Source: Synechococcaceae cyanobacterium SM2_3_1 (GTDB lineage Bacteria; Cyanobacteriota; Cyanobacteriia; Thermostichales; Thermostichaceae). From it: a stretch of 64,000 bases of DNA. The stretch is from assembly GCA_012030715.1 (NCBI GenBank), contig JAAUUJ010000001.1:1-64000 (forward strand), written 5' to 3'. The translations under genes were made by a program, and so were the position numbers. Positions 1-64,000 of the stretch are shown in pieces. Under the pieces are notes generated by a model. That model was given only the letters and a program-made list of their open reading frames with translations, was not told the origin of the DNA and did not search any database. The number at the start of each line of letters is the position of its first letter. Position 1 is the first letter of the stretch.

Positions 1-1
1 C

Positions 2-636
2 TGTTCTGGCAACATGAAGATGATGCGTCACTGCCGCCAATGCCGGGCCGATGCCGTGGGTCTACTGGGCGAAGATCGCAGCCAGGAGTTCACCAAGGAC
101 AAGTTTATGGAGATGACTCCTGAGTACGATATCGACACTCGTCGAGAGGTGCATGAGGGAATCGCCAAGTTCAAGGCTGAACTGGAAGCTGCTAAGGCTG
201 CCAAGCAGTCAGCAAAGAAAACCAACACACCCAAGATCCTGGTGGCTGTGGCAACCAAGGGGGGCGGTATGGTTAACAAGCACTTCGGTCATGCCAAAGA
301 GTTCATGATCTATGAAGTGAATGCTGATGAAGCTATGTTCGTTGGCCACCGCAAGATCGAGCAGTACTGCCAAGGGGGGTACGGTGAAGAGGACAACATG
401 GCTGGTATCCTGCAAGCTCTTACCGATTGCAAGGCTGTATTGGTCTCCAAGATCGGCGACTGCCCCATGAAAAGCTGCGTGAAGCCGGTATTGAGGTGGT
501 TGAGGCCTTTGACGTGATCGAGACGGTGGCCATGAAGTACTACCAGACCTGGCTGACAGATCAAACCGTTGAAGTGCGGCAGCCCACTCAGACGGAACTG
601 CAGGCCAAGCTGGAGGCAGTACTGGCTCACTCCTAG
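2..636 (+). CDS. nifB: NifB, FeMo-cofactor biosynthesis protein, C-terminal part (5' end outside window, one frameshift)
   Basis: NifB is the radical-SAM enzyme that makes the NifB-co core of the nitrogenase cofactor. Only the C-terminal part is here. The reading frame is open from base 2 and contains the cysteine motif [13 protein letters not shown], followed from about [13 protein letters not shown] by the NifX/NafY-like domain typical of long NifB proteins. The frame breaks near base 467: the upstream frame gives IGDCPM and the downstream frame continues [16 protein letters not shown]. Adding one G (ATG GAA AAG) restores a normal NifB tail to the TAG at 634-636. I treat this as one gene with a one-base deletion, probably a sequencing error. 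It is first in the nif operon, 88 bases before fdxN. Confidence 0.93.
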
Positions 637-724
637 ATTCCTCGCCCTTGCGATCGTCGCGCCTGCTTGATCCAGACCGCAAAGATTCTAGAAACCCGAG
701 TATTCATCGACAGGAGACTGAATC

Positions 725-1018
725 ATGGCACAGCTGACCGGACTAACTCGTGGGGGAACCCCCTGGATCCCGCAATTTATTGAAAGTATCGATTTTACCC
801 GTTGCATTGGCTGTGGCCGCTGCCTGAAAGCTTGTGGAAGGGGGGTCCTCAATCTCAAGGCTTTGAATGAAGAGGGAGAGTTTGTCGAGGACGAGGAAGA
901 AGAAGAAATTGAACGGAAGGTGATGGTGATTGCTAATGGCGAACTCTGTATTGGCTGCGAGGCCTGCTCGCGTGTTTGCCCAAAAGATTGCCAGACGCAT
1001 AGCCCATTACTGAACTAA
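725..1018 (+). CDS. fdxN: FdxN-type 2[4Fe-4S] ferredoxin of the nif operon
   Basis: A 97-residue bacterial-type ferredoxin with two cysteine clusters: [11 protein letters not shown] at about residues 27-37 and [12 protein letters not shown] near residues 76-87. Each cluster supplies three ligands to one [4Fe-4S] centre plus one to the other. A very acidic insert (EDEEEEEIE) lies between them. The start ATG has the ribosome site CAGGAG 8 bases upstream. Its place between nifB and nifS is the standard cyanobacterial order, and FdxN is generally regarded as an electron donor for NifB. The gene is intact; no excision element interrupts it. Confidence 0.95.
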
Positions 1019-1121
1019 GACCTGGTAGATCAGCGGAACGATTCTGATTCACTCTCTTGACCGCCTCCAATAGACCCTCAGCCGCTTCGATAATACGCTA
1101 CGGATTTCATCTGGAGTTGAA

Positions 1122-2324
1122 ATGAACACGATTATCTACCTGGATAACAATGCCACCACAGCAGTCGATCCAGCCGTATTGGAGGCAATGCTTCCCTACC
1201 TCACAACTCTTTATGGCAACCCCTCTTCCATGCATGCTTTTGGGGGGCAGGTGGGTAAGTCACTGAGGGCAGCCCGTGAGCAGGTTGCTGATCTGTTGGG
1301 CGCAGATCCCACTGAGATCCTATTCACCAGTTGTGGTAGTGAAGGCAATAACGCCGCTATCCGTGCTGCTCTCCAGGCCTTACCGGAAAGAAAGCACATC
1401 ATTACCACCCAAGTTGAACATGCAGCGGTGCTGAATGTCTGTAAGCAACTGGAAAAGCAGGGGTACCGCGTCACCTATCTCTCGGTTGATAAGCAGGGCA
1501 TGCTGGATCTGATGGAGCTGGAGGCTGCTCTCACCGGCGATACTGCCCTAGTTTCCACCATGGCCGCGAATAACGAGACGGGAGTTCTCTTTCCCATTGA
1601 ACAGATTGGGGCATTGGCAAAAGCGTATGGGGCCATTTTCCATGTGGATGCTGTTCAGGCTGTCGGCAAAATCCCGCTCAACATGGCCACAAGCACCATT
1701 GATATGCTTACCCTCTCTGGTCACAAGCTGCATGCCCCCAAGGGGATCGGGGCGCTGTATATCCGCCGAGGTGTTCGCTTCCGCCCCCTGTTAATTGGAG
1801 GGCACCAGGAACGTGGTCGGCGCGCAGGCACAGAGAATGTTGCAGGGATCATCGCTCTGGGTAAAGCTGCTGAAATCGCTCACTCTCACCTGCAGGATGA
1901 CTACGAACAACAGTTAAGGGATCGCCTTGAGGAAGGTCTGCTTGCTCAGATCCCCGATTGTGAAGTTAATGGTCACCCTGTCCAGCGCCTGCCCAACACC
2001 AGCAATCTTGGCTTCAAGTATATCGAAGGAGAAGCGATCCTGTTCTGGCTCAACCAGCATGGCATCTGTGCCTCTTCTGGATCCGCCTGTACTTCCGGCT
2101 CACTGGAACCCTCTCATGTCCTGCGGGCTATGGGTCTTCCCTACACGATTCTGCACGGCTCAATTCGCTTCAGCCTCTCCCGCTTTAATAGTCCAGCAGA
2201 CATTGATCAGGTCCTGACTGTGATGCCAGAAGTTGTAGCCAAGCTCCGGGCAATTTCACCGTTTAATAGCGATGCCGAAGATTGGCTTCAGGGTCGTGAA
2301 CAGGAGCTGGCTTTACACCGCTAA
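1122..2324 (+). CDS. nifS: NifS cysteine desulfurase
   Basis: A 400-residue class V aminotransferase-fold enzyme that takes sulfur from cysteine for nitrogenase Fe-S cluster assembly, working with NifU. Visible landmarks are the N-terminal YLDNNATT, the pyridoxal-phosphate lysine in TLSGHKLHAPKG, and the persulfide-forming cysteine in SSGSACTSGSLEPSH. Length and N-terminus match the family. The start ATG is preceded by CTGGAG. It lies between fdxN and nifU. Confidence 0.96.
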   Translation: MNTIIYLDNNATTAVDPAVLEAMLPYLTTLYGNPSSMHAFGGQVGKSLRAAREQVADLLGADPTEILFTSCGSEGNNAAIRAALQALPERKHIITTQVEHAAVLNVCKQLEKQGYRVTYLSVDKQGMLDLMELEAALTGDTALVSTMAANNETGVLFPIEQIGALAKAYGAIFHVDAVQAVGKIPLNMATSTIDMLTLSGHKLHAPKGIGALYIRRGVRFRPLLIGGHQERGRRAGTENVAGIIALGKAAEIAHSHLQDDYEQQLRDRLEEGLLAQIPDCEVNGHPVQRLPNTSNLGFKYIEGEAILFWLNQHGICASSGSACTSGSLEPSHVLRAMGLPYTILHGSIRFSLSRFNSPADIDQVLTVMPEVVAKLRAISPFNSDAEDWLQGREQELALHR

Positions 2325-2381
2325 ATCGCCTCAATCGCAGTTCAGGATCTGCTTCAACCCATTACAGATAAGGATCGGACC

Positions 2382-3284
2382 ATGTGGGACTACAGTGAAA
2401 AGGTTTTGGAACTCTTCTACAATCCCAAAAACCAGGGGGTGATCGAGGATCAGCAGGAAGCAGGGATCCAGGTCGTGACCGGAGATGTGGGCAGTATTAC
2501 CTGTGGAGATGCCCTGCGATTGCACCTCAAGATCGACGTCGCAGCCGATCGGATTCTGGATGCCAGTTTTCAAACCTTCGGATGTACCAGTGCGATTGCC
2601 TCCTCCTCTGCCTTGACCGAATTGCTCAAAGGGTTGACCCTGGATGAGGCTTTAAAAATCTCCAACCGTGAAATCGCAGCTTATCTAGGGGGGTTGCCGG
2701 AAGCCAAGATGCACTGTTCCGTCATGGGGCAGGAGGCTTTGGAAGCCGCAATTTACAAATACCGTGGCCTTGCTCTAGAAATTCACGACGAGGATGAAAG
2801 CGCTCTGCTCTGCACCTGTTTCAGTATCAGTGAAAGCAAGATCCGCCGCACCATCCGTGAAAATGGCCTCACCGAAGCTGAGCAGGTCACGAATTACATC
2901 AAAGCAGGTGGCGGCTGTGGTTCCTGTCTAGCCCAGATTGATGATCTGATTGCTGAAGTCAGAGCTGAAATGCAGCAAGAGCAGCCCAATTCAGCTAGAG
3001 ATTCTGCCGATGCAATCCAGACCTCAGTGCAAAAGATCTCAGGGGCTCTGACCAATCTGCAAAAGATCACCTTGATTCAGCAGGTCATTGAAGAAGAGAT
3101 CCGGCCCGTGCTCATGGCCGATGGCGGGGATGTTGAGCTCTACGACGTGGAGGGAGATCAGGTCAAAGTCCAGCTAAAAGGAGCCTGTGGATCCTGTTCC
3201 TCCAGTACCGACACCCTCAAGGTTGCAATTGAAGCACGCCTGCAAGATCGTGTTCTGCCCAGTCTAGTTGTTGAAGCTGTTTAG
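2382..3284 (+). CDS. nifU: NifU Fe-S cluster scaffold protein
   Basis: A 300-residue three-domain NifU. The N-terminal IscU-like scaffold shows ITCGD, FGCTSAIASS and AKMHCSV with its three cysteines. The middle BFD-like [2Fe-2S] domain shows CTCFSISESKI and GGGCGSC. The C-terminal Nfu domain ends with KGACGSCSSS. It receives sulfur from NifS and delivers Fe-S clusters to NifH and NifDK. It starts 57 bases after nifS. The 165-base gap to nifH may carry an additional promoter or processing site, but I see no clear motif. Confidence 0.96.
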   Translation: MWDYSEKVLELFYNPKNQGVIEDQQEAGIQVVTGDVGSITCGDALRLHLKIDVAADRILDASFQTFGCTSAIASSSALTELLKGLTLDEALKISNREIAAYLGGLPEAKMHCSVMGQEALEAAIYKYRGLALEIHDEDESALLCTCFSISESKIRRTIRENGLTEAEQVTNYIKAGGGCGSCLAQIDDLIAEVRAEMQQEQPNSARDSADAIQTSVQKISGALTNLQKITLIQQVIEEEIRPVLMADGGDVELYDVEGDQVKVQLKGACGSCSSSTDTLKVAIEARLQDRVLPSLVVEAV

Positions 3285-3416
3285 AAAGTGTTCATTTTCC
3301 AATGATGAAAATTACAGTTCGCCAACCCTTTTCTGTCGAGAGGGCCCCACCAACTCTCTTGGACCTGAGGATCTGAAAACCACTCTCTGTATCAGTTCTT
3401 CCCCCGACCCATTTGA

Positions 3417-4328
<912 letters not shown>

Positions 4329-4512
4329 CGCCCAGCTCAACAAATTGGCTGTTCTAGGACGACTGATGAACTGCTGCACTAGGCGAGATCCCCCCCACTC
4401 GTCCTTCCTGATCGCTTTGCAGTCCTTCCAACCAGGTTGTGGTCATCCCGTTCTCAAGAACAGCCTCCTTCCCTCCTGCATCCCTCTACCTACCCCATTC
4501 GAGAGGATCATT

Positions 4513-5952
4513 ATGACAACTGTTGAAGACAAGAAAAAGCTGATTGACCAGGTCCTGGAGGTTTATCCAGACAAGGCAAAGAAAAACCGGACCAAGCATC
4601 TAAATGTCTATGAAGAAGGCATGGCGGATTGTGGTGTAAAGTCCAACATCAAGTCGGTTCCTGGATCCATGACCACCCGAGGCTGTGCCTACGCCGGATC
4701 CAAAGGGGTGGTGTGGGGACCAGTGAAAGACATGATCCACATCAGTCATGGTCCTGTGGGTTGTGGCTACTACTCCTGGTCTGGTCGCCGCAATTACTAC
4801 ATTGGCACTACAGGTGTGGACACCTTCGGCACCATGCAATTCACCTCTGACTTCCAGGAACGTGACATTGTTTTTGGTGGTGATAAGAAACTGGGGAAAT
4901 TGATCCATGAGCTGGAGGAACTCTTCCCCCTCAGCAATGGGATTTCTATTCAATCTGAATGCCCCATTGGCCTGATCGGAGATGACATTGAAGCGGTTGC
5001 CAGGAAAACCAGCAAGGAAATTAATAAGACGGTTGTCCCCGTCCGCTGTGAAGGATTCCGCGGTGTCTCGCAATCTCTGGGTCACCACATTGCCAATGAT
5101 GCCATCCGAGACTGGGTATTCCCCAAAGCTAAAAAGACCGCTGAGGAGCTGGGATTTCAGTCCACTCCTTACGATGTAGCCATCATCGGTGACTACAACA
5201 TTGCGGGAGACGCCTGGTCCAGCCGCATTCTTTTGGAAGAGATCGGCTTGCGGGTGATCGCCCAGTGGTCTGGTGACGGCACATTGAAGGAGATGGAACT
5301 GACTCCCCTGGTGAAGCTGAACCTGGTCCACTGTTATCGCTCCATGAACTATATTTCTCGCCACATGGAGGAGACCTATGGGATTCCCTGGATCGAGTAC
5401 AACTTCTTTGGTCCCACCCAGATCGCCCAATCCCTGCGTAATATTGCTTCCCATTTTGATGAAACCATCCAGGCCAAAGCCGAGGCGGTGATTGCCAAGT
5501 ACCAACCCCAGGCCGATGCTGTGATCAGCAAATTCAAGCCCCGTTTAGAAGGAAAGACCGTGGCCCTGATGGTAGGAGGCCTCCGGCCCCGCCACGTTGT
5601 CCCTGCTTTTGTTGATCTGGGGATGGAGCTGGTCAGCACTGGGTATGAGTTTGGTCATAACGATGACTACAAACGCACCGCCCATTATGTAGAAAACGGG
5701 ACCGTGATCTATGATGACGTTTCCGGCTATGAGTTTGAACAACTCATTAAAGAGCTGAAGCCTGATCTGGTCGCCGCTGGAATTAAAGAGAAATATGTCT
5801 TCCAGAAAATGGCTCTTCCTTTCCGTCAGATGCACTCCTGGGATTATTCCGGCCCGTATCACGGTTATGACGGCTTTGCCATCTTTGCTAGAGATATGGA
5901 TCTTTCCCTCAACAGTCCTACCTGGGATCTGATCAAAGCTCCCTGGAAATAG
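4513..5952 (+). CDS. nifD: NifD nitrogenase molybdenum-iron protein alpha chain
   Basis: About 479 residues. P-cluster cysteines appear in [18 protein letters not shown] and [11 protein letters not shown]. The FeMo-cofactor ligands are the cysteine in [10 protein letters not shown] and the histidine in [14 protein letters not shown] use ATG 4513 (ribosome site GAGAGGA) instead of the longer ORF-track start at 4345, because the upstream translation is not NifD-like and the chosen start gives the family N-terminus [11 protein letters not shown]. The gene is continuous, so it lacks the nifD excision element found in many heterocyst formers. Confidence 0.97.
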
Positions 5953-6102
5953 ATGCGCTTCAAGTTACTCAATGGGGATCCTGTCTTTGTAGCCCCCCAA
6001 CAGTAGAAGTAATCAATCAATCGCGATGATCGGTGATCAAGCATCAAGCGCTGTAACCTCAGGATCCCTTTGTCCTACCCCCATCCCTCAAGGAGAATTA
6101 CC

Positions 6103-7638
6103 ATGCCTCAGAATGTGGAGAATATAAAAGATCACGCAACGCTGTTCCATGAGCCGGAATATCAAACCCTATTCGCCAACAAGCGTGAGTTTGAGGGAAT
6201 GGCTGCTGCCGATGAGGTCGCCCGTGTTGCTGAGTGGACCAAAACCTGGGAATACCGTGAAAAGAACTTTGAACGTCAGGCTCTTACCGTCAACCCTGCC
6301 AAAGCGTGTCAGCCCTTAGGAGCGATTCTGGCTGCGGTAGGTTTTGAAGGTACGCTTCCCTTTGTTCACGGATCTCAGGGCTGTGTGGCTTACTTCCGCA
6401 CCCACTTGACCCGCCACTTCAAAGAACCCTTCTCTGCTGTGTCTTCCTCCATGACTGAAGATGCTGCTGTCTTCGGTGGGTTAAAAAACATGTTGGATGG
6501 CTTGGAAAACAGCTATGCCCTCTACAATCCCAAGATGATCGCAGTCTGCACCACCTGCATGGCGGAGGTGATCGGGGATGACCTGTATTCCTTCATCTCC
6601 AATGCCAAAACCGAAGGCAGGATCCCTACAGAGTTACCTGTGCCCTTTGCTCACACCCCCAGTTTTGTCGGATCTCATGTGACAGGCTATGACAACATGC
6701 TCAAGGGGATCCTGCAAAATCTGACTGCGGGGAAGAAAGTTGACAACACCAATGGCAAAGTTAATGTCATCCCAGGATTTGATACCTACATGGGCAACTT
6801 GCGGGAGATCAAGCGGATCTTCTCCTTGTTTGATGTCCCCTTGACGTTGCTCGCAGACAACTCCGACTATCTGGATTCTCCCAATGATGGCGAGTTCCGC
6901 ATGTATCAGGGAGGCACTCCCTTAGAGGCCGCTGCAGATTCCATCAACGCTGAGGCCACCTTCTCACTTCAACGCTACACCACTGTCAAAACCCGAGCCT
7001 TTATTGAAGAGACCTGGGAACAGTCAACCCCCGTCTGCCGACCTGTAGGAATTCGGGGCACGGATGCCTTCCTGATGGAACTGTCGGAACTGACGGGCAA
7101 GCCCATCCCACGCCAGCTGGAAATCGAGCGAGGACGTGCAGTTGATGCCCTCACCGACTCCCAGGCCTGGATCCACGGCAAGCGTGTAGCTCTGTATGGT
7201 GATCCAGATCTGGTCATGGGGCTGTTGAGCTTCCTGTTAGAAGTGGGAGCCGAGCCAGTGCATATCGTGGTGACCAACAGTAACTCCGAGTTTGAAGCCG
7301 AAGCTAAAGAGTTACTGGAATCCAGTCCCTACGGTCGTGAAGCCACAGTTTGGGGTGGCAAAGATCTATGGCACATGCGCTCCTTGCTGTTTACCGAGCC
7401 CGTAGATCTGTTGATCGGCAACTCTTATGGGAAATACCTCTGGCGAGACACCCATACCCCGCTGGTGCGGATTGGCTATCCTATTTTTGATCGCCACCAT
7501 CTACACCGTTACTCCATTTATGGTTATGAAGGCACGATCAACCTGCTCAACTGGATTGTCAATACGCTTCTGGATGAGTTGGACCGCAATACGATCGTTC
7601 CATCGAAGACGGATATCTCCTACGATTTGATTCGCTAG
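6103..7638 (+). CDS. nifK: NifK nitrogenase molybdenum-iron protein beta chain
   Basis: A 511-residue beta subunit of dinitrogenase that shares the P-cluster with NifD. Cysteine motifs include [22 protein letters not shown] and [12 protein letters not shown]. The start ATG 6103 follows a strong ribosome site AAGGAG; the ORF track runs 33 bases further upstream. It lies 150 bases after nifD. Unusually, the next gene is nifV. The nifE gene that generally follows nifK in cyanobacteria is not in this window. Confidence 0.97.
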
Positions 7639-7719
7639 GAATGAATTTCTTCAGGCGATTGATCCACTTCCATGATTGGTCGCCTCCATCAACTCCTTTT
7701 GCAGAGTGAGGAGCTACTC

Positions 7720-8850
7720 ATGTCCATGATCCGGATTAACGACACCACGCTCAGGGATGGTGAGCAGGCTGCAGGTGTGGCTTTTCAACTACAGGAAAAG
7801 GTCGCCATCGCAACTCTACTGGATGAAATGGGTGTACCAGAAATTGAAGTCGGTATCCCAGCTATGGGAGACGTGGAGATCGAAGCGATTCAGGCGATCC
7901 GCAGTCGGGGACTCAAGGCCGATCTACTGGGATGGAATCGTGCTGTGCGCAGGGATCTGGAAGCCTCTTTACAGGCTGGACTGCAGCGGGTCCATATCTC
8001 TGTGCCCGTGTCTGCGATTCAGATCAGCACCAAGTTTAAAGGGGACAGGCTGCGAATGATGCAGCAATTGCAGGAAAGCATTGGGTTTGCTATCGATCAA
8101 GGGTTGTGGGTCTCTGTCGGAGGGGAGGACGCTTCTCGTGCAGATCCAGGCTTTCTTGAGGAAGTTGCTCTCCTGGCCCAAGACCTGGGGGCCTCTCGGT
8201 TTCGCTTTTGCGACACGGTTGGAGTTTTAGATCCTTTCAGGACATTTGAACAGGTCAGCCGTTTGGTGCAGGCACTTAAGATTCCCGTAGAGATGCACAC
8301 CCATGATGATTTGGGGATGGCTACTGCAAATGCAATGGCTGGATTGCGTGCTGGCGCAACCTCTGTCAACACTACGGTTAATGGGTTAGGGGAACGAGCC
8401 GGGAATGCTCCCCTTGAGGAAATCATCATGGCCTTAAAACAAATTGAAGGCATTGATCTGGGAATACATACTCACTGTTTACGGGAACTCTCCCTCAAAG
8501 TCATCGAGGCTTCAGGGAGTCCTCTCCCCCCCTGGAAGGCAGTAGTGGGTGACAACAGCTTTGCCCATGAGTCAGGCATCCATACAGCTGGGGTGCTGCA
8601 AGACCCAAGGACTTACGAAGCCTTTGCTCCAGAAGAAGTGGGAGGCAGACGCCAATTCGTTATCGGCAAGCATTCCGGTCGTCATCTGTTAAAGGCAGTG
8701 TTGCAAGACAAGTCACCTCAACTGAATTCAGAAGAGCACATGGCGATCCTTCAGGAAGTGCGCCGAGTGGCAATGCAACAGAAACGAGGGATCACTGTAG
8801 AGGAACTGACCCAGTTAATCAATAAAGAGGAGTTAAGTTATGCGAGTTGA
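7720..8850 (+). CDS. nifV: NifV homocitrate synthase
   Basis: A 376-residue enzyme of the alpha-isopropylmalate/homocitrate synthase family that makes homocitrate, the organic ligand of FeMo-co, from acetyl-CoA and 2-oxoglutarate. Seen motifs are NDTTLRDGEQAAGVAF (metal site and catalytic arginine), MHTHDDLGMATAN (HxH metal ligands) and GDNSFAHESGIHTAG. ATG 7720 is chosen because GAGGAG sits 5 bases upstream. The length is family-typical and lacks the LeuA regulatory domain, supporting NifV over leucine biosynthesis. Its last codons overlap a small ORF that leads into nifZ. Confidence 0.94.
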   Translation: MSMIRINDTTLRDGEQAAGVAFQLQEKVAIATLLDEMGVPEIEVGIPAMGDVEIEAIQAIRSRGLKADLLGWNRAVRRDLEASLQAGLQRVHISVPVSAIQISTKFKGDRLRMMQQLQESIGFAIDQGLWVSVGGEDASRADPGFLEEVALLAQDLGASRFRFCDTVGVLDPFRTFEQVSRLVQALKIPVEMHTHDDLGMATANAMAGLRAGATSVNTTVNGLGERAGNAPLEEIIMALKQIEGIDLGIHTHCLRELSLKVIEASGSPLPPWKAVVGDNSFAHESGIHTAGVLQDPRTYEAFAPEEVGGRRQFVIGKHSGRHLLKAVLQDKSPQLNSEEHMAILQEVRRVAMQQKRGITVEELTQLINKEELSYAS

Positions 8851-8989
8851 AATAAAATCTTTACATCATCAAAGCCACAGAATCCTACACTCTATACGAC
8901 AAGAATCACTGATGCAGATGAGAGGTTTAACTACCAGAGAAATTGTAAAACTACTACAACAAGAGGCCCTTGATTATGGCACCAGATGA
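8840..8989 (+). CDS. Small 49-residue ORF overlapping nifV and nifZ, function unknown
   Basis: Not in the ORF track because of its size. It starts with ATG 8840 inside the nifV 3' end (11-base overlap), has a strong GAGGAG eight bases upstream, and ends at TGA 8987-8989 inside nifZ (14-base overlap). The product is basic and probably helical, with a central GLTTREIVKLLQQEA segment and no cysteines or membrane span. The overlaps and ribosome site suggest translational coupling in a nifV-orf-nifZ-nifT unit. I do not recognise the family, and it could instead be only a coupling leader for nifZ. Confidence 0.6.
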   Translation: MRVEIKSLHHQSHRILHSIRQESLMQMRGLTTREIVKLLQQEALDYGTR

Positions 8990-9239
8990 ACTGGAATTAG
9001 ATCTCCCTCCTGCATTTGAGATCGGTGAGAAAGTTCGGGTCCGTAAACTGATTCGTAATGATGGCACCTTTCCCGGAAAGGAAATTGGTGAAACTCTTGC
9101 CAAAAAAGGAGAAGTTGGATACATCGTCTCCATAGGAACATTTCTACAAACATCCTATATCTATGCTGTCCATTTCCTGGGAACAGGATATGTAGTAGGA
9201 TGCCGCAAGAAAGAACTGGAATTAGCTGGAGCGAACTGA
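8976..9239 (+). CDS. nifZ: NifZ family protein
   Basis: An 87-residue NifZ with the family core FEIGEKVRVRKLIRNDGTFPGKE, GEVGYIVSIGTFLQ and VGCRKKELEL. In other diazotrophs NifZ helps the second P-cluster form in NifDK. ATG 8976 fits best; the ORF track uses a TTG two codons earlier. It overlaps the small ORF upstream and its TGA overlaps the nifT start by one base, indicating coupled translation. Confidence 0.9.
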   Translation: MAPDELELDLPPAFEIGEKVRVRKLIRNDGTFPGKEIGETLAKKGEVGYIVSIGTFLQTSYIYAVHFLGTGYVVGCRKKELELAGAN

Positions 9240-9445
9240 TGAAAGTTATGTTGCGACGTGCTGCAAATGGCCACCTCTTGGCCTATGTAGCAAAAAAAGA
9301 TCTCGAAGAAGAGGTAGTGGCTGAGCAAGTAGAGGATCAAAACACAATCTTCACATTAGCTAATGGCTGGAAGTTAGCTGTTTTTGATCTTACTCACCCT
9401 TTGCAATTACCTCAAACCGTTGAAGCTAAACGATTAAGCGACTGA
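9239..9445 (+). CDS. nifT: NifT/FixU family protein
   Basis: A 68-residue protein beginning MKVMLRRAANGHLLAYVAKK and containing EDQNTIFTLANGWKL, which match the NifT/FixU family. Its role is poorly defined; it is a conserved accessory gene in nif operons. The start overlaps the nifZ stop (TGATG). It is the last recognisable nif gene on this side. A transposase relic follows directly. Confidence 0.88.
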   Translation: MKVMLRRAANGHLLAYVAKKDLEEEVVAEQVEDQNTIFTLANGWKLAVFDLTHPLQLPQTVEAKRLSD

Positions 9446-9508
9446 ATCAATGGGGTAGAGGATACCTGCATTGCCTGTGTGGATGGCTTGAGTGGCTTTC
9501 CTGAAGCC
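9446..9508 (+). pseudogene. Relic of an IS256-family (Mutator) transposase
   Basis: Immediately after the nifT stop the plus strand encodes NGVEDTCIACVDGLSGFPEA. This matches the strongly conserved catalytic-core stretch of IS256 transposases (consensus like GV-D-IACVDGL-GFPEAI). The similarity stops after FPEA and there is no flanking transposase sequence, so only about 20 codons remain. No terminal inverted repeats are visible. It marks an old insertion or deletion at the nif cluster boundary. Identification is from memory of the family motif. Confidence 0.7.
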
Positions 9509-9576
9509 GACAGTCTATCTAATGACGCCGATGCAACGATGTCTGATCCACCTGTTTTTAGGGATGATGTCAGTAT

Positions 9577-10398
9577 TTATTGATCAGAAGCATCCTCAGT
9601 ATCAGGTTCTTTTTCCCATATACTTCCCTGCGGGGGAAGAGATCTAACCTGATAACTCTCTTCCGGTAGTTTAAGGGACTGTGGGATTAACAAGCTGCTA
9701 GTTTTGTAGTCCAGCAGAATAGAGTTAGTAAAGCTAATGGCCAGATAAAAGATCTCAGGCTTGGGGGATTTTGTGATTTTATCTTTCCATTCTAGAGCCT
9801 CTTCTAATTTACTCTCCAATTCATTTCTGATTATTTCTGCTTTTTCAATATCAACACTATGATCAGCTGAGTCTGTATTTAATCGGCGAATTAAAGAGTC
9901 TTTCTGTTTGATTTCTGCCTCTAATATAGAGATTGTAGCTTTTAATGCATCTAGACTTGTTACAGTTGTGATGCGTTCATTAAACGAGATCTTTTCATGG
10001 AGTAAAGCAGCTTTTTCTTCATTCAGTGCAGCGACCTTCTCATTAAGCAAAGCTGCTTTTTGATTTAACGATAGTATTGCCTGCTCGTTCTCAGATAGCT
10101 TGTGTTTAAGTTCCAGATCTTTTGTTTTAAGTTGTTCGTCTTTTGCTCTGATCTGTTCGTCTTTTAATTTAATCTGTTCATCTTTTGTTTTGATCTGATC
10201 ATCCTTCTCAGAAATCTTTTGAGTGAACAACCTATTCACATCACCGAGCTGCCTGGATATAGATTTGCTTCCCAGAGACGATGAGATAAGTAGGATCAAA
10301 CCAAATACTGCCAGAGTACCCCAATCAAAAATTGAAAGATTAGAGTGTTCCATAAGCCACGGCAGCGCATAGACTTGGATCCAATCCTGAGCAGACAT
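9577..10398 (-). CDS. Membrane-anchored coiled-coil protein with tandem heptads, function unknown
   Basis: A 273-residue protein with one predicted transmembrane helix (about residues 27-42, WGTLAVFGLILLISS). A long highly charged coiled coil follows. Residues about 65-92 carry near-identical seven-residue repeats DDQIKTK, DEQIKLK, DEQIRAK, DEQLKTK, then KAALLNEKVAALNEE-type heptads. The C-terminal 60 residues are non-coiled and more hydrophobic. It sits alone on the minus strand between nifT and the nuclease lipoprotein. No catalytic motif is seen. A structural or tethering role is possible, but function is not assigned. Confidence 0.72.
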   Translation of the reverse strand: MSAQDWIQVYALPWLMEHSNLSIFDWGTLAVFGLILLISSSLGSKSISRQLGDVNRLFTQKISEKDDQIKTKDEQIKLKDEQIRAKDEQLKTKDLELKHKLSENEQAILSLNQKAALLNEKVAALNEEKAALLHEKISFNERITTVTSLDALKATISILEAEIKQKDSLIRRLNTDSADHSVDIEKAEIIRNELESKLEEALEWKDKITKSPKPEIFYLAISFTNSILLDYKTSSLLIPQSLKLPEESYQVRSLPPQGSIWEKEPDTEDASDQ

Positions 10399-10540
10399 AA
10401 TTGCAAACTGGTCAACATCTTGCTGATCTTACTCCAAACGAGCCAGCCGTTTCCTGTATGACCTGGCAAAGGAAACAGCCCACAAGTCAAACCTGTGAGC
10501 TGCTACCGAAAAGTGATTTTAGACTGGCTGTAAATTGGCC

Positions 10541-12286
10541 TTACTCAGCAACAGCAGAGACGCTGAAGCTACTGCTGGCGGCGTAACCATTCACAGAAAT
10601 GTAGTATTGCCCCGTCTTTAGAGAGGGATTGCTTGATCCACTGATGACCACAGTTTCATTGCTGCCATTCAGGTAGGGGCGGAAGTCGTAAGAACTGGTG
10701 GTGGGATAGCTAGTACCGTGCTTAATATAGAGATCTGCATCACCAGTGCCAGTCATCGTCACCGTCACCTTGGATTTACCGCTGGGCACATTGATGGTGT
10801 AGTTCCGCCATTGCCCTGAAGAAACCGTCCCGGATTGGTTTAAAAGAGTCACAGGCTGGGAAGTGGACCCACCCCCTGTACTGCCCTGGGTCACAGTCGC
10901 GGTCAGAGCATAGTTTGCTGCGGAGTAACCATTAACACCAATGTAGTAACGACCGGAGCTGGGGTTGCTGATCGTAACAGTTTCTGCAGAGCCATTTAGA
11001 TACGGACGCTGATCATAGCTGCTGGACGACGGTTGTGATCCTTTTTTCACGTAAAGATCGGCATCACCAGTTCCTGTCATGGCAATGCGCAATTGGGTGG
11101 CTCCCGCTGGGACGTCGATGTAGAACTGATCCCACTGACCGGAGCTAACGGAGTCGTTTCGGGTGACTCCACTAGTCAAGGCTACAGTCGATCCACCTGT
11201 TGAAGGCGTAGGAGCTGGGGTCGGGGTCGGAGCTGGAGTTGGAGTTGAGGTAGGGATAGGGGTAGGTGTCGGATTGCTGCCTCCAGAGGGCAGAGTGAAA
11301 TCACGGATCACAGCCATGTGCTGCATATTTTGTGAGCCACTGTCACCCGATAGCACGGGAGATACTGCAGAGAGAGGGGAGAATACACGGCTGTCAAAAA
11401 CCAGACCGTTTGGGAATGTTTGACCTACACCAGAAATCTGAACAGGCACCTCAAGTGCAGTCAACTCGGCATCCAGTAACACACGATCATAAGGTTTAGA
11501 ACGACTGGCATTAGTACCGGATTTACCTTGCTGATCCACTGAGAATTTAGCCGTATTTACAACGGAACTGAGGGTACTGTATGCGGATTCAGACAAGCTA
11601 CTTGTATTAAAATCACCACCAACGATCAAATAGTCGTTTGCAGGGATGTTCGCGTTAATGTAGTTTCTCAACTGTTGAGCTTCTGTATTGCGAACACCAG
11701 AACTGCTAGTCAGCAGGTGAACGCTGATGGCCCAAAGATCCTTATTGCCAGGAATGTCGATGCGGGCCCAAGCAAAATCACGGTTGCTCACGCTAGAGTC
11801 ATCCCACTCACCAGCGGCAAGGATGGGGTAGCGGCTGATGATGCCATTGGGGATCTGCGCCCCACTTTCTCGATAGTAGCTAAATCCAGGACCGAAGGTG
11901 CTATTTACATAAGAACTAATGGCAGAATTAGAGTTGTCACCGTAGTTGAATTCCTGAATCAGTACGATATCAGGATCTAAACCTTCAAAAATACGGGTGC
12001 CGTGGCCAGGATCATAAGATTGGTTATTACCACTGGTGATATTGGCAGCCATAATCCGAACGACATTGGGGTTGACATCCGTCACCGCCAGAGAAGTACC
12101 TGCACTCAGATCAGTGTCCTTAGTTTCAGGAGCAAGTCCGGTTTCCGTCACCTCAACCGCAGCAAACGTTTCACTCGCTTCTGGCACCAGGGCGGTTGGT
12201 GAAGATCCTCCTCCACAACCCGCCAGAACAGCCATGAGCAGGGAAATTCCTAGGGTTTGGTAGCGGGTTGTCAGTTGGGTAGCCAT
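10541..12286 (-). CDS. Exported lipoprotein: endonuclease/exonuclease/phosphatase domain plus two PPC domains
   Basis: 581 residues. The N-terminus is a lipoprotein signal with lipobox LLMAVLAGC. Residues about 75-340 are an EEP-fold hydrolase with DIVLIQEFNY, AISVHLL and VGGDFNTSS, the metal/phosphoesterase positions of the DNase I-like superfamily. A proline-threonine linker (about 343-368) leads to two pre-peptidase C-terminal (PPC) domains, each with GTGDADLYVKKG- or GDADLYIKHG-type and PYLNGS(A/N)E motifs. It is likely anchored outside the cytoplasmic membrane. The substrate could be extracellular nucleic acid or another phosphoester. It is divergent from the rhodanese gene. Confidence 0.85.
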   Translation of the reverse strand: MATQLTTRYQTLGISLLMAVLAGCGGGSSPTALVPEASETFAAVEVTETGLAPETKDTDLSAGTSLAVTDVNPNVVRIMAANITSGNNQSYDPGHGTRIFEGLDPDIVLIQEFNYGDNSNSAISSYVNSTFGPGFSYYRESGAQIPNGIISRYPILAAGEWDDSSVSNRDFAWARIDIPGNKDLWAISVHLLTSSSGVRNTEAQQLRNYINANIPANDYLIVGGDFNTSSLSESAYSTLSSVVNTAKFSVDQQGKSGTNASRSKPYDRVLLDAELTALEVPVQISGVGQTFPNGLVFDSRVFSPLSAVSPVLSGDSGSQNMQHMAVIRDFTLPSGGSNPTPTPIPTSTPTPAPTPTPAPTPSTGGSTVALTSGVTRNDSVSSGQWDQFYIDVPAGATQLRIAMTGTGDADLYVKKGSQPSSSSYDQRPYLNGSAETVTISNPSSGRYYIGVNGYSAANYALTATVTQGSTGGGSTSQPVTLLNQSGTVSSGQWRNYTINVPSGKSKVTVTMTGTGDADLYIKHGTSYPTTSSYDFRPYLNGSNETVVISGSSNPSLKTGQYYISVNGYAASSSFSVSAVAE

Positions 12287-12701
12287 CAGGTGAAGCCTCT
12301 CTGGGTAACGGTGCAGATGCGGGGTTCAACACAAGTGAACGGATCGAGAACAGATACTGCCCTTGACGCTCTTCAGAAGTAAGGTGAACACCACTTGAGC
12401 AACTGAGTAAGAAAAGATTAAGGAAGCAGCCTCAAGTGGTCAACATGAATCTCTCAATGGCTTAATCTTAGGGCAGACTTCCCTTAAACGTGAGTTAACC
12501 AGAACACCTTTGGAGATGAATTATCATAGATTTTGCTATGGGCATCTAATAGAAACCATAGATACTGCCTATGTATTGTCAGGGTACCTGAATCCAGCCT
12601 CAGCTTGGGATCCGCTCTAGCTCAGGGTTTTCTCAGGGATTTCGCTTAACCTGTCAGCTAGTAGCCAATCAAGATCCAGGTGAGGTTATGGTTAAGACGT
12701 T
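12287..12701. other. Divergent intergenic region, 415 bp
   Basis: This lies between the minus-strand nuclease lipoprotein and the plus-strand rhodanese gene, so it should hold both promoters. No ORF of note or RNA gene was recognised. The only clear structure is a pair of short palindromes (12525-12573), listed separately. Confidence 0.7.
12525..12573. promoter_or_regulatory. Two phased CATAG/CTATG inverted repeats, candidate operator
   Basis: CATAG-6-CTATG at 12525-12540 and CATAG-7-CTATG at 12557-12573. The arms are identical and the centres are about 32-33 bases apart, close to three helical turns, which would suit two dimers on one face of DNA. They lie in the divergent promoter region about 130 bases before the rhodanese start. 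No cognate regulator is evident in the window. Function is inferred only from symmetry. Confidence 0.35.
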
Positions 12702-13289
12702 ATGGGTAGGTTAACTAGGAATTATTGGGTTCTGGCAGCTCTGCTTCTGTTCCTTGTTCTGGGAGCTGCGGCTTGGTCCTTCACCGATCAACTTGAATGG
12801 CAGGGATCCCCCTGGAGATCGCCCTCTGTTTTTCCGCCAGGTGATGGGCAAGAAATCAGCGTCGACCAGATCCTGCAGAGATCCAGCCCTGTGATCCTGA
12901 TTGATGTGCGTACCCAAGCGGAGCGCCAACAGGATGCGATCCATCCCAGTCTCTTGATTCCGGTCACCGAGATCGAGAAAGGTGCTGCGACCGAGACCTT
13001 CAAATCCTTAACCCAGACATACCAGGACTTAAATCTCGACATTGTCCTCTATTGTGCTCGGGGAGTACGTTCTGCCAGAGCCCAACGCATTCTAGCCGAG
13101 GCAGGCATCACAACCTATAGCTTAAGGGGAGGCATCACAGCGTGGCGAATTCAGATCCCCCGGGACCGGGATGCTGCTATTCTGGCGCCAATCAAGGTAT
13201 CCTCGAGCCAGAGTTTGCCATCTCAACCCTATGTCTCCGCCCCGCCAGCGCTTTCAACAGGAGATCAAGCAGCCGCCCGCAGACATTAA
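12702..13289 (+). CDS. Membrane-anchored rhodanese-like protein
   Basis: 195 residues. An N-terminal transmembrane helix (about residues 9-28, WVLAALLLFLVLG) precedes a single rhodanese domain with the family motif LIDVRTQAE and the active-site loop YCARGVRSARA, where the cysteine would carry a persulfide. GGITAW is the typical end of the fold. The protein may handle sulfur or act as a sensor at the membrane. Its 3' end overlaps the next gene by 59 bases, so the last codons may be affected by a sequence error. Confidence 0.85.
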   Translation: MGRLTRNYWVLAALLLFLVLGAAAWSFTDQLEWQGSPWRSPSVFPPGDGQEISVDQILQRSSPVILIDVRTQAERQQDAIHPSLLIPVTEIEKGAATETFKSLTQTYQDLNLDIVLYCARGVRSARAQRILAEAGITTYSLRGGITAWRIQIPRDRDAAILAPIKVSSSQSLPSQPYVSAPPALSTGDQAAARRH

Positions 13290-14069
13290 TCTGGTGAGAG
13301 CAGCTCTGTATATTGCTCAGGAGGAATATCCGCTTCTTGACCCAGAGATCTATCTGAATACTCTGAATGATTTTGCCGCCAGGGTTAAGAACCAATTGCC
13401 CTCAGAGCGTTACCCCCTTCGGTTAGTCCGCACCATTAACCAGGTGCTTTTCCAGGAGTTAGGCTTCTATGGCAATGAAAATTCCTACTACGATCCCCGC
13501 AACAGCTATTTGAATGAAGTCATTGAACGGCGCACCGGCATCCCCATTACTCTCTCGCTCATTTACCTGTATGTCGCGGAACAACTTGACTTTCCGATGG
13601 TGGGAGTTGGTATGCCAGGACACTTTCTGGTCCAACCCAAGTTCGACGAGGTGGGTATTTACGTGGATCCCTTTCACCAGGGGGAGATTTTATTTCCCGA
13701 AGACTGTCAGGCGCGGTTGGCAGAAATTTATGGTGTGCACGTAAGCATGCAGGCTCATTACCTAGCTCCTGTGTCCAATCCCCAGATCCTTTTCGCATCC
13801 TGACGAACCTGAAGCATGTGTATCTTAATCGTGGAGACCTGATCAAAGGGCAGGCTGCCGTGGAAAGGATCCTGATGCTGGATCCAGATGATCTGACCAA
13901 CAATCGAGATTCTGGGTTGATTTGCTATCAGCTGGGCAAGTGGGCTCAGGCGCGGGCGTTCCTGACCAAGTATCTCCATCTTGCTCGCATCCATCCAGAA
14001 CAAGCTCATCCAGATCTAGATACCATTCACCAGCTCCTTGAGCAGCTACAGGATCTGGAGGAGGATTAA
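13231..14069 (+). CDS. SirB1 family (transglutaminase-like plus TPR) protein, one frameshift
   Basis: Two ORFs form one protein. The first part (from ATG 13231, MSPPRQRFQQEI) has the transglutaminase-like SirB1 region with NEVIERRTGIPITLS and GVGMPGHFLV. The second part (HVYLNRGDLIKGQ, ERILMLDPDD) is the tetratricopeptide-like tail. The frame breaks at TTTT 13790-13793; one more T gives ILFRILTNLKHVYLN, which matches the family. The function of the cyanobacterial family is not firmly known. The start overlaps the rhodanese gene. The longer ORF-track start (13171) gives non-homologous sequence. Confidence 0.85.
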
Positions 14070-14127
14070 TCTGATCACAACCGCCCACTATAATGTGAGC
14101 GTCTGGACGGCACCTCCGAGCATCACC

Positions 14128-14649
14128 ATGACCCCTGCTTTCTCTTATCCCATTTATGGTCCGAGTATTCATTGTCCCCATTGTCAGCAACCCATTGCCG
14201 CACTGACTTTAACCGATACCTATCTTTGCCACCGTCATGGTGCCTTTGAGGCCAATGCGGACTACCAGGAACTGGTTCACCTGCAATCAGGACGGCGATG
14301 GCGACAGTGGGATGGGCGCTGGTTTCGTCAACACACCCATGTGGATGGGATCCGGTTTGAAATCCACGAAGAACTGGATAAGTTAAGGAACTGCGGGATG
14401 CGGGCCACCCAGATCAGAGTCTCGACCAGGTATAAGACATTGCTCATGCCCTGTCTCAATCAGGGTGCTAATCGGCGAGGAGAAGATGGCGACCAGCTGA
14501 GGCTCTATGGTCTGCCGGTGGTCTTCTGCACAGATGATAAGACTTCGACCTCTGAGCAGCTCTGTCGCTGGGAAGTGATCAATTTTGAGCTCTCTCAGGA
14601 GCATGATCCGAGTTTGCGTAAACCCTCCCAATTTCAAGTTTGTGAGTAG
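14128..14649 (+). CDS. TIGR02652-like cyanobacterial protein with zinc-ribbon-like N-terminus
   Basis: About 173 residues from ATG 14128 (MTPAFSYPIYG). The N-terminus has IHCPHCQQPI followed by YLCHRHGAFEA, a Cys/His arrangement suited to a small zinc site. The rest (LVHLQSGRRWRQWDGRW, GIRFEIHEEL) resembles the cyanobacteria-specific TIGR02652 family, whose function is unknown. It follows the SirB1/TPR gene and is three bases ahead of the next gene, so the two are probably cotranscribed. Confidence 0.7.
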   Translation: MTPAFSYPIYGPSIHCPHCQQPIAALTLTDTYLCHRHGAFEANADYQELVHLQSGRRWRQWDGRWFRQHTHVDGIRFEIHEELDKLRNCGMRATQIRVSTRYKTLLMPCLNQGANRRGEDGDQLRLYGLPVVFCTDDKTSTSEQLCRWEVINFELSQEHDPSLRKPSQFQVCE

Positions 14650-14652
14650 ACC

Positions 14653-15177
14653 ATGATCGGTCGGTATCGGTTGGCTAAAATGTCCCCCGGGATTCGAGGG
14701 CTGACCTACCGCTTATGGGGGTTACCTTTGCTTCTCGGTGGCATCGGGTTCTGGCAACAGGATCAACTATTAATTATGGTTGCTGTTACCCTGGTGGTTC
14801 TCTTTACTTTGAACGGGTTGGGATGCCGACCTTCACATATCGACCTGACCTCAACCTCTTTGCATCTTGTTTTTCCGCTCTGGCAACGAGTACTACCCCT
14901 ACAGACTCTCCTGCAAGTACGCCTGCTGGAATCCCTGGGTTTGAAGCAAGAGTTGGGGTGGGCAGTGCGGATCGGAGTGGGAGGATTGGGGGGCACCTTT
15001 GGGTGGCTTTGGACCCAAAAACGAGGTCTGGTGGAGGTTTACCTCTCAGCCTCTGAGGAATTGGTGCTTGTGGAGCGACAGCAGGGTTTCCCGCTCCTGA
15101 TCACTCCAGAGAACTTACCGCAATTTGTCCAGGATCTAGAGCGGTTAATTGCCCAGAACGAACTCCTGAAGCGCTAG
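14653..15177 (+). CDS. Two-helix membrane protein with a PH-like cytoplasmic domain, uncharacterised
   Basis: 174 residues. A hydrophobic pair of helices (about residues 21-58, LLLGGIGFW and LLIMVAVTLVVLF) is followed by a beta-rich region (STSLHLVFPLWQRVLPL; GLVEVYLSASEELVLV) with the layout of bacterial PH-domain membrane proteins. It starts three bases after the TIGR02652-like gene. No catalytic residues are apparent. The family assignment is from the pattern only. Confidence 0.65.
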   Translation: MIGRYRLAKMSPGIRGLTYRLWGLPLLLGGIGFWQQDQLLIMVAVTLVVLFTLNGLGCRPSHIDLTSTSLHLVFPLWQRVLPLQTLLQVRLLESLGLKQELGWAVRIGVGGLGGTFGWLWTQKRGLVEVYLSASEELVLVERQQGFPLLITPENLPQFVQDLERLIAQNELLKR

Positions 15178-15221
15178 TGTCCGATCTGAGCAAGAGTAAA
15201 TCTGCCAGCATCAGCTAGCGG

Positions 15222-15890
15222 TTATTTTGGTGCCATAATCCCTTGGGATAGCTCCTTGCCTTGAATGACATACTCTACAAAGTTTTGCAGCATTTTTAGT
15301 CCTACAAGCCCTGATTTCTCAGGGTGAAATTGCGTTGCCATCACCTGATCGCGAGCAACGGCAGCCACCACCGTTTGATGGCCATGGCGAACCGTTGCCG
15401 CGATCCAGTCAGGATCCGTGGGGACCCCATGGTAGGCATGCACAAAATAAACCCAGGGATCAACCTCAATTCCCTGCCAGAGAATGGCTTGCTGCTGGGT
15501 GAACTGCAACTGGTTCCAGCCCATGTGGGGAATCGTCAACCGGGGCTCTGCTTGAAAACGAGCCACATGACCCGCTATGATCCCAAGGCCAGCATCCTGT
15601 CCCTCTTCACTCCGATCAAACAAGAGTTGCAGGCCAATACAGATGCCTAGAAAAGGGGTTCCTTGCGCAATCGCCTTGTGCAGAGGCTCCACAAATCCCC
15701 GCCGCCGTAGCTCCTGAATGGCCGGATCGAAAGCCCCATCCCCCGGCAGAACCAGACCATCAAAACATTCTAATCCTCTGGGATCGCTGATAATTTCAAC
15801 GGTGGCCCCAGCGACCTCTAGTCCCTTGCAGGCCGAATGCAGGTTGCCGGTGTCATAGTCAATCAGAGCCAGGCGAGGGGAAGCGCACAT
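15222..15890 (-). CDS. hisH: Imidazole glycerol phosphate synthase glutaminase subunit HisH
   Basis: A 222-residue class I glutamine amidotransferase that supplies ammonia to HisF in histidine biosynthesis. Seen are the N-terminal ALIDYDTGNLHS, the nucleophile cysteine in GICIGLQLLF, and the catalytic His-Glu pair in TQFHPEKSG. Length is typical. hisF is not in the window, so the partner is encoded elsewhere, as is common in cyanobacteria. It converges with the preceding membrane-protein gene, 44 bases away. Confidence 0.95.
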   Translation of the reverse strand: MCASPRLALIDYDTGNLHSACKGLEVAGATVEIISDPRGLECFDGLVLPGDGAFDPAIQELRRRGFVEPLHKAIAQGTPFLGICIGLQLLFDRSEEGQDAGLGIIAGHVARFQAEPRLTIPHMGWNQLQFTQQQAILWQGIEVDPWVYFVHAYHGVPTDPDWIAATVRHGHQTVVAAVARDQVMATQFHPEKSGLVGLKMLQNFVEYVIQGKELSQGIMAPK

Positions 15891-16027
15891 CAGAGATCAG
15901 AAGGGGTAACGTGCTGACAGAATAGCAGCTCCTGGCAGAGTCGGATCTCCTGCAAATGAACCAGCCAACGGCAGCCCTTGACCCTCCTCAAGTAAAATGT
16001 TGTTCTACAACCATTCAAAACCGACCC

Positions 16028-16770
16028 ATGTCGAACCGTTGGGAAATCATCCGCCGCCGCAAGGCCAAGGTTGACTCCTCAGTCAATGCCGTCTATACCC
16101 GTCACTCCCGCGCCATCATGGTGGCGCCCGCAATGGGGTTCCCGATCCGGAGGCCAACTTTACCCTGCGCACTGCGATTGAGAAAGCCCGCGTTGCTGGG
16201 ATGCCCAGTGACAATATCGAGCGAGCGATCAAACGGGGAGCAGGGCTGCTGGGGAGTCAGGATGCGCTCGAATCCTTCCGTTATGAGGGCTACGGTCCTG
16301 GCGGGATCGCCGTGCTTCTGGAGATCTTGACCGATAATCGCAACCGCACCGCTGCCGATGTGCGCGAAGCCTTCAGCAAGTCTGGGGGAAACCTGGGGGA
16401 AACGGGCTGTGTGAGCTGGATGTTTGATCAGAAGGGGGTTGTGCAGCTGCAAGTCGTCACGGATGAAGAGTCCCTCCTCCTGGATGTGGCGGAAGCCGGG
16501 GGAGACGATATGGCCACTCAGGGCGAAGTGGTGGAGGTGTATTGCGACTACACACTGCTGGAATCGGTGACCACGGCACTCAAAGCGGCCAACTATGAGG
16601 TGCTGGAAGCCTCGCTGCGCTGGATCCCCTCCACGGTGGTGACGGTGCAGGAAGCGGATATGGCCAAGCAGGTGCTGAAATTAATGGATCGTCTGGATGC
16701 TCTGGATGATGTCCAGAATGTTTTTGCCAACTTTGAGATCGATGATGCCTTGCTCAGTGCCATTGCCTGA
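16028..16770 (+). CDS. yebC: YebC/PmpR (TACO1) family protein, one frameshift
   Basis: The two parts are MSNRWEIIRRRKAKVD... (from ATG 16028) and MPSDNIERAIKRGAG... The frame breaks near GTGGCGCCC 16121-16129; one added G restores VAARNGVPDPEANFTLRTAIEKARVAGMP, which is classic YebC. Downstream motifs are YGPGGIAVLLEILTDN and GGNLGETGCVSWMF. Family members act in translation of polyproline stretches or as DNA-binding regulators. The N-terminus lacks the usual AGHSKW start, so this is either a divergent paralog of the YeeN type or a variant form. Confidence 0.9.
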
Positions 16771-16808
16771 GATATCCAGGAGATGCCCTGTGTCCAGTAC
16801 ACTAAACG

Positions 16809-17426
16809 ATGGTTAACTTCAGAGTGCAGCTTATGGGGATCCCGGAAAAAACACATCCTGCAGTGGTTTTGCACGAGCGTTTTCGCTACCAAGGGAAAAA
16901 ATACACCTTTGTGTGCCAGCGGATGCGCTTCCCCAGAGACAAGGAGGGAGAGCGGGAGTACCTGATCCACCCGGGTGGAGCCATGGTGATTCCGGTAACG
17001 GCGGAGGGATCGTTTCTTTGCTTAAGGCAATACCGCTTTGCTGTGGGCACCTACATCTACGAATTTCCGGCGGGCACTTTGGAGTTTGGGGAAGCCCCGG
17101 CTGACACGATTCAACGAGAGTTAGAAGAGGAAACCGGATATCGGGCTCATCGCTGGGATAGTCTGGGGGAGTTTTTTCTAGCTCCCGGATATTCGGATGA
17201 GGTCATGTACTGTTTTCTAGCTCGTGATCTGGAAAAGTTACCAGATCCACCCCCTCAAGATGACGACGAGGACATTACCGTTGTGGAATACACGCCTGCA
17301 GAACTGGCGCAGCTGATCATGACCACTGGCGAACTGGATGCTAAATCTATTGCCTGCTTCTACCGTGCACAAATGTTTTTAGCCAATGAACAGGTGGCAG
17401 ACATGGAAGCTCTACCCGAGATCTGA
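16809..17426 (+). CDS. Nudix hydrolase, ADP-ribose pyrophosphatase-like
   Basis: 205 residues. The Nudix box is GTLEFGEAPADTIQRELEEETGY, preceded by FPAG, which is typical of the ADP-sugar pyrophosphatase branch (YEFPAGTLE). The N-terminal beta-rich region (LIHPGGAMVIPV, CLRQYRFAVG) also fits that branch. It probably hydrolyses ADP-ribose or another nucleoside diphosphate sugar. It begins 38 bases after the YebC gene on the same strand. Confidence 0.88.
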   Translation: MVNFRVQLMGIPEKTHPAVVLHERFRYQGKKYTFVCQRMRFPRDKEGEREYLIHPGGAMVIPVTAEGSFLCLRQYRFAVGTYIYEFPAGTLEFGEAPADTIQRELEEETGYRAHRWDSLGEFFLAPGYSDEVMYCFLARDLEKLPDPPPQDDDEDITVVEYTPAELAQLIMTTGELDAKSIACFYRAQMFLANEQVADMEALPEI

Positions 17427-17917
17427 GTTCATCTTTGCTGCCCGTACCGATGGAACACCGATCTATATCAGCCCTGAGAAATCCTCTGAATTCAGTGGAA
17501 TCTTGTATAGCCTCAATCGATTTTTGATAAGATTAGATCAGGCTCACGGTCAATCAATCTTGACCCATATTCAAGAATAAACAGCTTGATCTCTTCTTCA
17601 TTGTAAATGCAATAAGTATCTTAATTGCCTTGTGGCATAGAATCGCTAAACTCGTTTTCTTCGTTTATGCGCCAGATAATGATCTGATCAGGTGCAAACC
17701 TGAGTAACTTAACTGTGTTGAATTGCGTGCCCCGGCTAGAGAGTTTGCAGGTGCTAAAGCAGTCTCAATGGGAGAGTGTAAGTTGTCTGGGCTAGCGATC
17801 CTTGGGATCAAGAAGATTGTGAGTTCTTAGCTGCCCGCTTTGTCCTCCTGGCTACAATGGCCTCTCCGCGAGGCTTGGGCGTATAGTAAAGGGGCCACCA
17901 CTCACCTGCGGATCGCC
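17427..17917. other. Gene-poor stretch of about 490 bp
   Basis: It lies between the Nudix gene and the NERD-helicase gene. A 64-codon ORF (17386-17580) overlaps the Nudix 3' end but has no recognisable family and no ribosome site. A small hairpin GATCC-TTG-GGATC lies at 17797-17809. No RNA gene was recognised. Confidence 0.5.
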
Positions 17918-19815
17918 ATGGCTGAAATGATCCCTGACAAGTTGCCGAGACGGGCTTCTGCCGGAGAAAAGAAGCTGTTCTCAGTTCTGCAACATCTGCC
18001 CGAAGAAGACATTGTCTACTACGAATCTCTGGTGGATGATCGCTACCCTGACTTTTTGCTGATCTGTCCGCAACTGGGCCTGCTGGTGATCGAGGTCAAG
18101 GGATGGCGATTGGGGGATATCCTGGCGGCGGATGCCCAAACGATCAAAGTGCGGGAGTTTGGGAAAGAGGTGGGTCATCCGCATCCCTTTATGCAGGCAC
18201 GGGACTACTGGATGTCGCTGGTGAGCCACTGCCAGGAGGATGTGCTGGGAAAGCGGTTGTTGCAGAAGGATGATCATGGCAACGCCCTATTTTTGTTTCC
18301 CTTTGGTCATGTGGTGGTCTTCCCCTATATTGCGTCTGAGCAGCTGCAGGAGCATCCCCAAATGGGTCCTGTGTTTCCTCTGCAACGGGTGGTGACCCGC
18401 GATCAGTTGGAACAGTGGCAGGAGGATGAATTTACGCCTGACTTGCTCACCGCCGCCATCAAGACCTACTTTGATCCCTTCTGGGAGATCAACCCGCTGA
18501 CCTTAATGCAGACCAAGATCCTGCGAGCTATTGCTCACCCAGAAATCCGGATCCAGGGGTATGGAAGTGGGCCGCCCTCAGATCAGACCCTGGAAGCTCA
18601 GGAAGGGGATGAAGATCTGGTGGATCTGAAGATCCTGGATTTGAAGCAGGAACAAAATGCCCGCCATATCGGTTCAGGACACCGCATCATCTATGGAGTC
18701 GCCGGATCGGGGAAAACAATTCTGCTGGTGGCACGGGCCAAAATTCTGAGTAAACAGGATTCCCAAACTCGCATTCTGGTTCTCTGCTATAACGTCACCC
18801 TGTCTGCCTATCTGAAATCGGTGCTGGCAGACTGTACCAATAATGTGTTTGTCTTTCACTTCGACGGGTGGGCCAAGCACAATTCCACGTCACGCAAGCG
18901 GGAAGAATCGGACGAAGCCCTGGGTGAACGTCTCCTAACAGCCCTTCAGAATGGGCAAGCCTCGGATAGCCGTCGCTATGATGCGGTGCTGGTGGATGAA
19001 GCTCAGGACTTTGAACCCGTCTGGTTTAAGTGTGTTCTGGAGGCGATGCAGGAACCAGAGGATGGGGATCTGGTGATCGTCGGAGATGGCAACCAGAGTC
19101 TGCACCGCCGCAACAAGATCAACTGGAAACAACTGGGGATCAAGGCCCAGGGGCGGACCATTTCTGCCAAGTTTGATCTGGATAAAAACTACCGCAATAC
19201 CCGTCAGATCATAGAACTGGCCAGTGTCTTTGCCTCGACCGATCCTGAAGACCATGAGCCGGAGGAAAGCATCCGGTCTTTGCAGGTGGATCCAGAAAAA
19301 TGCAAGCGATCTGGTCCGCAACCCCGACTGGTGCGAGCTGCGAATAAAACGGAGGAATGTAAGCGGGTGCTGCGGATCATTCAGGATCTGACCCAGGGGC
19401 GCTGGTTTGGGCAAACGGTTAAGCCCCTGCAGCCGGAGCAGATCGCCATCTTTTATCCCCGTCTCAGCCGCCGCAATGAAGATATGTTCCGTGCCTTTCT
19501 TAAAAAATGAACGAGGCCATTGCTCCAGTCACCTGGCTGACGGATAAAGGCAATCCGCAGTCGAAAACAAAAGTTGCCGAGAAATCGATCAAAGTTCAAA
19601 CGATTCATTCGGCTAAAGGATTGCAGTACAAGGCGGTGATTCTGTTATGGGGAGATGATCTGCCTTCACCCTTTGAGGATGCGGATGAACAGGTGGAGCG
19701 ACAACTTTTTTATGTGGCACTGACGCGACCTGAAGATTATCTGGCGATCAGTTATTCTGGATCCTCTAGCTTTATTCAGGAGATTGAACAGTCTGGTAAA
19801 GCCGAGGTGGAATGA
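17918..19815 (+). CDS. NERD nuclease-related domain plus UvrD-like helicase, one frameshift
   Basis: From ATG 17918 (MAEMIPDKLPRRAS). The N-terminal about 120 residues are a NERD domain with PDFLLICPQLGLLVIEVKGW, the restriction-endonuclease-like D-ExK core. The superfamily 1 helicase part has Walker A YGVAGSGKTILL, Walker B LVDEAQDFEP, motif HSAKGLQYKAVIL and the final FYVALTRPEDYL. The frame breaks at six A residues (19502-19507); one extra A gives LKKMNEAIAPVTWL. It probably acts in DNA repair or processing. No defence genes accompany it. Confidence 0.86.
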
Positions 19816-19816
19816 T

Positions 19817-20170
19817 CTAGAGCCACTCTTCTAGCCGCCCTAACTGATCACGAAACCCGAAGGTTAGTTCCTGGTACCAATCCCGCACCTGCAGTTGATC
19901 TACGGCTTTACGTAAAGCGGCCTGGCTGCGAAGTACGGGAGCCTGCACCTGGCTGGAAACATTTTCCTGAGCGGCAATTTGCTCAAACATGGCCAGCTCA
20001 GTTTGCAGATATAAAATTAAATTGGCCACATCCTGAGGATGCGGGTAGCGATCTGAGTTTGATGGGGGGAAAGCAGTCATAAGATCATCCACTCTCAACA
20101 CTTGATCAGTATCATAATTAACTTCTAGCAACCACCGAATTGCCTTAAAGTCTAAATGTATCCTGGGCAT
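19817..20170 (-). CDS. Hypothetical protein, 117 residues
   Basis: A soluble, leucine- and glutamine-rich protein starting MPRIHLDFKAIRWLL. No motif or family is recognised. It ends one base from the helicase stop on the opposite strand and is divergent from the large kinase. Normal composition and a plausible ATG support a real gene, but this is weak evidence. Confidence 0.5.
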   Translation of the reverse strand: MPRIHLDFKAIRWLLEVNYDTDQVLRVDDLMTAFPPSNSDRYPHPQDVANLILYLQTELAMFEQIAAQENVSSQVQAPVLRSQAALRKAVDQLQVRDWYQELTFGFRDQLGRLEEWL

Positions 20171-20285
20171 AAAGTTTTATTTCCAGTCTCCGAGTGAAAG
20201 GTTTTCTTAGGTAAAGATATATACAGGCGCAAATCTGTTGCGGGGTCGGCTGAGCGTCTTTCTCTGTTAGGAGTCTGTCGTTATT

Positions 20286-23200
20286 ATGCCCGTGTCGTCA
20301 ATGATCAAGCCCCTTGAGTGCATCTGGGTGGGTCCCCAGGATCCCGTGCAAAAGGTTGCTGAGCAGTTACAGCAGCTTCAGCAGTCCTGGGCTCTGGTGG
20401 GTTCTTCTGTTCAGCCGTTGGGAATCGTGACGGTCCAGGATTTATTGAGTGCAATTCTGTCACCAGGGTCGCCTTCTGTGATCACGGTGGAACAGGTGAT
20501 GTCTGGCATGCCTGCAATGGTACCTCTGTCTGAATGTCAGGATCCTGAGACAGTGCTGCAGCGATGGGAGGAAGGCCCTCTACCGTTTGTACCTGTGCAA
20601 AATCAGAGGGGTGAGGTGGTGGGGGTGGTCACTCAGGATCATCTCCAGAAAGCTGTGATCAAGCAATATCGTCAGGTGACGCAGAGCACCGAATTCTATT
20701 TCCAGCGGTTTTACAAAGCTTTTCAGCAATCTTTTCAACTGATCACTATTCTCACTCCTGAGGGCACCGTCCTGGAGGATAATCAGACCGCACTGGAGTT
20801 TTGTCAACTACATTTGACTGATGTCATTGGTCTCCCCTTTTGGGAGCTGCCCTGCTGGAATTTTGCTCCCGAGGTGCAGCGGTCTCTACAATCAGCAATC
20901 GCTGCTGCCGCCAAAGGAAAGACCATCCATCAGGAAGCTACAATTCAAGCCCCTGATCGGTCAGAGATCACCATCGATTTTTCTCTCAAGCCACTCTGCA
21001 ATGCCGAGGGAAAAATTGAATACTTACTGGCAGAAGGGCACAATATTTCTCAACTTAAAAGTGTGGAGCAGCAGTTGCACCTTAAAACAGGGCAGGAACA
21101 ATCCCTAAACAAGGTGGTGCAAGCGATCCGGAGTTCTCTAGATCTGGATCAGATCTTCATCCTGGCAGCGAATGAGATCAGTCAGTTGCTGCAGGTTGAA
21201 GTTAATATTGTTCAATACATGCCAGAGGAACAGGGCTGGCGGCATCGAATCTGCCGGAAGCTAGATCAGGTGGTTCTGGAAAAACTTGATCTTCTCATCC
21301 CTGATGCGGATAATCCCTTTGCTGCTCGGCTGAAACAAAAACAGATGGTAGTGGTTGACAGGACAGAAACCATTACGGATCCGGTGAATACCTCTCTGAA
21401 AGAAGATTTTCCAGGGGCCTGGCTATTAATTCCGATTGCGGTTGCAGATCAAGTATGGGGAAGTCTTTCGTTAGCTCGAAATCATACCTGCCACTGGACG
21501 GAAACCGACATTGATCTGGGCCAACGGGTTGCCGAGCACCTGGGGATGGCGATCCATCAGGCACAGTTGTATCAGCAGCGGTTGCAGGAACTGCTGGCAC
21601 GGCAGCGGGTAGAGCTGACCTTAAAAGAGTCGGAAATGCGGTTGCAGCAGATCCTTGATAGTGCTCAAGCCACCATTGTGGGCTTTCAGGTGTTTGCCGA
21701 TGGCCAGTGGAATTACCTTTGCTACCTCTCAGGGATCAGAACAGGTTTATGGCTTTAGTCCCGAGGAGTTTATTGCAGATAAATATCTCTGGGATACCCG
21801 TGTTCCTCCTGAAGATAGACTGCAAGCATCCATTCGCCACCGTTTAGAGGATATCTGGGCAGAACGCCCTGTCAAGACTGTGCATCGTTTTCTTCACAAA
21901 GATAACTCCCTGCGCTGGATCCACTGCACAATGGTTCCCCGCCGCAATGAGGCTCAACACTGCTGGTATGTAACGGCTGTAGGTGTCGATATCACTGAAC
22001 AAAAGCTGTTGGAAGAAAATCTGCGCCGCTATGAACGCATTGTCTCGGCCACGGCTGATGGCATCTCACTCGTGGACAATTCCTATACTTACCAACTCAT
22101 CAACGAGACCTATCTGTGCTGGAACCTGAAGCACCGCGATCAAATTGTGGGTCATACCGTTGCAGACTTGTTGGGGGAAGAACCCTTCACACGCTTTGTG
22201 AAGCCTAATTTTGATCGCTGTCTACAAGGGGAAGTCGTCACCTATGAAGAATGGTTTGAGTTTCCTGGAGTCGGTCAAAAGTTTGTCAGCGCAACCTATA
22301 GTCCCTACCGTGATCCAAAGGGTACCATCTCCGGAATCGTCGCCTCCACTCGCGATCTAACCTCGCTAAAACGCACTGAACAAGCTCTATTTGAATCACA
22401 ACTGCAATATCTGCATTTAGTCAATGCGGTTCAGGGAATCGTTTGGGAAGCGGATCCCGTTACCTTGCAATTCACCTTTGTCAGTGCCCAAGCAGAGAAG
22501 ATTTTAGGCTATCCTGTCAGCCAGTGGTTAGAGGAAAACTTCTGGATTGATCATATTCATCCCGAAGATCGAGAGGCAGCCATTGCCAATTGTCAAACAT
22601 GCATCCAAGCACTTGAGCCTCACTCCTTTGAGTACCGCATGATCAGTGCCGATGGAAAGGAAGTATGGCTCTACGATACCGTCAACATTACATTTGAAGA
22701 AAGTAAACCAGGTAAGCTTCAGGGGCTGATGGTTGACATTACCGACCGAAAGCTAGCCGATGCATCCCTCAGAGACTACCAGCAAATGATCCAGCAGGTG
22801 GCAGACTCCACTCTCGCTATTCTCTACATCTACGATTTGCTTGAAAACCGCAATGTTTTTGTCAATTCTCAGATCGAGGCGGTGTTGGGCTACTCCCCTG
22901 CGGAGATTCAGGTGATCGGCAGCTCTCTGATGCCCAGCTTGATTCACCCCGATGACTTACCCCAGGCCCTGACCCTTCAAGATCGCTGTTGTCAAGCAAC
23001 CACCGATGAAGTCCTCCCGATTGAATATCGCATGCGGCATAAAGATGGCAGCTACCGCTGGCTACTCAGCCGTGATCGTGTGATTAAACGCACAGCCAAC
23101 GGGGATCCCTGGCAGATCCTGGGAGTCGCTACCGATATTACCCACCAGAAACAGTTGCAAGACCAACTCGCTGCACAGTTAGAGCGGGAACATCTACTGG

Positions 23201-25610
23201 CTAGTATTTCTCAGCGGATCCGTCAGACTCTGGATTTGAGCGAGATCTTGCTGACGGCAGTGCATGAAGTCCGGCAGCTACTCAAAACAGAGCGGGTGGT
23301 CCTTTATCGGCTCGAGACGGACGGAACAGGCACCATTGTAGCGGAGTCAGTGGAGCCAGGAACCATGCCCTTACTGGGTATGATCATTGAAGATTCCTGC
23401 TTCCGGAACCACTGGTATTTGGCCTACCAACAAGGCCGGATCAGTCAAATTAATGATATTGAAACCGCAGCCATTCAAGCCTGTCATGGGGAGTTATTAC
23501 GCCGTTGTCAGGTGCGAGCCAATCTGGTGGTGCCGATTCTGCAGGGAGAACGTCTCTGGGGATTGCTAATTGCCCACCATTGTAGTGAACCCAAAGTGTG
23601 GCAACCCTGGACGGCAAAACTGATGCAACGTATTGCCAGCCAGCTGGGGATCGCGATCCAACAGGCAGAGATTTACAGCCAGCTGCAGCAAAGTGAAAGG
23701 TACAACCGAGCCCTGGTGGATGCTATCCCTGATCTCCTGCTACGGGTTAAACGAGATGGGACTCGCACGTTCATTAAATTCGGATCGGATTACGGAGATC
23801 AGGTGAAACTCTACCATCAGAAGACATGACCCTAGGAACCTCGATTCTGGATACCTTACCTTCCCAACTGGCTCAGCAACGCATGGCAGCTATCAAACAG
23901 GCCCTGGACACCTGTCAAATTAAGGTTTACGAACAGGTGCTCAGCTTTCAGGATCGGCACCAATTCGAGGAAGTACGGGTGATTCCTTACAATCCCGATG
24001 AGGTTCTGATCATTGTCCGCGACATTACGGAGCGAAAACTGGTCGAAGCTCAAATGGAAGCGGCCCGTCAGCAGGCGGAAGCGGCCAATACGGCTAAGAG
24101 TCAGTTCTTGGCCACCATGAGCCATGAGATCCGGACCCCCCTGAATGCGGTCCTGGGGATGATCAGCCTGCTGGAACAAAGTTCCTTAACCGTTGAGCAG
24201 CGACAGCTGGTGAGGACGATTCGCAACGGTGGGGAAGTATTGCTGGCGATCATCACTGATCTGCTGGACTTTTCACGCATCGAAGCCGGACGTCTGGAAC
24301 TGAGCTCAGAACCTCTGGAGGTGCGGCCTACTGTAGAATCGGTGCTCGCACTCTTTGCAGCCAAGCTGGCGGAGAAACAATTACAGCTATCCCTGCAGGT
24401 GGATCCTCAGGTTCCCCTCTGGATCCGGGGCGATGCCCAACGGCTGCAACAGATCCTGATCAACCTGCTCAGTAATGCTCTCAAGTTTACCGAGCGAGGA
24501 TCGATCACGGTAACTTTGAGCGCAAAACCATTGGCGTCCCAACCCCAAACTTGTGAGATCTGTTTTCAGGTACAGGATACGGGAGTGGGGATTGCTCCTG
24601 ACAAAATCGATCTCATTTTTCAGCCGTTTCAGCAGGGAGACAGTTCCATCAGTCGTCGCTATGGCGGCACAGGTCTGGGGCTCTCCATCTGTCGGCACCT
24701 GTGTGAATTGATGGGGGGAATCATCACTTTTGAAAGCCAACAGGGCCTGGGATCAACTTTCTCCTTGACGGTGCCCGCTGAGATCGTTCCTCCTCCCCGA
24801 TCGCCTGAACTGACTGCAGCACATCTAGCCTCAGCGGTGCCTTCTCCCTCTTCGCTGTTAGCACTGCGCCTCCCCCTGCAGATCCTGGTGGTGGAAGATA
24901 ATCCTGTGAATCAGACGGTGGCAGAGGCTCTGCTGCGTTGCCTGGGATACCAGCCCACTCAGGTGAGTCATGGGGTCGAAGCCCTGACGGCACTCGAACA
25001 ACACAACTATGATGTGGTTTTCATGGATGTGGAAATGCCGGAGATGGATGGTCTGACCGCGACCCGTCTGATCCGCCACCATTTTGGGCATGCTGTTTAC
25101 ATCATTGGCATGAGTGCGGCAGCCTTTCCCGAATCGCGGCAACGGGCCCTAGAGTCAGGCATGAATGATTACCTCACCAAGCCGATTCAGTTGCATACCC
25201 TGTCCGCAGCATTGCAGCAAAGCACGACATCGATCACTGATATCCTTGCCGGAGAACCTGCCCTCACCCTTGATCCTCAGGTGCTGATCACCTTAAAAAC
25301 TGTTCTGGGGGCGCAGGCTGCCGAGGTGATCCCGCGGATGTTGCAGGCATTTGTGCGGGATACAACCCAACGGTTGCAGGACATGGCTCAGGCCTGTGCC
25401 CAGGAGGATTGGGAGCGGCTGCGCAAACTAGCTCACGGGCTCAAGGGGACCAGCAGTCAGCTAGGGGCTCAAAAACTCTACAAGCTGGCTCAGGATCTGG
25501 AAGCGGGATGTCGTATTCCTCTGCCCGATCAACACCTGCAAACGGTCCTGCAGCAGATCCACAGCGAATTCACCCTTGTAATCCAGGCCCTTGAGCAGGA
25601 GATCCCTTGA
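20286..25610 (+). CDS. Very large hybrid histidine kinase (CBS-PAS-GAF-PASn-CBCR GAF-HisKA-HATPase-REC-Hpt), two frameshifts
   Basis: Three ORFs join into one roughly 1,775-residue protein. The breaks are near 21716 (remove one base: NYFATSQGSEQVYG) and near 23822 (add one G: HQKDMTLGTS). The order is: a CBS pair; a PAS; a GAF; about four PAS units; a GAF with DSCF and ACHGELL, a predicted bilin-binding cyanobacteriochrome; a last PAS; HisKA with MSHEIRTPLNAVLGM; HATPase with NLLSNALKF and GGTGLGLSI; REC with phospho-acceptor in FMDVEMPEMDG; and Hpt with LAHGLKGTSSQLG. It is a cytoplasmic multi-input sensor with a built-in phosphorelay, one base ahead of the next kinase gene. Confidence 0.88.
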
Positions 25611-27292
25611 ATGACACTCACCCCACCTCTGGCTGCCCCTCTGATTCTGGTTGCCGATGATGATCCGCTGCTGGCGGAAGTCGTAGGGCCAATCCTCAGT
25701 CAAGAGGGATATCGCACCTCGATTGCCCGCAATGGGGCTGAATGTCTGCGCAAGGTGGAGGAAGAACTTCCCCAACTGATCCTGCTGGATGCAGTCATGC
25801 CGGATCCTGATGGGTTTGACTGTTGCCGTCAGATCCGCGCTCTGGAGGCAGGATCCACGATTCCCATTCTGATGATCACTCACCTGGAAGATAACGAGTC
25901 TGTGAACCGCGCCTTTGAGGCAGGGGCCACCGATTACATCCAGAAGCCCTTGCACTGGGGGGTTTTGAAACAACGGATCCGACGTCTCCTCCAGGCCCAC
26001 CGTGACTGGCAGGAAAAACACAGCTGATTCAGGAACTGGATTTTCAGGTGAAAGTGCGGAATACTGAATTGCGAACGGCCATAGAGTTTGAACAACTCCT
26101 GCGGGTGATTACCGATAAAGTCCGCAGCAGCCTGCAGGAAGAAGAAGTGTTGGCCACTGCCGTACAAGAGCTTACTCAGGGTCTGGGACTGGGCTATTGC
26201 AAGGTGGCGATGCCGAACTCAGATGGCCAAACCTACCAGATTGGTTATGAACATCAGGGGTATCTCAACTTTTTATTGCCCAATGACAACCTGACTCTAA
26301 ATCTAGAGATCTGGCCTCAACTGCAACGGGGAGAAACCATTCTCTACTCTCGCCCATTGTCAGACAGACAAAAGATCACCGTGCTGTGTTGCCCCCTGCT
26401 CGATAATGCAGAGTTCCTGGGCTTTCTGAGTTTAATTCGCTCCCCAGAGCACAGCTTCAATCATCTGGAGGTGCGGCTGGCAGAACAGGTCGCCAATCAA
26501 TGCATAATCGGGATCAGGCAGTCCCGCCTCCACCAGGCCACGCTGCAGCAGGTTTCCCAGCTGGCGGAGTTAAACCAGCTCAAAGATGAATTTGTGCATC
26601 TGGTATCCCATGAACTGCGCACCCCCCTCACCAATATGAAAATGGCCCTGAAAATGCTGGAGACAGTTGATTACAACGAACGGCAACAACGCTATTTCCG
26701 CATTCTGCAGTCTGAATGGCAACGGGAATTGGAACTGGTCAATGATCTTCTGGATCTGCAGTCACTGGAGTCCGGCACCCATCACCTGCATCTGGATACG
26801 ATTTCCCTGAACGAATGGATTCAGCCTTTCCTGGAGCCCTTCCTTATCCGGTTTCAAGAACGACAACAGGTTCTGCGCTTATCTCTACCTGCTCAAGAGT
26901 TCCACTTCACCACCGATGTCAAATTGTTGAGTCGTATCCTGGCAGAATTGTTGAACAATGCCTGTAAATACACCCCAAAAGGGGAAACCGTGAACCTGAT
27001 CATTATGCCCAACTTCCCCTATGTCCAGATTCAAGTCAGCAACAGTGGGGTTGAGATCCCTGCCGAGCATCTGCCGCGCATTTTTGATAAGTTTTACCGG
27101 ATCACTCAGCTGGATCGGGATCATCAAGGCGGAACCGGGTTAGGCTTAGCCCTGGTAAAAACAGTGGTGGATCATTTACAGGGTCAACTGCAGGTGGAAA
27201 GCAACCAGAGAATCACAACCTTTTCAATTGTGTTGCCTTCCTTGTACTACTCAGAAGTCCAGACCTGCCCTGCTACGGCAAGCTGCGCCTAG
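25611..27292 (+). CDS. REC-GAF-histidine kinase, one frameshift
   Basis: The receiver starts VADDDPLLAEVVG, has its aspartate in ILLDAVMPDPDG and ends at KPLHWGVLKQRI. The frame then breaks in AGGAAAAACAC (26012-26020). One added A gives HRDWQEKTQLIQELDFQVK, leading to a GAF domain, HisKA (VSHELRTPLTNMKM) and HATPase (LLNNACKYTPKGE, GGTGLGLALVK). The GAF lacks the bilin-binding Cys-His pair. Response-regulator-first kinases of this design commonly take a phosphate from a partner kinase; the large kinase directly upstream is the obvious candidate. Confidence 0.85.
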
Positions 27293-27319
27293 ATTGCGGT
27301 CGATCATGCAGAGGCGGCT

Positions 27320-27339
27320 ATATTCGTATAGTATAATAT
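27320..27339. promoter_or_regulatory. Promoter with overlapping AT-rich palindrome before the ArsR gene
   Basis: ATATT-10-AATAT spans 27320-27339 and contains a TATAAT box at 27332-27337. A start of transcription near 27344 would leave a leader of about 30 bases before ATG 27376. ArsR-family repressors typically bind such palindromes over their own promoter, so autoregulation is likely. The site resembles the ATTC/GAAT-type operators of the SqrR/BigR branch only loosely. Confidence 0.5.
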
Positions 27340-27375
27340 TAAGAATTGATGTCCTTTCTGCTTTTCTTTCCTGCT

Positions 27376-27747
27376 ATGGTTTCGTCACAAGTTAAAGGTG
27401 AGTCTTTATTGACGTCAATTTTTCCTCAGGGGCTGTCTCGAGTCGCCGAGTATTTTAAGGTGCTGTCGGAGGTCAGTCGCCTGCAGATCCTTTGTGCCCT
27501 CAAAGAAAAGGCCCTGAATGTAACCGAGATTATGGCGGCCACCCAGATGGGTCAGGCCAATGTCTCCAAACACCTGAAGATTCTGACGCAGGCAGGCATT
27601 GTCAGTCGTCATCCTCAGGGGGTGAGCGTCTACTACAGGATCAGTAATCCTGCGATTTTCGATATCTGTGAGGTGGTCTGCGATCAGATCCTGATGCAAC
27701 ACCATGAGCAATCCCAGCATTTGGGACAACTCCCATTCCGCTCCTGA
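27376..27747 (+). CDS. ArsR-family winged-helix transcriptional regulator
   Basis: About 123 residues from ATG 27376 (MVSSQVKGESLL); the ORF track extends 10 codons further but would overlap the presumed transcription start. The winged helix shows SEVSRLQILCALKE, the recognition helix QANVSKHLKILTQAGIV and the wing RHPQGVSVYYRI. It lacks the CxC metal site of ArsR/SmtB. It has a cysteine at position 40 (LQILC) and two near the C-terminus (ICEVVC, 98 and 102). That arrangement recalls persulfide-sensing SqrR/BigR regulators, but this is inference. Confidence 0.83.
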   Translation: MVSSQVKGESLLTSIFPQGLSRVAEYFKVLSEVSRLQILCALKEKALNVTEIMAATQMGQANVSKHLKILTQAGIVSRHPQGVSVYYRISNPAIFDICEVVCDQILMQHHEQSQHLGQLPFRS

Positions 27748-27762
27748 TCTGCGGTTGTCCCT

Positions 27763-29025
27763 CTAGGTGGGGATCAACTGAGCCCGACAGGCATCCACAA
27801 ATTGACGCGCACTCCGTCCGGAAAAGCCATTTTGTTGTTGTGCCCAGGCCACAGCCTGCTGTTTCAGTTGCGCCGGATCCACCTCCAGCTGTGCCCACTT
27901 GCTGAGTTGTAAGACAGTCTCTAGATACTCCGCCTGATTAAAGGGTGAGAAGGACAGGGTGAGGCCAAACCGATCCCCCAACGAGAGCCGTTCCTGAACC
28001 GTGTCCCAGGCATGCACTTCTTCATTTGCAGGATCAGGACGGTCACGAAAAAATTCTCGAATCAGATGACGGCGATTACTGGTGGCGTAAACACGAACAT
28101 TGGCAGGTTGAGCCGTAATATCTCCCTCCAGCAAGACCTTCAGCTGTTTAAACTCCACCTCATCCGTTTCAAAAGAGAGATCATCGACAAACAAAATAAA
28201 GGTCTGACTACGACTCTGCAACGCCGTCAGAATGTCAGGTAAGCGCAGCAGATCGGTGCGATTTAGTTCTAGTAGCCGCAACCCCCGATCCCCGTACTGA
28301 TGCAGCAGTGCCTTCACTAGGGATGATTTGCCTGTGCCCCGGGCCCCATAGAGCAGGACATGCAGGGCGGGTAGCCGCGCCAGAAGAGCTTCCGTATTTT
28401 CACAGAGTAATTTTCGCTGTCGTGGGTAGCCGTACAACTGTGCCATCGCCACCGGATCGGGATGGGGGATCCCCTGCAGTTGACCGTTTGCCCAGCGAAA
28501 GGCACGAAACTGAGCACAGAGTCCGACCCCCTGATTTCGGTAGGTCTGAGCCAGTTGGGTCAAGGTTTCTCCCCAGTCCGGTGCATCCTCCGGATCCCAG
28601 TCCTGAGAAGTAACCGCAGAGGATCCTGCCCACCACACCTGAATTCCCAGGGTAAGCACTCTGGATTGGATGATGCTCTCCCCCCTGGCCAATTGCTGGA
28701 GAGCCCGCAGATCCTTTTGCGCTGCTTGGATCAGGGGGTCTGGAAGGTGAGATAAAGGGTGCAGAGCCGCCGCCCGACTGAAGGGATTATCATCCCAACG
28801 GATCTGTTGCACTAGAAATTGAGTCCAGCTGAGCTGCTCTGTTGCCTGAGCGTGGAATAGCTGTCCGTACTGCCGCAAAATTACGGGAACTGCCGGGATG
28901 GGATCCCGACTCAGAAGCTCCAGCAATCTCCCCCAGTTTTCGCCAATGGGATGTTGAAGGACATTCTGGAACAGCAACAATCCGGCGGCAGCTTCAGAGA
29001 GTGCCTGAAGATCGGGATCATGCAT
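27763..29025 (-). CDS. DUF815-type AAA ATPase
   Basis: 420 residues. The C-terminal ATPase shows Walker A LLYGARGTGKSSLVKALL and Walker B FILFVDDLSFE, followed by VRVYATSNRRHLIREFF and RFGLTLSFSPFNQ, all characteristic of the DUF815 family. The N-terminal 190 residues are alpha-helical with no recognised domain. DUF815 proteins are conserved in cyanobacteria but of unknown function. It starts three bases after the CocE-type hydrolase and is probably cotranscribed with it and clpX. Confidence 0.85.
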   Translation of the reverse strand: MHDPDLQALSEAAAGLLLFQNVLQHPIGENWGRLLELLSRDPIPAVPVILRQYGQLFHAQATEQLSWTQFLVQQIRWDDNPFSRAAALHPLSHLPDPLIQAAQKDLRALQQLARGESIIQSRVLTLGIQVWWAGSSAVTSQDWDPEDAPDWGETLTQLAQTYRNQGVGLCAQFRAFRWANGQLQGIPHPDPVAMAQLYGYPRQRKLLCENTEALLARLPALHVLLYGARGTGKSSLVKALLHQYGDRGLRLLELNRTDLLRLPDILTALQSRSQTFILFVDDLSFETDEVEFKQLKVLLEGDITAQPANVRVYATSNRRHLIREFFRDRPDPANEEVHAWDTVQERLSLGDRFGLTLSFSPFNQAEYLETVLQLSKWAQLEVDPAQLKQQAVAWAQQQNGFSGRSARQFVDACRAQLIPT

Positions 29026-29028
29026 GAC

Positions 29029-30687
29029 TTAAAACCCACCTGGAGCATCGGTCTGAGCAGGGAGAAGCGGAAGCAGCAGCTGGGAGGGGGTTTGGCCCCC
29101 GGTCTGAACGGTGATCGTGATCGGACGTGCTTCGATCAATCTGGTGGTGGCCGCGCCTGCGCCCGTGCCGGGATTAAGAGCATAGGCCGGAAAAGCAGCA
29201 GCACTGAGGCTGAGTCGCAAAGCATGCCCGGTGGGGATCTGGATGGATGTGGACTGGAACTGCAAGCGCAGAGGGGTGGGTGTGGTCTGGTTTACCCGAG
29301 CATAGGCCTGGGTTAGATTAAAGATCCCCTCCGGACGCACCTCCGAAAGCACGGCACTGATATCAAAGCTGGGGGCGTCAGCGGAGCAATAGAGGAGAAG
29401 CTCACAGGATCCCAGTAGCTTTAGAAACGTGGGCAGGGGATCGGTGGTATAGGTGAGAACATCAGTGCGGCAGTCCAGATGACTGCGATCCCCGGATCCG
29501 GCAGGAATGGCCATATTCCCTCCCAGGGAAGGCACAGGTCGCCAGGGATCATGCACAAAAACATCAGGAGGACAGCGTTCGGGCGTAGTGGTGATCAGCT
29601 GTCCTTCAGATTCACTGACTCCTGCCAGTCCACTCCCTTTAAGAAAGTACGTTCGGGAAGTCGTCCACGGCCAGGCAGGAAAACATTGCCAGTGGTTCCG
29701 GCCCATTTCGAACAGTTGGACAGGAGCCTCCTGAAGAATACCGGTGTCAATTCCCTTCAGCAGCTGATCAAACCAGCGCACCTGCAGCCGATCCACAGGA
29801 CTGACTGCTTCCGGCCCATAATCAATCGCGCCCAAGCGTCGCCCCCAGGGAAGGTGGGGCCAGGGACCGATCAGCAATCGCTGCGGCTGCTGACATTGGT
29901 CCACCATGGCTCGATAGAGGGCCAGAGTTCCCCGTAAATAGCTATCATGCCAGCCCCCAATATGGAGCATGGGTAGATCCAGGTCCTGGAGATAACTGGA
30001 GGGGGAGAGGGCTTTCCAGTAGTTGGCATCGGGATCGGGGTGATCGAGCCAGTCAAAGTAAAAAGACGCCGGAGGATAGGCTTCCAGCCAGTCGGGACGG
30101 CTGGGGATCGCACTGGTGAGGGGCAACTGGCGGGATGCGGCCACAAGCTTCTGGTGCATGGCCTGATCCTGTCGCAGGCGGGCGGTTTCTGCCGACAGTT
30201 GCAGAGCCCAGCTCAACTTGCTTTGCAGGCAAAAGGCTCCCCCTTCGTACACCATCTCGTGCAGGTGATAGGGCAGCATAGCGGGGCAAATCGCTTTCAG
30301 GGGTGCCGGACGGGTACTGGCTGCATAGAGTTGGGTCGCCCCCTGATAAGAGAAGCCATACATCCCCACCCCACCATTACTGCCAGGCAAGCCCGCAGCC
30401 CAATACACACTGTCTTCCCCATCGGCAACTTCTGAGGCAAAGGGATAAAACGCGCCCTCAGAGGTACCGCGACCCCGCACATCCTGGATCACGACAATGT
30501 AGCCCTGGGCCGCATACCAGCGGGGATGGGCGTAGACCACCGTGGAAGCAATGCTGCGTCCGTAGGGTTGCCGCATCAGCAGAACGGGAAAGGATCCCGC
30601 AGCATCTGGTGCATAGACATCGGCATCCAGACGCACTCCATCACGGGTCTGCATGGACAGGGTCGTCTTCGCTTGCACTGACAGCAT
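29029..30687 (-). CDS. CocE/NonD family alpha/beta hydrolase
   Basis: About 552 residues from ATG 30687 (MLSVQAKTTLSMQTRDGVRL). The catalytic serine is in GMYGFSYQGATQ, in the family context IVVIQDVRGRGTSEG. The C-terminal jelly-roll region (HDPWRPVPSLGG) is the X-Pro dipeptidyl peptidase-like domain. It is likely a serine hydrolase acting on esters or amides; the substrate cannot be deduced. The longer ORF-track start (30762) overlaps clpX. It lies 25 bases downstream of clpX. Confidence 0.88.
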   Translation of the reverse strand: MLSVQAKTTLSMQTRDGVRLDADVYAPDAAGSFPVLLMRQPYGRSIASTVVYAHPRWYAAQGYIVVIQDVRGRGTSEGAFYPFASEVADGEDSVYWAAGLPGSNGGVGMYGFSYQGATQLYAASTRPAPLKAICPAMLPYHLHEMVYEGGAFCLQSKLSWALQLSAETARLRQDQAMHQKLVAASRQLPLTSAIPSRPDWLEAYPPASFYFDWLDHPDPDANYWKALSPSSYLQDLDLPMLHIGGWHDSYLRGTLALYRAMVDQCQQPQRLLIGPWPHLPWGRRLGAIDYGPEAVSPVDRLQVRWFDQLLKGIDTGILQEAPVQLFEMGRNHWQCFPAWPWTTSRTYFLKGSGLAGVSESEGQLITTTPERCPPDVFVHDPWRPVPSLGGNMAIPAGSGDRSHLDCRTDVLTYTTDPLPTFLKLLGSCELLLYCSADAPSFDISAVLSEVRPEGIFNLTQAYARVNQTTPTPLRLQFQSTSIQIPTGHALRLSLSAAAFPAYALNPGTGAGAATTRLIEARPITITVQTGGQTPSQLLLPLLPAQTDAPGGF

Positions 30688-30712
30688 CAGCTGGTGAACC
30701 TGGATAGCCGAT

Positions 30713-32047
30713 CTAGGCAGACTCAGGCTTAGGCAGAGAATGGGGATGCAGCAGCAGCTCATTTGTGGAACGGCGCTCCACCATCTCGGCTGTGATCAGG
30801 CAGCGTTTAATGTCTTTACGGGAGGGAATTTCATACATCACTTCCAGCATCAATTCCTCTACCACTTGGCGCAATGCCCGTGCCCCTGTCTTGCGTTTAT
30901 AGGCTTCACGGGCAATGGCAGAGATAGCCGCCGGTTCAAACTCCAGATCCACCCCGTCCATCTTGATCAGCTTTTTGGCCTGCTTGATGATCGCATTCTT
31001 AGGTTCGGTGAGAATCACCTCCAGTGCCTTTTCATCTAGCGGCTCGAGGGTGGCAATTACTGGGAGTCGGCCTGTGAATTCCGGAATCATGCCATACTTC
31101 ACCAAATCATCTGGCTCTAGCTGACGCAGGGCATGGGCCGCCCGTTGCTCTCGGGATACCACTGAGGTGTCGGAGGGCTGAATGAAGCCCATAGACTTCT
31201 TACCCGTGCGCTGCTCGATCACCTTCTCCAGACCCACAAAGGCGCCACCACAGATAAAGAGGATGTTCGAGGTGTCGATCTGGATGCAATCTTGATAGGG
31301 ATGCTTGCGTCCCCCCTGAGGTGGCACATTGGCGACCGTGCCCTCCAGCATTTTCAAGAGGGCCTGCTGTACACCTTCTCCAGAAACATCGCGAGTAATG
31401 GAGGGGTTTTCACTCTTGCGCGCCACCTTGTCAATTTCATCAATGTAGATGATCCCTCGCTGGGCTTCCTCCACGTCAAGATCGGCAACCTGGAGCAGAC
31501 GCAGCAAAATGTTTTCGACGTCTTCACCCACATATCCGGCTTCCGTCAGCGTTGTGGCGTCGGCAACCGCGAAAGGCACTTCCAGCATCCGCGCCAGGGT
31601 TTCGGCCAGCAGGGTTTTTCCTGAACCCGTCGGACCAATGATCAGGATGTTGGACTTATGCAGTTCAGTATCGTCCTCCGCCTGCTCTGTAGAGGCATTC
31701 AGACGCTTGTAGTGGTTGTAGACTGCCACCGAGAGGACTTTCTTGGCCTGATCCTGCCCCACTACATATTGATCAAGATAGCGGCGGATATCACGGGGTT
31801 TGGGAAGCTGCGCCAGAGAGGGAAGGGTGCGGGAAGACTTCTTGTTGTTGGACTCCCGGCGGGGGGCAGGAGCGGAAGGAGGTTGGTTAGTGGTGTTGCC
31901 GTCGTAAAGCTCCTCATCCAGGATCTCATTGCAAAGATCCACGCATTCATCGCAAATGTAGACTCCGGGGCCTGCAATCAGCTTGCGCACCTGCTCCTGA
32001 GACTTACCGCAAAAAGAACACTTTAGATGGGAATCGTACTTCGGCAT
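30713..32047 (-). CDS. clpX: ClpX ATPase subunit of the Clp protease
   Basis: A 444-residue unfoldase. The N-terminal zinc domain shows CSFCGKSQ and CDECVDLC. The AAA+ module shows Walker [16 protein letters not shown], Walker [12 protein letters not shown], the pore loop AGYVGEDVE, the ClpP-contact loop region and [12 protein letters not shown]. Length and start ([10 protein letters not shown]) are standard. In many cyanobacteria clpX follows tig-clpP; here the 5' side is a 462-bp gap. Confidence 0.97.
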
Positions 32048-32509
32048 GCATCCTCTCTCGCCACTAAGGCTACCATCTTGCCTGGGGTCTACACCCTCTT
32101 TACTAGCACGCTGCTTAGCAAATCCATCCAGACATTGCCCACATTTAACTAGGTGCGCAGGTGCTCACTTAATCTAACATTAGCGGATGGGCAGTGTGGC
32201 AGCACTAGCCATAATCTTCTTTTCAGGGATCCTGCTCCCTAGGACTCACACTCACTGGCAGATCCAGATCCATCAACCAGGGGTTTCAGGGAAGGAGAAT
32301 TCCGTCCGAGCTCGGCCGGGTCATCTCTTGGTCTGACTGAACTGGCTAGGGTTTCCCAAACCTGCCATACTAAAAATCGATTATGGAGTCCGGTCTGCAT
32401 CGATAAGAAGGTTAAACCCTCAGCCCCTTTACTTGGCTGTAACCTGCTGGTGCTACCTCTCCCCTAGTTTTCCAGATCCCTCAGATCATTCGTTCCATCT
32501 TCGGCAGCT
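32048..32509. other. Divergent intergenic region, 462 bp
   Basis: It lies between clpX (minus) and the UPF0367 gene (plus) and presumably contains both promoters. No convincing promoter consensus, RNA gene or repeat was seen. Confidence 0.6.
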
Positions 32510-32770
32510 ATGTATACCCTTGAAGTTATGCTCAGAGGCAATCCTGCCCCTTTAGCCATCCAGCGTAAAGAAGAGAACTCTGCTCTAGCTCTCTATCAGG
32601 AGATCGTGGCAGCGATCAAGCAGAGCACTCCGCTCATCGTGGAGCTAACCTGCGATAAAACTGGGCGGCAGCTGTCTGTCCTGACTCAAGAAATTGCTGC
32701 AGTCCAGATTGCTTCTAAAGATGGAGCCACCCAAACGCTGAGCCGCCCAGGATTTGTGGCTGGGAGTTAG
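32510..32770 (+). CDS. UPF0367 family protein
   Basis: An 86-residue cyanobacteria-specific protein with the family pattern MYTLEVMLRGNPAPLAIQRK and VELTCDKTGRQLSVLTQEIAAVQI. Function is unknown. It ends five bases before the ABC ATPase gene, suggesting one transcription unit. Confidence 0.85.
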   Translation: MYTLEVMLRGNPAPLAIQRKEENSALALYQEIVAAIKQSTPLIVELTCDKTGRQLSVLTQEIAAVQIASKDGATQTLSRPGFVAGS

Positions 32771-32775
32771 GGCTG

Positions 32776-33489
32776 TTGAAACAGACCTATCGGCAGGGAT
32801 TAAAGTCTCCGCTGGCGATTGATATCCAGAACTTGACCTTTGCCTGGCCCGGCCAGGCTCCGATTCTGCGCTCCTGTTGCCTTCAGATTCCCAGAGGACA
32901 GCTGTGGATGTTACTGGGACCCAATGGCAGTGGTAAATCTACTCTCCTGCGGCATTTAGTGGGGATTCTGCCTCCCCCTGCACCAGAGATGGTGTGGGTG
33001 GATCCTCCCGTAGGTGTGGTTTTTCAGAACCCGGATCATCAGCTGGTGATGCCAACGGTGGGGGCAGATGTGGCCTTCAGTCTGGCAGCAGAACCCCTAT
33101 CCCTTTTAGATATTCGCCAGCGAGTTGAGGATGCCCTCTCCCGTGTGGGACTGCTAGAAGTGATGCACCGCCCGATCCATAGCCTCAGTGGAGGACAAAA
33201 ACAACGGGTGGCGGTAGCGGGCGCTCTGGCCCGGCAAAGTCAGGTGTTGCTTCTGGATGAACCCACCGCGCTCCTGGATCCCGACAGCCAGATGGAACTG
33301 ATCCGTCAGGTGCGACAGCTGGTGGATCAAGAACGCATCACTGCCCTCTGGATTACCCACCGTCTGGAGGAGCTGGACTGGTCCGATGGGGCCCTCTTGC
33401 TAGCCCAGGGGCAGGTGGTGGATCGGGGCGCACCCCAGCGGATCCGGCAGGGGTTAGAAAAAATCCTGGAGTCACAGGTGGACGCATAA
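32776..33489 (+). CDS. ECF/CbiO-type ABC transporter ATP-binding protein
   Basis: 237 residues. Walker A is GPNGSGKSTLLRHL, the Q-loop FQNPDHQLVMPTVG is typical of energy-coupling-factor ATPases, the signature is LSGGQKQRVAVAGAL, Walker B is VLLLDEPTALLD, and the switch is WITHRLEEL. The probable start is TTG 32776 with GGGAG upstream; no in-frame ATG precedes Walker A. No membrane component is adjacent, so the transporter partner is unknown. Confidence 0.85.
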   Translation: MKQTYRQGLKSPLAIDIQNLTFAWPGQAPILRSCCLQIPRGQLWMLLGPNGSGKSTLLRHLVGILPPPAPEMVWVDPPVGVVFQNPDHQLVMPTVGADVAFSLAAEPLSLLDIRQRVEDALSRVGLLEVMHRPIHSLSGGQKQRVAVAGALARQSQVLLLDEPTALLDPDSQMELIRQVRQLVDQERITALWITHRLEELDWSDGALLLAQGQVVDRGAPQRIRQGLEKILESQVDA

Positions 33490-33638
33490 ATTTTCACGGT
33501 CAGAGTTGTTGTTACTGAATGAGGTCAAGGGGACAACGCACTATACCGTAGGGATGAATGCTTAAATAATTGACTAAAATAAGATGTAGTACTGGTGAAT
33601 TCGATTAGCTTGCTTAGAGAGCGCATAGGAGAATTGCG

Positions 33639-33851
33639 ATGGGACTGTCCGAATTGATCAGCAAAGAACTGGAAAATGCTCGCAGCATTTGCTCTGAGTA
33701 TGGGGAAGGTGATCCCCACTGCCGTGCTGCCTGGGATGCTGTGGAAGAGGTGTTAGCCGCCCGCAGCCACCAGCCCCATCAGCCCAACAGCCTGGAACAG
33801 CACTGTGCCGAGAACCCTGATGCGATTGAGTGCCGCGTCTACGACAACTAA
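33639..33851 (+). CDS. cp12: CP12, Calvin cycle regulatory protein
   Basis: A 70-residue small disordered protein. It has both redox-active cysteine pairs: CSEYGEGDPHC near the N-terminus and HCAENPDAIEC near the C-terminus. The core AWDAVEEV and the tail ECRVYDN are also present. In the dark it links GAPDH and phosphoribulokinase into an inactive complex through oxidised cysteines. A good ribosome site (AGGAGAA) precedes ATG 33639 and a terminator follows. Confidence 0.96.
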   Translation: MGLSELISKELENARSICSEYGEGDPHCRAAWDAVEEVLAARSHQPHQPNSLEQHCAENPDAIECRVYDN

Positions 33852-33897
33852 CTGCCTCTAAGTCATCAGCAGCCTCGTTATCCTCTTCACAACACTT

Positions 33898-33922
33898 CCC
33901 CGCCCTTGACCAGCGGGGTTTC
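33898..33922 (+). terminator. Rho-independent terminator after cp12
   Basis: CCCCGC - 9 bases - GCGGGG followed by TTTCTT, a six-pair GC stem with a short T tract. It is 47 bases after the cp12 stop. Confidence 0.75.
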
Positions 33923-34071
33923 TTATCTATCCCTTGTCCCTGCTCTATGCCTGACCGGGGAAAACTGATATGAGACCGATCCAGATTTTGTCGTAAGGTA
34001 AAACAGGGTAGGCAGTTAAAATCTGTTGCTGATCCGCTGGTGCTACGTCGTGATTTAACACAGGGCAGGCC

Positions 34072-34542
34072 ATGCTACTGATTGGTTCAGGCAATAAATT
34101 CATCTCTGATCTGGAGAAAGCGGGCGCACTTGGAATCAAGGTGCCTCCAGAGGGCGGATCCGAAAGCCATTACCGTCGCCGATTGCGGGGAGCTGGGTAC
34201 ACCGTCACGACCATGTCTGCCAAGGGATTGGGGGATCTCTCCAGTTTCCTGACTCGTCCCCATGGGGTGCGGCCACCGCATCTGGGTAAGCGTACGGTAG
34301 GACACACCGCGAGTGTGGGTGATGTCTATTATTTCCCTCCGCTAATCGAACAGTACGGAGCAAATCTTCCCAAGGACAGCAAAGGGCTGGTGTTCTGGTT
34401 TTATGAAGGACATGTCCTTTCTCAAGAGGAACGAAGCTACCTGGTGAAGCTGTCTCGGCAGCAAAAAAAGGTTAAGTTCGTGGTCGAGGTCAGCCGCGAT
34501 CGCTATGTGCACTGGGCTCCGCTGCAACCCATCAGTGCCTGA
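34072..34542 (+). CDS. ndhN: NdhN subunit of the photosynthetic NDH-1 complex
   Basis: 156 residues beginning MLLIGSGNKFISDLEKAGAL, with the family motifs YRRRLRGAGY, LTRPHGVRPPHLGK and VYYFPPLIE. NdhN is a peripheral-arm subunit of the thylakoid NADPH/ferredoxin-plastoquinone oxidoreductase (cyclic electron flow, respiration, CO2 uptake). It is followed by ldpA and a Ycf45-like gene. Confidence 0.95.
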   Translation: MLLIGSGNKFISDLEKAGALGIKVPPEGGSESHYRRRLRGAGYTVTTMSAKGLGDLSSFLTRPHGVRPPHLGKRTVGHTASVGDVYYFPPLIEQYGANLPKDSKGLVFWFYEGHVLSQEERSYLVKLSRQQKKVKFVVEVSRDRYVHWAPLQPISA

Positions 34543-34677
34543 AGCGCCCAAGGTTCTGCCTATGCTCAGGTTGGTCTCCTCCCGGAGCTATGATAGGGTA
34601 GTGCCGTAGTCGACCGATCCTCTCTGAGCCCTGTAGAATTTTACTTTTTCTAACCGCCCCTCTGGGTGGGCTAGCTC

Positions 34678-35694
34678 GTGATAACTCCGTCGGAATCTCT
34701 GCAGAATCGCAGCTGGTTTAAGCTGATCTGTGGTGCTAGTTTTCATCATCTGCCCTCGGTTCAAAATCTAACATTGATCTACACCCTGGCTGGGGCGGAT
34801 TGTATTGACCTGGCCGCCGATCCAGCGAATGTCCGCGCTGCAGTTCAGGGCATCGAGATGGCTCTGGAGCATGATCCCCGGATCACCCGGCCCTGGTTAA
34901 TGGTCAGCTTCAATGATGGTGAGGATCCTCACTTTCGCAAAGCCCAGCTCTCTCAACTCGGGTGTCCTGCTGACTGTCCACAGCCCTGTCTGGCAGTATG
35001 CCCACCTCATGCCATTGCTCCTGGGGGGGGAGCTGCAATTCGGATCGAGGACCCTCTGTGTTACGGTTGTGGTCGCTGCCAGCCTGTTTGCCCCCATGAG
35101 CGGCTGGAGATGTGGAGCTATCAGGTGCAGGTGCAGGAGGTGATGCCTGAACTGATGCAGACAGGGATTCAGGCGATTGAAATCCATACGCGGGTTGGAC
35201 GCCTGGCGGAATTTACTTCCCTCTGGAGCCAGCTTCAAACCTGGATCCCTGACCTGGAGGCCATCTCCATTAGTTTCAATGATCATCCTTATCTGCAAGA
35301 CTACCTGAAATCCCTGGTGGCCTGTCTTCAACCTTTCCCTCGTCACCTGATCTGGCAGGCGGACGGTCGTCCTATGAGTGGTGATATTGGAGCCGGAACA
35401 ACCCAAAAGACGCTACATCTAGCCAAAAAAGTGTTGGCCATGCATCTACCGGGACATGTTCAACTTGCGGGCGGCACAAACCAGGCTACGATCCCGCTTG
35501 TGGGATCTGATCTGGAGATTGCGGGAGTGGCCTACGGTAGTTTTGCCCGTCAGCTGGTTGCAGCTGCAGTCGAGAATGGGGCTCTGATCGAGTCCTCTGA
35601 AGCTTTACAGCTCGCTTGGCGGCAGGCCTCTCAACTGGTGGGGCAGGTTAAATCCCGCTCATCTCCCGCTCAACCTGTGCAGTTACCTGCTTGA
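34678..35694 (+). CDS. ldpA: LdpA, light-dependent period Fe-S protein
   Basis: 338 residues from GTG 34678. Two ferredoxin-like [4Fe-4S] motifs appear: CPADCPQPCLAVCP and CYGCGRCQPVCP. The flanks LAGADCIDLAADP and the C-terminal QLAGGTNQATI match LdpA. In Synechococcus it senses redox state and passes light input to the circadian clock. It follows ndhN by 135 bases. Confidence 0.9.
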   Translation: MITPSESLQNRSWFKLICGASFHHLPSVQNLTLIYTLAGADCIDLAADPANVRAAVQGIEMALEHDPRITRPWLMVSFNDGEDPHFRKAQLSQLGCPADCPQPCLAVCPPHAIAPGGGAAIRIEDPLCYGCGRCQPVCPHERLEMWSYQVQVQEVMPELMQTGIQAIEIHTRVGRLAEFTSLWSQLQTWIPDLEAISISFNDHPYLQDYLKSLVACLQPFPRHLIWQADGRPMSGDIGAGTTQKTLHLAKKVLAMHLPGHVQLAGGTNQATIPLVGSDLEIAGVAYGSFARQLVAAAVENGALIESSEALQLAWRQASQLVGQVKSRSSPAQPVQLPA

Positions 35695-35732
35695 TATGCC
35701 CCCAAGTTTTTGAAAGCCCTTTTACACTAGCC

Positions 35733-37619
35733 ATGTCTGCAGTCTCTTTTCCCCTTCTGTTCATCCTCCAGATCCCCCCCCTTCTGAGATCCGTGAGGCC
35801 ACCAGGGAAGCTTCCCGCGATGCCTGGCCCTTTCAGACGCAGGTCACGGATGATCTGGCAGAGTTACTTCAGATTCTTCCTCCATCGATTCAGGCAGCTC
35901 TGGAAGCGCATCCGCAGCTGGATCAGCTGATTGAGGTGGTTATGGATCTGGGTCGTCGCCCCGAGGCCCGGTTTCCTCAGGAAGCTCATTATCTCTCAGA
36001 AAGTCCTGTTGGTCGCACTGATCTGGACTACACGATCCAGAGGGTGGGTGAGTTTAGCACCGATAACCGTGCCGGAATTGAGTCCACCCTGCACCGGATC
36101 AGTGCCATCCGCAATCGTCAGGGGGCCATTATTGGTCTCACCTGCCGCGTGGGTCGCTGTGTGATTGGGGTGATCAGCATTATCCGTGATTTGGTGGAGC
36201 TGGGGCGCTCCCTGCTGTTGATGGGCAGACCGGGGGGTGGGTAAAACCACAGCGCTCCGGGAGATCGCACGGGTGCTGGCGGATGATTTTCATAAGCGTG
36301 TGGTGATCATTGACACTTCTAATGAGATTGCTGGAGACGGAGATATTCCCCATCCAGGGATTGGCCGCGCCCGCCGGATGCAGGTGGCAACTCCAGAACT
36401 GCAGCACAAGGTGATGATCGAGGCGGTGGAAAACCACATGCCAGAGGTGGTGGTCATTGACGAGATCGGGACGGAGTTAGAGGCGCTGGCCTCCCGCACC
36501 ATTGCCGAACGGGGGGTACAACTGGTGGCCACAGCCCACGGCAATCAGATCGCCAATCTGATCAAAAACCCAATGCTGGCGGATCTGGTGGGTGGCATTC
36601 AGTCGGTCACCCTGGGAGATGATGAAGCGCGGCGGCGGGGAAGCCAGAAAAGTGTGCTGGAGCGCAAGGCCCCGCCTACCTTTGAGATTGCAGTAGAAAT
36701 GCTGGAGCGAACCCGGTGGGTGGTGCATGAGGATGTGGCCACCACGGTGGATCAACTCTTGCGTGGGCGAGAAGCCCCGGTGCAGATCCGCAGTCTGGAT
36801 GCCGAGGGACAGGTGCTGATCAGTCGTCCTCAGGCTCTGGGCCCCCAATGGCCGCCTCCGAGTGAAAGGAGTCGCAGTTCCCACCATCGATCTGGAGGAT
36901 GGCGGCGTACGGGACGCATGGAGGCTCCTCCGTTTAACCCCCTTCTGGGTCGGGACTCGAATCAGATGCCTCTCCTGGGTAGCCCCAAGACCGATCTCCA
37001 GTCTCGCCTTGCGTCCCCTTCCAGTGATGATCTGGACCACGCCGAGTTTGCTGCGCTTTTACCGGATGCGGCAGACTATGATGCCTATGGACCCGAGCCT
37101 CAGGATCAGACGCTGGTCGTTTATCCCTACGGAGTGAGCCGCGATCATATTCAGCAGGTGGCCCAGACCTTCAAGCTACAGGTGGAGGTGACCAAGGAGC
37201 TGGACATGGCGGATGTGATTCTGGCGCTGCGTTCCCAGGTGCGAAACCGCTCCAAGATCCAGCAGCTGGCCCAGGCCAGACAGATCCCGATTCACACGCT
37301 GAAGTCCAATACGCTGCTCTGTGTTACCCGTACCCTTCGGCGGTTGCTGAACTTAGATCCGGGAGCCGATTCAATGGAAGCAGAGCTGGATCTGTTGATC
37401 CAGGCAGCGGGAGAAGATGAAGCCGAAGCTCTGGAAGAAGCACGGTTGGCAGTGGAACAGATCGTGATCCCCAAGGCGCAACCTGTGGAACTCCTGCCCC
37501 GTACTGCCATCGTCCGGCGGCTGCAACATGAACTGGTGGAGCATTATCACCTCAAGGCAGAGAGCTTTGGCGAAGAACCCTATCGCCGCCTGCGCATCTA
37601 TCCGGAGCGGGGGAGGTGA
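35733..37619 (+). CDS. Ycf45-like AAA ATPase with C-terminal R3H domain, two frameshifts
   Basis: One gene read from ORFs in three frames. The start MSAVSFP (ATG 35733) shifts at CCCC 35751-35754 (one C missing) to PSVHPPDPPPSEIREATREA. The second shift is at six Gs (36232-36237, one G too many), restoring LLMGRPGVGKTTALREIA. Walker B is VVVIDEIGTELEA. The C-terminal part (VVYPYGVSRDHI to LVEHYHLKAESFGEEPYRRLRIY) carries the R3H single-strand nucleic-acid-binding domain. This family usually sits near ldpA and ndhN. The ATPase resembles stage III sporulation AA/Ycf45 proteins; the cellular role is unknown. Confidence 0.85.
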
Positions 37620-38146
37620 GTGTAGGCTTGCACCTGCTGTTGCAGAACTGTCAGAGCCGTTGAGCGTTGATATCTCCCTGCTATCCAGCTCCAGCCCAGC
37701 ACACTATCTGGATCTCCCCATAGCTGCGTGTGGGAGACAAATGGATCCGCGTAGAACTGGGCTATCCCGCCCCCCCAGAACAGTCCATTGGCATGGGTTT
37801 CCAGATCATGACTGAGGCGGATCACAGGACAGGACAACCAGAGGGGAACGCACCATCCATCCACTGCGATCAGGGCAACCACCGATCCGGACCAGAGCTG
37901 GGTCAGTCCTAAAGCACCCACCACACCTGCACTGAAGGCCAGGATCAGCAGAGAAGCAGTGGGGACAATCTGCGGTTGCAACCAGGAATGCACTGCCCAG
38001 CTATTCCAGACGCCAATTTCAGGTGGAACCCAGAGACAAGATGGATCAAGGCTGCGTTGGATCCATTCCCGGGCCTGACGATTGGCAGCGACAGCGGGGG
38101 GGGCCCATGCTTCTCCAGGCAGGATCACCAGGATGGGAGTTGTCAT
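37598..38146 (-). CDS. Conserved hypothetical protein with one or two membrane segments
   Basis: 182 residues starting MTTPILVILPGEAW. A hydrophobic stretch (about residues 63-95, SLLILAFSAGVVGALG and SVVALIAVDGW) may be membrane-buried. No catalytic motif was recognised. Its ATG overlaps the pmbA stop by one base (ATGA-type), so it is translationally coupled to pmbA. Its 3' end overlaps the convergent Ycf45-like gene by 22 bases. Confidence 0.65.
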   Translation of the reverse strand: MTTPILVILPGEAWAPPAVAANRQAREWIQRSLDPSCLWVPPEIGVWNSWAVHSWLQPQIVPTASLLILAFSAGVVGALGLTQLWSGSVVALIAVDGWCVPLWLSCPVIRLSHDLETHANGLFWGGGIAQFYADPFVSHTQLWGDPDSVLGWSWIAGRYQRSTALTVLQQQVQAYTHLPRSG

Positions 38147-39504
38147 CAGCCTGCGGTGACAGAAATATCTTCGATGCGCAGGGCCGGAAAGGCTGTGGTG
38201 CCCTCAAAGACGGTGACTTCCTCAGAGACCGCCGAGAGATTGCGCAGACAGTCGTAGAGGTTTCCCGCCAATGTTGTTTCCATGATGGGCCGCTTCTCAC
38301 CCTGCTTAAGGAGAAAGCCCCCCTTCACCACCCCAGAAAAGTCGCCGGTGATCGGATTACTACTGCCGGAAAAACGGGTGACAATAATGGCCCGATCGAC
38401 ATCGTAAAGTTTGGACATGGGCGTGGATCCTGGCGCAACTCGCAAACAGGCAGGGCCAACCGCAGGCAGAGATCCCGCCCCCCCCTGAGCATGACCGTTG
38501 GACTGGATCCCAACATTGCGGGCTTCGTAGCTGTTGTAGAGAAAGTTGCAGAGCATGCCTTCATTGACCAGGGGTGTGACCTGACGGGGCAGCCCTTCGC
38601 GATCAAAGGGATCGAGGGGATAGTCTGGCAATCCGGTTCCCTCTTCAATCAGGGTGAATAACGGACTGGCAATCAGCTGGCCCATTTTCTGAGCCAGGGG
38701 GCTCTTACCTTTGCGCACACTGTCCGCCCCGAGCACGTAGATCAGATCATCCAGAAATTCTCCCAGGGTATCGGGAGGCAGAATGATCGTGCCCCGGAAA
38801 CTTTCCCCCTGCTTGGCGCCCAGAGCCCCCAGGCATTTGATGGCAAACCGATCAAAGGCTTTTTCCAACGCCGGGATCAGCAACTCAGCCCGTTGTACGG
38901 TGTCGCCATCGTAGGCAAAACTCCCGACATCTTCTCCATCAATGGCCATCCCAAACAAAGAGCCACTGGCTTCGGCGCTGTGATCGCTGGCGCGGATCCC
39001 CTGGGAGGAGGCAATCGCCACGACTTCTTCTGCAACCCCAATCGAGCCACTGTCAATGGTGATGCGCTGATCCTGTTGCCGCACCCGTTCCACAAGTTCA
39101 GTGCCCCAGCGGGTCAGGGTTTCAATATCCAGGGAGAGTAAATCGGGATCGGGGGTAGGTGAGGTAACGGTTATGGGTTGCGGATCGGGGAGAGCATTGA
39201 GAGGATCTGCGGGGGAAAGACGGGCGATGGTTACTGCTTCAGAGGCGATCTCGGCCAGTTCATCAGGATTATTGGAGGTGGCAAACCCCTGCCGCCCTTG
39301 GACGATCACACGAATGCCAAAAAGAGTCTCGGAGGTGACGCTGGTCAGGTTCAGATCATTTTTCTCAAAGGCTACTTCGGTTTCGCGGTCGGCGGTGGCA
39401 AAGACCTCAGCTTGATCGGCTCCGGCAGCTAACGCCTTGTTCACCCCTTGCTCACAGAGATCCAGAAGATTGGCTTGCGAGATCAGCGAGCTATTCATAG
39501 ACAT
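38146..39504 (-). CDS. pmbA: PmbA/TldD family metalloprotease-like protein
   Basis: About 452 residues with the PmbA/TldE layout: N-terminal GADQAEVFATADRETEVAFEKN, central STEGI-like region (VAIASSQGIRASDHSAEASG) and C-terminal ARVPAG-like LPAVGPACLRVAPG with FSGSSNPITGDFSGVVKGGFL. The family includes TldE partners of TldD, which cleave modified peptides. There is no TldD gene in the window. A start at ATG 39498 is equally possible. It forms a coupled pair with the downstream hypothetical gene. Confidence 0.88.
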   Translation of the reverse strand: MSMNSSLISQANLLDLCEQGVNKALAAGADQAEVFATADRETEVAFEKNDLNLTSVTSETLFGIRVIVQGRQGFATSNNPDELAEIASEAVTIARLSPADPLNALPDPQPITVTSPTPDPDLLSLDIETLTRWGTELVERVRQQDQRITIDSGSIGVAEEVVAIASSQGIRASDHSAEASGSLFGMAIDGEDVGSFAYDGDTVQRAELLIPALEKAFDRFAIKCLGALGAKQGESFRGTIILPPDTLGEFLDDLIYVLGADSVRKGKSPLAQKMGQLIASPLFTLIEEGTGLPDYPLDPFDREGLPRQVTPLVNEGMLCNFLYNSYEARNVGIQSNGHAQGGAGSLPAVGPACLRVAPGSTPMSKLYDVDRAIIVTRFSGSSNPITGDFSGVVKGGFLLKQGEKRPIMETTLAGNLYDCLRNLSAVSEEVTVFEGTTAFPALRIEDISVTAG

Positions 39505-39514
39505 TCCTTTGGCA

Positions 39515-39678
39515 ATGGCACTGCTAGAAGTTTGGCATATTGGGGAGCCTTCACCAGCGGTGGGTTAAAACTTAGGGATGCGCTAGGTGACAGGATCACG
39601 GATGAAGAAGCCAGGGAATTGTTGAAATCGATCCTGGAGGTTCAGTTAGAAAACCAGCGAAGTGGGGATAGATCTTGA
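39515..39678 (+). CDS. Small hypothetical protein, about 54 residues, one frameshift
   Basis: ATG 39515 gives MALLEVWHIGEPSPAVG and stops; the next frame continues LKLRDALGDRITDEEARELLKSILE to the TAA-free end at TGA 39678. Adding one T at 39565-39566 (GGT TTA AAA CTT) joins them smoothly. The amphipathic acidic helix at the C-terminus looks like real protein. The family is unknown. It is divergent from pmbA with only 10 bases between starts, which makes the reading less certain. Confidence 0.45.
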
Positions 39679-39775
39679 AGGTCTGGGGTAATCTTGTCTG
39701 CAGGGAAGGTTGATCAAGCAATAACCTGATGATCAATCCCTTTGCCTGGCTCCGGATCACTCATCTGTTATCGCA

Positions 39776-40027
39776 ATGATCACCGCATTTAATCTCTGGG
39801 GACAGTTTCAGGATCGGCGGCTGGAGTTTCAATTGCGGGAATATTTCTGGTCTAAGGAACAAAGGCTGATCCAGATTGGATTTGTCTTAATCAGTATATT
39901 GGCTCTGATGCGGTTTTTATCTGACTATATCCTGCTCCATTTCCCTATTAAGGATATTATTGCGGTTCGCCTGATCCTTGCGGGCCTATCACTATTTTTT
40001 GCAGGAATTTTAGAACTCCATCAATGA
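39776..40027 (+). CDS. Small two-helix membrane protein, unknown
   Basis: 83 residues, MITAFNLWGQFQDRRLEF, then two hydrophobic helices (about 35-53, IGFVLISILALMRFL; about 61-80, IIAVRLILAGLSLFFAGIL). No family is recognised. Its 3' end overlaps the DUF3326 gene by seven bases in convergent orientation. Confidence 0.5.
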   Translation: MITAFNLWGQFQDRRLEFQLREYFWSKEQRLIQIGFVLISILALMRFLSDYILLHFPIKDIIAVRLILAGLSLFFAGILELHQ

Positions 40028-41076
40028 TCCCTTCCATCTTTCTCCTTTATATCCATCAAAGATCGGATCGAAATCCCAGCCCGATGTGCTGTTACGGCAC
40101 CGATTGCCTCCAAATATGATCTTACTCTTAAGACCTTGATCCCCAGATCCTCAGGAAAAACCTGTAGGGAAGTCGTATTTTCCTCAACAGCAATCAAGAG
40201 TGGGGGCTGCGCTCGAGAAGCCAGATGCAAAATCCCTGGACCACCAAAAGCTGACGCTGGAGAGATCACGACATCCACATCTTCAACACGCAGATCCCCA
40301 GCTCGTGCCGGGTCTTCAGAGTTAACAAATTGGGGTGCATAACTCAACCCCGCCAGCACCGACGGTAAAAAGGTGTAGCCCACGGACTCAGCCGCAGCCC
40401 GAGGATGGACCGGAACCAATTCCCCCATCTGAAAGGCCGGAGCATGGGCCGCCGGGATCCCCAATTCCCGCACCAGCAGATGACTGATCACCGCCTCGAC
40501 CCCCGCCAACGGATCTACCCCCGCTCCCTGGTCATACGCACTAAAATCCAGATCATCGGGAAACCTGGCCACCACCGCAATTGCCGTTGCTCCTTCCCGC
40601 AGCAGCTGTCTTGCCCCCGTCAATAATGCCTCTGGATCCGCCAGCAAACCTTGACTCGTTCCGGCAGGCGTGATCAGTGTAGAAACCCCCAAAGGACGTT
40701 CCGTCATTCTCCAGGCATGGATCTCCAGTCCCAGCGTCGCCTGAGCAGCCTGGATCACCAGCAGGTGTTGGAGCTTAAGATCAGGTTCCAGAGCGGCATC
40801 TAGCAAGACTCCCACTCGGTTCTGACGCCCGGGGCGCAATCCCCATACCCCCCGACAAAACTGATCCAGACTATATCCCTCTACATAGAGAGCATTGGCG
40901 ATCGGCCAGAAGAGACTGGCACCGTTCAAGACATTGGGATGGGTGATCAGCCGATCCACAGCCGCTGCCAGGGTGCGGGCCACGGGAATCGCATCTCCAG
41001 CAAAGCCTCCCATGCGGGCCCCAATGCCTGTGGGGATCAACAACAAAGCCGTGTAGTCAGCAGGGGCGGGGATCAT
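40021..41076 (-). CDS. DUF3326 family protein
   Basis: 351 residues. Opening TALLLIPTGIGARMGGFAGDA, then DRLITHPNVLNGASLFWPI and NALYVEGY, and later VVARFPDDLD, GQGVDPLAG-like GAGVDPLAGVEAVISHLL and SPASAFGGPGIL, which are the conserved blocks of DUF3326. The family is found mainly in cyanobacteria and plants; function is unknown. It resembles CobT-type phosphoribosyltransferases only weakly. It is divergent from the helicase-like gene with 42 bases between. Confidence 0.85.
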   Translation of the reverse strand: MIPAPADYTALLLIPTGIGARMGGFAGDAIPVARTLAAAVDRLITHPNVLNGASLFWPIANALYVEGYSLDQFCRGVWGLRPGRQNRVGVLLDAALEPDLKLQHLLVIQAAQATLGLEIHAWRMTERPLGVSTLITPAGTSQGLLADPEALLTGARQLLREGATAIAVVARFPDDLDFSAYDQGAGVDPLAGVEAVISHLLVRELGIPAAHAPAFQMGELVPVHPRAAAESVGYTFLPSVLAGLSYAPQFVNSEDPARAGDLRVEDVDVVISPASAFGGPGILHLASRAQPPLLIAVEENTTSLQVFPEDLGIKVLRVRSYLEAIGAVTAHRAGISIRSLMDIKEKDGRDH

Positions 41077-41118
41077 CTCGTGCCAGAATCAGGCCAGGGC
41101 ATTCCCAGGGGGCATGGA

Positions 41119-43081
41119 ATGAAAGGTGAAGCGATCATCGGCTTGGCGGGCAGTGGGCTGACGGAATCCTGCCTGCAACGCTATCACACCCTGCTTCAGA
41201 ATCATCCCCCCGAGCGGATCCAGGTGCTGGTGCGCAGCCAGCGGCAGGGAGAACAATTCTTTCAACGGCTGCAGGCGCTGGAACCTCACCTGATCGGTCC
41301 GGTGCGGATTGAAACCTTTCTGGGGTTTGCCAACCGTTGCCTCTATGAGTTTTGGCCCCAGGTGCGCCGCCACCATCCCCAGATCCCTGCAAGCTTTGGG
41401 CCCACCGTGTTGCAGAAGGATCTCACCCAGCAGATTCTGATGGAAACCTGTAGTCTCTGCCCCCGCCATGTCCCCATCTATGATCACAAAGGTCTGAAAC
41501 CTTACCAGGTGTGGGATCAGATCAGCAGTACAGCCTACATCGCCGGGTCCGCTGCCATTCCTCCCCCGGAGATCAGTCCGCGATTGGTGCAGGCCTGGCC
41601 GGATGCGAGCGATCACCGCAAGGTTGACCAATTGGGGCACGTGAGCTGTTGTGTGGATCGCCTCTATACCGCCTGCCTGGATCTGGCCAGCTTCGACTTT
41701 GGCACCCTGTTGCTACTGTTTGATCAAGTGATCCTGGACTTACCCGAGTTCTGGCAGGAGCTGGATCATTTAATTGTGGATCAGGCGGACGAAAGTTTTG
41801 GCGTAGCTCTGCGCTTTTATGACAAGGCCCAGGCCCAGCTGCAAAGTGTTTATCTGGCCTACACGATCGGGGGAGGGCTCTCTTTTACAGGGGTTCCGGA
41901 TGCGGTGGCCAGCTGGATTGCCGATCACTGTACCTGCCAATATCTGGAGCAAACCCACAAAAGTGCTCCAGCCCTGACTCAGCTGGGGATCCGACTGGCA
42001 GAACAAATGGATCCGCAGTTTCGGCTTCCCTTTACCCTGCAACCCGGATCAGATCCCTACCCCCTGGAGATATTGGAAGGAGAAACCCAATTGGAGGCCG
42101 CAGAACAGATGCTGGGGACTGTGGAGAAATTACGGCAGGAGGGGGTGGCGACATCAGAGATCGCGATCCTGACCCCTGCCCTGGATACGGGTCTGGCCCT
42201 GTTGATTCAGAAGCGCATGGGAGAGGCGGTCACCGTGGTGCGTCCTTTTCCTGCGTTGATCAAATACCCTCTGGCTCGCACCTTTCTCACCGCTGCCCAG
42301 CTTGCGCATCCCCACTGGGGCCTTTTCCCTTCCCTGAGTGAGGGCAGGTTGATGCTGGAGATCTTTTTAGGCATGGATCCAATTCGGGCTCAATTATTGG
42401 TGGAAGATACCCTGGATGCGAATGCCAAGTCCCTTCGACCTGCAGAGTCTGTGGCCTATCCGGAGCGGATCGGGTTTGCCAACCTGGAACGCTACCAGTC
42501 GCTGGCCAGCTGGCTCCAGCAGTATCAGTCCCTTCCCCCCCCGGCCTGTGGATCAGTTTTGGAGCTTACTCTATGCTCAGCAACTCTTGCCGCTCTTCAC
42601 CAGTTCCGAAGATCAATCCCTGATACAAACCCTGATCGATACCGCTCGCCGTTTTCTCCTCACTTTTCCACAACGCTCCGGTCGAGAGGTGATTGAAATG
42701 ATTCAGACGGGACAGACCCCCAGTCGCGGTCAGTTTGAACCTGACTATAGCAAGACTGCGGTGCTGGCCAAGCCGATTGACTTGATTAACCTCAGTCTCA
42801 GCCGGAACTATCTTTTTCTCTTTGATATCACCAGTCCCCTCTGGTCCCGCACTCTCTGGCGTCCTCTCTATAATCCTGAAGTGCTCAGTCCCCAGTGGGA
42901 TCACCAGGTATTTGGAGAATTGCACGATCAACAGGTGAAACGGGGGCTTTTGGCACGGGTGTTATTGAACCTCTGCTGTCGGACTCGCCAGAAGATCTGG
43001 ATCGTGCGCTCAGCGTTTAACTTTCGCGGTGAAGATAATACCGGATTGCTGGATCAAGAGATCTTGAGTGTTATGGCCTAG
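41119..43081 (+). CDS. Degenerate UvrD/AddB-like superfamily 1 protein, one frameshift
   Basis: From ATG 41119 (MKGEAIIGLAGSGLTES). The N-terminal P-loop is GLAGSGLTES, where the usual GKT lysine is leucine. VRIETFLGFANRCL and LDHLIVDQADES sit where helicase motifs Ia and II would be, so ATP hydrolysis may be lost. The frame breaks at eight Cs (42535-42542); removing one gives SLPPRPVDQFWSLLYAQQ. The C-terminal RQKIWIVRSAFNFRGEDNTGLLDQ completes it. It may be related to cyanobacterial recombinase-family proteins annotated near cobalamin genes. The longer ORF-track start (40939) runs into the neighbour. Confidence 0.72.
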
Positions 43082-43126
43082 GAATAGACAACGCCTAAGC
43101 CCGTAGCCAGTTGAGGTGAATTCAGC

Positions 43127-44246
43127 TTAACCTATAGCCCTTCTCAACTCCCTTAATCTTTCCATCAGCTGTGACATAAAGCGGAGGTTATGAATGGTGG
43201 CTAATCTGGCAGCGAGATGATCATTGAGACGAAATAAGTGCCGGATGTAAGCCAGAGTGTAATGCCTGCAGCAAAGGGCATCGCAGTAGGGGGAAATGGG
43301 CTGGCTGGCCTTGATATATTTTTCATCCTGGACATAAACATACTGAAAGAAGGGATCCCCAGTGAAGTCCAGATCTTGGGGAGGGGTGTGAAAACGGTAG
43401 AGCCTTCCCTGACGGGCATCGCGGGTGGGTAACGAACAATCAAACAGGTCATAACCCAGGTGAGAACAGGTCACCACACTGGCAGGGTGGCCCACCCCAA
43501 GGGCGTGCAGGGGAAACTGGCGGGGGATCAACTGCCGCGTAAACTCCAGCATCTCTGTTAACAACTGTCCCTGCTGATCCAGTGGCCAGCCCCCAAAGCC
43601 GTATCCATCAAAGCCGATCTCCAGCAGTGCCTCGGCACAGGTACGTCTCAACGCTGAGGATCCTCCCCCCTGGACAATCCCAAATAGCAAAGGACGCTGC
43701 TGGGAATCCAGCTGTTTTTGATTCAACAAACGCAGAAATTCAGCCTTACATCGCTTTCCCCATTCCACCGTTCGCCGCACCGACTCCTCCTGATTGGTAT
43801 CCGTATCCTCCGCGTGGGTGCAATCGTCCAGGCAAAAAAGGATGTCACTGCCATAACTCATTTGCAGCTGAATCGTCTTTTCCGGCGTTAGCAAAATCTT
43901 GCGCTGCTGATCTTTTTCAGGACGAAACAAAAGCCCCCGTTGACTGATGCTGCCGTACTTCGGATTTTGTCGGATCAGTGAATAGGCTTGAAATCCACCG
44001 GAATCTGTGGCAATCACCCCCTCCCAGCCTGCCAGTCGGTGCAATCCTCCCAGGGCTTGAATTGTGGAGGTATCCAGGTTTTTGCATGACGTAGTGAAAG
44101 GTGTTCATGACCAACGCCTGAATCCCACACTGGTGTAGATCCTGACTGTCCAGGGACCGCACCACTCCCCAGGTGGCATCCGGCAAAAAGGTCGGAAAAG
44201 TCAGGTGACCGTGGGGAAGCCCCAGACTTAAGCGTGGCGAAGACAT
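43127..44246 (-). CDS. Divergent tRNA-guanine transglycosylase-like protein, one frameshift
   Basis: From ATG 44246 (MSSPRLSLGLPHG). TGT motifs present: ATDSGGFQAYS with the substrate-binding aspartate, GIVQGG, and FDCSLPTRDARQGRLY with the nucleophile aspartate. The frame breaks at five Ts on the plus strand (44079-44083); removing one A on the coding strand gives MNTFHYVMQNLDTSTIQALGGLHRLAGW. The zinc region reads YCDALCCRHYTLAYIRHLF, where the second of the canonical CxCxxC cysteines is alanine. FGGWPLD replaces the usual IGGLSVGE. It may be a paralog with another substrate. It ends an operon starting with the GHKL and STAS genes. Confidence 0.82.
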
Positions 44247-44279
44247 AGGAGGGTGTTGATTTACATTGAGAGTCAAAGA

Positions 44280-45931
44280 TCACTCATTCGGTAGGTTCTG
44301 GATCCAGGTTTCCAGCTCATTAAAGCGAAAGTTCATGACCAGAGTATCCAGTTGCTCCGCCAGATCAGGTTCTTGTTGCCTTAATTCGGTGATCAGGTGT
44401 TGCATGCCTTCCGTGTCTAAACTCACCACTGCCATTTGAAACTTTTCCCGCCAGGGCTGGGGAGGAGGGAGATAGGTGATTAATGGGAGTGCATTTGGGG
44501 TAGGCTGGACAAGCTCGTAGATAAATTCAATTCCCAGGTGCTGTTGTAGATGTTCAAATAGAATATCTTCGCTGACGGGCTTGGTAATAATCGCATCACA
44601 TCCGGCTTCTAAAATGGCAGCCTGTTGTTCCCGAAAGGCACTGGCGGTCATGGCAATGATCTTGGGTGCGGCAGCCCCCCCCGTTGCTTGATTTCCTGAG
44701 TGGCTTCATAGCCATCTATCTCTGGCATTCTCATGTCCATCAAGATCAGATCGGGTGACCAGGTTTCCCATAGCTCTATAGCTTCTTTGCCATTGCAGGC
44801 CACCTGAGTTTCCATACCGATCAGGGTAAACCACTGGACCAACAATTCTCCATCCTCCCGGATATCATCAGCGATCAGGATGCGGTACCTGGGCTGATGC
44901 GGAACTAGCCCTACCACTTTTAACCTGTTCAGATCTGAGATCATGACCTGAGTGGGCTCCATCGGTAGGGTGAAACTGAATTTCGATCCCTGTCCAACCG
45001 AGCTGCTGACCTGCATTTCCCCACCCATCATGTGAACGATCTGGTAGCTGATGGCCAGTCCCAATCCCGAGCCCCCAGCCTTGACCCCGCTGCTGGTTTG
45101 GACAAAGGGATGAAAAAGTTTGCTGATCTCTTCTGCAGAAATGCCAATGCCTGTATCAGCAACTTCAAAATTGAGGATCTGGGGGCCAACACAGCGAACC
45201 TGTAAGGCAATCTGACCTGAAGGCGTAAATTTGACGGCGTTACTTAAAAGATTCAACAACACCTGCCGGAGCTTGCCTGCATCCGTTTGAATTTGAGTCG
45301 GCAAATCTGGAGCCAGTTTAAATTCTAACTGTAGCCCCCGAGCCTCAGTCCGCACGCGCATCAGGGCTTCCAGATCCATCAGTAATCCCAACAAATTCAC
45401 AGGTTTCCGGCTGAGACTCAACTTTCCGGCTTCGATGCGCGACATTTCCAGCACATCATTGATCAGATTCAGCAGGTGTTCTCCAGAACGATTGATGGTC
45501 GTGATCCACTCCTGTTGCACTGGGGTCAGGGCGGGATCGCGCATTAGCAATTGGGTGAACCCCAAAATGGCATTCAGGGGAGTTCGTAATTCGTGGCTCA
45601 TGAAGGCCAGAAACCGACTTTTCGATTGGCTGGCGGTCAGGGCGAGATCCTCCACCAGATCCCCATGTTGCACAGCCGTATCCAGAATGATCTGCAGATC
45701 GCCATAGTCCTGCGCCAGTTGCTTGGCCTTGACGTAGAGATCCGCCATGATCAGGTCTGCATGTTCGGTGGCAACCTCCAGCTGAATCTCTAGATCGGCC
45801 TTGTCCTGATCCAGCTCCAGGATCTGATAGCGATAGCGATCCAGTTCCGCCTGCAAAGCGGCCTTCTCCCTCTGCAGAGAAAGGATTTCTTGCTGCAGCT
45901 GAGGAACCGAGGGAGTGGCTTCGGAAGGCAT
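44280..45931 (-). CDS. Hybrid histidine kinase with N-terminal coiled coil, one frameshift
   Basis: The N-terminus (about 1-95) is a coiled coil (LQQEILSLQREKAALQAEL). HisKA has MSHELRTPLNAILGF, HATPase has NLLSNAVKF and GGSGLGLAISY, and the receiver has ILMDMRMPEIDGYEA. The frame breaks at eight Cs on the plus strand (44675-44682); removing one gives RGAAAPKIIAMTASAFRE. The ORF after the shift ends with TKPVSEDILFEHL and a short tail. It follows the STAS gene by 31 bases and probably belongs to the same operon. Confidence 0.85.
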
Positions 45932-45962
45932 CGACAACTAAGCCTGGTGAAAGGTCATGACC

Positions 45963-46331
45963 TTATTCCATGTCCTCAATTTCCAGAACGAGACTGGGCA
46001 TTAAACGCTGTAGATTTTTGAGGGATTTACTTTGCCAGGGAATTTGTCGAGATCCTCGCACGTGAATCAACTGCTGTTTTTGCCGCATTTTAATCACAAA
46101 CTTCGAGAGCATATTGATGCCCGAGCTATTCAGAAAGTCAAGTTTCCGTAAATCCAGGGTTAGATTCTCAGGATGCTGTAGAGAGACCTCATGAAGTAAG
46201 TCAGCAATGGGGGCATACTCCTCAGACCCCGCTAGACGCAACGATCCCTGAAAGATCACTGCACCGCGATCTGGCTCGTACCAGATGTGATGATTGTCAG
46301 CCTTAATTTCCATCGTTGTCCTGGTGTCCAT
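45963..46331 (-). CDS. STAS-domain anti-sigma-antagonist-like protein
   Basis: 122 residues. STAS features are LTLDLRKLDFLNSSGINMLSKFV, with the serine in LNSSGI at the position phosphorylated in SpoIIAA-type antagonists. It starts at ATG 46331 or 46313 (MEIKADN). It lies seven bases after the GHKL gene. It likely forms a phospho-switch with that kinase-like protein, like the Synechocystis slr1856-slr1861 proteins. Confidence 0.8.
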   Translation of the reverse strand: MDTRTTMEIKADNHHIWYEPDRGAVIFQGSLRLAGSEEYAPIADLLHEVSLQHPENLTLDLRKLDFLNSSGINMLSKFVIKMRQKQQLIHVRGSRQIPWQSKSLKNLQRLMPSLVLEIEDME

Positions 46332-46337
46332 CTTTCT

Positions 46338-46907
46338 CTACAGGGATTCCACAGTTAGATCGACTAAGGTTTTTACAGCTATCTTTTCGGCTTCATGAGG
46401 ATCTGGCTCAAATAACCAGCCTAGCTTGACTTGATAATCGTTGAGCATGGTCAGAAACCCAATCCCAGACCGAACCTCCTCATCATCAGCGGCAGATGCA
46501 TTGGCTTCTAGCTGCTGCAAATAAAGCTCAGTGGGATCAGAATTGAGCAACTCTTCGATAATGCCCTGGTAATCCTTGACTCCCCGATGATCCAGGGTAT
46601 TGGTGGCATGAAAGACAAGCCTTTCCTGATGCAGAAAAAGACCCACGGAAATCGCCTGATCCGAAGTGTAATCATGAAATTTCATCGCATTTTCGATCAG
46701 CTCGTTGGCGATAAAACTCACAGCACTACGGACATCAGAGTTGTCAGCTGGGAAAAAAGTTGAGGTGTAGTCTGCCATAAAGTCGGCAGAAATACCGTTA
46801 TTGCGCCACCGTTCCTTTAGGGGGACTGAACTGGGAGAGAATCTAATTATCAGATACTCGTTCGTTTTTAAGAGATCGCCTTGATAGACCCCGAAAACTT
46901 GAGCCAT
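46338..46907 (-). CDS. DUF6272/SiaB-like GHKL protein
   Basis: 189 residues. The N-box-like ANELIENAMKFHDY and GIGFLTMLNDYQVKLG are typical of GHKL ATP-binding proteins of the SiaB/slr1861 type. It is probably a serine kinase or anti-sigma-like partner of the STAS protein next to it. Its ATG at 46907 begins a minus-strand unit of GHKL-STAS-kinase-TGT genes. Confidence 0.75.
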   Translation of the reverse strand: MAQVFGVYQGDLLKTNEYLIIRFSPSSVPLKERWRNNGISADFMADYTSTFFPADNSDVRSAVSFIANELIENAMKFHDYTSDQAISVGLFLHQERLVFHATNTLDHRGVKDYQGIIEELLNSDPTELYLQQLEANASAADDEEVRSGIGFLTMLNDYQVKLGWLFEPDPHEAEKIAVKTLVDLTVESL

Positions 46908-47159
46908 ATGCTTTTAATGAGTATCCCCCATAGTTTTATCACCTTTTGCGACCCCTGGGTGCGACTCCTCAACCTAAGGTCAGGGGGCCGAGCTTGGAGA
47001 TTCAAGGGGCTCAGCTCAAGGGTGATCTGAATTAACTCTATCCCCTACTGATTTTTGCTCAGGCCGCAAGCGGGAGCGTAGTAAATCTTCATAAAGAGTG
47101 GCGGAACAAGCCGTTTCAGGAGATCATTAAATCATAATTAAGATTCTGGGGGCAGGCCC

Positions 47160-47438
47160 ATGTCTTGCACACTTAGCTTTGAAAGGCGGGCTGTCCAGGT
47201 GCCATCTAAGGCAATTGCAGCAGCGACTCAGGTCCTTTGGGGTCTGGGGGTGTCCGTCTCCTCTCGAGGGGATGATCACCTGAGCGCACTGATTCGTCTG
47301 GGTTCTCCAGGGATCCAGGATCGCATTGCCGTTCTACAGGTGGAGTTGTGTTACTCCCGCAATCGTCAAGAGCAGGAGCAGTGGCTGCAGATGTGCTGGT
47401 TGTTGCCCGCGGCAGTCGAACAAACTGCGCTTGCCTAG
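47160..47438 (+). CDS. Hypothetical protein, 92 residues
   Basis: MSCTLSFERRAVQVPSKAI, with no recognised family or motif. Its stop lies just before the exonuclease relic. Codon use looks ordinary, but real coding status is uncertain. Confidence 0.4.
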   Translation: MSCTLSFERRAVQVPSKAIAAATQVLWGLGVSVSSRGDDHLSALIRLGSPGIQDRIAVLQVELCYSRNRQEQEQWLQMCWLLPAAVEQTALA

Positions 47439-47445
47439 TTGACTC

Positions 47446-47604
47446 TTGCTCTCACCTCAACTGCTCAACCACTACCGCCGCCTAAGTGGCCAACCGCTGA
47501 CTGTCGTGGATGTAGAAACAACAGGTCGCTTAGATGGTCAGCAGCGGCTGATCGAGGTTGCTCTTGTTCAGGCTAGCCTATCCAATGGACTGATTCACTT
47601 TTGA
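47446..47604 (+). pseudogene. Truncated DnaQ-like 3'-5' exonuclease fragment
   Basis: Reading from TTG 47446, the frame encodes a lead-in ending LSGQPLTVVDVETTGRLDG and then QQRLIEVALVQASLSNG, stopping at TGA 47602-47604. VVDVETTG is the ExoI motif (DxE) of DnaQ-family exonucleases. Motifs II and III are missing and no other frame continues them before the esterase gene. It is probably a decayed gene fragment. Confidence 0.6.
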
Positions 47605-47675
47605 TCCTTAAGGATTCAGGGTATCCAGACCCAGCTAGCCATGCTTAACTGGTAGCGGCTTGCCTGAGGACTGCT

Positions 47676-48368
47676 ATGCCACCCTCTTTATCTCTGAAGC
47701 ATCAAGTTCGTTTGCCGCTGCAGCTCTCCCCCACCGCGCCCCCCTTGCTCCTGCTTCTGCACGGGGTAGGCAGCCATGAAGAAGATCTGATGGGGCTGGC
47801 ACCCTATGTCGATCCACGCTTCCTGGTGGTCAGTGCTCGAGCTCCTCGCCCCTGGGGAAATGGTGGGTATGCCTGGTTCGATATCACGTTTACTTCAGCA
47901 GGACCTGAGGGCAACTGGCAGCAGGCGGCAGAGTCACGCCAAGTGTTGGCCACCTTTATCCAGGAACTCCGGCAGACCTATGCTCCCGCCCTACGGCGAC
48001 TCTATCTCATGGGCTTCAGTCAGGGCGCCATGATGAGTATGTACCTATCCCTACTGATGCCAGCGCAGGTGGCGGGAATGGTGATCATGAGCGGGCAGCT
48101 GCCTCCGCAAACGGATCTGCTTACCATGGATCCTCAGGCTCTGCAGGGCTTGCCTGTGCTGGTGGTGCACGGGATGTATGATCCGATTATTCCCATTGCC
48201 GAAGGACGCCGTCTGCGGGATCAGCTGCAACAGTGGCCGGTGCTCCTGACCTATGCAGAATATCCTATGGAACATCAGGTATCCACGACGAGCCTCCAGG
48301 ACATTACCCGCTGGTTAACGACGCAGTTAAATCAGGACATCGGCCCAGCACCTTGCGAGGCTGGATAA
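47676..48368 (+). CDS. Alpha/beta hydrolase, phospholipase/carboxylesterase type
   Basis: 230 residues. The oxyanion region is LLLLHGVGSHEEDLMGLAPY, the nucleophile elbow LMGFSQGAMMSM, the aspartate region VVHGMYDPIIPI and the histidine near YPMEHQVS. The layout matches small carboxylesterases such as EstB and acyl-protein thioesterases. The exact substrate is unknown. It is 66 bases upstream of smc. Confidence 0.87.
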   Translation: MPPSLSLKHQVRLPLQLSPTAPPLLLLLHGVGSHEEDLMGLAPYVDPRFLVVSARAPRPWGNGGYAWFDITFTSAGPEGNWQQAAESRQVLATFIQELRQTYAPALRRLYLMGFSQGAMMSMYLSLLMPAQVAGMVIMSGQLPPQTDLLTMDPQALQGLPVLVVHGMYDPIIPIAEGRRLRDQLQQWPVLLTYAEYPMEHQVSTTSLQDITRWLTTQLNQDIGPAPCEAG

Positions 48369-48434
48369 ATGCGGTGCCACTGCCAGAGAGGCATGCTAGT
48401 GTGTAGGGGTTATTTTGCTGCTGAACCACACTAG

Positions 48435-51400
48435 ATGTATGTCAAGCAGCTGGAGCTGACCCGGTTTAAGTCGTTTGGTGGTAGCACGACGATCCCGTTA
48501 CTACCAGGGTTTACTGTCGTATCAGGTCCCAATGGATCGGGGAAATCCAACATTCTAGATGCCATTTTGTTTGCTCTCGGCCTCTCCAGTTCCCGAGGTA
48601 TGCGAGCAGAGAAACTCCTGGATCTGGTGCATTCCGGCAGCTTAGAGCGGGGCCAGAAGCGTGTGGAGACCTGGGTGTCTGTTACCTTTGCTCTGGAATC
48701 TATACCTCCCGAATTTCTGGAAAGCTTTCAAGATCACTACCCGGATCAGGCCCTGCCCACGGAATGGAAGGTGACCCGACGCCTGCGGGTGAACACCCAG
48801 TCTGCCAATGGGGATGACCCCAGTTACACCAGCACCTTTTACATCAATGATGTTCCCTGCAGCTTAACAGAGCTCCATGAACAGCTGGAGGCGATGCATG
48901 TCTTCCCCAACGGCTATAACGTCGTCCTGCAGGGGGATGTGACCGGCATTATTTCCATGAATGCCAGGGAGCGACGGCAGATCATTGACGAACTGGCAGG
49001 GGTGGCCACTTTTGATCGCAAAATTCACCAGGCCAACAACAAGCTGGAAGTGGTGCGGGAGCAGATCGAGCGTTTTCGCCTGATTGAGCAGGAGCTACAG
49101 GGCAATGCCGAACGCCTCCTGAAAGAATCCCAGAAGGCTCTGGATTACCAGCGTTTGCGCCAGGATCTGGAACAAATGGAGGTGATCCAGACTCTGCTGA
49201 CCTACCGACACCTGCAGCAACAGACCCAACAGGCTCAGACGGAGATCGAGGCCAGCCAGGCCCAACAGCAAAAAATGACCTCAGAGCTGGAGGCCCTCAC
49301 CCAGCAGTTGAAACAGGATGAACAGCACCTGACAGAATTGCAAAGCCGGATCCATGCCCTGGGCGAAGATGAATATCTGCGCATGCAGACCCAGATGGTC
49401 ACCTGGCAGGCTCAGCTCCAGCAACACCAGCAACAACAGCAATCCTGGCAGCAGGACCAGAAAACTCTGGAACAGCAAATTGGGCAAAGTCAGCAGCAGC
49501 AACAGGTTCTGGAAAGCGAGTACGAGCAACTCCAGCACCAAGAGCAGGTTCTGGAACAGCAGCAACAGACCCACCAGCTGCGACAGCAACAGCAGGAAGC
49601 AGACCTGGCTCGCAGCCGCGAACAATTGCAACTCCTGGCCCAATCTTCGGATGCCTGGGTTAAGCAACAGCGCTACCTCAGTCGGCAGCTGGAGGAAACC
49701 CGCTCCGAGTTAACACCATTGCAACAGGAACAGGTGCGGCTACAGGAGCGATCCCAGCAGTTAGGTCGGCAGCTGCAGGACGGCCAGCAGGAACACCAGC
49801 GGCTGCAGGATTGGATCCAAACCCAGAGTGCCCTCACCCCCGACCTGGAGCAAGCTGCTACCCAGGCTCAACAGCAAGCCCAGGATCTAGCCCTGATTCC
49901 CTGTGTGCCTTGGCAGTCTCAGTGTGAACTGGATCAGGCCACGGCTCAGCGGCTGCAAAGTGAGCAGTATGCCAAGCAACGGGAGCTGGACAAGCTGGAA
50001 ACCCGTCGTCAGGTTCTGCAGGATACTCAGGGCACGCGAGCAACCCAGGCCCTACTGGCGGCAGATCTGCCCGGGTTTGCGGGCTGGTGGCTCAGTTGGG
50101 CTCGGTGGATTCCCAGTACCAGGTGGCCCTAGAAATTGCTGCGGGCAGTCGGCTTTCGTTTGTGGTGGTGGAGGATGATACCGTTGCCGCTAGTGCCATC
50201 AATTTTTTGAAACTGGAAAAAGCGGGTCGGGCCACATTTTTACCTTTAAATAAGCTCAAATCCAGCCGTCCGCTCGGGCCTTTGCAATTATCGGGCCTGG
50301 TGGACTATGCCCTCCGACTGGTCAAGTTTGATCCCCGTTATCGAGATGTGTTTGCCTTTGTTCTGGGCAGCACGCTCGTGTTTGAGTCCCTGGATCAGGC
50401 CCGCCAGTACCACGGTCGCCACCGGATCGTCACCCTGGAGGGGGAGCTTCTGGAAACCTCAGGGGCCATGACCGGGGGCAGTGCCCAAAACCGCTCCAGT
50501 CTTCAGTTCGGCAGTCAGGATAATGCGGCTGTGGAAGGACTCAAGCGACGGTTAGACGATCTGGAAAATCTGCTCGCCTCCCTCACCCCGCGGCTAAAGG
50601 CAGCTCAGGCCCGTGAAAAGCATCTGGGTCAGGAGTTAATGCAGGCCCAGCAAAAAGCGCTGCAGACGCAGCAGTCTCTGGATCAACACACCCACCAGCT
50701 CCAGGCTGAGCAGGGTCGCTGGGCTCAACAACAAGAGCAACTGCAGCATTGGCAAGCGGAAACCCAGGCAACAGAGCACCGATTGCAACACCTGGAAGAA
50801 GAGACTACACCGCTGGCAGAACGCATGGCCGATCTGACCAGTAAGCTGCAGCAGCTGGAGCACTCCCCCGTTAACCAGCACTGGCAACAGGCCCAGGCGG
50901 CCATCCAGCAACAGGAGACTCAACAGGCCCAACTGTCGGCCCACAGTCGCGAGCTAGAACAGCAACTTCAGGCCGGGCTCACAGCACAACAACTCAACCG
51001 TGCTCGCCTGCAGCAACACCAGGAACGAGTTCAGGAATGGCAGCACCGGATACAGCAGCTACAAGCGCAGCAACAGCAGACCCAGATCCAGGAACAGGAA
51101 CTCCACCAGCAGATGGCCTCTCTGCGGCAGGAGATGCAAGCAGCGGAATCCCGTCTGGCCGATCTCCGACAACAGCGAGACCAGCAGGACTTTAACCTTC
51201 GTACCCAGCAGCAACAGATTCAACGGCTGGAATGGGAGCGCTATCATGCCCACTCGCAAGCGGAAGAAAAGAGCCAGCTGCTTCAGCAACTCCAGGCACA
51301 GATCCAGGATCTGCAAACTCAACTGCCGGAAGTTCTACCGGAGGTAGCTGCCGATCTGACCCTGGACACACTTCAGCGACAACGACGCCGTCTGGAGGAG

Positions 51401-52005
51401 AAGCTGCGTGCCCTCGAACCTGTGAATATGCTGGCGATCACCGAGTATGAAGCAATGCAGGGGCGCCTCGAGGAACTGACGCAGAAACTGGAAACACTTC
51501 AGGAAGAACGGATGGAGTTGCTCCTGCGGATCGAGAACTTTGCCACCCTGCGCCGCCAGGCGTTTATGGATGCCTTTTATGCGGTGGATCAGCACTTTCG
51601 CACGATCTTTTCGCAACTGTCCGATGGCGATGGACATCTGGATTTAGAAAACAGCGAGGATCCCTTGGCGGGAGGTCTAAATTTGGTGGCCCATCCCAAA
51701 GGAAAACCTGTGCGCCGTCTCAGTTCCATGTCGGGGGGAGAAAAATCCCTGACGGCCCTGAGCTTTATTTTTGCTCTGCAGCGCTATCGCCCCTCTAGCT
51801 TCTACGCCTTTGATGAAGTGGACATGTTTCTGGATGGGGCGAATGTCGAGCGACTGGCACGCATGATCCAGCAGCAGGCCCAGCAGGCCCAGTTTATTGT
51901 GGTGAGTTTGCGGCGACCAATGATTGAGAAGGCAGATCGCACCCTGGGGGTAACCCAGGCCCGTGGCGCCATACCCAGGTGATTGGCGTGAAAAATCGCT
52001 CCTAG
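48435..52005 (+). CDS. smc: SMC chromosome segregation ATPase, two frameshifts
   Basis: The Walker A is VSGPNGSGKSNILDAILFALG at residues about 31-51. Two very glutamine-rich coiled-coil arms flank the hinge (LVDYALRLVKFDPRYRDVFAFVLG). The C-terminal head has LSSMSGGEKSLTALSFIFALQ and FYAFDEVDMFLDGAN. The first break is at GGG 50073-50075 (add one G: LPGVCGLVAQLGSV). The second is near 51969 (add one C: ARGAHTQVIGVKNRS), extending to TAG 52005. Intact SMC would be about 1,190 residues. Its 3' end meets hslO on the other strand. Confidence 0.95.
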
Positions 52006-52006
52006 C

Positions 52007-52927
52007 CTAGCGAGGACTGGCAGCCTGCATGGTGTGAAGGACTTCCTCCAGCTCTGCCTCCGAGACATGATAGACCTGGTTACAAAAATGGCAGGTGGCC
52101 TCCGCCCCTTTGTCTTCCAGAATCATGGTGCGTAACTCCTGTTGTCCCAACATCTGCAGCGCCCCCTTCACCCGCTCCTGACTGCAACGGCAATGGAAGC
52201 GGATCTGTTGCGTCCCGGGCAAGATCGTGAGTCCCAGATCACCGATATAGCGATTGAGCAGGTCTTCCAGGCTCTGACCTTCCGCCAGCAGCGGACTGAA
52301 TTCATCCACCAGAGTCAGGCGTTGTTCCAGTTCACGACTGAGACTGACAGAGGCTCCGGGCAACAACTGCAGCAGGATCCCCCCGGAGACCATGACTTCT
52401 TCATGATTGACCATGACCCCCAGCAGCACTGCGGAGGGGGTTTGCTCAGACACCGCCAGATAGCGAGTAATGTCATCCCCAATCTCGCCTGTAACGAGTT
52501 CAGTCGCACTGGTGTAAGGAACCCCATACCCCTGATCTCGAATCACGTGCAGGTAGCCGTACCTCCCAACGGCTTGGGCCACATTCAGCTTGCTGTGCTC
52601 CGTCAGGGGTAGCTCAATGGCAGGATTCTCCACATATCCCCGCACCGTTCCATCAATGCCCGCATCTACCCAAACCTTGCCCAGAGGTCCATCCCCTTTG
52701 ATCTGGAGATTAATGCGCGCCTGAGATTCTTTAAGATTGGCTGCTAACAGGAGGGCTGCATTGATGGTTCGCCCCAAGGCCACGGTTGCCACATAAGATA
52801 GTTGATGCCGTTGCCGTGCCTCCTCGACTGTGTGGGTGGAAACCAACCCTACGGCTCGAATCATCCCGTCGGCAGCAGTGGCACGTAACAGCTGATCGCA
52901 AGACTCTGCGGGATGGACTGTGATCAT
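52007..52927 (-). CDS. hslO: Hsp33 redox-regulated chaperone
   Basis: About 306 residues from ATG 52927 (MITVHPAESCDQLLRA). The fold shows TVEEARQRHQLSYVATVALGR. The C-terminal zinc switch has FHCRCSQ and ATCHFCNQVYH (CxC and CxxC), which oxidise to activate holdase function. It ends one base from the smc stop in convergent orientation. Confidence 0.93.
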   Translation of the reverse strand: MITVHPAESCDQLLRATAADGMIRAVGLVSTHTVEEARQRHQLSYVATVALGRTINAALLLAANLKESQARINLQIKGDGPLGKVWVDAGIDGTVRGYVENPAIELPLTEHSKLNVAQAVGRYGYLHVIRDQGYGVPYTSATELVTGEIGDDITRYLAVSEQTPSAVLLGVMVNHEEVMVSGGILLQLLPGASVSLSRELEQRLTLVDEFSPLLAEGQSLEDLLNRYIGDLGLTILPGTQQIRFHCRCSQERVKGALQMLGQQELRTMILEDKGAEATCHFCNQVYHVSEAELEEVLHTMQAASPR

Positions 52928-53244
52928 GGTCAAAAATCCAGAGGAAACGGCAGCTTATTAAATAATTTTAACCTTGCTCCATCAAGAGAAGAACGGACCC
53001 GAACGAAAGCTGCTGCCAGTTGCACCCATGCCGCAGATCCAGGCGGGCCAGGAAAAGGGGAAGCAGGGGCAGAGAATCCACGGGAGTGGGCGTTGGATCG
53101 ATCGGTTCTGGCCAGCCCCTTTTCTGGGAAAAGTATTAAGAACTGCTAAGAGACTCGATTGGGAATGGCCCCCATAGTCGAAAATAGCTTGCGAGTATGA
53201 GTGGGTCATGCTCTTTAACAAACTCAACTTGAGGATGGATATCC
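52928..53244. other. Intergenic region between hslO and apcA, 317 bp
   Basis: Divergent promoter space for hslO and apcA. In many cyanobacteria apcE lies immediately upstream of apcA; it does not here. No ORF-track entry in this stretch resembles a known protein. An A/T-rich stretch (ATTAAATAATTTTAACC, about 52959-52975) may be a promoter. Confidence 0.5.
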
Positions 53245-53730
53245 ATGAGCGTTGTCACAAAATCGATTGTGAATGCTGACGCAGAAGCGCGTTATTTAAG
53301 TCCTGGTGAGCTTGAACGGATTAAGTCCTTCGTGTCTAAGGGTGAAGCTCGTCTTCGCATTGCTCAGGTTCTGACTGAGTCTCGTGAGCGGATTGTGAAG
53401 CAAGCGGCGGATCAGCTTTTCCAGAAGCGGCCTGATGTGGTCTCCCCTGGTGGAAATGCCTACGGTGAAGAAATGACCGCCACCTGTCTGCGCGACATGG
53501 ACTATTATCTGCGTCTGGTGACCTACGGAGTCATTGCGGGTGATGTCACTCCCATTGAAGAGATCGGCCTGGTGGGTGTGCGGGAGATGTACAACTCCCT
53601 GGGCACTCCGATCCCAGCTGTGGCAGAAAGTGTGCGCCAGATGAAGTTGGTGGCCACCAGTCTGCTGTCTGGGGATGATGCCACTGAAACAGGTTACTAC
53701 TTCGATTACGTCGTGGGCGCCATGAGCTAG
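53245..53730 (+). CDS. apcA: ApcA allophycocyanin alpha subunit
   Basis: 161 residues. Conserved phycobiliprotein sequence from [17 protein letters not shown] to [20 protein letters not shown]. The bilin-attachment cysteine is in [13 protein letters not shown], with the conserved aspartate for chromophore contact. It is a phycobilisome core subunit. The ribosome site is GAGGATG before ATG 53245. It is the first gene of apcABC. Confidence 0.98.
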
Positions 53731-53796
53731 TCCCGATGGGATTAGTCCTGACCCTTTTTTTGTTCCATATCTAAGAAACCAGCATAGGAAGTCATC

Positions 53797-54282
53797 ATGC
53801 AAGACGCAGTTACTGCTGTAATCAATAGCTACGACGTTCAGGGCAAGTACCTGGATGCCTCTGCAATGGATAAGTTGAAGTCCTTCTTCTCCACTGGGGA
53901 ATTGCGAGTGCGGGCAGCTGGTACGATTGCTGCCAATGCCTCCACCATTGTCAAAGACGCAGCTGCGAAAGCCCTGCTGTACTCTGATCTGACCCGTCCC
54001 GGTGGCAATATGTACACCACCCGTCGTTATGCCGCTTGCATCCGCGACATGGACTACTACCTCCGCTACGCCACCTATGCCATGCTGGCTGGCGACACCT
54101 CCATTCTCGATGAGCGGGTGCTCAACGGTCTGAAGGAAACCTACAACTCTCTGGGAGTACCCATCGGTGCCACCATCCAGGCAATTCAGGCCATGAAGGA
54201 AGTGACCGCCTCTCTGGTGGGCATGGATGCAGGGAAAGAGATGGGTGTTTACTTTGATTACATCTGCTCTGGCTTGAGCTAA
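53797..54282 (+). CDS. apcB: ApcB allophycocyanin beta subunit
   Basis: 161 residues, [20 protein letters not shown], with the bilin cysteine in [13 protein letters not shown] and the asparagine-methylation-type region in [12 protein letters not shown]. Partner of ApcA in the phycobilisome core trimer. It begins 66 bases after apcA, and a strong hairpin follows the gene. Confidence 0.98.
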
Positions 54283-54285
54283 TTA

Positions 54286-54306
54286 GCCCCCACTTGAGCG
54301 GGGGGA
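54286..54306 (+). terminator. GC hairpin between apcB and apcC, probable attenuator or processing stem
   Basis: CCCCC - about 8 bases - GGGGGG right after the apcB stop with no T tract. In other cyanobacteria a similar stem lowers apcC message compared with apcAB. It likely acts as a partial terminator or mRNA stabiliser. Confidence 0.55.
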
Positions 54307-54436
54307 AGTGAACCCCCTGAGCAGACAGCCTACTGCAGGGATCTGGTGTGCACATGTGCGCGAGCTTTCTGAAGTGAGCTGTCTGCTTTTAGCTTTGATA
54401 GACCTTTGCAAAGATTTTTCTAAATAGGGCTTGACT

Positions 54437-54640
54437 ATGCGCATGTTCAAAGTTACGGCTTGTGTCCCCAGCCAAACTCGGATTCGCACCCAGCGGGAGC
54501 TCCAGAACACCTATTTCACTAAACTGGTTCCCTATGAGAACTGGTTCATGGAACAACAGCGGATTCAGAAGTCTGGGGGACGGATCCTCAGAGTTGAGCT
54601 GGCAACCGGCAAACCGGGTCTGGATGTGGGGTTGCTATAA
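54437..54640 (+). CDS. apcC: ApcC core linker protein Lc
   Basis: 67 residues, MRMFKVTACVPSQTRIRTQRELQNTYFTKLV, the standard small linker that caps allophycocyanin trimers. I use ATG 54437, because the ORF-track start 54431 is TTG. It is the last gene of apcABC and is followed by a candidate terminator. Confidence 0.97.
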   Translation: MRMFKVTACVPSQTRIRTQRELQNTYFTKLVPYENWFMEQQRIQKSGGRILRVELATGKPGLDVGLL

Positions 54641-54660
54641 GGCTAGTGGTTCTTTTCTTG

Positions 54661-54700
54661 GGCGGCGGTACAGTCCTGCACTGCGCCGTCTTTTCCTTTT
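54661..54700 (+). terminator. Candidate rho-independent terminator of apcABC
   Basis: An imperfect stem GGCGGCGGTACAG / CTGCGCCGTC with loop TCCTGCA, followed by TTTTCCTTTT. It lies just after apcC and before the convergent response regulator. Confidence 0.55.
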
Positions 54701-54844
54701 TGGATTCAAGTGCTGGAGATGGATGGGGTTTATTAGGGTTTTCGGGCTTGAGGCCTGTCAACGACTGGGTAAAGAAACGATTTCCTGTCGGATCCGGAGA
54801 GCTCCGCGCTCTGTACTGGCAGCTCACATGGCCTGACCAGGTTG

Positions 54845-55519
54845 CTATTCCTCATCCCCCTGCGCATTCAGGAGGGCAGTATATCCCTGCTCATAGGCAA
54901 ACCGGACCAGCTGGGCTCGATTGTCCAGGGATAGCTTACTGAGGATATTGGTTAGATGGGTTTGGACCGTGCGCGGACTGATGTAAAGCTTTTCGCCGAT
55001 CTGTTTGTTGGTTGCCCCGCGAATCACTTCCCGAAACACTCGCTCTTCGGCGGGCGTCAGCGGTAAAGACGGAGGAGCGGGAGGTGGAGGAGGCGGCTCG
55101 ACACGACCCGCAGGTTGCTTCTGGATCAGTCTGAGAATTTCTGCCTGGGTCCGTCGTGACCGCTCAATTTGAGCTTCGATCTTGGCCACAAGTTCACGAG
55201 GTTCGAAGGGTTTGATGATGTAGTCATCGGCTCCCCATTCATAGCCCTGGACGCGGTCATCCACCTCCCCCCGTGAGGAGAGAAAGATAAAGGGGACGAG
55301 CTCTCCACCTCGCAACTGTCGCAGCTGTCGGCAAAATTCAAAGCCATCCATCTCGGGCATCATGACATCTGAGACGATCACATCCGGCAATTCTTGTGAA
55401 AAAACCGACAGGCCCTCCTGACCTGAGGATCCTGTGTAGACACGATAGCCGTGCTGTGTCAAATGCCGACTGAGAATCTTGAGAGAGACCGGATCATCAT
55501 CGACAATCAAGACACGCTT
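54845..55519 (-). CDS. NarL/LuxR-type response regulator
   Basis: About 224 residues from ATG 55519 (MKRVLIVDDDPVSLKILSRHL). The receiver has its aspartate in VIVSDVMMPEMDG and lysine in YIIKPFEPREL. A proline-rich linker (PPPPPPAPPS) joins a LuxR-type helix-turn-helix (ATNKQIGEKLYISPRTVQTHLTNILSKL). The paired kinase is unknown; Ycf29-like proteins have this architecture. It converges on apcC. Confidence 0.88.
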   Translation of the reverse strand, partial: KRVLIVDDDPVSLKILSRHLTQHGYRVYTGSSGQEGLSVFSQELPDVIVSDVMMPEMDGFEFCRQLRQLRGGELVPFIFLSSRGEVDDRVQGYEWGADDYIIKPFEPRELVAKIEAQIERSRRTQAEILRLIQKQPAGRVEPPPPPPAPPSLPLTPAEERVFREVIRGATNKQIGEKLYISPRTVQTHLTNILSKLSLDNRAQLVRFAYEQGYTALLNAQGDEE

Positions 55520-55706
55520 CATAGATACCCTGTTGAAGGAAGCTTTCCTTCCCAAAAAAGTTCAAGCCATAGCCTTACACCAAGTCTCACCCCGAAACAG
55601 CGGAGCTATCCTCTATGGTCCAATATAAGAGGATTTATCTCAAGAACCCTAAACGTATCTCAAATCCAAGAGGGATGAAAGCTTTCGGATCAGGGCAGCT
55701 GCCTGG

Positions 55707-56177
55707 TTACTCCAGGGTGGTTTCGTAGGGGTCAGTGGCCTTAGTCTTGACACTGCGGAAATTAACAGTTTGTGTGTAACGAGCAAATTCAGCATTGGTC
55801 AGGTTAGCACTGACATAATAACCAGCGGTTACATCACTGCTAAACACCAGAATATCTCCATGTTGGAGATCATGGGAGTAACAGCGACGATCGTTGATGA
55901 TAATGCCATTGGTGCTTCTTTTTCCCTGAAGATTGCCATCGATGATTCGAAAGACATAACGCTCGGGACCCGGAACTGGGAGCCTTAACAGAATGGCATG
56001 CTGCCGCGAGACAAAACTGGAATAAAGCACAATAGCGTTGGAGGTATCTCGACCCAACGAGTAGGTGGCAGCTTCCAGGGAAACAGTGCGGCGGCCCTTA
56101 GTGTCTTCGATGACCAGAACATGCCGGATAAGCTTACGCTCGTCCTGAGAATCAGGGCTTAGCTCTTGATCAGTCAC
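55707..56177 (-). CDS. FHA-domain protein
   Basis: 156 residues. The forkhead-associated domain is seen as LGRDTSNAIVLYSSFVSRQHAI (phosphothreonine-binding arginine and serine) and STNGIIINDRR. Flanking sequence is low complexity. The start is GTG 56177. Its partner kinase is not evident in the window. The region between this gene and GT39 holds a structured-RNA candidate. Confidence 0.83.
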   Translation of the reverse strand: MTDQELSPDSQDERKLIRHVLVIEDTKGRRTVSLEAATYSLGRDTSNAIVLYSSFVSRQHAILLRLPVPGPERYVFRIIDGNLQGKRSTNGIIINDRRCYSHDLQHGDILVFSSDVTAGYYVSANLTNAEFARYTQTVNFRSVKTKATDPYETTLE

Positions 56178-56337
56178 AGATCTCCTGAGTCAGTTCCCAC
56201 TACTGAATCAACAGAATGCACAGAGATACCACCTGCAGCAGAGTATCCTATTTGGCACCTGTTTGTCACCTAGCGCACTCCGCGTCCTTCACCTCAGGTT
56301 TACCGGCTACCAGAAGATTGTGATAGTCTCATAATGT

Positions 56338-56591
56338 CGTTTAGTAAGGGGGATTGCACTGAATGCCCGATAGTAGTAAACATAAGGGTCATCTCGTTGG
56401 AGTTAGCCGGCTGTGGGCCGGGGCTGTTCTCTAACCGTTAGATTCTCTGCCCTTCAGACTACTGAAGAGCTTCAAGGGTCCGACGTGTGGGGTTCCTCCC
56501 GGCAGTCAGGTTCCGCTTGAAGACCCGCTAGACCGCTCCCTCTCCTTACTAAACGCGAAGCTCCTGCTAAGCGCCTACGGGTTGGGAGCGG
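56338..56591. ncRNA. Candidate structured RNA, class and strand undetermined
   Basis: This lies in the 423-bp gap between the FHA and GT39 genes with no ORF. A perfect 12-bp inverted repeat CGTTTAGTAAGG (56338-56349) / CCTTACTAAACG (56544-56555) would close a roughly 218-base RNA. Inside are hairpins CCGGC-5-GCCGG, CTTCAG-4-CTGAAG and a GGGTC/GACCC stem. A second perfect 8-bp stem CCGCTCCC (56533-56540) / GGGAGCGG (56584-56591) crosses the first, giving a pseudoknot or two alternative folds. A CATAAT box lies at 56330. A 6S-like RNA is possible but not demonstrated. Confidence 0.5.
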
Positions 56592-56600
56592 ATAGTTATA

Positions 56601-58307
56601 TTAAGGCTGGTTGACCATCTTCAGAAAGGCTCCGTGCTTTTCCAGGGTGAATAGCGATAAATTCAGACTCAACTCTGACTCAAAAGGGATCCAGGTGATC
56701 ACGGTTGCAGCAGGTTCGTTCTTGAGCAGGGTCTGTAATTCTTCTACTGTGGCCGCGTAGGGAACGTGGAGCGGTCCATAGAAATAGGGAATATAGGAGC
56801 GATAACCGTAGAGGATCAGAGGGGCAGTGGTTTGATCCTGGGTCTGAAAGAACTGAATCGCCCCTCCCTGGGCATGCAGCAAGAGATGGGGAGCCAGACC
56901 CAGCCAGACACTCTGGGCGGTCAAACCTGAAAAACCTAGCAGCAGCATCCAGGCCCACAGGCTCCGTTGATTCAGGCTCATCCACCAGCTGAGTAGGCCA
57001 ATCATCAGAAACAGAGCCGGAAGGAAGCTCCAGAGGGGCCAAGCAACCGGAGCGCGCAGATAGCCAAGGGTCAGGGGATCTTGAATCCAGGTCTTGAGCA
57101 GACTGGGATGACGTCCTAGCCAGGGGACGAGCGTGAGAAGAAATAACCAGAACAGCCCTGTGCAGAGGATCCCCGCTATTTCCAGAAAGGAGGGAGTTGC
57201 CTGCTTCTGGAGGAATTGATGGAGTCGCAGGGCCGCCCAGAAGGATCCGAGAGGGTAGAGCAATGAAGTGTAGTGGATCAGTTTGGTTTGCACCAGCAGA
57301 GAGAACACCGCCAGGACAACGGCAATCGCCACGATACTCAGATGCAAGAAGGCTTGTTGTTGCTCGGTAGGGGCAGTTAATTGGGGTGGGTGCCGCCTCC
57401 ACAGTGTTGATCCGAGTGCCCCCACTGAGAGAAAGGCAAAGGGAAAACAGCCGAGGCCATAGGCCAGGATATGAAAGTAAATGGGTCCGGGGTGTCCATC
57501 ATTCCGAGTTAGAATCCGCCATTGATACCTGCTAAACTCCACCACAAAGTCTGGCCCCTGAAACCAGAGTTCCAGGATAAACCAGCTGCAGGCAACCCCC
57601 CCACTGATCAGCAGAAAGAGAGCCACCTGCCATAACTGCGGGTAAGGACGACGGTGCCAGCACTTGTATAGAACCCAGATGATCATGGGTAATCCCCAAC
57701 CGAGAGGTCCTTTGGTCAGGACAGCCAGACCCAGGGCAACCGCTGCAATCAGCAGAGGCACCACTCCCTTTTTCTCCTTTGAAATCTGTTGATCCATGAA
57801 AAATAAGCCCCCCAGCCCCATCAGCATCAACAGGTTAAGCAGGGGATCAATTAAGCCAGTTTTGCCAAACCAGAGGGGGAGAAAACTGGTGCAGAGCAGG
57901 ATTGACCAGAGCAGGGCCAGCGCGGGTCCCCACAGATAGACTCCTACCCCATAGAGCCCGGAAACTGTCATCCCACTGGCGAGGGCACTGGGCAGGCGGG
58001 CAGTCGTCTCAGATAGTCCACCCCAGGAAAAGGCCATGGCCTGCAACCACATGAACAAAGGAGGTTTTTCCCAGAAAGGGTCTCCGTTGATGATCAACGA
58101 CAGCCAGTCTCCAGATACCACCATCTGGCGGGCCAGGCTGGCATAGATCAGTTCATCCCAATCAAATAAGACAGGCTGACCTTGAAAAGCGAGAAAAAGA
58201 AAAGCTGCACACAGGCCAATGACAAAGGTCATCAGACCTCTTTGCCGCATCAGGGTTTGTGCAGACTGATCCAACCTGACCCAATCCAGAGCCGGAGTTT
58301 TTTTCAT
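56601..58307 (-). CDS. GT39-type membrane glycosyltransferase (ArnT/PMT-like)
   Basis: 568 residues with about 10 or more transmembrane helices. The N-terminal catalytic loop has LFDWDELIYASLARQM and the later DPFWEKPPLFMWLQA, the acidic and lipid-linked sugar-recognition features of the family. It probably transfers a sugar or aminosugar from a polyprenyl phosphate donor at the membrane. Its ATG follows the 58320 gene. Confidence 0.85.
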   Translation of the reverse strand: MKKTPALDWVRLDQSAQTLMRQRGLMTFVIGLCAAFLFLAFQGQPVLFDWDELIYASLARQMVVSGDWLSLIINGDPFWEKPPLFMWLQAMAFSWGGLSETTARLPSALASGMTVSGLYGVGVYLWGPALALLWSILLCTSFLPLWFGKTGLIDPLLNLLMLMGLGGLFFMDQQISKEKKGVVPLLIAAVALGLAVLTKGPLGWGLPMIIWVLYKCWHRRPYPQLWQVALFLLISGGVACSWFILELWFQGPDFVVEFSRYQWRILTRNDGHPGPIYFHILAYGLGCFPFAFLSVGALGSTLWRRHPPQLTAPTEQQQAFLHLSIVAIAVVLAVFSLLVQTKLIHYTSLLYPLGSFWAALRLHQFLQKQATPSFLEIAGILCTGLFWLFLLTLVPWLGRHPSLLKTWIQDPLTLGYLRAPVAWPLWSFLPALFLMIGLLSWWMSLNQRSLWAWMLLLGFSGLTAQSVWLGLAPHLLLHAQGGAIQFFQTQDQTTAPLILYGYRSYIPYFYGPLHVPYAATVEELQTLLKNEPAATVITWIPFESELSLNLSLFTLEKHGAFLKMVNQP

Positions 58308-58319
58308 GGGGCAACTATC

Positions 58320-59025
58320 TCATTCCTGATCCCTATGGGTGGGGTCGGAGATGGGGATCGGGGTCGGCGAAACGGTCGGGGTCGGCGAAACGGTCGGGGT
58401 CGGAGAGGGGATCGGAGTGGGCGTTGGATCGGGGGCAGGGAGGATTTCCAGGGATGCACTCGCCTCTGCAGTCTGATCGGCTCCATCCTGAACCGTCACG
58501 GTTAGCTGGTAGTTTCCGGTGGGAGCATTAGCGGGCACCACCATGGGAATGGAGGCCGTGCATACCAAGCTGCTGACGGTACAACCCACTTCAGAGGGGG
58601 AGAATTGGTAAGTCAGGGTGAGAGGGGGTTGGTTGGCAGCAATGGTGAAATTGGCAAGACCGGCTGGGGCAGTGACAGCAGCCAGAACAGAGAAGGGGAC
58701 AGTTTGTTGAGCTTCCGGTAAAGTGGCAATCGCAATACTGGGTGAGGCAGCAGAGGTAGGACTGGGGGAGGGGAAGGAGGTGGGCGTGGTGGTGGGCGTT
58801 GGGATCAGGGTCGGAAGGGGAGACAGGGTGGGTGTAGGTCTAGGAGAAGGCTGAGGTTGGACGGTAATGCCTGGGGGGGGTGGTGGTAATGATGGGCGCG
58901 GGTGTGATCCGCACCTGGGAAGGGGAGCTATCATCATCGCTACAAGCAGCCAGGGCTAAGAGACAGAGGATTCCCAGCCCTAACGGATAGGTGCAAGCAT
59001 GTGCAGGCAAGCGTAGGCATCCCAT
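58320..59025 (-). CDS. Proline/threonine-rich lipoprotein with an Ig-like region, one frameshift
   Basis: From ATG 59025: MGCLRLPAHACTY, and lipobox LCLLALAAC. The frame breaks at eight Gs on the plus strand (58873-58880); one fewer gives TTTPPGITVQPQPSP. A PTPTP-type linker follows, then a cadherin/PKD-like beta region (LANFTIAANQPPLTLTYQF, GNYQLTVTVQDGAD) and a C-terminal repeat of SPTPTVSPTP. It is probably surface exposed. No enzyme motif. Confidence 0.65.
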
Positions 59026-59146
59026 GGTATTGTCCTCTTCGGCGAGAAGGGCTCAATCTCAGTTAAACCCAATGGATCTCACAATCTACTATATGTAGAG
59101 CTATGCTGAAATGCAAACACTAAATATGTAGATCTTTCCCAGTTTT

Positions 59147-60102
59147 TCACTGGATGATCAAGAGATTGGTGAGCTCGATATTCAAAATAGAATTGGTCTC
59201 TAATGTCACCACCCGATCGACATTTGTAGTTCCCGCTGCCGCCCCAGCCAGGCCACCTGCCAGAATTGGAATAAATCCAACACCGCCCGTGAGAACTCCC
59301 AGGGCTAATCCTCCAGCGGCTCCATATCCGGCCCCTCGTATCGCTGTGGTTCCCAGATCAGCGTTGGGATCCATACCCATGGGCAGCAGTTCTGACTGTC
59401 CTTGCAGGAGATAGGTGGCATTTTGAATGGTGATGCGGCTAGCCACAAAGCGGTTGCCAATGACGCGGTCGAAATCGCGGCCAGTTTCTCCATCCTCGGG
59501 ATCACGTTCTTCCAGGATGGGTTGAAAGGTCCCCCACACTACACTCCCGGCGGGGATCACCACCTGCCCGGTGGAGTCGGTGACCGGATCCGAAACTTCT
59601 AGCTGGCCGTTGATCGCCTGAAATGGGGGAAAGGTGATCTCACGGTAGACCGTTAACGGTAATTGTGTGCCTGGGGGAAGCTGCCCTTTGACAACACCAC
59701 CCACGGGTGCAGCTGGCGTAATGCCAGGAATCCGTTCATAGGTATAGGGTTGCGGGGCGGTGGAGGATCCTGCCGCTACAGGGTTTGCAGGGGCAGAGAG
59801 ATTGGGGAGGACAGGAGAAAGCGGAGAGGTGGGGTTGGGGGAACCGTGGCCGGAGGCAGGGAATTGTCGCCTCCCTGAAAGGATCCCGAAGGAGAGGCGA
59901 AATCTCCGTTCTCAGTAAACTGTGCGGTGGGGAGTAAAGGCATCGTGGGTACACCTGAACCAGCTGAGGTCGGATCCTCGGGTTTGGTGAAGTCAAATTC
60001 CTGGGCCTGCACAGGTATTCCCCCCGAGGTCAAAACGGAGCTAAGCAACCCTCCCCAGAGGGACAGGATAGCGACTGACCGGAGAGAGGATGGAGCAGAC
60101 AT
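59147..60102 (-). CDS. Exported VirB10/TrbI-like protein, one frameshift
   Basis: About 319 residues after repair. From ATG 60102 (MSAPSSLRSVAILSLWGG) it has a signal peptide ending near VQAQEF. The frame breaks at five Gs on the plus strand (59837-59841); adding one C gives PATVPPNPTSPLSPV. The C-terminus has VIPAGSVVWGTF, ERDPEDGETGRDFDR, VIGNRFVAS and a glycine-rich segment (GAAGGLALGVLTGG), which resemble the VirB10/TrbI beta-barrel region. No other type IV secretion gene is nearby, so the role is unknown. Confidence 0.6.
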
Positions 60103-60308
60103 GCAGACCTCACACATCAAGACACGAGGTAGTTTAGCACCGATCTGACCCATTTCACACCAGATGTAGTAGACTTACTAGCTTTTATCAGAAAAAGACT
60201 ACTAAGCGTAGCTGACTTGCAAAAAAGCCCCAGGGGGGGTCTACCCTGATCCGCAGGTGGCGAGGCAGAAACTTCTCTTAGAGTGGATTATGGATCTTCT
60301 GCTCAACC

Positions 60309-61199
60309 ATGGTTATGGATATTACTTCTGAGTCCACCAGCAACGAACTTGTAGAACCTCTTTCTGTCCCACTGGCCCACAAGCTCGATCAGCTCTACAC
60401 TCTCTTTGCCAGCATGGACCAGGTGATGGTGGCCTATTCGGGTGGCATTGACAGTACCCTGGTGGCCAAAATGGCTGATGAAGTTCTGGGAGAGCATGCT
60501 CTGGCTGTGACTGCCGCGTCCCCTTCGCTTTTACCAGAGGATCTGGACGAGGCAATTCAACAGGCGGCGTACCTGGGTTTGCGCCATGAGCTGGTCGCCA
60601 CCCATGAGCTGGAGGATCCCAACTATACGGCAAATCCTAGCAATCGCTGCTACTTCTGCAAAAGTGAACTGCACGATACCCTGCGGAAGCTGGCTCAAGC
60701 AAGAGGCTACCTGTATATTGTCGACGGCCTGAACGCCGATGATCTCCACGATTATCGTCCTGGGGTTCAGGCGGCAGTCGAACGGGGGGTTCGCTCACCC
60801 CTAGCCGAAGTGGGAGTCAGTAAGCTGGAGGTGCGGCAGCTCTCTCGATTTCTGCAGTTGCCCTGGTGGGATAAGCCTGCTCAACCCTGTTTGAGTTCTC
60901 GGTTCCCCTATGGGGAGTCGATTACCGTGGAGAAACTGGCCCGCGTCGGGGCTGCTGAACGCTACTTACGGCAACTGGGATGGCGTCAGGTGCGGGTGCG
61001 ATCTCAACAGGATACCGCCCGGATCGAACTGCCAGCCGATACCCTCCCTACTTTTATCCAGACCACTGATCTACCCGCCCTGGTTCAGGCTTTTTTCCAG
61101 ATGGGATTTTTGTACGTCTGTCTTGATCTAGAAGGATTTCAGAGTGGAAAGTTAAATCGAGTCCTGATGCCATCCTCAGAATCACTTGTATCATCCTGA
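60309..61199 (+). CDS. larE: LarE-type ATP-dependent sulfur transferase
   Basis: About 296 residues. The PP-loop is AYSGGIDSTLVAKMA, followed by NPSNRCYFCKSEL and the sacrificial cysteine region PAQPCLSSRFPYGE. In lactobacilli LarE donates sulfur to make the nickel-pincer cofactor of lactate racemase. No larA, larB or larC is in the window. It starts at ATG 60309 or 60315. Confidence 0.88.
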   Translation: MVMDITSESTSNELVEPLSVPLAHKLDQLYTLFASMDQVMVAYSGGIDSTLVAKMADEVLGEHALAVTAASPSLLPEDLDEAIQQAAYLGLRHELVATHELEDPNYTANPSNRCYFCKSELHDTLRKLAQARGYLYIVDGLNADDLHDYRPGVQAAVERGVRSPLAEVGVSKLEVRQLSRFLQLPWWDKPAQPCLSSRFPYGESITVEKLARVGAAERYLRQLGWRQVRVRSQQDTARIELPADTLPTFIQTTDLPALVQAFFQMGFLYVCLDLEGFQSGKLNRVLMPSSESLVSS

Positions 61200-61250
61200 G
61201 TAGGTCTGGACGAGGACATCCCCGTTAATCCTGATGATTGTGAGTTGCCC

Positions 61251-63254
61251 ATGCCCTTGTTAGCCCTCTTAATGTGGCCACTCCTTGGGGTTGTCTGGTC
61301 AATCCCACTTGCGGATCCAGCGGCAGCATCCCAGTGGCTGGCCCAAGCCCCCCAAGTGCAGTCGGCTGAGGATCTCGCCGATCTTGAGAACGGTGACTCT
61401 GAAGATCTGCAGTTATCAGACTCAGACGATACCCTTCAGGTCAATCTGGCTACCCGTTCCCTGCAGCTGCGCTCCGATCAACAGTCTTTTAATCAGCGGG
61501 CCCAGGTGTTTGAGGCGGAAGGGAATGTGGAAATGGTCTTTGGCCGCACGCGGTTGCTGGCGGATCGGATGCGGATTGAGTTGCAAGAACAACGGGTGGT
61601 GGCCGAGGGCAATGTGCAGGTGCAACTGGATCAACAAAGGGTGCAGGGGGAGCGCCTAGAGTACAACTTTACAGAAGAGCAGGGAACCTTAGAGCCTGCC
61701 TTTGGCGAAGTGGACATTGGCAATCTGCCCACAGATGATGATCATCCCACCCTGAGCTCTTCTCCCTTAACCCGAACCTCCGGAGAAGATCCCTCCCGTT
61801 TGCTGCGATTTCAGGCGGCTCGGATTGAATTTGATGCCACCGAATGGCGGGGGATCGATGTCCGGATTACCAATGATCCTTACAATCCTCCCGAGCTGGA
61901 GTACCGTAGCCCTCAGGTCACCACCTTGCTGCGAGCGGATGGCTCCAGTGTGATCACGGCTGATCAAGGCCAGCTGGTTTTCGATCAGGCCTTCTTTTTG
62001 CCTCTGCCCATTCAGGTGCGCCTGGATCAGCTAAATCAGCAGCCTCCGATTTCTGTCTACTTTGACAATTTTGATCGGGAGGAGATCCGACGAGGACTGG
62101 TCATCCAACCCAACTTTGAGTTATTGGAAACCCCCAATGTCAGCTTTGTCCTCTCTCCACAGGTTTATCCGCAGCGGTTATTTGACGAGTTGGGCGGCTT
62201 GGAAAATGGCCTGGGTCTACGCACCGATCTGAATGTGAAATACCCCAATACCGGACAGGTTACCCATGTCATGGCGGAGTTGCGGGGGGTAGTGTTTGAG
62301 GAATTGTCGGATCGGCTCTTATTGGAGGTGGAGCATCTGATCCCAACGGGGAGATGGGGCCGCGTCACCTACAGCTACGGCTTCCGTGAACGGTTCTTCA
62401 GTGGCTTGTTGGGGTTTCAAATTGTCCAGAATCGCCTGGGGACACGGTATGCTTCCCCCACTCAAACCCTGGGGAATAGTGGCATTGCCTTTAATTACCA
62501 GCTGGCTCTGGATCTGATCGATGCCTTAGGACAAGATCCGATCAATACCGATGTGGCCCTGGGGGAACAAACTAGTGATCAGCAACTGCAACTGGCTCGC
62601 CTGCAGGTGGGGACAACCCTGAGCCGCTCTTTTATCCTCTGGCAGCCTTCTCCTCCTCCCACCCCTGGGTCACCCCCAGAGCTGCATCTCAAGTCGGAGA
62701 CCACGGTGGCTAATCTATGGGAAAGCAATCGTCAACCACCCCCATCCCTGCGCTTTAGTCCAGTGCCCATCGAAGAAGGTCTGTGGTTAAATACAGGGCT
62801 TAGCAGCAGTCAATCCTATTACACCAACGGCGAAGCCCAGAGTTTTTTTTCTGGAAGTATTGGGATCGATGCAGTAGTAGGCCGCTTTGTTAAGGACACT
62901 CTGGACTATACGAACGTGAGTGTGACCTATACCAATGGATTTCTGTCGGGAGCCTCTCCCTTTCTCTTTGACCGAATTACCACCCGTGAGCAGCTAGATT
63001 TAGGGATCCTGCAACAGATCTACGGACCCATTCGGGTGGGGGCAGAAACAACCGTAGATCTGCAGTCTGGTCAGGCGGTGGATACCACCTACACGCTTGG
63101 CTACGACCGTCGTACCTACGGCCTACGAATCAACATCAATCCCGAACGAGAGACAGGGGCCTTAGAATTGCGGGTTGACAGTTTTAATTGGAACAACGTA
63201 GCCAACCCGATCACGGAACTGAATCGAGGCATTGAACAAAAAGACGAATTATAA
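61251..63254 (+). CDS. DUF3769/LptD-like outer-membrane protein
   Basis: About 667 residues from ATG 61251 (MPLLALLMWPLLGVVW signal peptide). Residues about 65-160 show an OstA/LptA-like repeat pattern (AQVFEAEGNVEMVFGRTRLLADRM, QRVVAEGNVQV). The rest is beta-rich, ending in strands such as YTLGYDRRTYGLRINI and LRVDSFNWNNVANPI, consistent with a barrel. Likely involved in outer-membrane lipid or LPS-like transport. Confidence 0.82.
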   Translation: MPLLALLMWPLLGVVWSIPLADPAAASQWLAQAPQVQSAEDLADLENGDSEDLQLSDSDDTLQVNLATRSLQLRSDQQSFNQRAQVFEAEGNVEMVFGRTRLLADRMRIELQEQRVVAEGNVQVQLDQQRVQGERLEYNFTEEQGTLEPAFGEVDIGNLPTDDDHPTLSSSPLTRTSGEDPSRLLRFQAARIEFDATEWRGIDVRITNDPYNPPELEYRSPQVTTLLRADGSSVITADQGQLVFDQAFFLPLPIQVRLDQLNQQPPISVYFDNFDREEIRRGLVIQPNFELLETPNVSFVLSPQVYPQRLFDELGGLENGLGLRTDLNVKYPNTGQVTHVMAELRGVVFEELSDRLLLEVEHLIPTGRWGRVTYSYGFRERFFSGLLGFQIVQNRLGTRYASPTQTLGNSGIAFNYQLALDLIDALGQDPINTDVALGEQTSDQQLQLARLQVGTTLSRSFILWQPSPPPTPGSPPELHLKSETTVANLWESNRQPPPSLRFSPVPIEEGLWLNTGLSSSQSYYTNGEAQSFFSGSIGIDAVVGRFVKDTLDYTNVSVTYTNGFLSGASPFLFDRITTREQLDLGILQQIYGPIRVGAETTVDLQSGQAVDTTYTLGYDRRTYGLRININPERETGALELRVDSFNWNNVANPITELNRGIEQKDEL

Positions 63255-63395
63255 TTTTAAGTTAATCGTTTCTTATCTTTTTAGAGGCCAATGTTTAATG
63301 CTATTTTCCGATGCTGATCGATTCAACTTAGATCAATTTATGCCCCTCGATTGTCTTTTTCTGGGTAGAATTACAGATGCTTTTCAGGTGTCCGC

Positions 63396-63515
63396 ATGGG
63401 CGGCTTTGAATTTCGTGATATTGACTACCGTTATGCCCCGATCAAAAAAATTCGATATCTTCGCAACAGCCGTATCGCAGACTACCTACCTACCCCTCCA
63501 GGAGTGTTAACTTAA
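63396..63515 (+). CDS. Small ORF of 39 codons in the DUF3769-DUF1830 gap
   Basis: The 63255-63549 gap is A/T rich. ATG 63396 opens MGGFEFRDIDYRYAPIKK and stops at TAA 63515. The basic composition looks protein-like, but no family is recognised. The longer ORF in the track (63232-63510) is in another frame and looks less natural. Confidence 0.3.
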   Translation: MGGFEFRDIDYRYAPIKKIRYLRNSRIADYLPTPPGVLT

Positions 63516-63549
63516 ATCCAAGGGCAATTTTGTGGTTGGTAGGCACGGT

Positions 63550-63822
63550 ATGCAGATGCTTGATCCTATTCCTCAGATGTATAGAGAACAGATCACCTGC
63601 TGTTACGTAAATGCAACAAGCTCGATTCAGGTCGCTCGCATTACCAATGTCGAGAACTGGTACTTTGAACGGGTGGTATTCCCGGGCCAGCGGTTAATTT
63701 TTTCAGCTGTACCTTCTGCCAAGCTGGAGATCCACACAGGATTGATGGCCAGCTCGATTCTGGCCGACACCATTGACTGCGCCAATCTGCTAATCCGCGA
63801 ACCTGCTGAGTTGGCGGTCTAG
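63550..63822 (+). CDS. DUF1830 family protein
   Basis: About 90 residues from ATG 63550 (MQMLDPIPQMYREQITC). The family core CCYVNATSSIQVARITNVENWYFERVVFPGQ and LEIHTGLMASSI is present. DUF1830 proteins are conserved in cyanobacteria; function is unknown. The start may be ATG 63556. Confidence 0.85.
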   Translation: MQMLDPIPQMYREQITCCYVNATSSIQVARITNVENWYFERVVFPGQRLIFSAVPSAKLEIHTGLMASSILADTIDCANLLIREPAELAV

Positions 63823-63849
63823 GCAGCTGTCGTTGCCGAGGCGATCAGA

Positions 63850-64000
63850 TCACAGGTCCTGATTGCTCTGAGACATCGCCTTGGTAATATCAAAATCAAG
63901 TCCCTCAACCGCGGCAAGCGTGGAGCGGGTAATCAGTTTTCCCTGTTGGACTAGAGTTTGTCCGGTTACAGGGTGAAGCAGGGGCTGTTCTGCCCGCCGA
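63850..64000 (-). CDS. Partial protein at right edge, unidentified
   Basis: The minus-strand frame open from the window edge ends with TGA at 63850. It reads ...HPVTGQTLVQQGKLITRSTL and LDFDITKAMSQSN. Patterns like this recur in surface or PRC-barrel-type proteins, but I cannot name the family. The N-terminal part lies outside. Confidence 0.5.
   Translation of the reverse strand, partial: RRAEQPLLHPVTGQTLVQQGKLITRSTLAAVEGLDFDITKAMSQSNQDL

Follow-up and report, generated by a model that had tools for sequence, protein, structure and literature searches.

The locus at 20286-25610 of the window (the whole 64-kb stretch of DNA analyzed here) raises the question of whether its second GAF domain, GAF2, is a light-sensing cyanobacteriochrome (CBCR) and what kind of protein carries it. 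The first-pass annotation had read the interval as one kinase, had assigned GAF2 to the DXCF-type CBCRs and had regarded the combination of parts as an unusual integrator. In a single frame, the middle part of the interval contains stops, and three ORFs cover it, with frame changes in two PAS domains. One continuous kinase ORF running from CBS to Hpt was thus rejected; the first-pass annotation had joined the frames silently. The features of the locus are as follows:

20286-21758, plus strand: ORF1, 490 aa, with CBS, PAS_4, GAF1 and the start of PAS 2
about 20316-20660, plus strand: CBS region of ORF1
20724-21056, plus strand: PAS_4 of ORF1
21141-21554, plus strand: GAF1 of ORF1, no bilin motifs
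21712-21728, plus strand: frame change in PAS 2, frame 0 to frame 1, both frames continuing one PAS domain
21655-23829, plus strand: ORF2, 724 aa, with the rest of PAS 2, PAS 3 to PAS 5, GAF2 and the start of PAS 6
22048-22374, plus strand: PAS 3 of ORF2
22408-22728, plus strand: PAS 4 of ORF2
22786-23142, plus strand: PAS 5 of ORF2
23799-23812, plus strand: frame change in PAS 6, frame 1 to frame 0
23826-25610, plus strand: ORF3, 594 aa, with the rest of PAS 6, HisKA, HATPase_c, REC and Hpt
23832-24038, plus strand: rest of PAS 6 in ORF3
24093-24290, plus strand: HisKA of ORF3
24429-24782, plus strand: HATPase_c of ORF3
24882-25214, plus strand: REC of ORF3
25335-25568, plus strand: Hpt of ORF3

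If the frame changes were real, the locus would be a decaying pseudogene or would encode three separate proteins, and the sensor would be uncoupled from the kinase. The sequence as it stands does consist of three ORFs, with the start ATG of ORF3 overlapping the stop codon of ORF2 (ATGA), whereas both breaks fall within PAS domains, one base suffices at each, and neither the CBCR pocket nor any phosphorelay residue is damaged (the kinase His, the ATP-binding motifs, the REC Asp and the Hpt His were found present by eye). Moreover, four other genes of the window, and perhaps a REC-GAF-kinase described below, are likewise broken:

15956-16330 and 16201-16770: yebC, split over two frames
17840-19510 and 19507-19815: NERD-UvrD helicase, split over two frames
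43917-44276 and 43127-44044, minus strand: tgt, split over two frames
48435-50132 and 50087-51982: smc, split over two frames and cut at the hinge

Since the loss of all of them, and of smc, tgt and yebC in particular, is implausible in a living cell, indel errors of the draft assembly are the likeliest cause of the broken frames within the 64 kb, a reading that is inferred rather than proven. Real frame changes in the kinase locus are therefore judged quite improbable; those at 21712-21728 and 23799-23812 are probable one-base indel errors, and the kinase gene most likely encodes a single polypeptide of about 1770 residues, its frame having been broken by such errors in the assembly. Elsewhere in the window, a homocitrate-synthase-like gene and two genes of the nitrogenase component 1 type are grouped at 4345-8850 and probably belong to a nitrogen-fixation cluster.

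GAF2 is contained, complete and unbroken, in ORF2, where three features define it:

23173-23694, plus strand: GAF2, assigned as a DXCF-type CBCR photosensory domain on profile, PDB, fold and tree evidence
23392-23403, plus strand: DSCF motif of GAF2, its Cys codon (23398-23400) corresponding to TePixJ C494, the second cysteine
23482-23487, plus strand: Cys-His of GAF2, its Cys codon (23482-23484) corresponding to TePixJ C522, the canonical bilin cysteine, and its His to H523

The domain matched PF01590 at 23233-23658 with 84.5 bits (80.9 bits when searched in ORF2), and it is the second GAF of the locus, GAF1 carrying neither bilin motif. Both motifs, the Cys-His being surrounded by Ala-Cys-His-Gly-Glu-Leu-Leu, lie in this second GAF at the positions that the first-pass annotation had given for them. 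The TePixJ GAF of Thermosynechococcus (PDB 3vv4, 4glq, 2m7u) is the prototype of DXCF blue/green CBCRs, and alignment with its chain confirmed the claimed identity of cysteine spacing, 28 residues in GAF2 as between Cys494 and Cys522 of TePixJ, and placed C104-H105 of GAF2 on C522-H523, in the helix of the canonical cysteine. In an alignment of relatives 41 to 57% identical, both cysteines occupy columns homologous to C494 and C522, so that a chance match is not at issue. GAF2 also keeps D492, F495, H498, W499, R507 and N535 of TePixJ, while Q526 is replaced by Leu. In TePixJ, the B-ring propionate is anchored by H498 and W499, and the walls of the pocket include D492, Q526 and N535 (PMC6955287). 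No PHY domain was matched in any of the three kinase ORFs, which makes GAF2 a GAF without PHY and not a phytochrome.

Sequence and structure searches placed GAF2 among the CBCRs. A phmmer search of the PDB recovered the dual-sensor histidine kinase PPHK (6oap, E value of 5.6e-47) and TePixJ (3vv4, E value of 6e-34), ranking CBCRs first and phytochromes behind, and a 45-sequence profile gave the same ranking. An AlphaFold2 model of the domain had a mean pLDDT of 90.2 and a pTM of 0.87, and nearly all of its top 30 Foldseek matches were CBCR domains, the leading ones comprising PPHK, TePixJ, the SyB-Cph1 GAF, miRFP670nano, AnPixJ and other bilin GAFs. The NCBIfam search matched no specific CBCR model; its matches to the Tlr1612-family c-di-GMP phosphodiesterase lay far below the cut-off, and this candidate was rejected.

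The tree evidence does not hinge on the cysteines themselves. In a tree of 73 rows built with both motif regions masked, whose bootstrap had not settled completely, leaving support within the large clade approximate, GAF2 fell into a 59-row clade (99/96) with TePixJ, PPHK, NpR3784/miRFP670nano and RcaE and outside the red/green CBCR clade, and non-bilin GAFs, among them GAF1 from its own protein, were set apart from it at 100/100. Its nearest group (98/82) comprised a GAF paralogue from its own genome together with those of G005, G006 and G007, three CBS-PAS-CBCR-GAF-histidine kinases from the family of the window organism; a quick tree of 82 rows likewise put GAF2 beside CBS-kinase GAFs from that family. 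The extended red/green (XRG) class was considered and rejected, as GAF2 in the alignment lacks the WXDXXL insert that defines red/green CBCRs (PMC11284453), the DXCF cysteine is present, and the domain lies outside the red/green clade. A profile search, which the first-pass annotation had named as able to place the domain outside the CBCRs, thus grouped GAF2 with them, and the assignment of GAF2 as a DXCF-type CBCR is strongly supported.

Comparison with characterized proteins showed what GAF2 shares with each of them. TePixJ is 41% identical to GAF2 and, besides the two motifs and their spacing, has in common with it the H498, W499, R507 and N535 positions and the lack of PHY; however, TePixJ is a chemotaxis receptor, whereas the host of GAF2 is a hybrid histidine kinase, and TePixJ differs at Q526 and is not the nearest relative of GAF2 in the tree. 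The best match in both sequence and fold is PPHK (PDB 6oap, 6oaq, 6ob8; about 48% identity), which likewise has a CBCR GAF with CH within a histidine kinase but carries DQYF and has no second cysteine. NpR3784, the parent of miRFP670nano, and RcaE belong to the same broad clade as GAF2, but their aligned chains also have no second cysteine at the DXCF position.

As for pigment, the genome of the window organism encodes a heme oxygenase and PcyA (NF002760, 287.5 bits versus a cut-off of 206), and phycocyanobilin should therefore be available. GAFs are numerous in cyanobacterial kinases, and many of the 39 GAF matches in this genome are without bilin motifs, so GAF2 could conceivably be CBCR-like and yet bind no bilin or not photoswitch, serving as a linker or binding another ligand. 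We consider this very improbable, since GAF2 keeps both cysteines, the His, the Asp, the Trp and the propionate contacts, and PcyA is present in the genome. GAF2 is thus predicted to be a bilin-binding, light-switching domain. Two further GAFs of this genome were observed. A paralogous one (L048/L155; first 1455 bases of contig C182, minus strand) has retained DTCF, but Tyr-His (DPYH) stands in place of the canonical Cys-His, through either loss of the canonical cysteine or a sequencing error, and this paralogue without the canonical Cys suggests that domains of the GAF2 subgroup can decay. The other (L050; contig C73:18255-18683) is a further DXCF..CH GAF, which the quick tree places as the sister of TePixJ (SH-aLRT of 83).

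In DXCF CBCRs, the canonical cysteine binds ring A, while in the dark a bond from the second cysteine to C10 produces a blue-absorbing state; isomerization of phycocyanobilin to phycoviolobilin is frequent, and light breaks the C10 bond to give a green-type state (PMC11284453, PMC4067208). By analogy, the cysteine at 23482-23484 of GAF2 would attach phycocyanobilin at ring A, the DSCF cysteine at 23398-23400 would add to C10 in the dark to yield blue absorption, and the domain may isomerize its pigment to phycoviolobilin. Light would then flip the C15 double bond and break the C10 bond, producing a longer-wavelength, green-type state.

Nevertheless, the motif does not fix the color of GAF2, because certain proteins of the DXCF type retain some phycocyanobilin or make phycoviolobilin even when the second cysteine is missing. 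The domain might bind bilin and have a photocycle that is not blue/green, by keeping phycocyanobilin, by using another color pair or by not engaging the second cysteine reversibly. Both phycocyanobilin and phycoviolobilin are present in the DXCF protein Tlr0924 (PMC4067208), AM1_6305g1 forms phycoviolobilin without its second cysteine (PMC11284453), and the Leu of GAF2 at the Q526 position points the same way. On the other hand, the DXCFRxHWxxAYxQGRI block of GAF2 is closer to TePixJ than are the blocks of most relatives, and HW at the H498-W499 place occurs in only 5 of 184 aligned rows, with the window domain counted twice. Such a photocycle is the less likely outcome, though one of appreciable probability. 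All considered, GAF2 is very probably a DXCF CBCR of a single hybrid kinase whose frame was broken by indels, a predicted bilin photoswitch feeding a His-REC-Hpt relay. The signal would reach the HisKA/HATPase core from GAF2 by way of the next PAS and a linker, and phosphate would move from the His to the REC, the Hpt and then a partner, the simplest candidate for which is the receiver encoded next to the kinase:

25611-26027, plus strand: receiver (REC) protein, its first base directly following the kinase stop codon
26048-27292, plus strand: GAF-HisKA-HATPase kinase, homologous to the C-terminal halves of kinases of the G005, G006 and G007 type

This receiver would precede the second GAF-kinase or be fused to it: a frame change in a run of A near 26010 may have divided one REC-GAF-kinase into the two ORFs. 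The product of 26048-27292 shares 49 to 52% identity with the C-terminal halves of CBS-PAS-CBCR-GAF-kinases from the family of the window organism, and the match starts directly after their CBCR GAF. Thus, what forms the output half behind the CBCR in these relatives is a neighboring gene in the window, with the HK-REC-Hpt relay in between. No synteny with the loci of the family members was seen in the 14-kb surrounds.

We then considered how common the architecture is. Relatives' GAFs were gathered by similarity to GAF2 and not by their cysteines, and among the 184 aligned rows, 90 have a Cys at the DXCF position together with CH, and 30 more have CY instead. Scanning genome contigs with the whole 724-aa ORF2 found nothing, and the scan with the GAF alignment as the query gave 80 loci. 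In 40 full related CBCR-type ORFs, histidine kinase domains are frequent (33/40), as is REC (27/40), with Hpt in 12 and CBS in 3. Five intact ORFs combine CBS, PAS, a DXCF..CH GAF and a kinase, the Pfam CBS match being above the cut-off in every one; three come from the family of the window organism, and more distant cyanobacteria also carry such ORFs. The kinases of G005, G006 and G007 hold all these parts in one intact ORF, but without the REC-Hpt tail and with fewer PAS domains than the window kinase. A published table also lists kinases with CBS domains from thermophilic cyanobacteria (PMC9953108); literature searches found nothing besides a review for CBCRs with CBS domains and no paper on the CBS-CBCR kinase of JA-3-3Ab. 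The earlier description as an unusual integrator is hence not upheld: a light sensor arranged with CBS, PAS and a kinase is found elsewhere too, and only this particular sum of parts is the locus's own.

A more far-reaching reading is that the operon is a two-kinase integrator of light and energy, in which a CBS (adenylate) sensor, six PAS domains, a dual-Cys CBCR and an HK-REC-Hpt relay, united in a single polypeptide, would pass phosphate to the neighboring REC-GAF-kinase and so drive in trans the split-off output half of an ancestral CBS-PAS-CBCR-kinase; we regard this as unlikely. For this assembly, the reading of large genes must allow for frame breaks. GAF2 leaves existing knowledge of CBCRs unchanged, and what the locus adds is a DXCF CBCR beside a CBS domain and a phosphorelay, a useful test case for how light and energy state may be sensed together.

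Follow-up and report, generated by a model that had tools for sequence, protein, structure and literature searches.

Here we report that the plus strand of the window, by which we mean the whole 64,000-nt stretch of Synechococcaceae cyanobacterium SM2_3_1 DNA that was analysed, carries at approximately 56336-56600 the local copy of a class-wide cyanobacterial RNA gene. The copy is new and the family is already known: going by the features described for its members, the window RNA almost certainly belongs to the family of Sye_sRNA1, TU475 and ncl0160. We consider it probable that this local copy is a dual-purpose RNA with its own promoter and terminator, acting as the mRNA of a microprotein and also, depending on its translation, keeping the 3′ arm of the RNA fold hidden or leaving it free. 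From 5′ to 3′ the element consists of a leader, a Shine-Dalgarno (SD) sequence, a 23-codon open reading frame (ORF) that doubles as the 5′ arm of a rod, the 3′ arm of the rod and a terminator hairpin, and this anatomy is conserved. The parts of the window copy are:

56321..56329, plus strand: probable extended -10 promoter TGATAGTCT (TGnTAnnnT), read from the sequence
56338..56349, plus strand: leader segment CGTTTAGTAAGG, the 5′ arm of a 12-bp stem
56346..56352, plus strand: Shine-Dalgarno sequence AAGGGGG (AAGGAGGTGAT in most relatives)
56363..56434, plus strand: short ORF MPDSSKHKGHLVGVSRLWAGAVL, 23 codons and TAA
56386..56431, plus strand: 5′ rod arm, within the ORF, from consensus structure and covariation
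56435..56488, plus strand: apical part of the rod, variable in sequence and length between lineages
56489..56526, plus strand: 3′ rod arm GGGGTTCCTCCCGGCAGTCAGGTTCCGCTTGAAGACCC, from consensus structure and covariation
56527..56596, plus strand: terminator hairpin, pairing GCTA (56527-56530) with TAGT (56593-56596) and CCGCTCCC (56533-56540) with GGGAGCGG (56584-56591)
56544..56555, plus strand: CCTTACTAAACG in the terminator loop, the 3′ arm of the 12-bp stem

A TGnTAnnnT element lies at the equivalent position in the family-f1 homologues L002-L008, and we infer the promoter from this element, since a consensus sigma-70 scan gave no match on the plus strand. Transcription from it would produce an RNA of ∼260 nt, running from about 56336 to about 56600 and ending at its own terminator hairpin. 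Relatives have a T-run after this hairpin; the window tail, TTATATT, is weak, and a terminator prediction scan of the window did not call the hairpin. With a poorer SD (AAGGGGG) and a poorer T-run, this copy might have lower activity. An ARAGORN scan of the window and of relatives' loci found no tRNA and no tmRNA.

A nucleotide search with positions 56260-56610 gave matches in 36 of 59 related genomes, reaching far beyond the family, and the 5′ part of the element is gap-free in an alignment of 20 genomes with all loci oriented to one strand. Model R1, a sequence-only model of 93 nt taken from this gap-free part, matched 290 of the 390 genomes of the class, nearly always in single copy, while some small-genome families had no match. 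In a phylum-wide sample every R1 match listed falls in the same class, with none outside it among the matches listed. The gene occurs in most families of the class, even in very divergent ones, which suggests an ancient role among oxygenic cyanobacteria. Second copies, partial or full, were seen in two genomes (G004, C1:1063382-1063461; G045, C329:437-612). The Infernal search against Rfam that had been proposed with the original prediction, run at gathering and relaxed thresholds, matched no model to the window element and returned one chance-level match in relatives, and NCBIfam gave no match for three peptides of the RNA family.

Covariation was counted on an alignment of 103 diverse full-length copies (A4). 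Standard pairs fill 95.1% of the cells of the rod and terminator structure, changes on both sides are seen in 33 of the 46 pairs, and double-change cells number 382 against 80 ± 17 in shuffles, a comparison that relatedness inflates; against slid controls, which relatedness does not inflate, pairing falls to ∼50% when the structure is displaced by a single column. The functional strand is the plus strand, since many conserved G-U pairs would be A-C mismatches on the opposite strand. In local folding, plus-strand positions 56330-56600 are more stable than dinucleotide shuffles (z -2.6, 3/200), and the minus strand somewhat less so (z -2.1). A mutual-information scan placed mainly rod and terminator pairs on top and produced no further convincing helix and no conserved antiterminator pairing. 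A local hairpin inside the ORF (CCGGC/GCCGG) was considered and set aside; it is compatible with the alignment (96.3% paired) and unsupported beyond the rod. The original prediction had taken this locus for a structured-RNA candidate in a non-coding gap, and the decisive covariation in relatives establishes it as a genuine structured RNA gene. The gap is free of any ORF of at least 60 aa, as that description implied, but it does contain the 23-codon ORF; this ORF and its ribosome-binding site were missed, as was the fact that the 8-bp stem serves the terminator.

A rod of the kind first imagined does exist, but it is built from 56386-56431 paired with 56489-56526 rather than from the 12-bp stem, and its length and imperfect pairing recall 6S RNA, which had been offered as one possible fold. 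We give almost no credence to a 6S-like regulator of RNA polymerase at this locus. RF00013 has no match there at the gathering score or at E values up to 5, and seven of the eight genomes tested, including two of the same family, have a 6S match at another locus. What the two RNAs have in common is a long rod and not a sequence or model. The window's own draft genome (G000) has no RF00013 match at E values up to 10, which counts in favour of the 6S reading, although the most likely cause is that the draft assembly is incomplete (∼91% complete).

Two perfect stems had been predicted, crossing each other in a pseudoknot or a switch between folds. Both are present in the window, CGTTTAGTAAGG being perfectly complementary to CCTTACTAAACG over 12 bp and CCGCTCCC to GGGAGCGG over 8 bp, and they do cross; their standing in the family is different. 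The 8-bp stem forms the stem of the terminator hairpin (helix 7 of the alignment), with 98.4% of cells paired and six pairs changed on both sides. Of perfect 12-nt inverted repeats whose arms are separated by no more than 260 nt, the 64-kb window contains two, the 12-bp stem among them; simple counting predicts about one, so this stem is not significant by itself. Its leader arm has a core, CGTTTAG, that is a common leader motif among homologues; the complement of this core is not common. Across the 103 homologues, pairing of the leader with the terminator loop has a median per-sequence p of 0.44; it is complete in the window only, partial (7-8 bp) in the sister genus (L002), and absent from the same-family members L003-L008 and from the remaining homologues. 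A general leader/terminator-loop pseudoknot is therefore rejected, the crossing stem not being kept across the 103 homologues, and the pairing is lineage-specific at best. In that narrower form, a pseudoknot confined to the window genus would hide part of the SD, which the perfect 12-bp complementarity partly covers; with the pairing at chance level over the window and absent beyond the sister genus, we regard even this as improbable.

The ORF is kept open behind its ribosome-binding site over the whole range of the family. A start codon stands at the expected place in 193 of 194 homologous loci (ATG in 190, GTG in 3), and 167 homologues have exactly 23 codons, closed by TAA (111), TAG (51) or TGA (5). 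The automated start was misplaced in two of the 193, L002 and L065, which read from the right start have 23 and 17 codons, respectively. Insertions in divergent genomes comprise whole codons, so that the frame is kept, and a few divergent lineages stop early, after 16-17 codons. What stays constant is the start, the SD, the frame and the stop rather than each residue. The SD of the family is among the longest in the genome: at least 10 contiguous nucleotides, and mostly 10-12, are identical to the complement of the anti-SD in 159 of 193 homologues, and AGGAGGTGATNNNNATG occurs in three of five genomes, once or twice each, with one occurrence always belonging to the RNA gene. Three loci of family f24 (L075, L079 and L080) keep the SD and the first codons (D-S-S-K), with a GTG start in two of them, but no 3′ arm or terminator of the usual form could be located there.

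psbD is found upstream and on the same strand at 105 of 194 loci, at a median distance of 197 nt, and CobB (CbiA domain) is upstream at 15 further loci; psbD as a fixed partner was rejected, as about half of the loci, the window among them, are without it. Downstream on the same strand are a pterin-4a-carbinolamine dehydratase in 88 loci and an SLH-domain porin in 108. In the window the element lies between an FHA protein gene and a PMT-family protein gene, both on the minus strand, with neither psbD nor cobB adjacent. The full anatomy is kept without psbD, CobB, pterin dehydratase or porin as neighbours, so the RNA is an independent gene. A leader ORF and a terminator ahead of same-strand genes also describe a transcription attenuator, here one controlling the pterin dehydratase and then the porin. 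Such a device is very improbable, given that many lineages keep the whole element without these neighbours, that the covariation scan shows no conserved antiterminator pairing, and that the next window gene (56601-58307) is on the minus strand; as a general model it is rejected, because the window's downstream gene is on the opposite strand and the neighbours are dispensable. As an observation on gene order, the same-strand arrangement psbD - RNA - pterin dehydratase - SLH porin recurs, in whole or in part, in distant families (downstream of the RNA in L012, L014, L017, L018, L055, L056, L065, L074 and others), and this suggests an old cluster that was broken up in other lineages.

Two published descriptions converge on these features. 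In the part of their paper concerned with it, Tan et al. (2018, PMC6091082) describe Sye_sRNA1 as a ∼200-nt RNA, the most abundant sRNA of S. elongatus UTEX 2973 under control conditions and transiently lowered by high light, with 53 homologues of conserved structure, most of them downstream of psbD or cobB; its counterpart in Synechocystis 6803 is TU475, and TU2045 is also named. Brenes-Alvarez et al. (2016, PMC4734099) proposed, on the basis of RNAcode, that ncl0160 (a name after Mitschke 2011a) encodes a 23-25 aa peptide with homologues in most cyanobacteria, always with a ribosome-binding site, mostly with ATG and sometimes GTG starts, and with TAA, TAG and TGA stops in 47, 34 and 2 cases in 83 strains. 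In model cyanobacteria, rRNA apart, no transcript is reported to be more abundant than this family. The window RNA resembles Sye_sRNA1, TU475 and TU2045 as a stand-alone structured cyanobacterial RNA with psbD and cobB as recurrent neighbours, although the window copy sits between FHA and PMT-family genes and the section of the paper on Sye_sRNA1 mentions no ORF. It resembles ncl0160 in the 23-25 aa range, the ATG starts with few GTG, the ribosome-binding site and the three stop codons, the window ORF having 23 aa and TAA. The broad conservation (290/390 genomes) and covarying secondary structure agree with the published family, as do the counts for psbD (105/194) and CobB (15), and the window copy, without either gene beside it, is like part of the family in this. 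The main text of the ncl0160 paper draws no link to Sye_sRNA1, and the one-family reading is ours, taken from the descriptions: we infer that Sye_sRNA1 and ncl0160 are one family with a window member because the homologues found here match in their unusual psbD/cobB neighbours as well as in their ORF features. Literature on psbD2-linked RNAs gave no direct match, and the family link came through PMC6091082.

Two rival functions were weighed. One is a plain microprotein gene, with the 23-aa peptide as the sole functional product and a fold that merely stabilises or paces the mRNA; the other is a trans-acting, base-pairing regulatory sRNA, as which Tan et al. treat Sye_sRNA1, with an ORF that is incidental or only modulates the RNA. 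The conserved ORF, the strong SD and the RNAcode-based proposal favour the microprotein gene, but a conserved 3′ arm and a covarying rod exceed the needs of a short mRNA, and the peptides are truncated or diverged in several lineages; we rate this reading as possible and, on balance, rather unlikely. An sRNA would explain why conservation is more uniform for the RNA structure than for the peptide and why lineages with an early stop retain the rod. It accounts less well for the class-wide retention of the start, the near-maximal SD, in-frame length changes and three alternative stops, and we judge it unlikely.

Substitution patterns bear on both. The dN/dS values are indications and not tests, being pairwise counts on related sequences. 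In codons 9-23 the ratio is ∼0.5 in frame, compared with 1.9 and 1.3 in the other two frames, and in codons 16-23 it is 0.24; this constraint in the second half of the ORF, seen in frame only, speaks against a pure sRNA, and wobble pairing in the rod could contribute to it. In codons 2-8, which lie outside the rod, the ratio is ∼1.5, with no purifying selection on the peptide, and codons 4-5 read AGU AGU in nearly all cases, their third positions varying no more than the other two, both of which fit an sRNA. Peptide-level selection had been expected at the N-terminal MxDSSK, and this expectation was dropped, the dN/dS pattern being the reverse: selection shows in the later codons, in the second half of the ORF. 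Four loci (L059, L064, L065 and L067) stop after 17 codons and retain the rod beyond the stop; the C-terminus of the peptide is dispensable in them, as the RNA fold is kept despite the early stop, and they constitute a natural separation of the peptide C-terminus from the fold.

In the dual-purpose reading, which we favour, the layout of the ORF within the rod couples the two functions. The consensus structure leaves the SD and everything up to codon 8 unpaired, so a ribosome could load without opening the rod. Elongation would then have to melt the rod, as the ORF forms the 5′ arm and the stop codon is usually found at the top of the rod, and translation and the folded rod are thus predicted to exclude each other. 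Translation would in this way decide between a hidden and a free 3′ arm. Some observations count against this reading: the peptide is under no purifying selection in codons 2-8, some lineages keep the fold with a 17-codon ORF, and the window copy has a weaker SD, a poor T-run and no psbD or cobB beside it. Like the dual-function RNAs SgrS/SgrT and SR1/SR1P (see the discussion in PMC5126843), the window RNA has a short ORF with an SD within a structured small RNA; unlike in those, the ORF is itself one arm of the main helix, and no homology is claimed. Once the sRNA and peptide-gene descriptions are combined with a covariation-tested structure and the position of the ORF inside the rod, it becomes clear which mutants would separate peptide, translation and fold. 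A more speculative version, which we consider quite unlikely, extends the dual-purpose reading to a class-wide translation sensor, in which passage of the ribosome opens the rod and exposes the 3′ arm, ribosome supply becomes an RNA signal and the peptide is secondary. If true, a very abundant RNA with a near-strongest ribosome-binding site in the genome would report the supply of free ribosomes.

Elsewhere in the window, an hsp33-like gene and apcA/B/C-like genes were recognised by eye, a gene content in keeping with a cyanobacterium. The latter, two phycobiliprotein genes and a small linker gene on the plus strand (53245-54640), resemble apcA-apcB-apcC, and inverted repeats between the second and third of them (54320-54387 and 54394-54423) possibly mark an intercistronic processing or termination site.
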